A stretch of DNA of 38,432 nucleotides from positions 1-38,432 of the forward strand of contig PAAV01000036.1 of the NCBI GenBank assembly GCA_002699485.1, written 5' to 3'. The stretch comes from Chloroflexota bacterium (lineage in GTDB: Bacteria; Chloroflexota; Dehalococcoidia; Lucifugimonadales; UBA2962). A program made the translations under genes and the position numbers. The notes beneath the pieces are model-generated. The model did no database searches. It was not told the DNA's origin and saw only the letters and a program-made list of their open reading frames with translations. How positions within the stretch are numbered: position 1 is the first letter of the stretch; each line of letters opens with the position of its first letter. Shown piece after piece: positions 1-38,432 of the stretch.

Positions 1-1
1 A

Positions 2-121
2 GAACACCTGAAATCCAATATAGATTTATTTAATAGCAAGCTTCCAATAGATAAGTCGATCGTTACAGAGCTTTATCGGAGATGGGATGAATTAGACGAA
101 AATTGGGCCGGACAAATGTAG
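2..121 (+). CDS. 3' end of a gene, possibly aldo/keto reductase (partial)
   Basis: An open frame enters from the left edge and ends at TAG 119-121, giving 39 residues that begin EHLKSNIDLF and end NWAGQM. The pattern EHLxSNI followed by an amphipathic helix resembles the C-terminal end of aldo/keto reductases, where this segment follows the NADP-binding loop. Only the tail is visible, so no active-site residue can be checked. The stop lies 4 bp from the stop of the facing S9 peptidase gene, which supports a real gene end. The family call is tentative. Confidence 0.4.
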   Translation, partial: EHLKSNIDLFNSKLPIDKSIVTELYRRWDELDENWAGQM

Positions 122-125
122 TTGG

Positions 126-2096
126 CTAGGATTTTTGTTCGTTGTAAATATCTACAGGTTTTATGTCTTCAGCCAATTCAAACTTAAATATTTTTGAATA
201 AAAAAATAGCTCTGCTTCTAGTGTTCTCTTTATATTGAAGCTCTTCCTAAAGCCATGCTGCTCACCCTCATAAGCAATATAGGCTACTTGCATATTTCTA
301 TTTCTTAGAGCTTGAACCATCGTTTCAGCTTGATTGGGCGGAACAACTTTGTCTTCTAATCCTTGGAACAGAATTACTGGTGCAGAGATCTTATCAATAT
401 TGTTTATTGGCGACCTTTCTTGCCAAATAGCAATATCAGAAGGGTAGGGTGCAATTAATCGATCTAAATATTTAGATTCAAATTTATGTGTATCTCTAGC
501 TAAAGCCTCTAGATCAGTTACTCCATAAAAACTTGCCCCCGCTTTAAAAACATTACTAAATGCTAATGCAGCCAGTGTTGTGAAGCCCCCTGCACTTCCT
601 CCATCAATAGCAACTTTGTCTTTATCCACTTTACCTTGTTTAATCAAATGCAAAGCCCCGTTAACGCAATCAGCCACATCAACTACGCCCCAATTTCGGT
701 CGAGCCGGCGACGATAAACTGTTCCATAACCCGTAGACCCTCCGTAATTGATGTCCATTACCGCGATACCTCGTGTCGTCCAATATTGAATGCTTTCATT
801 CAAAGAGGACCCTGTGGCACCCGTAGGGCCTCCATGAATTTTTACCAGCAATGGCGGTTTAGATGTATCGAGCCCTTCATATTTACGATTTTTGGGTGGA
901 TAAAAAAACCCATGCGCAGTCAAATTATTGTCCGTTGGAAACTCTATGACACCAGGGATTGATATGTCGTCCAAGTGCATAATATCTGCAGATGGTTTAC
1001 TTATTTTGGCGTGCTCTTTTGTACTTATATTAAAAGCAACCACAGCCGGGCTAGATTCAGGAGATCCTGCCTTGAAGGCAGCTACTCCTTCCGAGCAATT
1101 TATTGACGAGTACTCAGTGTAAGGTAAATCTATCCTAGATAATTTCTTCGACTTGATGTTTATATGGCCTAGATGCCACCGACTGTCACACGTGTAAGTA
1201 CAAACAATCGTCTCTGAAGAGGAAAACTGATAAGTTTTCATGCCAAAAACCCACATTGGTGTGCCAAATTCTGCGTCCATCAGTAAAACCGGTTCTGGGC
1301 AAGCATTTTCTGTGCCAGTATCTATGCTATGCAAATTCCACCAACCTGTCCTATCAGAAACATAAAACAAGGCGTCTTCATCTTTGGGGTGCCATTCTGG
1401 CTGAAATACTGCTTCTGTATTTCCGCCCGCTAACCGACGAGAATTTTGTATGCCTTCTTTACCAAAATCTGCAACCCATAATTCACAACCATCCCACGGC
1501 ATCAAGGGATGGTTCCACTGCAACCAAGTTAATTTAGTTCCAGATGAATTAATCCTTGCATTGGAATAGAAATCGGCTCCAGAAACCAAGACTTCAGGCT
1601 TGGTGCCCGCTGGGCTGTCTAAAGATATTCTTACAATGTTATTAATAGGTTCATTTAATGAATCTAAGCTATGGGATTCATTTATACAAATTAAGTTGCC
1701 TGAACTATGATCGATTTTAATATCCGCATAACGCTGAGTACTGTCATCGGGAGTTATTGCGACAGGTTTCTCTTTTTTGTCTTGCCGATATATTCTTTGG
1801 TCCGCAAAGTTAGAGTAATAAATTACCCCGCGTGAAACGTCATAGGATCCTCCTCCATATTCATGGACTCTTGTACGGGCATTATGGTTTTCAGAAATTG
1901 CATCCGCTATTACACCCTTGCTATTACGCCGCACAATTACGCTTCTACCACCTTGGCTAGGCCTGCCTTCAACCCAATAAATATCTTTCTCATCTTTTAT
2001 TACTTGACTCAGGCTTATGGATCCATCCGCTATTTTTTGGGCGCTTATAGGTGACTTCCAGCCACCATAATTTGCAATTTGTTTAATCATCTGCAT
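126..2096 (-). CDS. S9-family (prolyl oligopeptidase-like) serine peptidase
   Basis: A 656-residue protein with the two-part layout of dipeptidyl/acylaminoacyl peptidases: an N-terminal beta-propeller-like region (about residues 1-380) and a C-terminal alpha/beta-hydrolase domain. The nucleophile elbow GGSAGG places the catalytic serine near residue 501, the aspartate lies in LEDKVVPP near 582 and the histidine in EQHGF near 614. An oxyanion-type HGGP motif precedes the elbow. I see no signal peptide, so it probably acts in the cytoplasm on short peptides or blocked N-termini. The ATG at 2096 lies inside the 3' end of the upstream protease gene (14-bp overlap), suggesting translational coupling of two proteolytic genes. 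Substrate preference cannot be read from the sequence. Confidence 0.9.
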   Translation of the reverse strand: MQMIKQIANYGGWKSPISAQKIADGSISLSQVIKDEKDIYWVEGRPSQGGRSVIVRRNSKGVIADAISENHNARTRVHEYGGGSYDVSRGVIYYSNFADQRIYRQDKKEKPVAITPDDSTQRYADIKIDHSSGNLICINESHSLDSLNEPINNIVRISLDSPAGTKPEVLVSGADFYSNARINSSGTKLTWLQWNHPLMPWDGCELWVADFGKEGIQNSRRLAGGNTEAVFQPEWHPKDEDALFYVSDRTGWWNLHSIDTGTENACPEPVLLMDAEFGTPMWVFGMKTYQFSSSETIVCTYTCDSRWHLGHINIKSKKLSRIDLPYTEYSSINCSEGVAAFKAGSPESSPAVVAFNISTKEHAKISKPSADIMHLDDISIPGVIEFPTDNNLTAHGFFYPPKNRKYEGLDTSKPPLLVKIHGGPTGATGSSLNESIQYWTTRGIAVMDINYGGSTGYGTVYRRRLDRNWGVVDVADCVNGALHLIKQGKVDKDKVAIDGGSAGGFTTLAALAFSNVFKAGASFYGVTDLEALARDTHKFESKYLDRLIAPYPSDIAIWQERSPINNIDKISAPVILFQGLEDKVVPPNQAETMVQALRNRNMQVAYIAYEGEQHGFRKSFNIKRTLEAELFFYSKIFKFELAEDIKPVDIYNEQKS

Positions 2097-4623
2097 TGCC
2101 TAGACTTTCCTTTTCGGTAAACCGTGAAGCCATCCAAACATTTGACTGGGTTTGAGGCTCGACACTATATCTACCCTTTATCAATTGGTTATTCGCCAGT
2201 ATTCCTGAAAATGTCATTTTTCTCATTGGAAGTTCAGAATTGTTTAGCATGACGCCATCAAATTCAGTTGAAAACTCAATATAATCTCCATTGACCTTGC
2301 CAATTAAGCCTGCTTGCTGTTTTTCATTATTAGAATTCGTCATTGAGATGGTCCCAGTTAACGTCGAGCCTTGTTTCAACAATGTTAATTCAAACGGGCG
2401 TACTGTTTTTTGTTCGGCTGGAGAGTCAAGGATAAAAGGATCAATCATTACTCCCCGAAAACCGCCTATTTCAATAACTTCTTGATTCCCTAGAACTTGA
2501 GATGTCTTAAATGACGATAACAAAATATTAACCAACTGCCTCAATTGTTCATCTCCATTAGACAAAACAAACGTGCCAAACACACCGGCTTCCTGCTGGT
2601 CTGGGCCTTTTGTGGTTGCAATGACCTCATATCGCTCATTATTCAAATCTACGTGCAACATCTCCACATATGATTGGTCATTCACAAAAACCGTATGGAA
2701 TCTTGTATCTGTCACGAGTGTAGGGCCATCAATGCTAATTGGCTGGTAGACCAATTCGTACGCGGCCTTCCTTTGAATTGACCAATCTGACAAAGTTTCT
2801 TCGGACACTTCGTTCAATCTGCGTATTGCCACCGTTGTTGAACCTACCTGATCATATATTCTATGGTCTGTAACTAAAACGGTTTCCTCAAATTTGCGAT
2901 CCGTTTCTTCAAGCTTAGCTACAGTCCAATTTATGGGAAATTGTATTTCCCAGCCATAATTTTCGCTTACTATCTTACGTTCAAGTGAAAATCGATCTAT
3001 CGGCTTCGTCTTAAAGTTTTTCAACCAAATAAACGAACTAATAAAAGCCTCCATATCCCTTAAATTATATTTGGAATTGTTTTGGCAGTTATCAGCCAAT
3101 ATGTTCAAATATAATTTCCAATTATCTACAAGATATACCGAGGCCCACTCATAACCGTGTCGATCGCAGAAAATGCCTCCTGAAATTAGATACTCATACA
3201 ATATTCCACTAATGTCGCCAGTCAAAGATTTCTGATATTCGGAGACTACAGAAAAACCAGCTGCGCCTGCAGATCTAAATTCTTTAAGGGCTGCTACCGC
3301 TTCCTCAGACGTGTTGCCTACAAAAGATTCACCGTTAACTATTTCATAACTCGAATCTGTTACAGTCAGGGATATATAACCATTCCCGGTAGCATCACCG
3401 CTGTCCAATGAGATAGTGAATCTCTCTAAAGTGTCATCTGCTCTGTCATAGTATTGTGGGTCCGTTGAGTACGACCAGGATGTTGGCAAAGCAACCAGAT
3501 AGCGTGATGATAGATCAAGATACGCAGTCCATTCAGTAGATATAATATTTTCGCTATACAAAAAGCTAACTTGATTTGTTTGATACGCCGCAATTAAATT
3601 AACAACCAGATTACTGGGGACCGCATAATTCACCCCTATTAATCGAGTTATTGGATCTATAATAGCGCTTGTATAATAATCCCTTCTTGCAGTTACCCCA
3701 ACCACTTCACCTAAAGAATTTAAAAGTGGCCCACCGCTATTCCCCGCATTTGTCCCTATTTCAGTGTGTATGAATTGCCTTCCATCCGTGAGCCGCGTGG
3801 TTGAAAAAACTCCTGTATTAATTGTCGGCTTTAGGCCAAATTCGTTCTCAGTCGATTCACCCAGATACGGGTAGCCGATTGAAATCAACCACTCTCCCGG
3901 AAAAAGTTGACTGGAGTCTGCAAAAGAAAGATAAGGGTATTCGAAAACGACCGTCTCGTCTGAATTTATCTGCAGTATGGCGATATCCTGACAAGGGTAT
4001 ATAGCTACCAGCTTGGCATCCATTTCTCCTAAAGCAGCGTTTTTCACTGAATACTGATTTCCCAACTCGGCGTCGTAGCACATAGTCGCTTCCATTTCAT
4101 CAGTTATTGTGCTGACAACATGGGCGTTGGTAACTATAAGGCCCTCTGGGTTTACAAAGAATCCGGTGCCCCCCGTGCTGACCTCTACAATTGCTGATCC
4201 GGAATTTTTAGTAACGCCTAAAACATCTAGAGGGAATGAGGTGTCTAGATTGTCATTCGCGGTCGGAGTTGGGGTGGCAACTACAATTACTTCTACCTCT
4301 TTGATTACCTCAACAATCTTTTCGACTTCAACTGGAACTTCTACCTCTTTGATTACCTCAACAATCTTTTCGACTTCAACTGGAACTTCTACCTCTTTAA
4401 TTACCTCAATCGGAACTTCTATCTCTTGGATTAAAACATCGGATTCTGGCTTGGCTAGTGTAGCAATGAAATCCAATCGAGCCTCAACAGTAGCTTCTAT
4501 ATCAGGCGTCGGAGGGGTTACAATTTTTTCTGTTTCAATATCAACAACACCATCTCCGCTAAAGCATGACCATAAGAAAACAGCAGTGATCGTTGAAAGC
4601 CCCATTGTTACAATGATTTTCAT
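2083..4623 (-). CDS. Lipoprotein trypsin-like serine protease with Val/Glu/Lys repeat stalk
   Basis: The frame extends to a TTG at 4647, but the ATG at 4623 gives a classic lipoprotein signal (MKII..., hydrophobic core, lipobox FLWSC), so I choose it; product 846 residues. Numbered from the TTG, Cys28 is the lipidation site. A stalk of about residues 75-130 is built from 16-residue repeats (EVEVPVEVEKIVEVIK) and ends in VVATPTPTA. The protease domain follows with His176 in TNAHVV, Asp221 in QDIAILQI and Ser304 in GNSGGPLL, a complete S1/HtrA-like triad. About 500 further residues, mostly beta-rich to the eye, contain no PDZ domain that I recognise. It probably acts outside the membrane in protein quality control or processing. 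The gene overlaps the S9 peptidase downstream. Confidence 0.85.
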   Translation of the reverse strand: MKIIVTMGLSTITAVFLWSCFSGDGVVDIETEKIVTPPTPDIEATVEARLDFIATLAKPESDVLIQEIEVPIEVIKEVEVPVEVEKIVEVIKEVEVPVEVEKIVEVIKEVEVIVVATPTPTANDNLDTSFPLDVLGVTKNSGSAIVEVSTGGTGFFVNPEGLIVTNAHVVSTITDEMEATMCYDAELGNQYSVKNAALGEMDAKLVAIYPCQDIAILQINSDETVVFEYPYLSFADSSQLFPGEWLISIGYPYLGESTENEFGLKPTINTGVFSTTRLTDGRQFIHTEIGTNAGNSGGPLLNSLGEVVGVTARRDYYTSAIIDPITRLIGVNYAVPSNLVVNLIAAYQTNQVSFLYSENIISTEWTAYLDLSSRYLVALPTSWSYSTDPQYYDRADDTLERFTISLDSGDATGNGYISLTVTDSSYEIVNGESFVGNTSEEAVAALKEFRSAGAAGFSVVSEYQKSLTGDISGILYEYLISGGIFCDRHGYEWASVYLVDNWKLYLNILADNCQNNSKYNLRDMEAFISSFIWLKNFKTKPIDRFSLERKIVSENYGWEIQFPINWTVAKLEETDRKFEETVLVTDHRIYDQVGSTTVAIRRLNEVSEETLSDWSIQRKAAYELVYQPISIDGPTLVTDTRFHTVFVNDQSYVEMLHVDLNNERYEVIATTKGPDQQEAGVFGTFVLSNGDEQLRQLVNILLSSFKTSQVLGNQEVIEIGGFRGVMIDPFILDSPAEQKTVRPFELTLLKQGSTLTGTISMTNSNNEKQQAGLIGKVNGDYIEFSTEFDGVMLNNSELPMRKMTFSGILANNQLIKGRYSVEPQTQSNVWMASRFTEKESLGNADD
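4291..4409 (-). repeat. 48-bp tandem repeat in the protease stalk
   Basis: Two identical 48-bp copies (4291-4338 and 4339-4386) are followed by a partial third (4387-4409, one mismatch). On the coding strand each copy encodes 16 residues of alternating Val/Glu with Lys and Ile. Exact identity at DNA level points to recent duplication or slippage, so copy number may vary between strains. Confidence 0.95.
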
Positions 4624-4721
4624 TGAAAATCCAATTAGATTTGACAAAATTTATCTTTCCACGAAATGTATATAGAAACGTTAATTTAATACAAGCGTAC
4701 TAATTGCATTATACTGGCTTC

Positions 4722-7292
4722 ATGATTCCAATTACTTTGTCAATAAAAAACTTTATGTGCTACCGAGAGCCTCCTGTGCTTGAACTGGAATCAGTGCAGG
4801 TGGCCTGTCTCTGTGGAATGAATGGGCACGGTAAATCTGCCTTGCTTGACGCAATTACTTGGGCTGTTTGGGGGCAAGCACGAACAAGAACTCAGGACGA
4901 ACTAATTCATCAAGGGCAAACAGATATGGTGGTTGATTTAGAATTTTCAGCTCGGGGGCAAACTTATAAGGTCAGCCGACGCCATACTCGCAAGAGGGGC
5001 AAACAAGGAGCTTCCTCGTTAGAGTTACAGGTGTTTTCAAATGGGGCCTTTATGCCAATCACCGGAAATACCATACGTGAAACAGAAACTGCAGTGAAAA
5101 CGTTGCTGAATATGGACTACGACACTTTTGTGAACACTGCTTTTCTACTTCAAGGTAAAGCTGATCTATTCAGCTCATCGACTCCAGCAAAAAGGAAAGA
5201 GACTCTTGCTGAGGTATTAGGACTCAGGTACTACGATTCGCTAGCGATGAAATCACGAGAATTAGGGCGGCAACAGGACAAATTGATAGCTTCGATTGAC
5301 TCAACTGTGGCCTTTCAAACAGAGGAGGCAGAGAAAAGCGACTTATATCAAGCTGATTTGTCTAAGGCTGAGCATGGCTTAACTAATACAGAAAATTCGT
5401 TGAGTCTCGCATTGTCAGATAAAACATCTGTCGAGTCTAAAATTGACAAGCTCGAATTAAAGGCGTCGCTCATCGAAACAAATCGAGGTCGGGTTAATTC
5501 AGCAACAACAGAGCTTCAGCAGTTACAAAAATCTCTAGACGATTTTCGTGCGGAACTTGCCGAAGCCGAGATGCTCCAGTCCAAAGAATCAGATATCAGC
5601 TCAAAACACTCTCAGTTACAAGGAGCTCTATCAGAAGAAAAGTTAATGTCCCAACAAGCATCAAGCCATAAAACCCTTGTGGATGATGTAATTAAATTAG
5701 AGCAGGCTATAGACATTGAAACTACTAGACTGGGCCAAAGAATCCAATCAACCGACCAGCAATTAAAGGATCTTTCGGCCTCATCGTCAAGTCTTCCCCA
5801 GCTAAATAAAGAGGCTGAAAACATTGACCAGCAAAAATCTGAGTTGAAAAAATTGATTTTGACATCAGAAGAATTAGGCAAATCTATTTCCGTTCTAGAA
5901 ACACGATCGGCTGTTTTAGATAATGAAAACTCAGCATTGAAACAGACTATGGACGAAACACGACAAAAATACGATTATCTTCAGTCGGAAGACGCATTGT
6001 GTCCAGTATGTAGCGAAGCGCTTGGAGGCGCCAAAATCGAAAAGTTAAGGTTGGAATACGAGGCCTCCGGCGCTCAAGCCAAGACCATATACCTAGATAA
6101 CCAAAGCCAAGTGGCGCAAGTTAGAAAGGCCTTATCGTCCGACCAAGACAAGCTTTCTAAGCTCGATAAACAAGTTACACGCCAACATAACGAGATTTCC
6201 GGCAAAGAAGACTCGTTAAGGCGCGAGATTGCTACTGCGGAAAATGCCGCAGCAAAAAGCCAGCAGTTAAGTGCTGAGCTGTCGTTACTGCGGGAACAGC
6301 TTTCAGGCGATTCGTTTTGCAGGTCCGAGAAAAGTAAGCTCGAAAAGATAAATTACGACTTACAATGCTTGAAATACCAACCTGAAGCACACGAGAACCT
6401 AATTAAATTGATCGAAACTCTGCGACCTTACGAGGAATCAATGAGGCTACTAAATCATGCTAAAGCTTCAGTCAATAAAATTAGTGAGGGTATAAAGCAA
6501 TCTACTACGTTATTTGAAAGGCGGTCTGCCGAAATAAAACAAGCCAATCAGGAAATTACAGAGTTAGAAAAGGCCTTGGTTGAACTTCCAGAGCTTAGCC
6601 GGCAATCCAAAAAGGCATCTGCTCAGATCGAAGAGCTTGAGAAACAGCGAGCCCATTTTTCTGAGGAGACTGGCAGGCTAAGGGAGCGCTTAGATCATTG
6701 CAAAAGACTAGAAAGCCAAATCAATAACCAAATGAAAACAAGGAAGGCAGCGGAAAAGGAGCGTCTCATTTTCAATGATCTCGCTGGAGCGTTCGGTCGT
6801 AACGGAATACAGGCCATGATAATCGAAACTGCCATTCCACAAATTCAAGATGAGGCTAATGAGATGCTGTTCAGATTAACCGATGGTGGCCTTTCTCTTA
6901 GATTTGATTTAACAGAAGGCAGAATAGACTCTAGCACTGGCAACCCTTCAGAACAGCTAGAAATTCGGGTCAGCGACGAGATGGGCACAAGAAGTTATGA
7001 AACTTTTAGTGGTGGGGAGTCTTTTAGAATAAATTTTGCTATTCGTATAGCCCTTTCAAAGCTCCTTGCCAGCCGTTCTGGTGCGCCACTGCCCATCCTA
7101 TTTATCGATGAGGGTTTTGGATCCCAAGACGAGATCGGGCAGGATCGCCTGAAAGAGGCTATAAATTTTATCCGTGATGACTTCGAAAAGATTTTAGTCA
7201 TCACGCACATTGAAGAAATTAAAGATGCGTTTCCGGCGCGGATCGAAGTCGAAAAGACGCCATCAGGTTCAACATATAAACTGATATCTTAG
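4722..7292 (+). CDS. sbcC: SbcC/Rad50-type DNA repair ATPase
   Basis: An SMC-like ATPase of about 856 residues that, in the known SbcCD complex, opens DNA ends for the SbcD nuclease. The N-terminal Walker A is GMNGHGKSALLD, a long coiled coil follows, the zinc-hook CPVC lies near residue 427, and the C-terminal signature FSGGES and Walker B ILFIDEGFG close the ATPase head. A TTG at 4704 is in frame, but ATG 4722 better matches the family start (MIPITLSIKNFMCY). There is no Shine-Dalgarno site. A -10-like TATACT at 4710-4715 lies 6 nt before the ATG, so a leaderless message is possible. sbcD, usually adjacent, is not in this window. The stop overlaps a possible GTG start of the next frame. Confidence 0.93.
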   Translation: MIPITLSIKNFMCYREPPVLELESVQVACLCGMNGHGKSALLDAITWAVWGQARTRTQDELIHQGQTDMVVDLEFSARGQTYKVSRRHTRKRGKQGASSLELQVFSNGAFMPITGNTIRETETAVKTLLNMDYDTFVNTAFLLQGKADLFSSSTPAKRKETLAEVLGLRYYDSLAMKSRELGRQQDKLIASIDSTVAFQTEEAEKSDLYQADLSKAEHGLTNTENSLSLALSDKTSVESKIDKLELKASLIETNRGRVNSATTELQQLQKSLDDFRAELAEAEMLQSKESDISSKHSQLQGALSEEKLMSQQASSHKTLVDDVIKLEQAIDIETTRLGQRIQSTDQQLKDLSASSSSLPQLNKEAENIDQQKSELKKLILTSEELGKSISVLETRSAVLDNENSALKQTMDETRQKYDYLQSEDALCPVCSEALGGAKIEKLRLEYEASGAQAKTIYLDNQSQVAQVRKALSSDQDKLSKLDKQVTRQHNEISGKEDSLRREIATAENAAAKSQQLSAELSLLREQLSGDSFCRSEKSKLEKINYDLQCLKYQPEAHENLIKLIETLRPYEESMRLLNHAKASVNKISEGIKQSTTLFERRSAEIKQANQEITELEKALVELPELSRQSKKASAQIEELEKQRAHFSEETGRLRERLDHCKRLESQINNQMKTRKAAEKERLIFNDLAGAFGRNGIQAMIIETAIPQIQDEANEMLFRLTDGGLSLRFDLTEGRIDSSTGNPSEQLEIRVSDEMGTRSYETFSGGESFRINFAIRIALSKLLASRSGAPLPILFIDEGFGSQDEIGQDRLKEAINFIRDDFEKILVITHIEEIKDAFPARIEVEKTPSGSTYKLIS

Positions 7293-7300
7293 TGGTTGCA

Positions 7301-8095
7301 ATGTCTAAAGATTTAATAAAAGATTCTTGGCCTACTGAACAAGAGGCCGTATTGTTAATAAAAACTGATCTGTCAGGGTTTTTAAACGAATTCAACCCAA
7401 GTCAACTCTGTGTTCCAGGGATCCAAGTAAGAAACCCCACAACAATTAACCTACAAGACACTTATTTCGATTCTCTTTCGCTGCAATTGGGCAATGCTCA
7501 AGCAGCTTTAAGGCTAAGAAAAGAAAGGGATACGCTTCTACTTGGTGTAAAGCAGGGAGATCGCTGGACAGCTTCCGGTGTTTCAAGAATCGAAGCTGAG
7601 GAGCCTTGGTCTGCAAATGGAGTAGCGACCATATTACATTATCTTGATTTTATGGGAGTAAACCTGACACACCCAGGTGTCCCTATAGGCTCAGCGGAAC
7701 CTCTTAGAATACTAAGCTTAATGGGACTGAAGCCAATTCAAAACAGATCATTAAAAAGAATATTATGGCCAATATTTGATAAGGGCAACCAAAAAATCTG
7801 CTCTTTAGGCTTGGATGTCGTGACATTAAATCTCTCCAATGGTCCAGTTAAGTTTGGAGAAATAGAAATAGAGCTCATTGACGGGCCAGTTAGTACCATA
7901 AAGAGCCTATTCGATGCTCTCATATATAATTATCCGAAATTGCTTCAGCCTTGGCGATATAGCAAACTTCAAACGGGCACTGCTATTGAGTCTTTATCTA
8001 AGTCGACTGATGGCAGTATTGTCAATGAAAATGGCGAATTAACACTGACAAACATAAGCCAAATTGAAAAGTTACTTAAGAAACCACATCGATAA
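7301..8095 (+). CDS. CYTH-domain protein (triphosphate tunnel enzyme-like)
   Basis: A 264-residue protein with features of the CYTH superfamily, whose members hydrolyse triphosphates or cyclise ATP inside a beta-barrel tunnel. Visible are an N-terminal TEQEAVLLIK (an ExE-like start of the tunnel), DTYFDS, an ALRLRKER basic strand, LLGVKQG, then an acidic strand RIEAEEPW, and later a FGEIEIEL strand in the second half. The canonical ExExK is imperfect here, so enzymatic activity is uncertain. ATG 7301 is chosen over GTG 7292, which would overlap the SbcC stop by one base. The gene probably shares a transcript with sbcC. There is no CHAD domain. Confidence 0.7.
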   Translation: MSKDLIKDSWPTEQEAVLLIKTDLSGFLNEFNPSQLCVPGIQVRNPTTINLQDTYFDSLSLQLGNAQAALRLRKERDTLLLGVKQGDRWTASGVSRIEAEEPWSANGVATILHYLDFMGVNLTHPGVPIGSAEPLRILSLMGLKPIQNRSLKRILWPIFDKGNQKICSLGLDVVTLNLSNGPVKFGEIEIELIDGPVSTIKSLFDALIYNYPKLLQPWRYSKLQTGTAIESLSKSTDGSIVNENGELTLTNISQIEKLLKKPHR

Positions 8096-8138
8096 ACTGA
8101 AGTCGTAATGATGACATCTTATTCAAGTTTTGGGGGCG

Positions 8139-9374
8139 ATGTTGACGAAAATATTAGGTGGGTATCAAACTGATTTTGCCAGAAACTGGCTAAAAGAAGG
8201 AATGTCTATTGTTGACGCATTTAAAGAATGTGTAAATGGCGCCCTAGAGTCAAGCCATTTAAATGCAAGCGATATCCAAACGATCCATGTTGGAAATGCG
8301 GCTGCAGAGATGTTCCTTTCGCAGGGTCATCTTGGGGCTTTAGCAATAGAAGCAGACACTTCACTACGCGGGCTACCCTCTGCACGACATGAGGCAGCAT
8401 GCGCTTCTGGAAGTGTAGCTGCCCTCGCGGCCACGGCAGAACTGGAGGCTGGAAGGTATGAATTGGCGCTAGTAATTGGAATCGAACAAATGAAAACAGT
8501 TGATCCGCAAAAATGTGGAGATTTTCTGGGGACGGCAGCATGGTATGACAGGGAGGCTAAGGGAATCGAATTCCCATTTCCTAAGCTATTCGGGCAGCTA
8601 GGAAGTGAATATATAAATCGATTTAGCCTGAGTCATAGCTACTATTCTGAGTGCCAATCTTACCTGTCAGACCTTATGTTCGACAATGCTCGCCTCAATG
8701 GAAAAGCTCAAGCCAGAAACTGGGATATAGCAAGCTTGTCAGATAAATTAACTGTCAGGATATCTCCAGAAATCACCGTAAAGGATTGTTCCCAGATAAC
8801 AGATGGAGCAGTCGCTATCATAATTGCTTCGGATAAGTTTGCTGCTGAGTATGCCAAAACTCATGGTATCGATTCAGATTCCATCCCTTCGATTCTAGGG
8901 TGGGGGCACACCACCGCACCAATTGCATTATCAGACAAGCTATCTGAAAGTAAAAATAGTGGATACGTATTGCCACATGCTCGCAAAGCTATCACGGATG
9001 CATACGATCGCGCAGGTATTGCTGGTCCCTCAAAACTCGATTCTTATGAATTTCACGACTGTTTTACAACTACATCTTATGCATCAATAGACTTAATTGG
9101 ACTAACAAAACCCGGCGAAAACCACGTTGCTATCGAAAAGGGTTGGATAGAAAGGGGTGGTCTTTTGCCATTGAACCCAAGTGGCGGTTTAATTGGGGCC
9201 GGTCATCCCGTTGGTGCTACAGGCGTACGCCAGCTGCTTGACAGTTACTTACAGGTATCAGAAAAGGCAGGACCTTATCAAGCGGAATTAAAAAACAAAA
9301 ATGTCCTTGCTGTTAATATTGGCGGCAGTGGGACTACCACAGTGGCAACTGTAATAGGAACAAATAAGACATGA
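8139..9374 (+). CDS. Thiolase family protein (SCP2-type acetyl-CoA acyltransferase-like)
   Basis: A 411-residue thiolase-fold protein. The nucleophilic cysteine lies in EAACASGS near residue 88, a conserved HDCF motif occurs late, and GGLIGAGHPVGATG provides the active-site histidine loop. The last thiolase motif, normally containing a second catalytic cysteine (CxGGG), reads NIGGSGTT, as in the SCP2/non-specific lipid-transfer thiolase group, so classic reversible thiolysis may be altered. ATG 8139 is preferred to a TTG three codons upstream. The stop overlaps the start of the MaoC gene (ATGA at 9371-9374), so the two are translationally coupled and probably act on the same acyl-CoA substrate. 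Confidence 0.88.
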   Translation: MLTKILGGYQTDFARNWLKEGMSIVDAFKECVNGALESSHLNASDIQTIHVGNAAAEMFLSQGHLGALAIEADTSLRGLPSARHEAACASGSVAALAATAELEAGRYELALVIGIEQMKTVDPQKCGDFLGTAAWYDREAKGIEFPFPKLFGQLGSEYINRFSLSHSYYSECQSYLSDLMFDNARLNGKAQARNWDIASLSDKLTVRISPEITVKDCSQITDGAVAIIIASDKFAAEYAKTHGIDSDSIPSILGWGHTTAPIALSDKLSESKNSGYVLPHARKAITDAYDRAGIAGPSKLDSYEFHDCFTTTSYASIDLIGLTKPGENHVAIEKGWIERGGLLPLNPSGGLIGAGHPVGATGVRQLLDSYLQVSEKAGPYQAELKNKNVLAVNIGGSGTTTVATVIGTNKT

Positions 9375-9802
9375 AAATACCAATGGCTTTTGAAGTTGGA
9401 AAAACTGCTTCTATAACAAAAAAAATTACGCTCGAGGATATTGAATCCTTCGCAAAAATAAGTGGCGATGACCAGCCTGTCCATTTATCGGCAGACTATG
9501 CTTCCAACACACGTTTTGGAGGCCAAATAGCCCACGGAACTATTTTAGTCGGTCTTATTTCTGCAATTTTAGGTAATGTCATGGCCGGAGACGATTACAC
9601 GGTTATATTTCTTGGGCAATCGTGTAAATGGATTTCACCAGTTAAGCTAAATGACAGCGTCACTGCTGAATGCCTAGTAACAAAGGTTAGAAATGATAAG
9701 CCAATTGTCAGCTTATCTTGCATTTGCACCAACCAAGATCAAGTCAAGGTGATGGAAGGCACTGCAACCGTCTATATTGATGCCTATCCATACAAAAGCT
9801 AA
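9371..9802 (+). CDS. MaoC-like (R)-enoyl-CoA hydratase
   Basis: A 143-residue single hotdog domain. The hydratase-2 motif SGDDQPVH contains the expected Asp33 and His38 with the five-residue spacing of PhaJ-type enzymes, followed by a conserved glycine-rich AHGTILVGL helix. The enzyme would add water to trans-2-enoyl-CoA to give the (R)-3-hydroxyacyl-CoA. It starts within the thiolase stop codon (ATGA), so a shared acyl-CoA pathway is likely. Its 3' end is 18 bp from the stop of the convergent aminotransferase gene. Confidence 0.9.
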   Translation: MKIPMAFEVGKTASITKKITLEDIESFAKISGDDQPVHLSADYASNTRFGGQIAHGTILVGLISAILGNVMAGDDYTVIFLGQSCKWISPVKLNDSVTAECLVTKVRNDKPIVSLSCICTNQDQVKVMEGTATVYIDAYPYKS

Positions 9803-9820
9803 ATTATTGGGGATTGTTAA

Positions 9821-10735
9821 TTAGGGCCAAGCTCTAGATCCAAACTTTTGTGCTTGGTCTACTATATCTACACCTACGTTTTCTGACCAGGCTGCAATCA
9901 GCTGGCTCACAACAGGCCCTATCTCGCCGTTCCCTACTTCTCTATGATCCACCTTTGTCATGGGAAGGACGCCTGGTCCAGTAAAGGAAAAAAACGCCTC
10001 ATCTGCAGTGTATAAATCATACGGCTGTAGATCTTCTTCAACTATTGGGATGTTCAGTTGATTAGCTAAATCAAACACAACGGACCTTGAAATTCCTTGC
10101 AAGATGGACTTATCCGTTGCCGTTTTAATAGTGCCGTTACTAACCAAGAACACATTGTTGATGGTGCCTTCGGTAATATTGCCTTCATGGTCGGTCATTA
10201 TAGGCCAACCTCCGGGAACCACATCATTTGCCTCTAGCTCAGCCATTGCAAAATTCATTCGTGTGTAATGCTTAACTTTTGGCTCGACAGTGCCGGGAGC
10301 ATGGCTTTTGGTTTTTGTTATTACCCCATGTGCTCCTGTCGAGAACTCAGGGGCATACCTTGCAAAATCAACCGGGGCAATTCTGCAACCTATAGCCGGC
10401 GGCCCTGCGGACCAGGCCCAAGGGCCTTTGCCGCGCGTTGCAAAAAACCAAATAATCAAATCGCCGACCTCTGGAATATGTTTTTGGTTACGCTCAACTG
10501 CCTCTATTATTATTTTCCCAAACTCATCCATGGTCATTCCTATGTCTAGTCTGGCGTATTTCAACGATCTTTGCATTCTGTCAAAATGCCTCTCGATCTT
10601 AAAAGGTTTCCCGTTATAGGTTCGAGCCACATCAAAGACCGCATCTCCCATAAGTAAGCCTCTGTCAAACACGTCTAACTTACATTCTTCTGTTGGAATC
10701 CAATCTCCGTTAAAAAATGATATGCAATCAGCCAT
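9821..10735 (-). CDS. Class IV PLP aminotransferase (branched-chain aminotransferase-like)
   Basis: A 304-residue fold-type IV PLP enzyme. Features include FNGDWIP at the N-terminus, DRGLLMGDAVFD, the catalytic-lysine segment VKHYTRMNFAMAELEA, and EGNITEGTINNVFLV with ILQGISRSVV for cofactor phosphate binding. These fit IlvE/D-amino-acid aminotransferase/ADC-lyase relatives; the exact substrate is not readable. A TTG five codons upstream (10750) is in frame, but ATG 10735 has a GGGGA ribosome site 9-10 nt before it. The gene stands alone on the minus strand, divergent from the HAD phosphatase genes. Confidence 0.85.
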   Translation of the reverse strand: MADCISFFNGDWIPTEECKLDVFDRGLLMGDAVFDVARTYNGKPFKIERHFDRMQRSLKYARLDIGMTMDEFGKIIIEAVERNQKHIPEVGDLIIWFFATRGKGPWAWSAGPPAIGCRIAPVDFARYAPEFSTGAHGVITKTKSHAPGTVEPKVKHYTRMNFAMAELEANDVVPGGWPIMTDHEGNITEGTINNVFLVSNGTIKTATDKSILQGISRSVVFDLANQLNIPIVEEDLQPYDLYTADEAFFSFTGPGVLPMTKVDHREVGNGEIGPVVSQLIAAWSENVGVDIVDQAQKFGSRAWP

Positions 10736-10815
10736 GGCATTATTCCCCAAAATTTATATTAAACACGATTATACGCCCTTGCGATCGTAGGCTGTCCAGC
10801 TGTACCGTTGTATTT

Positions 10816-11595
10816 ATGAATAATCCAATCAAAGCAGTTCTTTTTGATTGTGATGGAACGCTAGCCCCAGTACATATGCAGGTGACTCCTGCAGTTAGGG
10901 ATTCAGTTACCAAGCTGTCCCGGTTAGTTCCTGTTGCCGTCATATCTTCGAGAGATTTTCATGATATCTCTTGGCTTGCCAAAGATCTTGGCCTAACAGC
11001 CCCTCAGATCTCTGAAGGAGGCGCGCGCTTGTTTGATGCACAGACCGCTAGGTGCCTAGATTTACAGTGTTTAGAAATATCTGATGCAGAAGACATATTC
11101 AAGCTGCTAGACAAACAATCGTTAGAATTTATAGCGGTTGACGAGGATAAACGTATTAGCGCGGTAGATCAAATAATAAGCTGGAGAATTTCCAGAATCA
11201 CCGCCACATCTCTTACTGAGAAACAGGCTTCAGAAATAATGCGTGATATGAATGGCCACACTTTACTACATACTGCTAAGGTCCAAAGAACGGATAACAA
11301 GGAATGGATGATCGATTTTACCCACGCCCAAGGAAACAAATTAGCGGCAGCAGGAAAATTTGCTGGCTTATTGAATCTCTCTGTCAATGATTTAGTTGCA
11401 GCAGGTGATGGATACAATGATATTTCGATGCTTACGGGCTGCGGATATGCAGTAGCAATGGGCCAGTCACCGAAAGAATTACATGATGTCGCTGATTATG
11501 TTGCCCCTTCTGTAGAAGAAGATGGCCTAGCTATAGCGATCGAAGAGTTCATTTTGCCAAAGATCTCAAATACGACGATGTTAAAAACTAATTAG
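10816..11595 (+). CDS. HAD-superfamily hydrolase, Cof/sugar-phosphatase type (copy 1)
   Basis: A 259-residue HAD phosphatase. Motif I is LFDCDGTL (nucleophile Asp11 and acid Asp13), motif II SSRDFHD, and motif IV GDGYNDISML near the C-terminus; the middle holds a C2-type cap. The frame is open further upstream, but ATG 10816 starts just before motif I as in relatives. No clear ribosome site is seen, and a -10-like sequence lies close before the ATG. It is related to the next gene, with matching ends (YxAPSxExDGLA). The substrate is probably a sugar or nucleotide phosphate, by family only. Confidence 0.87.
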   Translation: MNNPIKAVLFDCDGTLAPVHMQVTPAVRDSVTKLSRLVPVAVISSRDFHDISWLAKDLGLTAPQISEGGARLFDAQTARCLDLQCLEISDAEDIFKLLDKQSLEFIAVDEDKRISAVDQIISWRISRITATSLTEKQASEIMRDMNGHTLLHTAKVQRTDNKEWMIDFTHAQGNKLAAAGKFAGLLNLSVNDLVAAGDGYNDISMLTGCGYAVAMGQSPKELHDVADYVAPSVEEDGLAIAIEEFILPKISNTTMLKTN

Positions 11596-11616
11596 ATTTA
11601 GGAGACTGTATATTTC

Positions 11617-12414
11617 ATGAAATTCGAAGCCTTGTTGTTAGATCTGGACGGAACGATTCTTCGCCCTGATCAAGTAATATCAGATGATGTAATAAAGGCG
11701 ATATCAAGCATAAGGAAGCGTATCCCTGTATGCATATTAACCGGGCGAGAATTAGCTGAGGTTTTAGATTATGCCTCCGTTTTGGAGCTGACTGGCCCGC
11801 AGGCTTGTGACGCAGGCTCGACTATAGTGTCGGCTGCGAATCACAAGGTTTTATGGGCGGTTAATTTATCAACGCATGAAGTGGATTTAATTTTAGATGA
11901 GTTAAAAACTTCCAAATTGGAATTTTTTGCGACTCGCCCCGATGGAGTTAACACAAATATCGACTCTAACTCTTATAAGAAAAAGTCGAATTGGATAAAT
12001 TCTGACTGGGATGACGCAAAAAATTATGAATTTACCAGGATCTCCGCCATGAATTTGTCGGCCGAAGAAGCCAAAGAGCTAGAAGGTCGCCTGTCTCAAA
12101 ATAGCAAAATGAATGTTACTAAAGCCTTTTTGCCCTACAACAACTTGTGGGCTGTCGACTTTACCCATAACAATGTCAATAAAGGGACCGCTGCAAAAAA
12201 AATTGCGGAATTTCTAGGGCAAGATCTGGCGTCATTTATAGCTGTCGGAGACAGTTACAATGACATGCCTATGTTAGATTGCGTGGGATTTTCGGTTGCA
12301 ATGGGCAATGCTCCAGACTCAATGAGAGCTAATGTTGATTATATTGCGCCTTCAATTGAGGATGATGGGCTTGCTGCAGTTATTAATGATGTTATTATTC
12401 CGGAATTAGGCTAA
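11617..12414 (+). CDS. HAD-superfamily hydrolase, Cof/sugar-phosphatase type (copy 2)
   Basis: A 265-residue paralogue of the preceding gene: motif I LLLDLDGTIL (Asp9, Asp11), motif II TGRELAE, and motif IV GDSYNDMPML with the same C-terminal pattern. An AGGAG ribosome-binding sequence precedes ATG 11617. The 21-bp gap suggests co-transcription with copy 1. The caps differ more than the cores, so the two may have different phosphate-ester substrates. Confidence 0.88.
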   Translation: MKFEALLLDLDGTILRPDQVISDDVIKAISSIRKRIPVCILTGRELAEVLDYASVLELTGPQACDAGSTIVSAANHKVLWAVNLSTHEVDLILDELKTSKLEFFATRPDGVNTNIDSNSYKKKSNWINSDWDDAKNYEFTRISAMNLSAEEAKELEGRLSQNSKMNVTKAFLPYNNLWAVDFTHNNVNKGTAAKKIAEFLGQDLASFIAVGDSYNDMPMLDCVGFSVAMGNAPDSMRANVDYIAPSIEDDGLAAVINDVIIPELG

Positions 12415-12427
12415 CTGGGATTTATGA

Positions 12428-13663
12428 ATGGAGTCGAAATTATCAAGGATCCAGCATGGTCCGTTTAGATCATTTCTATATCGAGACTATCGATTAGTAT
12501 GGATTGGAGCCACGTCGTCATCGATAGCCAACTGGATGCTAAAAACTGCTATCGCTTGGCTGGTTTTAGAATTGACTCATTCTGCCATTTTAATAACTTT
12601 TGTTTTCGCTGTTTTTGCAATCCCTAGTGTTTTTTTTGGTCCATTTGCAGGGGTGTGGTCAGATAAATACAGCCGTAAGAAATTATTGGTGTTTGTCTGG
12701 ATAGTCTCTTGCGTTTGTTCTGTTATTTTAGGCTTGCTAGTTATGTCCGATTTTCAAGATGTATGGCTATTTTTTGTGCTCACCGCATTAATTGGATCGA
12801 GCATGCCTATTGTTTTTGTTTGCAGCCAGACTTACATATATGACATCGTTGGCCCATCCAATGCATTAAACGGGATCTCGCTTTGGTCTCTTGGGTTAAG
12901 GCTGGTTGGTGCAGCAGGTGCAATAATTGGCGGATTTATAATTGAAACTGCTGGAATATATTTAGCCGTATTCATTGCCGCCATAGCTTACGGCGTCGCA
13001 TGTGTTGCAATTATTGCGGTAAAGCACGTTGATAGCCACAGCACTTCAGACGACTCATCGGTATTTGAAAACTTAAAGTCAGGCCTTAATGTCATTAGGG
13101 GCTCAGGTTTCTTAATCGGAGTAGTTGTGCTCGCTATACTTGCGGAGGCTTTTGGTTATGGAATCAGCGCAATATTTCCGATATTGGCAGACGCAGACGT
13201 TTTTGCAGTGGGCGCTTTCGGTTTAGGCATAATGAACGGGGCCTTCGGGGTCGGTGGGGTTTTAGGGTCAATCATTTTGGCGGCACTAAGAAATCTGGAG
13301 CGCTTAGGCGCGCTTCTAGTTATGGTTTTAATGATTTGTGGCTTGTTGTTGTTAGGTTTATCTTTATCCAGTTATTTTTATATGGCGGTGCTAATAATTG
13401 GTGGATTGGGTTTAGTAATGGCTGGTTACGACACATTGGCAATTCTGATAATGCAACGTAGCGCTCCTGAGGGTATGCGTGGAAGGCTAACGGGTGTACT
13501 GGTTTTGACTTTTGGAATTGGCCCAGCCGGCCACATGGTCCTCGGCTTTATGACTCAGGAATTGGGGCCCTCTTGGGCAGCGGGAATAAGCTCTATAATC
13601 GTGATATCAGTGACATTATTAGTATTCATAACAATTAAAAAGCTGCGCTCATTTCAATCTTGA
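12428..13663 (+). CDS. MFS transporter (EntS/MFS_3-like)
   Basis: A 411-residue integral membrane protein with about 12 hydrophobic segments. FRDYRLVWIG-like spacing at the N-terminus (FLYRDYRLVW) and the loop 2-3 motif GVWSDKYSRKKLL are typical of the MFS exporter group that includes EntS. An ATG at 12424 is out of frame and stops quickly, so 12428 is the start. It follows the HAD genes by 13 bp and precedes the Kelch lipoprotein by 17 bp, so these genes may form one transcript that ends at the terminator at 15386-15425. Substrate unknown; efflux of a small molecule is the usual role. Confidence 0.87.
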   Translation: MESKLSRIQHGPFRSFLYRDYRLVWIGATSSSIANWMLKTAIAWLVLELTHSAILITFVFAVFAIPSVFFGPFAGVWSDKYSRKKLLVFVWIVSCVCSVILGLLVMSDFQDVWLFFVLTALIGSSMPIVFVCSQTYIYDIVGPSNALNGISLWSLGLRLVGAAGAIIGGFIIETAGIYLAVFIAAIAYGVACVAIIAVKHVDSHSTSDDSSVFENLKSGLNVIRGSGFLIGVVVLAILAEAFGYGISAIFPILADADVFAVGAFGLGIMNGAFGVGGVLGSIILAALRNLERLGALLVMVLMICGLLLLGLSLSSYFYMAVLIIGGLGLVMAGYDTLAILIMQRSAPEGMRGRLTGVLVLTFGIGPAGHMVLGFMTQELGPSWAAGISSIIVISVTLLVFITIKKLRSFQS

Positions 13664-13680
13664 TGTAATATTTTGAGGTT

Positions 13681-15381
13681 ATGTTGAAATTTATTACTCT
13701 ATCTATACTTATTTGTACTTTAATGATTGGATTTGCTTGTGGAGGATCCGATACAGCTGAAGAAAGCTCAAGCCAAGCTGATGCTGGAGGCTCTGAAACT
13801 GTATCAGTTTCTCAATATGGCGAAGGGGTTTTCACTATTGCAAAAGGTGAAATGAGCGATCGTCGTAAAGACCACGTCGTTTTGTTAATGCCGGACGGCA
13901 AGGTAATGGTTGTAGGCGGCCGATCGAGTAGCGCCACTCAACAAAGAGTGCCCCGATTAAAATCTGCGGAGCTGTATGATCCAGCAACAGAAGAGTGGAC
14001 ATACTTGGCTGAAATGATTAACACATTATCTGCTGCGGGCAGAGAAAGTCCTGCAGGCAGCGTTTTGCAAGATGGTCGTGTTTTCATCACCGGAGGCCAA
14101 AACAGTAGTAATGATCCTCTTAAAACGTCTGAACTTTATGACTTAAAAACTGACACGTGGACAAAAGGCCCGAAGCCTCTATCCTGGATACAAAGACATA
14201 CCCACACATTATTAGACGACGGGAGAGTAATAATTATCGGTGGCACAGACGATCTTTCTCAACTAAAAAAGACAGCCTTTTTTGACCCTGCAACTGACAC
14301 GATCACAAAGCTTGCTGAGATGACTACAGGCAGGTCTAATCATACTGCAACATTGTTGCTTGATGGTCGTATTTTGGTTACCGGCGGGGGCAAGCGAGAG
14401 TTGTCAGATGCTACAGACACAGCTGAGGTGTACGACCCAGAAGCTGATACATGGTCCTCTGCCGGACGGATGAACGAAGCTAGGTTGTCTCACACCGCGC
14501 ATCTTCTTCCAGACGGTAAAGTGCTTGTGACTGGAAGTAAGGGGAAGCTTGCAACATCGGAAATATACGACCCTGAAACAAATTCCTGGTATACCACCTG
14601 CCCCATGATGATCGGACGCTCCGATCATTCTGGTTCTCTTTTGGCCGATGGCCGCGTTTTGGTGAGCGGGGGTGAAGGAAACCTAGATTCAACTGAAATA
14701 TATGATCCATCGACAGGAGAATGGTCCCCGGGTCCCAAGCTAAATGTTTCGAGAAACCGGCATATGCAGATAACGATGCAGGACGGCTCTGTGCTTATAA
14801 CTGGAGGTCAGGGGCCTGAAAAAATGTCTGTCGTGGTCGAATACTTTAAACCAGATCCAGTAGAGACACATACTGGCGCAAGTGTATTAGGATGCGGTGG
14901 AAGCGTTGTTATAAAAGAAGACGCTGAAGAAGATGCATACAACGCGAATTCTCCCGATACAGATGCAGCTCATTCTGATAGGTTCTCAGAGATAGAGGAT
15001 GCTGGCTTGTCGGATGCAGATTTTGTGTTTGCAGATCCGATTATTGCCGGTCCTGATGACGACGTGATTGTTGTACCTCTTAGAACGCCCGGCACGATTC
15101 GTATAGGACAAGGAATAGGGAGCCCTTCAGTAGATGCAACTGGCACCATTGTTAGGCTTAAAGAAATTATTACCAACTCCGAAGAAGAGGGCATCAGCAT
15201 TCTGGTAAACCTGCGTAATGGTGGCTGGGATATGGGTGATATGACTCTTGTTATTGGCCCTGGTGAAAGCGGTCCAGGCGTAAAAAGCTTCGCTCGTGTT
15301 TGGCTAGGGGTAATAGGGGTAGGCACTGACGAGTCCGGTGCGCCCACTGCCACCGTTGTAGTATTTGAACCCGGTAAATAA
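13681..15381 (+). CDS. Kelch-repeat lipoprotein
   Basis: A 566-residue lipoprotein: hydrophobic signal and lipobox GFAC with Cys20, then a Ser/Glu linker. At least six Kelch units occupy roughly residues 60-400, recognisable by paired glycines (ITGGQ, VTGGG) and SxExYDPxTxxW strands, forming a beta-propeller like that of galactose-oxidase or NanM-type proteins. After an acidic linker (about 415-455), a further 110-residue beta-rich C-terminal region is unassigned. The protein is probably anchored on the outer side of the membrane and binds a ligand; I see no catalytic residues that I can name. A GAGG sequence lies just before ATG 13681. Confidence 0.87.
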   Translation: MLKFITLSILICTLMIGFACGGSDTAEESSSQADAGGSETVSVSQYGEGVFTIAKGEMSDRRKDHVVLLMPDGKVMVVGGRSSSATQQRVPRLKSAELYDPATEEWTYLAEMINTLSAAGRESPAGSVLQDGRVFITGGQNSSNDPLKTSELYDLKTDTWTKGPKPLSWIQRHTHTLLDDGRVIIIGGTDDLSQLKKTAFFDPATDTITKLAEMTTGRSNHTATLLLDGRILVTGGGKRELSDATDTAEVYDPEADTWSSAGRMNEARLSHTAHLLPDGKVLVTGSKGKLATSEIYDPETNSWYTTCPMMIGRSDHSGSLLADGRVLVSGGEGNLDSTEIYDPSTGEWSPGPKLNVSRNRHMQITMQDGSVLITGGQGPEKMSVVVEYFKPDPVETHTGASVLGCGGSVVIKEDAEEDAYNANSPDTDAAHSDRFSEIEDAGLSDADFVFADPIIAGPDDDVIVVPLRTPGTIRIGQGIGSPSVDATGTIVRLKEIITNSEEEGISILVNLRNGGWDMGDMTLVIGPGESGPGVKSFARVWLGVIGVGTDESGAPTATVVVFEPGK

Positions 15382-15385
15382 TATG

Positions 15386-15425
15386 AAACATTTCTGGCCG
15401 CAGAAATTTGCGGCCAGAAATGTTT
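15386..15425. terminator. Bidirectional rho-independent terminator
   Basis: A perfect 16-bp inverted repeat (arms 15386-15401 and 15410-15425) with an 8-nt loop and a GC-rich inner stem (GGCCGC/GCGGCC). The outer ends are AAAC and GTTT, giving a short U run in either direction. It lies between the stops of two convergent genes (15381 and 15429), as expected for a shared terminator. Confidence 0.92.
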
Positions 15426-15428
15426 AAA

Positions 15429-16247
15429 CTAAACTGTTTCGCCTCTCCAGGCACTTTGTTTTGTTAGCGCCATAAATTCTGCGTGGGCATGTGGGGACGC
15501 TGCTATGATTCCATCGCTCGCGAGTCGTGCCCGATTGCCTGCTCGATCTGTAACAAGCCCACCAGCCTCTTCGACAATAAGTAATCCAGATGCCTGATCC
15601 CACGGCTCAAGCTTATGGTGAAAAAAAACATGTAGACGCCCAGCAGCAAGGTAAGATAGGCCTAGCGCTGCTGATCCGAATATACGGGCTGTTTGCATAC
15701 CCGGCCAAATGCTTTTAATAATGTCTAGTGAATATGCTCCTCCCTGATCATCATAAGACAAGTCTAAGCCTAAAATGCCATCAGCCAGACTTTCTTCATC
15801 AGAAACAGATATGCTCTGTCCATTCAAAAAAGCGCCCAGGCCCTTTAAGGAATGAAACGTTTCATTCCTAATAGGATCGTGTGTTATTCCTAGCTGCACT
15901 TCTCCGTTATGCGCTAATGCTATTACCGTCGCAAAATGTGGAATATTCGAGGCAAAGTTTCTGGTTCCGTCGAGCGGATCGATTATCCAAAGCCAGCCTT
16001 CATTGGATAAGTGGCCCCCACTTTCTTCGGCCAAAATAGGAATCTCAGGGTATTCTTTTTTGAGTATTTCCTTTACCACGACTTCTACTTCTAAATCAGT
16101 CTCTGTAACGACATTTCCACGGCCTTTCATCTTGATGTTTTTGGATTCTGAGAATCGGCGCAGTAAAATAGTGCCCGCATATCCTGCCGCTTCCATTGCA
16201 ATATCAATGGTATTACGCCCGCTAGAAGATCTTGGAAAGTCAGTCAT
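15429..16247 (-). CDS. Inositol monophosphatase family protein
   Basis: A 272-residue member of the Li-sensitive, Mg-dependent phosphatase family. Metal-ligand motifs are all present: AEESGG (Glu74/75), WIIDPLDGTRNF (Asp90-Asp93) and EPWDQASG near the C-terminus. Family members dephosphorylate inositol-1-phosphate, histidinol phosphate, fructose-1,6-bisphosphate or PAP, and the motif set alone does not decide which. The start ATG 16247 has TTAGGAA about 6-7 nt upstream. A palindrome at 16277-16294 lies just before the gene and may be its operator. Confidence 0.9.
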   Translation of the reverse strand: MTDFPRSSSGRNTIDIAMEAAGYAGTILLRRFSESKNIKMKGRGNVVTETDLEVEVVVKEILKKEYPEIPILAEESGGHLSNEGWLWIIDPLDGTRNFASNIPHFATVIALAHNGEVQLGITHDPIRNETFHSLKGLGAFLNGQSISVSDEESLADGILGLDLSYDDQGGAYSLDIIKSIWPGMQTARIFGSAALGLSYLAAGRLHVFFHHKLEPWDQASGLLIVEEAGGLVTDRAGNRARLASDGIIAASPHAHAEFMALTKQSAWRGETV

Positions 16248-16276
16248 GTTTTATTCCTAAGTTTATTTAATTATTT

Positions 16277-16300
16277 CCAGAAACTACGTTCTGGTAGAAT
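16277..16300 (+). promoter_or_regulatory. Palindrome CCAGAA-N6-TTCTGG overlapping an extended -10
   Basis: A perfect inverted repeat (16277-16282 and 16289-16294) overlaps a rightward extended -10 (TGGTAGAAT, 16292-16300). It also lies about 30 bp before the start of the leftward phosphatase gene. It could be an operator for either direction. The binding protein is unknown, and it does not fit the LexA consensuses that I know. Confidence 0.4.
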
Positions 16301-16602
16301 CGATATTAACGGTTCTTAACTCATCAAAAATCGATTATATTACACCCAATAGTTTAGGATGTTTGTTCCGAATAGATATAGGCCCTGATATTGCTTTTGT
16401 CAAATTATCTAGCCGACAGTAACTCGCCAGGCAGTCTGTACTGCGATTGCTTGTCAGGCGTCCCTGTAAATCGCGGTTACAGTCCTTTTACAGGCCTATT
16501 AACGCGCTCACAAGTTGCCTCTGTTTGTTGGACGTTATTTTTACATTTTACTATGTGAAAAAAAACACTTTGTTTTTTATTAGCTTTTTGCGAGTTTTAG
16601 TA
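16301..16602 (+). other. Non-coding leader region before dnaA with folding potential
   Basis: No convincing gene is present here. The part from 16425 to 16494 has several nested or competing inverted repeats: CGCC 16425-16428 with GGCG 16457-16460; GCGATT 16443-16448 with AATCGC 16469-16474; CCTGTAAA 16463-16470 with TTTACAGG 16487-16494; and the alternative CTGTAA 16464-16469 with TTACAG 16477-16482. It may be a structured leader or small RNA from the promoter at 16292-16300, and it matches no RNA family that I recognise. A 66-codon frame (16447-16647) covers the same area but looks random. Confidence 0.35.
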
Positions 16603-16630
16603 TTGATACCGGTAATTGAGATGCTAGAAT
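16603..16630 (+). promoter_or_regulatory. Probable dnaA promoter
   Basis: A -35 TTGATA (16603-16608), a 16-bp spacer and an extended -10 TGCTAGAAT (16622-16630) give a near-consensus sigma-70 promoter. It lies about 130 bp before dnaA on the same strand, leaving a 120-nt untranslated leader. Confidence 0.65.
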
Positions 16631-16761
16631 GCGCGACAGCTCTCTAATTCGAGATGGGTCCCGGATGAGTTGCGTGCCTATGACTAGGCCTTTAGCAATA
16701 TTAAACCGTGCATGCTATTTTGATTTGAGATTTAACAAACGAGGAAAGATAAACAAGAATT

Positions 16762-18138
16762 TTGCAATCGATCAAATTAGAATCAAAAGAGCTACAGCCA
16801 TATAAACATGAAGACCCCAAGTCTCTGTGGGCTGCGGTGCTAGGAAGCCTTCAGCTTCATGTTTCCAAAGATTGCTTTGATACATGGCTATCAAAGACCT
16901 CGTTCGTTTCTTTAGAGGCTGGGGTTCTAACAATTGGTGCTCCAAATACTTTTGTAGCTGAGATGCTTGAACAGAGATTATCCGGAATTGTATTAAACTA
17001 TGTACAAAAACTAGCGGGTTCTGAGCTTATATTGAATGTTGAAGTAGTTGGAGCCGCATCAGTTACTGTTTCTGAGACCATTGTACAAAAAGATAAACCC
17101 TTTACTTCGAAAGCTTTTGCTCATGGTTTATTTCATAAATTTACTTTTTCAGACTTTGTAGTTGGGCCTTCTAATGAATTGGCCCATGCAGCAGCTATGG
17201 CAGTGGCAACAAGTCCGGCAAATAAATATAACCCACTGCTTATTTATTCGTCGGTTGGTTTAGGAAAGACACACTTGCTTCATGCTATCGGGCACAACAT
17301 CGCGACACTTGGGTTAAGCCCCGTCTATGTGACTACAGAGGAATTTACCAACCAGTATATTTCTGCAATCAGATCCGGCACCACCGAAGAGTTTAGGTTC
17401 CAATATCGACATGCGGATGTTCTTTTAATAGATGACATACAATTTTTATCTGGAAAAGAGCAAACACAAGAAGGGTTTTTTCATACTTTTAATGCGTTGC
17501 ACTTGGCAGGCAAGCAGATTGTAGTTGCTAGCGATCGTCCCATTCAAGAGCTAAACATTTTAGAGAAGAGAATCAGCTCTAGGCTGGCTGGAGGTTTAGT
17601 AGTGGACTTGCAACCACCCTCTATAGAAACCAGATTGGCAATACTAAAGTCTAAATTGAGTCGGTTAAATAAAGATGACTTGGTTTCCGGCGAAATCTTA
17701 GATTTAATTGCAAACAGGGCATCAACGAATATTCGTGAATTGGAAGGCTGTCTTAACCGAATAATCGCCTATGCGGACTTGGTAAACCAAGAAATAAGTC
17801 TCGAAATTGTATCTCAGTTAATTCCCAATACAACAGAACTGCAAGAATCTGTGACTGTGACAGCTAAAATGGTGCTTGATTTAATCTCAAAGCATTTTGA
17901 CGTTGACAATCGTGATATCTGTGGAAGAAACAGAAGCTCTCGCCTAACAAAAGCCAGGCATATTGCTATGTACCTGCTGAGAAAAGAGGCAAAAATGGGG
18001 TTCAAAGAGATCGGAATGTCATTAGGTGGCAGAGATCACTCGACAGTTATTAATGCGTGCCAAAAGGTCGCTACCATGATTTCTAATGACAGCTCTTTCC
18101 ATAATAAAGTTCAGGTCCTTCGAAAATCTCTTAGATAA
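16762..18138 (+). CDS. dnaA: Chromosomal replication initiator DnaA
   Basis: A 458-residue DnaA with all four domains: domain I (LWAAVLGSLQLHVSKDCFDTW...), a short linker, the AAA+ domain with Walker A VGLGKTHLLHAIGH near residue 165 and Walker B LLIDDIQFL, and domain IV with the DNA-binding signature GGRDHSTV. It binds DnaA boxes and opens the origin. The start is a TTG at 16762: an in-frame stop lies at 16750-16752, no ATG is available nearby, and GAGGAAAG sits 13 nt upstream. dnaN, often next to dnaA, is absent; obg follows after an AT-rich gap that looks like the origin. Confidence 0.97.
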   Translation: MQSIKLESKELQPYKHEDPKSLWAAVLGSLQLHVSKDCFDTWLSKTSFVSLEAGVLTIGAPNTFVAEMLEQRLSGIVLNYVQKLAGSELILNVEVVGAASVTVSETIVQKDKPFTSKAFAHGLFHKFTFSDFVVGPSNELAHAAAMAVATSPANKYNPLLIYSSVGLGKTHLLHAIGHNIATLGLSPVYVTTEEFTNQYISAIRSGTTEEFRFQYRHADVLLIDDIQFLSGKEQTQEGFFHTFNALHLAGKQIVVASDRPIQELNILEKRISSRLAGGLVVDLQPPSIETRLAILKSKLSRLNKDDLVSGEILDLIANRASTNIRELEGCLNRIIAYADLVNQEISLEIVSQLIPNTTELQESVTVTAKMVLDLISKHFDVDNRDICGRNRSSRLTKARHIAMYLLRKEAKMGFKEIGMSLGGRDHSTVINACQKVATMISNDSSFHNKVQVLRKSLR

Positions 18139-19715
<1,577 letters not shown>

Positions 19716-19740
19716 TCGATTTTAAATCAGCAGGATCCAA

Positions 19741-20340
19741 ATGAAGAAAATTGGGATTTTCGGCGGTACCTTTGACCCGATACATAACGGTCATATATAT
19801 AAGGCGGAAGAAGCACTAGCTAAGCTGAAGCTTGATGAACTCTTATGGGTTGTTGCAGGAGACCCTTGGATGAAATCTCGAGAGCATCTATCGGCTGCAA
19901 AGCACAGGCTAGAAATGGTAAATATTGCCATTGAGGGTAAGGCCAAGATGAAGTTAACCGATATAGAAGTAAATCGAAAAGGGCCAACCTATACAATCGA
20001 TACCCTTAAAGACCTAACAAACAGAAATCCGGAAGATGAACTGACGCTGTTAGTTGGAGAAGATTTGATAAAAGAATTTGATCAATGGAAATCGCCAGAG
20101 GAAATTCTTTCTCTAGCTAAGCTAGCAGTTTTTACTAGGGCAACTGTTGTAAAAGACACACAGAAAATGGCGGATTTTTACAAAAGCAAGGGACATAAGT
20201 TCGAGGCATTATCCGGGCCGATTATCGATATATCATCGACGGCTATAAGAGACAAGGTTTTGAGCAAGGCATCGATCAGCGAGTATGTGCCAAAAGCAAT
20301 CGAAAAATATATTATAGAGAATAAATTGTATTTAGGGTGA
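19741..20340 (+). CDS. nadD: Nicotinate-nucleotide adenylyltransferase NadD
   Basis: A 199-residue nucleotidyltransferase that adenylates nicotinate mononucleotide in NAD synthesis. The N-terminal GGTFDPIHNGH carries the two HxGH-family histidines, and the C-terminal ISSTAIRDKV is the second nucleotide-binding motif. An AGGAT site precedes ATG 19741. Its stop overlaps the GTG of the next frame (GTGA). Confidence 0.96.
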   Translation: MKKIGIFGGTFDPIHNGHIYKAEEALAKLKLDELLWVVAGDPWMKSREHLSAAKHRLEMVNIAIEGKAKMKLTDIEVNRKGPTYTIDTLKDLTNRNPEDELTLLVGEDLIKEFDQWKSPEEILSLAKLAVFTRATVVKDTQKMADFYKSKGHKFEALSGPIIDISSTAIRDKVLSKASISEYVPKAIEKYIIENKLYLG

Positions 20341-21185
20341 GCAATATGCATGAAATAGACTTGAGAGGACAGGTAGCAGTGATAACTGGGGCCAGCAGGG
20401 GTCTCGGAAGGGCTTTTGCGATTGGCCTCGCAGAAAGAGGCGCTTCAGTCGGAATTGTGGCTCGATCCAGTACAGGGTTGAAAGAGGTAGGTGACCTAAT
20501 ACGAAATGCCGGAGGGCACGCATTAGAGGCTACTTGTGACCTATTGGATGAAAACTCTATAGATGCAGCAATTAAACATATAGAAGAACAGCTAGGAAGT
20601 ATTGATATATTAATTAATAATGCAGGCGTAGCTGGTCCAACCGGAGCGGACTGGACATTAAATGCGAAAGAGTGGTGGAAAGTTTTTGAAGTAAATGTAT
20701 TAGGGCAATTTCAAGTTTCTAAGGCCGTGATGTCCGGCATGGTAAAAAGGGGCAGAGGCAGGGTGGTGAATGTATCCAGTGCCGCAGCAGGGTTTCCAAG
20801 CGCAAATTATTCGGCCTATTGCGCATCTAAGGCGGCCCTGACTATGTGGACTGAATGCCTAGCAGATGAAGCGGCAAGACACGGCGTAAAGGTCTTAGCA
20901 TATCACCCAGGCACCGTTCGGACTGACATGACAGAGTACTCTGCTGGCCAGCCAGAAAAGGATAACCCCATTGTAAACTTCATTAGAGATGCCTTTGAAG
21001 AAGGAAGCGACACTCCCATAGAAAGGTCTGTAGAAAGTCTCGTTTTCGTTGCTTCAGGCGGAGCGGATGATTTGCCAGGAGTGCAAATAGATGTTGACGT
21101 TGATCATAAAGAATGGAATACGAGAAAAGCTCAAATCAAAGAAAAAGAATTATACGTAATCCGTATACGAGGTCTTGAGGATTAA
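20337..21185 (+). CDS. SDR-family oxidoreductase
   Basis: A 282-residue classical short-chain dehydrogenase. It shows TGASRGLG (cofactor glycines, residues 18-24), NNAG (94-97) and the catalytic YCASK (Tyr161, Lys165). The AR in VARSS at the end of beta-2 favours NADP. The start may be GTG 20337, overlapping the nadD stop, or ATG 20346; both are in frame. It sits between nadD and pyrE (2-bp gap), so it is probably in the same operon, but the substrate is unknown. The C-terminus is longer than in typical 250-residue SDRs. Confidence 0.88.
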   Translation: MSNMHEIDLRGQVAVITGASRGLGRAFAIGLAERGASVGIVARSSTGLKEVGDLIRNAGGHALEATCDLLDENSIDAAIKHIEEQLGSIDILINNAGVAGPTGADWTLNAKEWWKVFEVNVLGQFQVSKAVMSGMVKRGRGRVVNVSSAAAGFPSANYSAYCASKAALTMWTECLADEAARHGVKVLAYHPGTVRTDMTEYSAGQPEKDNPIVNFIRDAFEEGSDTPIERSVESLVFVASGGADDLPGVQIDVDVDHKEWNTRKAQIKEKELYVIRIRGLED

Positions 21186-21187
21186 AA

Positions 21188-21745
21188 ATGTCAAAAGATC
21201 GACATGCTGAAATAAAAGAATTGGCCGTTGAAATAGGCGCATTACTATATGGCTCATTCACTCTATCTGCAGGAGGCAAAAATTCGCCATTTTATTTTGA
21301 TGGCCGACTCCTCACCTTAAACCCTAAAGGGTCTTATTTGGTGGCACAGGCTCTCTTGCCTTTAGTAATTTCAAGTGGAGCTGAATCAATAGCGGGTCCC
21401 ACATTAGGCGCCGATCCAATGGTCGCTGCAATATCCATGTTAAGCCATACTCAAGAAACCCCTATTCCCGGCCTCATAGTCAGAAGCCAGCCCAAATCAC
21501 ACGGAACGCAAAAGTTAATAGAAGGAGCTTTAAAGCCTGGCCTGAAAGTCGCAGTCGTGGATGATACTTGCTCTACAGGTAAAAGTATATTTCATGCTAT
21601 GGCAGAACTAGAAAAGGCAGGTTGCGAAATCACGGCAGTGTTCAGCATCCTCGACAGAAATGAAGGCGGTTCAGAAGAAATCAGAAGGCGTGGATATAAA
21701 TTTGACTCTCTCTTATCTGCAACCCCAGAAGGCAAAATTAATTAA
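21188..21745 (+). CDS. pyrE: Orotate phosphoribosyltransferase
   Basis: A 185-residue type I phosphoribosyltransferase that makes OMP from orotate and PRPP in pyrimidine synthesis. The PRPP loop VAVVDDTCSTGKS lies at residues 121-133. GSFTLSAGGKNSPFYFD is the conserved N-terminal OPRT segment, and RSQPKSHGT matches the flexible catalytic loop. GAGG lies 8 nt before ATG 21188. The facing rpsU gene ends 17 bp downstream, with no clear terminator between them. Confidence 0.93.
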   Translation: MSKDRHAEIKELAVEIGALLYGSFTLSAGGKNSPFYFDGRLLTLNPKGSYLVAQALLPLVISSGAESIAGPTLGADPMVAAISMLSHTQETPIPGLIVRSQPKSHGTQKLIEGALKPGLKVAVVDDTCSTGKSIFHAMAELEKAGCEITAVFSILDRNEGGSEEIRRRGYKFDSLLSATPEGKIN

Positions 21746-21762
21746 GCAAGAGAACTCAGCCA

Positions 21763-21954
21763 CTATACTCTTCTGCGGCGTCTGCGAGCACGGCGAATAG
21801 CTCTGGCTTTATCAATGCGAGTTTGCTCACCCTTAGACCTGAAAAATCTCCTATCTCTAAGCTCTCTCATTATTCCAGCGCGCTGAATGATGGACTGAAA
21901 ACGCTTAACAAGCGCCTCTCCATCTTCACCATCTCTTAATACTACGTAAGCCAA
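21763..21954 (-). CDS. rpsU: 30S ribosomal protein S21
   Basis: A 63-residue basic protein with the bS21 layout: VVLRDGEDGEALVKRFQ, then RELRDRRFFRSKGEQ, then an arginine-rich tail (RRARRRRRRV). The start is TTG 21954, fixed by a perfect AGGAGG (21960-21965) five bases upstream. The leader contains a hairpin at 22022-22040. Confidence 0.95.
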   Translation of the reverse strand: MAYVVLRDGEDGEALVKRFQSIIQRAGIMRELRDRRFFRSKGEQTRIDKARAIRRARRRRRRV

Positions 21955-22021
21955 ACAAACCTCCTACCTACGATGCTTCCATGCAAAAGTTTAAAAACAT
22001 TGAATTTGTACAAAGAAACAA

Positions 22022-22040
22022 AAGCGGCGTTGTGCCGCTT
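22022..22040 (-). promoter_or_regulatory. Hairpin at the 5' end of the rpsU leader
   Basis: A perfect 7-bp stem AAGCGGC/GCCGCTT with a 5-nt loop, followed on the minus strand by TTTGTTTCTTTG. The predicted start of the rpsU transcript (near 22042) lies next to it, so the hairpin would cap the message or act as an attenuator. It could also be a terminator for leftward transcripts from the uvrA side. Confidence 0.5.
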
Positions 22041-22048
22041 ACTAAAGA

Positions 22049-22057
22049 ATTGTAGCA
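22049..22057 (-). promoter_or_regulatory. rpsU extended -10 promoter
   Basis: On the minus strand, TGCTACAAT is an extended -10. A TTAACC lies 19 bp upstream of its hexamer. The same nine bases occur in the uvrA promoter facing the other way. Confidence 0.6.
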
Positions 22058-22136
22058 TGATCTTGTGTAACAAGGTTAAAAATATTTACTCACTATATTA
22101 ATAAAATAGGGAATTAACCGAAAGAAACCTCGCTGA

Positions 22137-22145
22137 TGCTACAAT
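22137..22145 (+). promoter_or_regulatory. uvrA extended -10 promoter
   Basis: TGCTACAAT on the plus strand, about 80 bp before the uvrA ATG. A TTAACC (22114-22119) lies 20 bp upstream of the hexamer. It matches the divergent rpsU promoter exactly in the -10 region. Confidence 0.55.
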
Positions 22146-22227
22146 TGAGGTTAAGGTTTAAAGGCATTTTCGACACATCAGGCACTAGGGTTAAACTCAA
22201 GCAAGGACAGGCAATTTAAGTAAAGAT

Positions 22228-25209
22228 ATGGCTAAACCTAACCAAAGCTCATCTAAAAAAAAACGAAGCAACAATGGATCCCTTTCGAACTCGCAAATTG
22301 GGGCTAGGCCACTTGATAATATCGTCGTTAAAGGCGCAAGAGAGCATAACCTTAAAAACATTGATGTCACGATACCCAGAAACAGCCTAGTGGTAATGAC
22401 CGGAGTCTCAGGGTCCGGCAAAAGCACCCTGGCGTTTGACACAATTTATGCAGAAGGCCAGAGGAGATATGTAGAATCACTCTCCTCATATGCCCGGCAA
22501 TTTCTTGGCCGGATGGACAAGCCTAACGTTGATTATATCGGCGGTTTATCACCGGCCATATCAATAGATCAAAAAGGAACTTCACACAATCCAAGGTCTA
22601 CTGTCGGTACCGTAACTGAGATCTACGACTATTTGCGACTTTTGTTTGCACGAGTAGGCAGGCCGAGCTGTCATAAATGTGGCAGACCCGTGGAAATGCA
22701 GACCGTCCAACAAATTGTCGACGCAATAATTGACCTACCAGCTGAGAGCAGAGTTCAAGTCATGGCCCCTGTTGTCAGGCGTAAAAAAGGCGAACACCAA
22801 GACGTTCTTGAAACATCGAGGAAAAGTGGTTTTGTGCGCGCCCGTATTAACGGGGAAATGAAAGACCTGTCAGAAGACATTTCTTTGGATAAAAAGAAGT
22901 GGCATAACATTGAAATAATAGTGGACAGGCTTGTCATAAAGAAAAATGTCGATATAAGCAGAGTATCCGAGTCAGTAGAACAGGCTATGAAATTGGCAAA
23001 AGGACTAGTGCTAATAGGCATTGCGAATGGCGAAGAAAAAATATTCTCAGAAAATTTTGCCTGCGCTAAATGTAATATATCGTTAGGTGAAATCGAGCCT
23101 AGAACGTTCTCCTTTAATAACCCACATGGAGCATGCTCGAAATGCGCCGGACTCGGCTACAAGCTAGAAGTTGATCCGGACCTAGTAATTCCGGATGATT
23201 CTCTGAGCCTAAGCGAAGGGGCTATAGAGCCATGGTCTCGAAGTGGCATGTCAACTCCATGGTTTGACAGCCTTCTGGAATCCATGGCAAAGGAGTTCAT
23301 GTTCTCTACTAAAGTGCCGTTTAAAAAACTTTCTGTGGAGCACAAAGACCTTGTGTTAAATGGGGCCGGAAGCATCAAGTTTTTAATGACGCATATCACA
23401 AAAAAAGGGAGAACCTTTAACTGGAAAACCACCTTCGAAGGTGTTCTCAATAATTTAGAACGGCGACACAAAGAAACAGAATCTGAAAATGTGAGAAAAG
23501 ACATTGAGAGGTATATGGCTCGTCAGTCGTGTAATTCATGCGAAGGTAAAAGATTAAAACCGGAAGCGCTCGCTGTAAAAATCGGGGGCAATGGAATTGT
23601 AGACGTAACAGACAAGTCCATCGCAGACACGGCGGAATGGGTGTCAGGATTAATTAATGGCAAACCTACAGTTGCGAATAAACGCAAGGTGGATTACGAT
23701 CCTGAATTTCTTAGCGACAGAGAAAAGGCAATTGCTGACCAAATATTGAAAGAAATCCAGGAAAGGCTTCACTTTCTTGTGAATATAGGATTGGACTATT
23801 TAACGCTTAGTAGGACCGCCTCTACCCTTTCAGGGGGAGAGTCTCAGCGCATACGGCTTGCTACTCAGATTGGGTCAGGACTCACTGGAGTTTTATACGT
23901 CTGCGACGAACCTTCCATTGGGCTACATCCAGCAGACGGCACTAGACTAATAAATACACTGCAGAGATTACGCGACATAGGAAATACGGTGTTAGTTGTG
24001 GAGCATGACGAGGCAATAATGAGAGCTGCTGACTACGTGGTGGATTTAGGTCCTGGAGCAGGAGAGCATGGCGGCCATGTGGTATCAACTGGCCCGATTA
24101 AGCAGATTATAGAAGAGCCTAAATCAGTCACGGGAGCGTACCTTTCTGGTGAGCGGAACATCGATACTCCTAAAAACATCAGGTCTGGAAATGGTAATGC
24201 AATAAAAATTTTGAAAGCGGAAGAAAACAACTTAAAGGCCATAGATGTAGAGATTCCTCTCGGAAAACTTGTTTGTATAACCGGAGCCTCCGGATCTGGC
24301 AAAAGCACTTTAATTAACGAAATACTGTACAAAGCATTGGCAAGACATTTCAACAGGGCAAAAAATAGGCCAGGACGCCACCATTCAATTGAAGGAATAG
24401 AGAATCTGGATAAAGTTGTTGAGATAGACCAGTCTCCTATTGGGCGTACACCGCGGTCTAACCCCGCTACTTATACAGGGACCTTCACTCCAATCAGGGA
24501 GCTTTTTGCATCACTTCCTGAAGCAAAAGTTCGAGGGTATAAGCCCGGAAGATTTTCATTTAACGTAAAAGGAGGGCGATGTGAAGCGTGTAGAGGAGAC
24601 GGATATATTCAAATAGAAATGCAATTTTTGCCTGACGTTACCGTGCCGTGCGAAATCTGTAAGGGAGCGAGGTATAATCGGGAAGCACTTGAGGTTTATT
24701 ATCGAGGCAAATCAATTGCGGATGTATTAAATTCCACGGTGACTGAAGCTTTAGAGACATTTGATAAGATTCCGAAAATCAGAAAAAAACTTCAAACTAT
24801 GGAAGATGTTGGCTTAGGCTATATAAGGCTTGGCCAGCCCGCAACGACACTTTCAGGAGGAGAGGCTCAAAGAGTTAAACTTGCTTCGGAGTTAAGCAAA
24901 AGAGCAACGGGCAACACTATTTATATTCTCGATGAACCAACCACCGGATTATCATTCCACGACTGCGCATATCTATTAGAAGTTTTGCAAAAACTCGTTG
25001 ATTCTGGTAACACAGTAGTTTTAATAGAGCATCACCTAGATTTGATCAAAAACGCTGACTGGATAATTGATTTAGGCCCAGGGGCTGGTGATGCAGGAGG
25101 AGAAATTGTGGCTAAAGGCACACCAAAACAAATCACTCAACGCAAGTACTCCTCAACAGGCAACTATCTAAAGGACCATTTGAAAAAAAACGGAGTTAAG
25201 CAGGGGTAA
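22228..25209 (+). CDS. uvrA: Excinuclease ABC subunit UvrA
   Basis: A 993-residue damage-recognition ATPase of nucleotide excision repair, with two ABC modules. Walker A motifs are GVSGSGKST near residue 59 and GASGSGKST near 687. Signature sequences are TLSGGESQR and TLSGGEAQR. Zinc-binding CxxC pairs occur in CHKC, CAKC/CSKC, CNSC and CEAC/CEIC. The first 25-30 residues form a Ser/Lys/Asn-rich extension. No SOS box is visible upstream. The next gene follows after 9 bp. Confidence 0.97.
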
Positions 25210-25218
25210 TTGTAGAAA

Positions 25219-26328
25219 ATGATAACCAGTTTAAAAACACCTAGTGGCATTGTTACTATTCTCATATTTATCCTTACAATTCTTGCCGCAATATTGTCAG
25301 GGGTAATGGGTGCAGCGGGTCCGAGCACAAAAGTTTTGTTCATAGCCTGGCTTTTTGTACCGGCACCGATAATTTTTGTACTATTTGTATGGAAAAAACT
25401 GACTGGAATCGCAGGAATCGCCTCAAAAGCCTACATTTCTATCAGTATAGCCTTAACAGTGCTGTTACTTTTAGCTGTTGCCTGGAGTGGCTCAGAAACC
25501 GCTTTGCATCCGGGGCCTGCGTCGGATGAAGAAACCCTTTCAATGTATCCTCAACTTGAAGCGAATATAGAGACAGTGTCATTTTTAGCTGCTGACGGAG
25601 TAACGCTTTCAGGATGGATGGCAACTGGTGACTCAGGAAAAGCGGTGATCCTTTTACATGGATATACCGGTGACCGAACAGCAATGCTTCCTCAAGCCAA
25701 AATGCTTTTTGATGAGGGATTCACAGTTCTGTTGTTTGATTTTCGCCATAGAGGAGAAAGTGAAGGAGATTTTGTTAGTTTTGGGTACTACGAAAAACAG
25801 GATGTTTTGGCTGCAGTCAATTTGATTGAAGAAACCGGGGAAACAATGCGTGCATCAGGTGGGACTGGTATAGAAAGCATAGGATTAATAGGCCTATCTA
25901 ATGGCGGAGCGACGGCAATTCTTTTTGCGGCAGAGAACCCAGGCAAAATAAAAGCCCTGGTTATCGATTCTGCCTTTAAAAGCTTGGATAGCGCGGTTTC
26001 TCAAAGCTTTACCCATTTTGTTGGACTGCCGGCTTTTCCATTTGCGCCGATAACGGTATGGTTCTCAGAGCTAAGAACAGGATTAAATCGCAAAGATGTG
26101 ATCCCAGAAGAGGCTATAGCTAATATAACCGACACTCCCGTTTTAATTATTCACGGGCTCGAAGACGAGACAATATCTTATACAGATAGTGAAGCAATCT
26201 ATTCAAAAGCAAACCAGCCCAAAGACATATGGCTAGTGCCAGGAGCTGAACATGGAGATGCTTCTGAAATAGAAGAACAGGAATATCAAAATCGAATAGT
26301 CTCGTTTTTTACGGAGCACTTGAAATAA
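25219..26328 (+). CDS. Membrane-anchored alpha/beta hydrolase
   Basis: A 369-residue protein with two or three N-terminal hydrophobic segments (about residues 8-30, 37-56 and 72-92), followed by an alpha/beta-hydrolase domain. The oxyanion region is LLHGYTGD, the nucleophile elbow GLSNGG has Ser227, the acid is Asp316 in LEDET, and the base is His345 in GAEHGD: a complete triad. The DFRHRGES segment and overall layout resemble the YqkD/acyl-peptide hydrolase group often annotated as esterases. It is probably anchored in the membrane. It closely follows uvrA but is not functionally linked in any obvious way. Confidence 0.85.
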   Translation: MITSLKTPSGIVTILIFILTILAAILSGVMGAAGPSTKVLFIAWLFVPAPIIFVLFVWKKLTGIAGIASKAYISISIALTVLLLLAVAWSGSETALHPGPASDEETLSMYPQLEANIETVSFLAADGVTLSGWMATGDSGKAVILLHGYTGDRTAMLPQAKMLFDEGFTVLLFDFRHRGESEGDFVSFGYYEKQDVLAAVNLIEETGETMRASGGTGIESIGLIGLSNGGATAILFAAENPGKIKALVIDSAFKSLDSAVSQSFTHFVGLPAFPFAPITVWFSELRTGLNRKDVIPEEAIANITDTPVLIIHGLEDETISYTDSEAIYSKANQPKDIWLVPGAEHGDASEIEEQEYQNRIVSFFTEHLK

Positions 26329-26420
26329 ATCAATAGCCCGCAAAAAACACCCTAAAAACCTAAAACATTGTAATTTTGTCTACAAGTGTTCAAAATGTAA
26401 CTACTCGTTAAATTTTCTGG

Positions 26421-27920
26421 ATGGAGATGAGCCAAATGGGACCTGAAATTGCTTTTATGAACGCCGTAGAGTTAGGTAGCAGGATTCGAAGGCGCGACCT
26501 ATCACCCGTTGAAGTAGTTAATTTTTTTCTTGACCGAATAAATGAACGAAACCCTGAGATTAATGCATTTGTCACAATGGTCTCAGATGAAGCGGTACAA
26601 AGAGCAAAATCTGCCGAAAATGACTTAATGTCGGGCCAGGCACTTGGCCCATTACACGGCATACCGGTGGCGATCAAGGACTTGTTTACCTTTAAGCCGG
26701 GCGTTAGGGCCACTTCAGGTTCTGCGCCACTAAAAGACTATCAACTAGACACGACGTCTTCTTATGTTTCTGATATAGAGGAAGCAGGCGGAATTGTTTT
26801 AGGCTTAACGAATTCTCCAGAATTCGGGCACAAAGGCGCAACTGATAATTACCTTTTTGGACCAACTAGTACGCCATTCGATTTAACGCGAAATGCAGGC
26901 GGATCATCAGGAGGGAGCGCTGCTGCAGTAGCTGCTGGCCTTGCGCCATTGTCACAAGGGTCAGATGGAGGAGGTTCAATCCGAATACCCGCATCGTTTT
27001 CAGGAGTATATGGGTATAAGCCGTCCTATGGTCGGGTTCCCTTTATAACGCGACCCAATGTGTTTACTTCATTAAACCCGTTTCTTTTTGTAGGACCGAT
27101 AACACGAACGGTAGAAGATGCGGCACTCTTGATGACTGTTATAGACAAACACGACCCGAGAGATCCATTCTCACTGCCCGGCGGCGACGTTAACTACCTA
27201 GAATCAACGCGTAAGCCCGTCTCAGGAATGAAAGTGGCATATAGCCCGGACCTTGGCATTTTTCCTGTAGAGGAAAGTGTGGCTAAAGTTGTTCAAAAGG
27301 CTACAGGAGCTTTTAAGGAGCTCGGAGTCGAGGTTGATCAAGTAGAAATCAAAATAGATCGTTCCCAACAGGAGCTGTCAGGCCTGTGGGTGCGACAAAT
27401 GGCAATGCTACATATGGAATTAGCTGATATGTTCAAGCCACAGGGAATCGATCTTTTAGGCGAGCATAACAGCATGTTAACTCCTACTTTTGCAAAAACT
27501 CTGGAAATCGGGAAAAAAATGTCAGCCTGGGATGTAAGAAGCGGAGAATTCCTACGATCTTCCGTGTATGACCCCATTCAGGACATACTGGACGACTACG
27601 ATTTTATTGTGTCACCAACTTTGTCAGTTCCGCCGTTTAAAAATGCTACTGATGGAGATACCCTAGGGCCTACAGAGGTAAATGGAGAAACAGTCGACCC
27701 AACTATAGGATGGTGTATGACCTACCCTATAAATTACACAGGCAACCCAGCCGCATCGATACCGGCAGGGCTAACTGCAGATGGATTGCCTATAGGAATG
27801 CAAATTATAGGAAGAAGACATGCAGATGAAGATTTGTTGGCAATAAGCGCCGCTTTTGAGCGTGCAAGACCATGGTTTCAAAGCTACATAGACCTTGAGG
27901 AGAAACATAATGGAAGCTAA
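26421..27920 (+). CDS. Amidase signature family hydrolase (copy 1)
   Basis: A 499-residue amidase with the Ser-cisSer-Lys triad: Lys86 in VAIKD, Ser162 in GGSSGGS and Ser186 in DGGGSIRIPA. It would hydrolyse a C-N amide bond (amide, carbamate or related), with the substrate not defined. GatA is unlikely because gatB and gatC are not adjacent and the C-terminal half differs. The start is ATG 26421; a second ATG two codons later is possible. The 3' end overlaps the phosphotriesterase-family gene by 11 bp, so the two are coupled. Confidence 0.92.
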   Translation: MEMSQMGPEIAFMNAVELGSRIRRRDLSPVEVVNFFLDRINERNPEINAFVTMVSDEAVQRAKSAENDLMSGQALGPLHGIPVAIKDLFTFKPGVRATSGSAPLKDYQLDTTSSYVSDIEEAGGIVLGLTNSPEFGHKGATDNYLFGPTSTPFDLTRNAGGSSGGSAAAVAAGLAPLSQGSDGGGSIRIPASFSGVYGYKPSYGRVPFITRPNVFTSLNPFLFVGPITRTVEDAALLMTVIDKHDPRDPFSLPGGDVNYLESTRKPVSGMKVAYSPDLGIFPVEESVAKVVQKATGAFKELGVEVDQVEIKIDRSQQELSGLWVRQMAMLHMELADMFKPQGIDLLGEHNSMLTPTFAKTLEIGKKMSAWDVRSGEFLRSSVYDPIQDILDDYDFIVSPTLSVPPFKNATDGDTLGPTEVNGETVDPTIGWCMTYPINYTGNPAASIPAGLTADGLPIGMQIIGRRHADEDLLAISAAFERARPWFQSYIDLEEKHNGS

Positions 27921-28965
27921 ACAAAAGGGCAAAGTTCAAACAGTTTTAGGGTTAATAAATCCACAAGAGCTGGGGGCTACAGTTACCCACGAACATCTTC
28001 TAGTAGACTTAATGTGTTATTTCTACGAACCTGAAGAAGCAAGTAAGCGTTCATATATCGACAGGCCTTTCACTATGGACGTCAGAGGCGAATTACCCCA
28101 GATAGCCTTCAACATGAAGGCTAATCTACAGTATTATGATATCGAGTGGTCAATAGCAGAAGTGTCTAAATTTGTTAATGCTGGAGGAGGAGGGCTCGTT
28201 GACACAACTTCAATGGGGTTAGGCCGGGATCCCTTAGCTTTATCCAGAATATCACGGGCTACAGGTTTAAATATTATTATGGGTTCAAGCTACTATATTC
28301 CGCAGGCACATCCACCTAACATAGGCGAGCTTTCAGAGGAGGAGATTACTAAAGACATAATCAGAGATGTTATTGAGGGGGTATCAGATACAGGAATTAA
28401 GGCAGGAGTAATTGGCGAGGTCGGAAATTTATACCCGCTATCGGATACGGAACGCAAGATTCTTAGGGCTTCCGCTCACGCCCAAATTGAGACGGGCTGC
28501 CCTATTTCTATTCATCCTGGGGCACACGACGAATCTCCAATGCAAATAGTTAAAGAGTTATCACAAGCAGGAGGTGATAATTCGAATATGATAATGGGCC
28601 ACCTGGACTTTGCCATTGAAGACCGTGAGAAATTACTTGAATTGGCAGATACAGGTTGTTTTTTAGAGTATGACATTTTTGGTTTCGAAGAAACTAACCT
28701 AGTTTATTTAGGCGAGTATATGCGAATGAAAAGTGACTTTGATCGCATAGAGACGATTGAATTTCTGATAGAAAAGGGACATATAGAACAAGTTGTGATC
28801 GGGCAAGATGTCTGCCAGGCAAACCAACTCACTCGATTTGGTGGTAAAGGATATGCACATATACTAGAAAACATTGTGCCAAGATTAAGGAAAAGGGGCT
28901 GGAAACAGGATCAAATCGACCAGATTTTGATCCATAACCCAGCGAGGGCGTTAACTTTCAATTAA
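27910..28965 (+). CDS. Phosphotriesterase-family metal-dependent hydrolase
   Basis: A 351-residue amidohydrolase-superfamily TIM barrel. Metal ligands visible are His27/His29 in THEHL, a Glu in IGEVG where phosphotriesterase has a carbamylated Lys, His in SIHPGAH, His in MGHLD, and Asp in GQDVC. The bridging Glu is typical of the PHP and lactonase-like branches, so lactone or ester hydrolysis is as likely as phosphotriester hydrolysis. ATG 27910 has GAGGAG 7 nt upstream, which decides it over a TTG at 27895. It overlaps amidase copy 1 and ends tail to tail, 4 bp into the facing amidase. Confidence 0.9.
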   Translation: MEAKQKGKVQTVLGLINPQELGATVTHEHLLVDLMCYFYEPEEASKRSYIDRPFTMDVRGELPQIAFNMKANLQYYDIEWSIAEVSKFVNAGGGGLVDTTSMGLGRDPLALSRISRATGLNIIMGSSYYIPQAHPPNIGELSEEEITKDIIRDVIEGVSDTGIKAGVIGEVGNLYPLSDTERKILRASAHAQIETGCPISIHPGAHDESPMQIVKELSQAGGDNSNMIMGHLDFAIEDREKLLELADTGCFLEYDIFGFEETNLVYLGEYMRMKSDFDRIETIEFLIEKGHIEQVVIGQDVCQANQLTRFGGKGYAHILENIVPRLRKRGWKQDQIDQILIHNPARALTFN

Positions 28966-30401
28966 AGGTGCGAATCGAACAAGGGAGGCACGGTGGGCCA
29001 AGGGTAGGCCTGCTCGAATCCATAGCAGAGTTGCAAAATGCGCAGCTCCTCAAAGCGCCTGCCAATAACCTGTAATCCAATAGGCAGGCCATCCTTGTCA
29101 AATCCACAAGGAATGTTTGCCCCCGGTAAACCAGCGGCGTTTATTGGAAAAGTAAATGGGCTATGAGCGGGAAAACCCCACAATTCTTTTTCAAGATCAG
29201 ATTTAACTCCCGATTTCGGCCTTCCTGCTACGAATGCTGTATTTGGCATGGTTGGGGACAAAAGTAAGTCATATTTGGTAAACAATGTATCTAAACGGGA
29301 TATGATTTGGTCACGCACTCCTAAGGCAAGAGCATAATCTTTCCCCGTAATTTTGCCCCCATACTGATAAACATTAAATGCCTCAGGTGCCAACTCTGAA
29401 GTCCTTTTGCCAAACTTTTTGTCTAAACTAGCATACCAATTTGCACTTATGAGTGGCCAATACCCATAGAACGCATCAGATAAATCTAGTTCGACTCGTT
29501 CCACCTTGCAGCCCAGCGAATCCAAATTGTTAACAGCCGTTTCGACACTCTCGTGGACCTCTTTATTTACATCCGCATATCCATAATCAGGGCTGTATGC
29601 AATTTTTAGTTGAGAAAGGTCAGCCTCTAACAAGGTTGGATATGGTGGCACAGCAGCGCGGACGCTGTCAGGGTCTCGCAAATCGAATCCCGCTAAAATT
29701 TCCAGCAAAATTGCTGCATCTTCTACTGTGCGTGCAATCGGTCCCGGCTGGCTAATTGGGTTGGTAATATAATTTTCACTTGCGCCAGAATAACGCGGAA
29801 CGCGCCCTAAGGTTGGCCTTATGCCGAACATGCCACAAAAACTACTAGGAGCTCGTATAGAACCTCCGCCGTCAGTGCCGCTCGCTATTGAACAAAGCCC
29901 GGCAGCGACAGCGGATGCTGATCCTGCGCTTGAACCCCCCGATGTTCTGGAGGTGTCCCATGGATTCCTGGTGTGGTCACCTAGTCTGTTTTCAGAATGA
30001 ATCATCAAACCCCAATCAGGCATGTTTGTTTTTCCGATAATTATCCCGCCCGCGGACTTGATTCTTTCAACAACGACAGAATCCTCTTTTGGAATATGGC
30101 CCTTCATCCATGCAGAACCATGGGTTGTCTCTATTCCTTTTGTAACCTCGTTATCTTTAACCCCAAACGGAATCCCATAAAGGGGGCCAACAGCCTCGCC
30201 GTTGGCGATACAAGATTCCATTTCCTTAGCCTTAGTTATTGCAGCATCAATATTCATTGCTAAAAACGCATTCAATGCTGGATTAAACTTTTCTATCCTA
30301 TCTAGATACAGGGTTAAAAGTTCGACAGGAGAAATAGCTTGGGTATGCAGAAGCCGGGCATGCTCTGCGGCAGGTTTAAATGGCAGATCAAATTCAGTCA
30401 T
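28962..30401 (-). CDS. Amidase signature family hydrolase (copy 2)
   Basis: A 479-residue amidase paralogue of the gene on the facing strand. The triad is Lys82 in FGVKDNEV, Ser157 in GGSSAGS and Ser181 in DGGGSIRAPSS; the 24-residue serine spacing matches the family. It shares the C-terminal IPCGFDKDGLPIGLQVIGRR pattern. Its stop overlaps that of the phosphotriesterase-family gene (28962-28965), with no terminator between. The substrate is unknown. Confidence 0.92.
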   Translation of the reverse strand: MTEFDLPFKPAAEHARLLHTQAISPVELLTLYLDRIEKFNPALNAFLAMNIDAAITKAKEMESCIANGEAVGPLYGIPFGVKDNEVTKGIETTHGSAWMKGHIPKEDSVVVERIKSAGGIIIGKTNMPDWGLMIHSENRLGDHTRNPWDTSRTSGGSSAGSASAVAAGLCSIASGTDGGGSIRAPSSFCGMFGIRPTLGRVPRYSGASENYITNPISQPGPIARTVEDAAILLEILAGFDLRDPDSVRAAVPPYPTLLEADLSQLKIAYSPDYGYADVNKEVHESVETAVNNLDSLGCKVERVELDLSDAFYGYWPLISANWYASLDKKFGKRTSELAPEAFNVYQYGGKITGKDYALALGVRDQIISRLDTLFTKYDLLLSPTMPNTAFVAGRPKSGVKSDLEKELWGFPAHSPFTFPINAAGLPGANIPCGFDKDGLPIGLQVIGRRFEELRILQLCYGFEQAYPWPTVPPLFDSHL

Positions 30402-30443
30402 AAATAGATTCTAAATAGAGATGTTACATTAAACGGCGTAAAT

Positions 30444-30472
30444 TTGTTCGAAATGGCCAAAATGCCTAGAAT
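30444..30472 (+). promoter_or_regulatory. Possible promoter of the downstream SDR gene
   Basis: TTGTTC (30444-30449), a 17-bp spacer, then TAGAAT (30467-30472), which overlaps a second -10-like TACAAT (30472-30477). It lies in the 123-bp divergent gap about 50 bp before the SDR start. Confidence 0.45.
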
Positions 30473-30524
30473 ACAATCCGGACTAAAATAAACACAGGTT
30501 GTGACATGTATTTAAGGTGAGATC

Positions 30525-31292
30525 ATGAATCTTGTAGAAAAAGTTAGCATAATTACCGGTGGAGGTAGCGGTATAGGCCGGGCTACAGCGATAGCCCTCG
30601 CCCAACAAGGATCCAAGGTTTGCATTGTGGGCAGGACTTCATCTAAGTTGACTGATGTTTTGAATGAGATAAAGCTTAATAAGGGTGAAGCAATAGCAAT
30701 CACAGCAGATATAACAGATTATCAGGCTATAGAAAAGGTTGTCGAAAAAGTTAGTAACACATGGGGAAGAATCGACATTTTAGTTAACAATGCTGGCGCA
30801 AACATAAAAAATAGAGGCTTGCTGGAAACAAGCCCTGAAGAAATGCAGAATTTGGTCGATATAAATCTTGTAGGGACGATGTTTTTTACAAAAGCTGTTC
30901 TTCCAACAATGGTTTCCCAAAACTCAGGAACCATAATTAACGTATCTTCTAATTCGGCAATTTGGCCAAGCTTGATGGGAGGCGTTGCTTATAGCGCTGC
31001 TAAAGCAGGAGTCAATAATTTCACAGAATTCTTGAACGATGAGCTACAACATACTTTGGTTAGGGCATGTTCTATTAGTCCCGGAGAAGTCGTTACTCCA
31101 ATCTTAGATAACAGGCGCGTTAAACCAAATAAAGCGGGTATGGATAAAATGTGCATGCCCGAAGATATAGCAGAGACAATTTTGCTGGTAGTCGGCCAGC
31201 CTTCTAGAACAATGGTTACAGATATAGTTGTGACTCCAACATTAACCAGAGACACATCATCTGAAGTCATTAAACGATTAGGGCAAAAATAA
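30525..31292 (+). CDS. SDR-family oxidoreductase
   Basis: A 255-residue classical SDR. It shows TGGGSGIG for cofactor binding (residues 11-18), NNAG (88-91), NVSSNS and the catalytic YSAAK (Tyr156, Lys160). The arginine in VGRTSS after beta-2 suggests NADP. AAGGTGA lies just before ATG 30525. It stands alone between oppositely oriented genes; its stop is 3 bp from the stop of the facing MFS gene. Likely a dehydrogenase or reductase of a catabolic alcohol or ketone; the substrate is not readable. Confidence 0.9.
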   Translation: MNLVEKVSIITGGGSGIGRATAIALAQQGSKVCIVGRTSSKLTDVLNEIKLNKGEAIAITADITDYQAIEKVVEKVSNTWGRIDILVNNAGANIKNRGLLETSPEEMQNLVDINLVGTMFFTKAVLPTMVSQNSGTIINVSSNSAIWPSLMGGVAYSAAKAGVNNFTEFLNDELQHTLVRACSISPGEVVTPILDNRRVKPNKAGMDKMCMPEDIAETILLVVGQPSRTMVTDIVVTPTLTRDTSSEVIKRLGQK

Positions 31293-31295
31293 CAG

Positions 31296-32534
31296 CTAAT
31301 ACTTTCGGCCTTCGGGAAGTTGTGTTAAAAGCAAAACCCCAATAGCTATTCCAATAGAAGCAGCAAGGATTATAGGCTTATATGTTCCTGCCAGGTCATA
31401 GCTGAGCCCTCCCATAATAGGGCCTGCCCCAAAACTGACCACACCTGTCAGCCCCAACAGCCCGGATATGGCCCCATAATTTCTTAAGCCGAAAAGGTCT
31501 TGTACTATCATTGTGTATAAAGGACCAAAAGCGCCCATACCAAGCCCAAAGACAGCTGCTGCTATCCACAATAATGGCCCCCCAACCGGATTGTACATAA
31601 GGATAGTGCCAACAATTGTTACGGAAAAACTACACATTAGTGCTTTTCGTCCGGTAATTTTTTCACCAATGGCTCCCCAAAAAATCTTACCGATCATTCC
31701 AAATGTTGATAGCACCACAAGACCAGAAGCAGCCGTTAATAGTGATACCCCTGCATTCGTATAATTATCTATAACGTGAGGTAAAACCATGGAAAAAGCC
31801 AGGGAGCCAATCGGTGTGATGATCGCTATCAGATAGAAAGATTTCGTCTTTATGGCTTCCTGCAGGGTCATACCAGGAAGAATTTGAGTAGAGTCAGTTG
31901 AAATCCGTGTATTCATATTAGATTTTGAATCACTGGATTTATTCTCAGACACAAACTTAAGCGTATATAGCCATACCAGAGCAAACATTATGGCTATTCC
32001 ATAGTATGCAATTTGCCAAGAAAAAGTAACCAATATAGCGCCAATTACAGGAGGCAACACTAAGCCACCAAAATTATTACCCATCATAGTTATCCCGAGA
32101 ACCTTCCCTCGGTTTTTCTTAAACCAAATTCCCACTAAACGCCCGGCAGGCAACATCACAGTTCCATTGATAGCCATGAATTGGAGAAAGCTTATGGCAT
32201 ATAGATGCCATAACTCAGTCATAAATGGTCGCAGAACAAAACTAGACCCCATTATAGCTACTGAACAAAGCATTACCGGCTTTGCACCATATTTATCTAA
32301 TAATCGACCCAGAAATGGTGCGGTAATTATTCCAACCGCAGCGAAAGATAAAGATGCACTTACTTCCGTTCGCGACCAACCAAAAGCTTGGCCAAGAGGG
32401 TCGACAAAAAGGCCATGAGTATATTGATATGAACCCATAGAAACGGTTGCAACTAAAAATGGAGCCAGCATTATCAACCACACCCTGCCAGGAGTATTAA
32501 AATTTGAACTCATAAATTCTTTAAACACGGTCAT
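31296..32534 (-). CDS. MFS transporter (monocarboxylate/OFA-like)
   Basis: A 412-residue protein with about 12 membrane segments. The N-terminal YQYTHGLFVDPLGQAFGWSR matches the start of the monocarboxylate porter and oxalate:formate antiporter branch (GxFxxPLxxxFGWSR). The loop GRLLDKYGAKPVM is the MFS A motif. It would move a small organic acid across the membrane. It faces the SDR gene (3-bp gap between stops) and is divergent from the unknown gene at 32669. Confidence 0.88.
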   Translation of the reverse strand: MTVFKEFMSSNFNTPGRVWLIMLAPFLVATVSMGSYQYTHGLFVDPLGQAFGWSRTEVSASLSFAAVGIITAPFLGRLLDKYGAKPVMLCSVAIMGSSFVLRPFMTELWHLYAISFLQFMAINGTVMLPAGRLVGIWFKKNRGKVLGITMMGNNFGGLVLPPVIGAILVTFSWQIAYYGIAIMFALVWLYTLKFVSENKSSDSKSNMNTRISTDSTQILPGMTLQEAIKTKSFYLIAIITPIGSLAFSMVLPHVIDNYTNAGVSLLTAASGLVVLSTFGMIGKIFWGAIGEKITGRKALMCSFSVTIVGTILMYNPVGGPLLWIAAAVFGLGMGAFGPLYTMIVQDLFGLRNYGAISGLLGLTGVVSFGAGPIMGGLSYDLAGTYKPIILAASIGIAIGVLLLTQLPEGRKY

Positions 32535-32622
32535 TATCCTAACACCTTTACAAACGACAGCGAAAAATTACAATACATTACAATCGGAATGGGTTAAAAT
32601 AGAATGGCGTAAATATGGGAAA

Positions 32623-32635
32623 TAATACGGTATTA
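32623..32635. promoter_or_regulatory. 13-bp palindrome TAATAC-G-GTATTA
   Basis: A perfect inverted repeat of two 6-bp arms around one base. It lies 33 bp before the unknown gene at 32669 and just after -10-like sequences (TAAAAT 32595-32600, TAGAAT 32600-32605). The position fits a repressor operator. Confidence 0.4.
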
Positions 32636-32668
32636 CTCTGATCAGCGCGGAATTAACTTAAATAGTGA

Positions 32669-33553
32669 ATGAGAATGACTGAACCTCAATTTGACAACGG
32701 AACAACAACGAGGCCTTATGAAGAAGGCATGACAATCGAGGAACAGGGAGTGGTCTATGGCTGCTTCAATGAAGGGCTTACAGTTAGCGAAATCCAAGAA
32801 TGTTGGGGCGGGCTAATTGGTAGAGACCCATTAAGCAATAGGCAGTTGTACCTTTACCGCGAAAGATGGGTGAAGGCAGGTCGGAAAAATGAAATCGATG
32901 GGATAGCAATATGGACAGATCGGGACTCTTTCAGACGATGGGATGTTCAACCTGATCATTTGCATATATTGAACGACCTTAACAACTGGATGATGAATGA
33001 GTTTAGAGGCTTTCTGCCTAAACCGAGTTACCGGCTTCTTTATTGGTGCTCATATGTTTTAAGCCTGGCACCTGAGCTACAAAATGAATTGGATATATTT
33101 ATGTTCGGTTCCCAGCTAACCCTAAAAGATATAGCCTACTATTATTCTGGTAAAAATCGGGAATTATCCGACCTCGATGACCTTTTGTCGTATAGGCCAT
33201 GGAGGTCACCGGAGAAGCAAGAGAAGTATCGAGCTGCTCAAATTAGAGGCGAAGTTCTTGAGCCTAAGGAAATAGCACCGATATTAACATCAAGTTACAG
33301 GATACTGCCGAATAATTCAGTTAGCCCAACAAACAAACTTCCCCGCTCTACCCAAACAAGCGTTTCGATGAATGACGTTCCAGTAGGTGTTGGCCGTCAT
33401 ATGTTGCTACTAGGCATGGTTCATAACATGTCTTTGTATGATGGGTTCAATCTGCCTTCCGTTAAAGTTAATAACCTTAAGCATGAAGGAATTAACCCAG
33501 TGGAAATTAATTTTTCAGAAGAATCTGGCGCAGTTGTGAGAATTAGGTTTTAA
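32669..33553 (+). CDS. Protein of unknown function with possible N-terminal HTH
   Basis: A 294-residue protein that I do not recognise. Residues about 20-65 (EEQGVVYGCF, LTVSEIQECW, LYLYRERW) could form a helix-turn-helix domain. The centre is rich in Trp, Tyr and Leu (residues about 85-150), without a membrane segment or signal. The C-terminal 60 residues look beta-rich. ATG 32669 or ATG 32675 could be the start. It stands alone, divergent from an MFS gene and convergent with orn. A 13-bp palindrome upstream may indicate autoregulation. No catalytic motif is visible. Confidence 0.7.
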   Translation: MRMTEPQFDNGTTTRPYEEGMTIEEQGVVYGCFNEGLTVSEIQECWGGLIGRDPLSNRQLYLYRERWVKAGRKNEIDGIAIWTDRDSFRRWDVQPDHLHILNDLNNWMMNEFRGFLPKPSYRLLYWCSYVLSLAPELQNELDIFMFGSQLTLKDIAYYYSGKNRELSDLDDLLSYRPWRSPEKQEKYRAAQIRGEVLEPKEIAPILTSSYRILPNNSVSPTNKLPRSTQTSVSMNDVPVGVGRHMLLLGMVHNMSLYDGFNLPSVKVNNLKHEGINPVEINFSEESGAVVRIRF

Positions 33554-33583
33554 ATGCAAAAAAAATCTACAAGACGCAGTAGG

Positions 33584-34156
33584 TTATTTTTCACCATCCA
33601 TCTTGGCAAATATCGTTTTTCGATACCACTCGAGCTCTTTTATACTCTCGCGAATGTCATCAAGCGCTAAATGCTTTTTTGGCTTTGTGGGAAATCTCGC
33701 ATCTTTATCGTACCAACGTTTTGCAAGTTCCTTCACTGTAGAAACATCGATTATTCGATAGTGAAAATATGAGTCAAGCTGAGGCATTTCCGAGCGTAGA
33801 AAGCGTCGATCTTGGTGAACAGAATTACCGCATAAAGGAGAGCTTCCCTCAGGAACCCAATCATGGAGAAATTGTAAAGTTTCCTTTTCAGCCTGCCTGA
33901 CATCAATGTTAGAATCTTTCACCCGGCTGAGTAAACCCGAGGACGAGTGGGTTTTAAGGCTCCATTCCTCAATCGATTCGAGCTCAGATGCTGTCCGGCT
34001 TATCGCAATCACTGGGCCTTCGGCAAGAATATTTAAACTTGAATCTGTAACAATAGTTGCCATCTCAACGATTACATGTTGTTTAGGATCTAGGCCCGTC
34101 ATTTCTAGATCAATCCACACGAGGTTATTTGTTTGAGGTTCGATTGGAAAATTCAT
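33584..34156 (-). CDS. orn: Oligoribonuclease
   Basis: A 190-residue DEDDh 3'-5' exonuclease that degrades 2-5-nt RNAs and pGpG to mononucleotides. VWIDLEMTGLDP carries Asp16 and Glu18, GNSVHQDRRFL the third acidic residue, and HLALDDIRESI the catalytic His and final Asp; the RIIDVSTVKEL segment is typical of Orn. Length matches the family. No strong ribosome site is seen before ATG 34156. Confidence 0.95.
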   Translation of the reverse strand: MNFPIEPQTNNLVWIDLEMTGLDPKQHVIVEMATIVTDSSLNILAEGPVIAISRTASELESIEEWSLKTHSSSGLLSRVKDSNIDVRQAEKETLQFLHDWVPEGSSPLCGNSVHQDRRFLRSEMPQLDSYFHYRIIDVSTVKELAKRWYDKDARFPTKPKKHLALDDIRESIKELEWYRKTIFAKMDGEK

Positions 34157-34210
34157 TAATTGGCACCTGTGTTAGTAGCTATCGAAGCTGATTATCCTTT
34201 CGTATAGTCG

Positions 34211-34585
34211 TTATTTGACTTGCACTAAACTGAACCCAACTTCACCAACGACCTTATGCTTGTTTGGTCTGGCAATAATTACTCCTGCAACACTGTTGTC
34301 AGCCCTAGCAATGTTTGTTTTCCATTGTAGGTCTACGTCTTTAATCGGCAGGTCCGAGGTGATGAAGTGAAGCTCATCGTATTTCAGCAGATTTCTAACT
34401 GTGACAGATCCAATCTGGAAGTTCATATCTTTAAATTCAGGACCAGACAAATTCAACCTAACCGATTTATTGTCGAGCCTAACAATTAACGTGACAGCCC
34501 CTTCCTCCTTAGTTCCAGGAATTCTTAAAGTGCCTGTATATTCAACCTCAGCAGTTGTTATGCTTTCGCTAGTTTCTTTTTTCAT
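34211..34585 (-). CDS. Small protein of unknown function
   Basis: A 124-residue protein without signal peptide, cysteine or tryptophan clusters. Alternating hydrophobic stretches (VTLIVRLD, VRLNLSG, LHFITSDLP, VGEVGFSLVQV) suggest a small beta sandwich or barrel. ATG 34585 has GGAG 8 nt upstream, supporting a real gene. It lies 54 bp upstream of orn on the same strand and may share its transcript; recN is divergent. I do not recognise a family. Confidence 0.7.
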   Translation of the reverse strand: MKKETSESITTAEVEYTGTLRIPGTKEEGAVTLIVRLDNKSVRLNLSGPEFKDMNFQIGSVTVRNLLKYDELHFITSDLPIKDVDLQWKTNIARADNSVAGVIIARPNKHKVVGEVGFSLVQVK

Positions 34586-34677
34586 GAAAACGTCTCCAGA
34601 TTTCCTTATATGTTAAAAAGTTTTCAGTGTATAGGGTACCCCAAAATGAGCCCCTTAATGTTATGGTTCAATAGTTA

Positions 34678-36390
34678 ATGCTGAAATTTTTATCCATATC
34701 CAATTTCGCGATCATCGATCATCTTGAGCTAGAAATAGGCTCAGGACTTAATGTTTTTACTGGCGAAACCGGTGCTGGAAAGTCTATCATCGTGGACGCA
34801 TTAAGTTTAGTGCTTGGGCAGAAGACTGATAGATCATCTATTCGACACGGCTCTGAGGATGCCAAGATAGAGGCAGTGTTTGAATTGACTACGTATCAGC
34901 AAGAGCAAATACAGAATTTAATTGATATTGAGTTAGACAATGAAATTATCTTGACTCGAACAATTAATGAACGCAGGACAGTTTGTCGCATTGACGGAAT
35001 GATTATTAGCGCAAACATATTGCAGAATATTGGGGCAGTAGTTTGTGAGATCCACGGTCAAGGCCAACAAGCAAACTTAGTTAGTAGTGAGCAGCAGCTA
35101 TGGATTTTGGATGAATACGCAAAACTTCAAGAAAACAAAATGGAGATGGCTGAAAAGTTTCATGAGTATAAGGCGGTTCAAGACAAAATTACCCAACTTG
35201 AACATGATCGTTCGAAATCACAAGAACGTAAAGAACTCTTCCAGTTTCAGATCAACGAAATTAAATCCATTCAGATTGAGGTAGATGAAGAGACGGGCTT
35301 ACAAGAGTCAATAAACAGGCTTTCAAATGCCGCAGAATTGAAACAGTTAGTCTCTCAGGCGATACAAATCTTTTCTGGCGATGAAGGCGAAACCCATGGT
35401 TCTGTGGAGAACCTTATGAGACAAGGAGGGGCGTTTTTAGGCCAAGTACATAGCATGGATAATTCTACTGAACAGCTTAATGAATTGGCACAAGGAACGC
35501 TTTTCGAGGTGGAGGATATTGTTCGGAAATTGCGTGATTATGGAAATTCAATCGAAGTAAACCCAGAGGAACTAGAACGAGTAGAAGCAAGAATGGCTCT
35601 GTTGAGTGACATAAAAAGAAAATACGGAAACACCCTAAAAGACGTTTTGAAATACAGGGATAAGATCACAATACAATTGGAAGAACTGGACACATCAGAA
35701 CAGAAAATAAAAAACCTAAGGCAAATAGAGGCCGAACAGAAAACATATCTTGGTGTAATAGCGCTAGCTTTATCTGTTAAGCGAAAGAAGTGCTCTAAGC
35801 GCTTAAAAACCAAAGTTGAATCATATTTAAAGGGAGTTGGAATGGAAAATGCCAAGTTTGAAGTACTGGTGAATAACCATGAACATGAACAAGGCTTATC
35901 CATTCCAACTAACGGGAACACCAAGTGTTACAGCTATGGCCCTAATGGTATTGATGAGGTGAAAATGCTCTTTTCGGCGAATAAAACCCACCCTCCAGTT
36001 CCTCTATCTAAAGCTGCTTCTGGAGGAGAGCTGTCTAGAATAATGCTGGCAATTTTCGTAACAGTTAATAGTAGTGATACTAAATCAACTTTAGTTTTTG
36101 ATGAAATAGACTCGGGAGTAGGAGGTCGAACAGGAACGATAATAGGCAAAAAACTGAAAGATTTATCAAATCAACGCCAAGTCATATGCGTGACGCATCT
36201 GCCTCAATTAGCAAGCTTCGCGAAAAACCACTGGTCTATTACAAAGAAAGAATCTAATCGAAAGGATTTAGTAGCTGCCCGCCTTCTAAAAGGAGACGAG
36301 ATCGTTAAAGAGCTCGGATTAATGATCGCCTCTGGTGATAAGACCGCTGACACAGCTGCACGAGCAATGATTGATCAGGCCAACTCGTAA
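34678..36390 (+). CDS. recN: DNA repair protein RecN
   Basis: A 570-residue SMC-like ATPase of double-strand-break repair. Walker A is GETGAGKSIIVDAL near residue 30, VCEIHGQGQQ is the conserved RecN loop, coiled coils follow, the signature is KAASGGELSRIMLAI, and Walker B is LVFDEIDSGVGG. Length is typical. There is no Shine-Dalgarno site before ATG 34678, and no LexA-type palindrome is evident in the 92-bp upstream gap. Confidence 0.96.
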   Translation: MLKFLSISNFAIIDHLELEIGSGLNVFTGETGAGKSIIVDALSLVLGQKTDRSSIRHGSEDAKIEAVFELTTYQQEQIQNLIDIELDNEIILTRTINERRTVCRIDGMIISANILQNIGAVVCEIHGQGQQANLVSSEQQLWILDEYAKLQENKMEMAEKFHEYKAVQDKITQLEHDRSKSQERKELFQFQINEIKSIQIEVDEETGLQESINRLSNAAELKQLVSQAIQIFSGDEGETHGSVENLMRQGGAFLGQVHSMDNSTEQLNELAQGTLFEVEDIVRKLRDYGNSIEVNPEELERVEARMALLSDIKRKYGNTLKDVLKYRDKITIQLEELDTSEQKIKNLRQIEAEQKTYLGVIALALSVKRKKCSKRLKTKVESYLKGVGMENAKFEVLVNNHEHEQGLSIPTNGNTKCYSYGPNGIDEVKMLFSANKTHPPVPLSKAASGGELSRIMLAIFVTVNSSDTKSTLVFDEIDSGVGGRTGTIIGKKLKDLSNQRQVICVTHLPQLASFAKNHWSITKKESNRKDLVAARLLKGDEIVKELGLMIASGDKTADTAARAMIDQANS

Positions 36391-36437
36391 GCTTAGCTAA
36401 GAGCTTGCTAGTTTATTAACACATATATTAATCGAAA

Positions 36438-36465
36438 TTAACCTAACGTTAACCAATTCTTAACC
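36438..36465 (+). promoter_or_regulatory. Pho box: three TTAACC repeats at 11-bp spacing
   Basis: TTAACC occurs at 36438-36443, 36449-36454 and 36460-36465, each start exactly 11 bp after the last. A weaker TTAATC lies at 36428. PhoP-type regulators bind 11-bp direct repeats (TTAACA-like in Bacillus, GTTCACC in Streptomyces). The site lies 65 bp before the pstS-like gene, fitting activation under phosphate starvation. Confidence 0.8.
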
Positions 36466-36530
36466 ATCGTAGATAAAACTAATAGTAACTTACGTACATT
36501 ACTCAAGATTAAATTTAAGGAGACTCGTGA

Positions 36531-37499
36531 ATGAGAAGGTTAGTTTTCCCATTAATGCTTCTTTCAATATTAATATTTCTTTTTGCTGCGGCTTGTTCCT
36601 CTGAACCTGGAGCAGAGATCGTCGAAGGAGAAAGCAGCGCTAATAAAAGTGGCGAAAGCATAGTCAGCCTTAAAGGAATGATTGAAATTGATGGATCCTC
36701 AACCGTTTATCCTGTTTCAGAAGCTGTCGCAGAGGAATTCCGTAAAACATATCCGAAAGTCCAGGTTAACGTTGGAGTCTCCGGCACAGGAGGAGGCTTT
36801 AAGCGATTCACTGTTGGAGAGACTGACATTTCCAATGCATCACGCCCTATAAAGGACGAGGAAAAAACTGTAGCTCAACAGAATGGCGTGGAGTACCATG
36901 AATTGCTTGTGGGTCAAGATGGCATCTCTGTTGTGGTTAACAAGGCAAATGACTGGGCTACCTGCATGACTGTTAAGGAGCTTAAAATGCTCTGGGAACC
37001 TGGCAGCACTGTGTCGAAATGGTCTGATATTCGCCCTGAATGGCCAGATGACAGGATCAATCTGTATGGGCCTGGCACTGACTCAGGCACATTTGATTTC
37101 TTTACCGAGGAAATCATAGGAGAAGTTCAAGCCAGCAGGTCTGATTTCACAATGTCCGAAGATGATAATGTGCTTGTTATTGGCGTGAATGGAGACAAGG
37201 GTGCTTTAGGCTATTTCGGATACTCATACTATCTAGAGAACAAAAACATGATAAATACCGTAGCTGTAGATGGTGGCGAGGGTTGTGTAGCACCAACCAG
37301 CGAGACAATCGAAAACGGCACATATATACCGCTGGCTCGGCCTTTGCTTATATATGTTAATAAAACAAGTTTAAAGAAGCCAGAAGTAAAAACTTTTGTC
37401 GAATACTATCTGGTCAATGCCGAGCAACTGGTAGAAGAAGTTGGTTACGTTAAGCTCCCAGATGGGGGATACGAAGCTGGCTTAGCGGAAATCAGGTAG
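36531..37499 (+). CDS. pstS: Phosphate-binding lipoprotein, PstS family
   Basis: A 322-residue substrate-binding lipoprotein. The signal peptide ends in the lipobox LFAAAC with Cys22, followed by a short Ser/Glu linker. The mature part has [18 protein letters not shown] and [10 protein letters not shown], the phosphate-contact loops of PstS, then DISNASRPI and later [10 protein letters not shown]. It would capture phosphate outside the membrane for a Pst ABC importer. AAGGAG lies 8 nt before the ATG, and a Pho box precedes the promoter region. No pstC, pstA or pstB follows; a 250-bp gap and an unrelated repeat protein come next. Confidence 0.92.
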
Positions 37500-37748
37500 G
37501 CAAGAACACATCTAGAAAATTCATTTAACTCTTTCAAAGCCGAACAGGAAATTTTAAGGAAATCTGTTCCCAGCTGGATTGTCCTCCGCAACCTTAATAT
37601 AACCTGTTTGGTCTTTTTGCTTCATATGAAATCACCTTTTTACTATATTGGTCTATTTATGAATAAAATTAGAATCGCTATATACCTTAACCAAACAATT
37701 GAAAAATCTTGTAAAATTTAAGGTAGCTGATTTATTTCTAAAAAGCTT
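37500..37748. other. Gap between pstS and the His-rich repeat gene
   Basis: No convincing gene. A weak inverted repeat GAACAG/CTGTTC (37542-37547, 37564-37569) could slow transcription after pstS, but it lacks a T run. A 31-codon frame at 37627-37722 has no ribosome site and looks accidental. The right half holds the inverted repeat at 37683-37725. Confidence 0.5.
37683..37725. promoter_or_regulatory. 8-bp inverted repeat before the His-rich repeat gene
   Basis: TACCTTAA (37683-37690) and TTAAGGTA (37718-37725) form a perfect inverted repeat with 27 bp between. The interior includes TTAACC (37687-37692) and, 19 bp on, the -10-like TAAAAT (37712-37717). It may be an operator pair flanking a promoter; the downstream start is 24-36 bp away. 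Confidence 0.35.
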
Positions 37749-38432
37749 GTGAATAAACTAATGCTCCAAAATTTAAACATAAGCCGAACCTCAATAATTC
37801 ATATCGCAACGCTTATGATGGCAGGTCTGATCGTATACTTTTTACTGTTTAATCCCGGGATGATTTTTGGTCAAGAGCAGCAAGAAGACGAGATGAGTCA
37901 AGATGGCTTTGAAGACGAATTTATTGTCGATGAACCAGAAATCACCGAACCCCAATGGCCGTCAGATCACGACCCAACTTGGTCCAACACACTTGATTCA
38001 GCCTTACAAGATCCTTACTTTGTCGATTTATTAGCTGAGCAAGAGGCCCACGGCGACGCATCTCATTTAGACATGTGGAGTAGTCATACCGATGAGGAAT
38101 CGCACTCATCAGCGCTTAGCAATCACGGAGACGCCTCCCATTTGGATATATGGAGCAATCATAGCGAGGAACAGTCTCACTCAAGTGAATTCAGTAATCA
38201 TGGAGACGCTTCCCATTTGGACATTTTCAGCTCACATGCAGACGAACAGTCTCATGCGAGTGCACTTAGCAATCATGGAGAGATGTCTCATTTGGATATA
38301 TACAGCAGTCATGATGAATCGCAGTCTCATGGTGCTGCAGTTAGCGAACACGGAGACGCATCTCATTTGGACATATGGAGCAGTCACAGCGATGCTGAAT
38401 CGCATAGCCCGACACTTAGTGAACATGGAGAC
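37749..38432 (+). CDS. Histidine-rich 25-residue-repeat protein, exported or membrane-anchored (partial)
   Basis: An open frame from GTG 37749 (or ATG 37761) that runs off the right edge, 228 codons visible. Residues about 16-38 are hydrophobic (IIHIATLMMAGLIVYFLLF) and act as signal or anchor. An acidic stretch rich in Asp, Glu and Pro (about 43-85) follows. From residue 101 the protein consists of exact 25-residue repeats: five complete and the start of a sixth. In every complete copy, His occurs at repeat positions 1, 6, 13 and 19, with G2, S5, L7, D8, S11, S18 and S24 invariant and an aromatic at 10. The His/Asp/Ser pattern suggests binding of Zn, Cu, Ni or similar metal outside the cell; this is inference. 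I recognise no family. Neither start has a strong ribosome site. Confidence 0.85.
   Translation, partial: MNKLMLQNLNISRTSIIHIATLMMAGLIVYFLLFNPGMIFGQEQQEDEMSQDGFEDEFIVDEPEITEPQWPSDHDPTWSNTLDSALQDPYFVDLLAEQEAHGDASHLDMWSSHTDEESHSSALSNHGDASHLDIWSNHSEEQSHSSEFSNHGDASHLDIFSSHADEQSHASALSNHGEMSHLDIYSSHDESQSHGAAVSEHGDASHLDIWSSHSDAESHSPTLSEHGD
38049..38432 (+). repeat. 75-bp tandem repeat array
   Basis: Units begin at 38049, 38124, 38199, 38274, 38349 and 38424, each exactly 75 bp, in frame with the protein. Units are diverged at third positions while key codons are kept, which indicates selection on the protein rather than fresh slippage. The array continues beyond the window. Confidence 0.97.

What the first reader, a model, noticed from the sequence alone, without database searches (positions are those of the whole stretch)
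37749..38432. Undescribed-looking exported protein built of 25-residue four-histidine repeats
The sequence directly shows a signal/anchor, an acidic linker and at least five in-frame 25-residue repeats, each with invariant His at positions 1, 6, 13 and 19 plus conserved Gly, Ser and Asp. Synonymous differences between units imply the residues are under selection. Regular His spacing with Asp and Ser is what a repeating metal site would need, so a surface metal buffer, scavenger or metal-organised fibre is plausible. I recognise no known family.
Basis: partly seen in the sequence, partly recalled or inferred. Interest (0 to 1): 0.85.

Follow-up and report, generated by a model that had tools for sequence, protein, structure and literature searches.

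The report
Giant secreted histidine–serine repeat protein
An uncultured marine SAR202 bacterium makes a very long secreted protein built from long arrays of a six-residue unit that begins with histidine and ends with serine; it belongs to an apparently undescribed family, inherited next to one particular lipoprotein gene, and is probably an extracellular fibre that may bind metals, although neither function has been tested.

Summary
The ORF (ATG 37761, not GTG 37749) is exported, acidic and cysteine-free. It runs in frame off the end of contig C45 of a SAR202 (Chloroflexota) MAG. The "25-residue unit" is a one-deletion variant of a 26-residue unit made of two 13-mers. The real invariant is a hexapeptide, H-x4-S, separated by 0-4 residues. 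Contig C24 holds an in-frame C-terminal piece (369 aa, 55 His, every one followed by Ser at +5), then a ~395-aa lipoprotein gene. Relatives show the same split at contig ends, and one sister genome has PstS and the lipoprotein adjacent with no repeat gene, so both pieces flank one locus. The repeat gene sits directly upstream of this lipoprotein in four SAR202 families; one relative has a complete 2506-codon open frame. His is kept in 866 of 888 slots and never replaced by Asn or Gln. Pfam, NCBIfam and PDB have no match to the window protein. Alphaproteobacterial secreted proteins carry a basic array with the same grammar, perhaps by convergence. AlphaFold gives only a weak beta-solenoid-like model. 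Most likely this is a secreted envelope fibre with a His/Ser lattice; metal binding is plausible but unproven.

The parts
37761..38432 (+). Repeat-protein ORF, 5' part (224 codons), open at contig end; GTG 37749 is an in-frame upstream alternative start
   Evidence: start supported by relatives L022 and L024
37761..37871 (+). N-terminal signal peptide / membrane helix (residues 1 to about 37; cleavage probably near ...MIFG|QEQ, IFA|QEQ in a relative)
   Evidence: sequence; helix 2-30 at pLDDT about 90 in the model; cleavage site judged by eye
37872..37967 (+). Acidic linker
   Evidence: sequence
37968..38048 (+). Conserved pre-array segment HDPTWSNTLDSALQDPYFVDLLAEQEA, opening with an isolated H-x4-S
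   Evidence: conserved with L097 and L109
38049..38432 (+). H-x4-S array; units of 25 residues begin at 38064, 38139, 38214, 38289 and 38364 (last one cut by contig end)
36531..37499 (+). Upstream neighbour: PstS-family phosphate-binding lipoprotein, conserved position in the genus

Best explanation
This is the 5' end of a gene for a very long secreted repeat protein, made almost entirely of H-x4-S hexapeptides joined by 0-4 residue spacers. SHOWN: export signal, open frame, hexapeptide grammar, near-absolute His and Ser conservation against free variation elsewhere, continuation on contig C24, and conserved coupling to a downstream lipoprotein gene in four SAR202 families. INFERRED: the exported chain folds or stacks into an extended beta-rich (solenoid-like or amyloid-like) fibre on the cell surface, retained at the envelope by the co-encoded lipoprotein. 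The regularly placed imidazoles, each paired with a Ser five residues on and usually an Asp/Glu nearby, give the fibre His-specific chemistry, most likely reversible transition-metal binding or cross-linking, possibly pH-dependent assembly.
For: S at H+5: 55/55 (C24), 165/165 (G170), 235/241 (G162), 29/29 and 42/42 (G039). G162 was found through the partner gene, not through the motif, and a permutation test there gives 239/243 against a mean of 51 and a maximum of 73. His slots 866/888, no Asn or Gln. No Cys in the window/genus arrays; D+E 14-23%, K+R 0-4%. Partner lipoprotein directly downstream in G000, G001, G003, G039, G170, G161 and G162; co-occurrence 7 of 9, Fisher p about 1e-10 by genome and 2e-5 by genus. 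Array also attached to a secreted subtilase in G162. The 30-row model of L068 is all-beta with a 26-residue period, pLDDT 67, pTM 0.59.
Against: No metal evidence of any kind. The window's own array models poorly (pLDDT 50). In the L068 job only the best of five models reached 67, and no PDB fold matched at E below 0.001; the top hit, amyloid FapC, has E 0.02 and probability 0.07. Variable spacers (5-10 residues His to His) do not suit a strict solenoid. G002 keeps the lipoprotein without the repeat gene, so the lipoprotein has a role of its own. Only about 4% of SAR202 genomes have the array (repeats are hard to assemble, so this is an undercount).
Confidence: 0.4

Rival explanations
1. Purely structural fibre: His and Ser form hydrogen-bonded ladders in a beta-solenoid or functional-amyloid-like stack, as Gln/Asn/Ser ladders do in curli, with no role for metals.
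For: All-beta 26-residue-period model; weak Foldseek hits are mostly beta-solenoids plus the amyloids FapC and CsgA; array portable between secreted proteins.
Against: No fold hit is significant. Asn/Gln never replace His in 888 slots, unlike typical polar ladders. Spacers vary in length.
Confidence: 0.25
2. Extracellular transition-metal buffer or scavenger (for example copper or zinc), with metal capture as the main role rather than structure.
For: 11-15% His plus acidic residues; strict His retention; in G162 a paralogue of the partner lipoprotein lies beside a Cupredoxin/HMA P-type ATPase, a DUF302 protein and a plastocyanin-like protein.
Against: The copper neighbourhood is missing around the counterpart in sister genome G161 (L180) and was not seen at the array-bearing loci whose neighbours were read. 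No Cys/Met-rich sites. Genus neighbour is PstS. The partner lipoprotein family has no invariant His, Cys or Met in its aligned domain.
Confidence: 0.2
3. C-terminal or whole-protein retention module: H-x4-S arrays bind a cell-wall or matrix polymer and keep secreted proteins at the surface, like other repetitive wall-binding modules.
For: The array ends a secreted subtilase in G162 and ends Alphaproteobacterial exported proteins that also carry a peptidoglycan-binding domain.
Against: In the window genus, G039 and G170 the protein is essentially only the array, so it has no cargo. The Alphaproteobacterial arrays are basic and may be convergent.
Confidence: 0.15

Closest known systems
Curli CsgA and FapC functional amyloids (repeat-based secreted bacterial fibres)
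   Same: Secreted, tandem units, invariant polar residues at fixed spacing, envelope lipoprotein partner (from general knowledge for curli); FapC is the top but non-significant fold hit.
   Different: Invariant residue is His, never Asn/Gln; spacers vary; no sequence match; none of the curli or fap accessory genes were seen among the neighbours examined.
RTX beta-roll repeats
   Same: Secreted acidic tandem arrays, often C-terminal, in which repeated side chains bind metal (Ca2+) and drive folding (from general knowledge).
   Different: No GGxGxDxUx nonapeptide; His/Ser in place of Gly/Asp; no Pfam match.
Alphaproteobacterial exported proteins with SHLKTGSPHNKLQ arrays (Hoeflea, Nitratireductor, Aquibium, Prosthecomicrobium)
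   Same: Same H-x4-S grammar with 0-3 residue spacers (60/60 His in Nitratireductor; 42/50 Ser/Thr at +5 in Prosthecomicrobium).
   Different: Basic instead of acidic; N-terminal ~600-residue, DUF11-like and PG-binding domains; no partner lipoprotein sought there; found with a motif query, so register is ascertained and homology is unproven.
Metal-coordinating His-rich structural proteins (mussel Mfp-4, Nereis jaw Nvjp-1) and His-rich glycoprotein
   Same: Repeated His with acidic/Ser context, proposed metal-organised material or buffer (own knowledge; an HRG review, PMC5372734, came up and only its abstract was seen).
   Different: Eukaryotic, different repeat, no sequence relationship tested or expected.

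Membership tests
RTX beta-roll | GGxGxDxUx nonapeptide repeats / Pfam hemolysin-type repeat | tested here: not met
   No Pfam match of that kind for window protein or relatives; motif absent by inspection
Curli CsgA / Fap amyloid | Sequence match to curlin/FapC repeats | tested here: not met
   Pfam, NCBIfam and PDB sequence searches
Curli CsgA / Fap amyloid | Cross-beta or beta-solenoid fibre fold | tested here: inconclusive
   26-residue beta period in a relative at pLDDT 67; FapC hit E 0.02, probability 0.07
Metal-binding His-repeat protein | Regular, conserved His not replaceable by Asn/Gln | tested here: met
   866/888 slots His, no Asn/Gln
Metal-binding His-repeat protein | Measured metal binding or His clustering in a confident structure | not testable with these tools
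   Models too weak and coordinates not available
SAR202 H-x4-S array proteins (group defined here) | Secreted H-x4-S array directly upstream of the ~395-aa lipoprotein | tested here: met
   G000 (C45 and C24), G001, G003, G039, G170, G161, G162
SAR202 and Alphaproteobacterial arrays as one homologous family | Similarity beyond the shared His/Ser positions | tested here: inconclusive
   hhalign probability 61, E 8e-5, matching mainly S and H positions; opposite charge

The most novel reading that the evidence does not exclude
H-x4-S arrays are a new class of metal-organised extracellular protein fibre in abundant uncultured ocean bacteria, with its own membrane tether, and the same hexapeptide code has been used again (or inherited) with opposite charge in Alphaproteobacteria.
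Probability: 0.25. Interest if true: 0.85.

Novelty: new variant of a known kind. Interest (0 to 1): 0.6.

Why it matters
SAR202 bacteria are abundant in the deep ocean, and the searches made here found no paper on a His-rich surface protein in them. A giant exported protein of several hundred to more than 2000 residues, with an exact six-residue code and a dedicated lipoprotein neighbour, would be a large protein investment for a small-genome cell. If the His lattice binds metals, it gives a directly testable route for how these cells hold trace metals or build a metal-linked coat. The simple code is also attractive as a protein material. The repeats break short-read assemblies, so such proteins are probably undercounted.

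Tried and rejected
Chance or out-of-frame low complexity: rejected (5 matches against 0.03 expected; synonymous variation; conservation across families). Two separate genes or paralogues at C45 and C24: disfavoured by the sister genome with PstS and lipoprotein adjacent and by matched N/C contig pairs in G001 and G003; exact gap unknown. Known families: Pfam and NCBIfam none for the window protein, PDB only insignificant hits; isolated hits in relatives (Eryth_link_C to G039, Vac17 and VirB11 to G170) are short, partial and judged spurious. Plasmid tblastn hits: Peribacillus and E. coli proteins are unrelated repeats on inspection, Cupriavidus CopB and the rest judged from annotation only. Phages: no match. 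IMG/VR motif matches are mostly serine/histidine-rich frames judged by eye to be out of the coding frame, not checked one by one. AlphaFold of the window array: unusable. Literature: nothing found.

Full report
Where it is. The window is a whole contig (C45, 38432 bases) of a 1.9-Mb, 61-contig MAG. The closest named relatives found are SAR202 genomes: QGNM01 'SAR202-II-3' and JAKUTS01 'ALOHA_A2.5_113', whose contigs match those of G003 and G001 in length. Taxonomy: Chloroflexota, Dehalococcoidia, SAR202 cluster. The finding lies at the 3' end, so the gene is cut by the assembly, not by a stop codon.

What the sequence shows. The frame is open from 37749 to the end. Relatives begin at the equivalent of ATG 37761. 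After a hydrophobic signal and an acidic linker comes a conserved segment (HDPTWSNTLD.ALQDPYFVDLL) and then the array. On contig C24 and in relatives the unit is 26 residues, two 13-mers, because the window copies lack one residue in HGDAS. In more distant relatives the His-to-His spacing is 6-10. What hardly ever changes is Ser five residues after His: 55/55, 38/38, 29/29, 42/42, 165/165 and 235/241 in different arrays. In the window it is 16/22, the exceptions being mainly the shortened HGDAS. The G161/G162 arrays were reached through the neighbouring lipoprotein, not by the motif, so they test the rule independently: 239/243 against a permutation mean of 51 and maximum of 73. Ser codons of both classes (TCN and AGY) occur at the same slot in G162, and His uses both codons, so the residues are held by selection. 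A parse of 888 SAR202 slots has 866 His and no Asn or Gln. That parse rewards His, so the percentage is biased upwards, but not the choice among substitutes.

One locus. C24 starts in frame with 369 residues of array ending at a stop, then a ~395-aa lipoprotein gene. G001 and G003 show the same pair of contig ends. G039 and G170 are also split at contig ends. In sister genome G002 the PstS gene and the lipoprotein gene are adjacent with under 150 bases between them, which places C45's end and C24's start around the same site. A complete relative exists: G162 has an uninterrupted frame of 2506 codons followed at once by the lipoprotein. The length in the window species is at least 593 residues plus an unknown gap.

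Partner. The lipoprotein has no Pfam, NCBIfam or PDB match but is strongly conserved (YPSENY.YF, FDESG.QFFL, YDGPFDQLADNY). It follows the array in families f1, f36, f6 and f28. Array and partner co-occur in 7 genomes of about 250 (Fisher p about 1e-10; by genus 2e-5). This count mixes two searches and related genomes, and is a guide only. Neither array nor partner appeared in other members of the phylum sampled (1 of 400 each, the window genome itself). Seven of 250 SAR202 genomes have the array by profile, plus G161 and G162 by the other spacing.

Beyond SAR202. A motif scan of one genome for each of 84,980 species also found Hoeflea, Nitratireductor, Aquibium and related exported proteins with SHLKTGSPHNKLQ arrays. 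They follow H-x4-S and, in Prosthecomicrobium, keep it with variable spacers (42/50 Ser/Thr at +5). They are basic where SAR202 arrays are acidic. Because the query was the motif, register is ascertained. Profile comparison matches mainly the shared S and H. Common descent is undecided.

How it may work. An export signal plus an array, with little else, points to an extracellular polymer. In G162 a second array ends a secreted subtilase with fn3 and GEVED domains, so the array is also a portable extracellular tail. The model of a relative's 26-mer array is all-beta with a repeating strand pattern, compatible with a solenoid or amyloid-like stack, but with one good model of five and no significant fold match. 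I therefore treat the fold as a lead. The lack of Asn/Gln at His slots suggests chemistry only His offers: metal coordination or protonation. A copper-gene neighbourhood occurs beside a paralogue of the partner in G162 but not beside its G161 counterpart (L180), so it adds little.

Verdict. Observation confirmed and extended; interpretation partly supported. The family appears undescribed in the databases and papers searched. Function remains inference.

Noticed in passing
L195:7633-15969 (-) (G162:C31): A 2779-codon secreted subtilase with fn3 and GEVED domains ends in an H-x4-S array (51 of 55 His with Ser at +5).
   Followed up: partly
L179:5294-12337 (G162:C21): Paralogue of the partner lipoprotein beside a Cupredoxin/HMA P-type ATPase, a DUF302 protein and a plastocyanin-like protein with a His/Asp-rich stretch; not seen around the G161 counterpart (L180).
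   Followed up: partly
L096, L101, L088, L076, L111, L093, L080: Exported Alphaproteobacterial proteins with a ~600-residue N-terminal domain, DUF11-like and PG-binding domains and basic SHLKTGSPHNKLQ arrays.
   Followed up: partly
window 36531-37499: PstS-type phosphate-binding lipoprotein; no phosphate permease genes were identified among the neighbouring ORFs scanned.
   Followed up: no
L181:7467-8124 and L064:5066-5551: In genus g91 one genome has a frame-broken remnant of the partner lipoprotein after ABC transporter genes, another has the start of an array protein after similar ABC genes: apparent decay of the locus.
   Followed up: partly
L126:5661-6110 (IMG/VR 3300031256_000003): A viral contig carries a GSSHxxxGSHxxx repeat with the same 13-residue Ser/His spacing; it was not checked whether this is the coding frame.
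   Followed up: no
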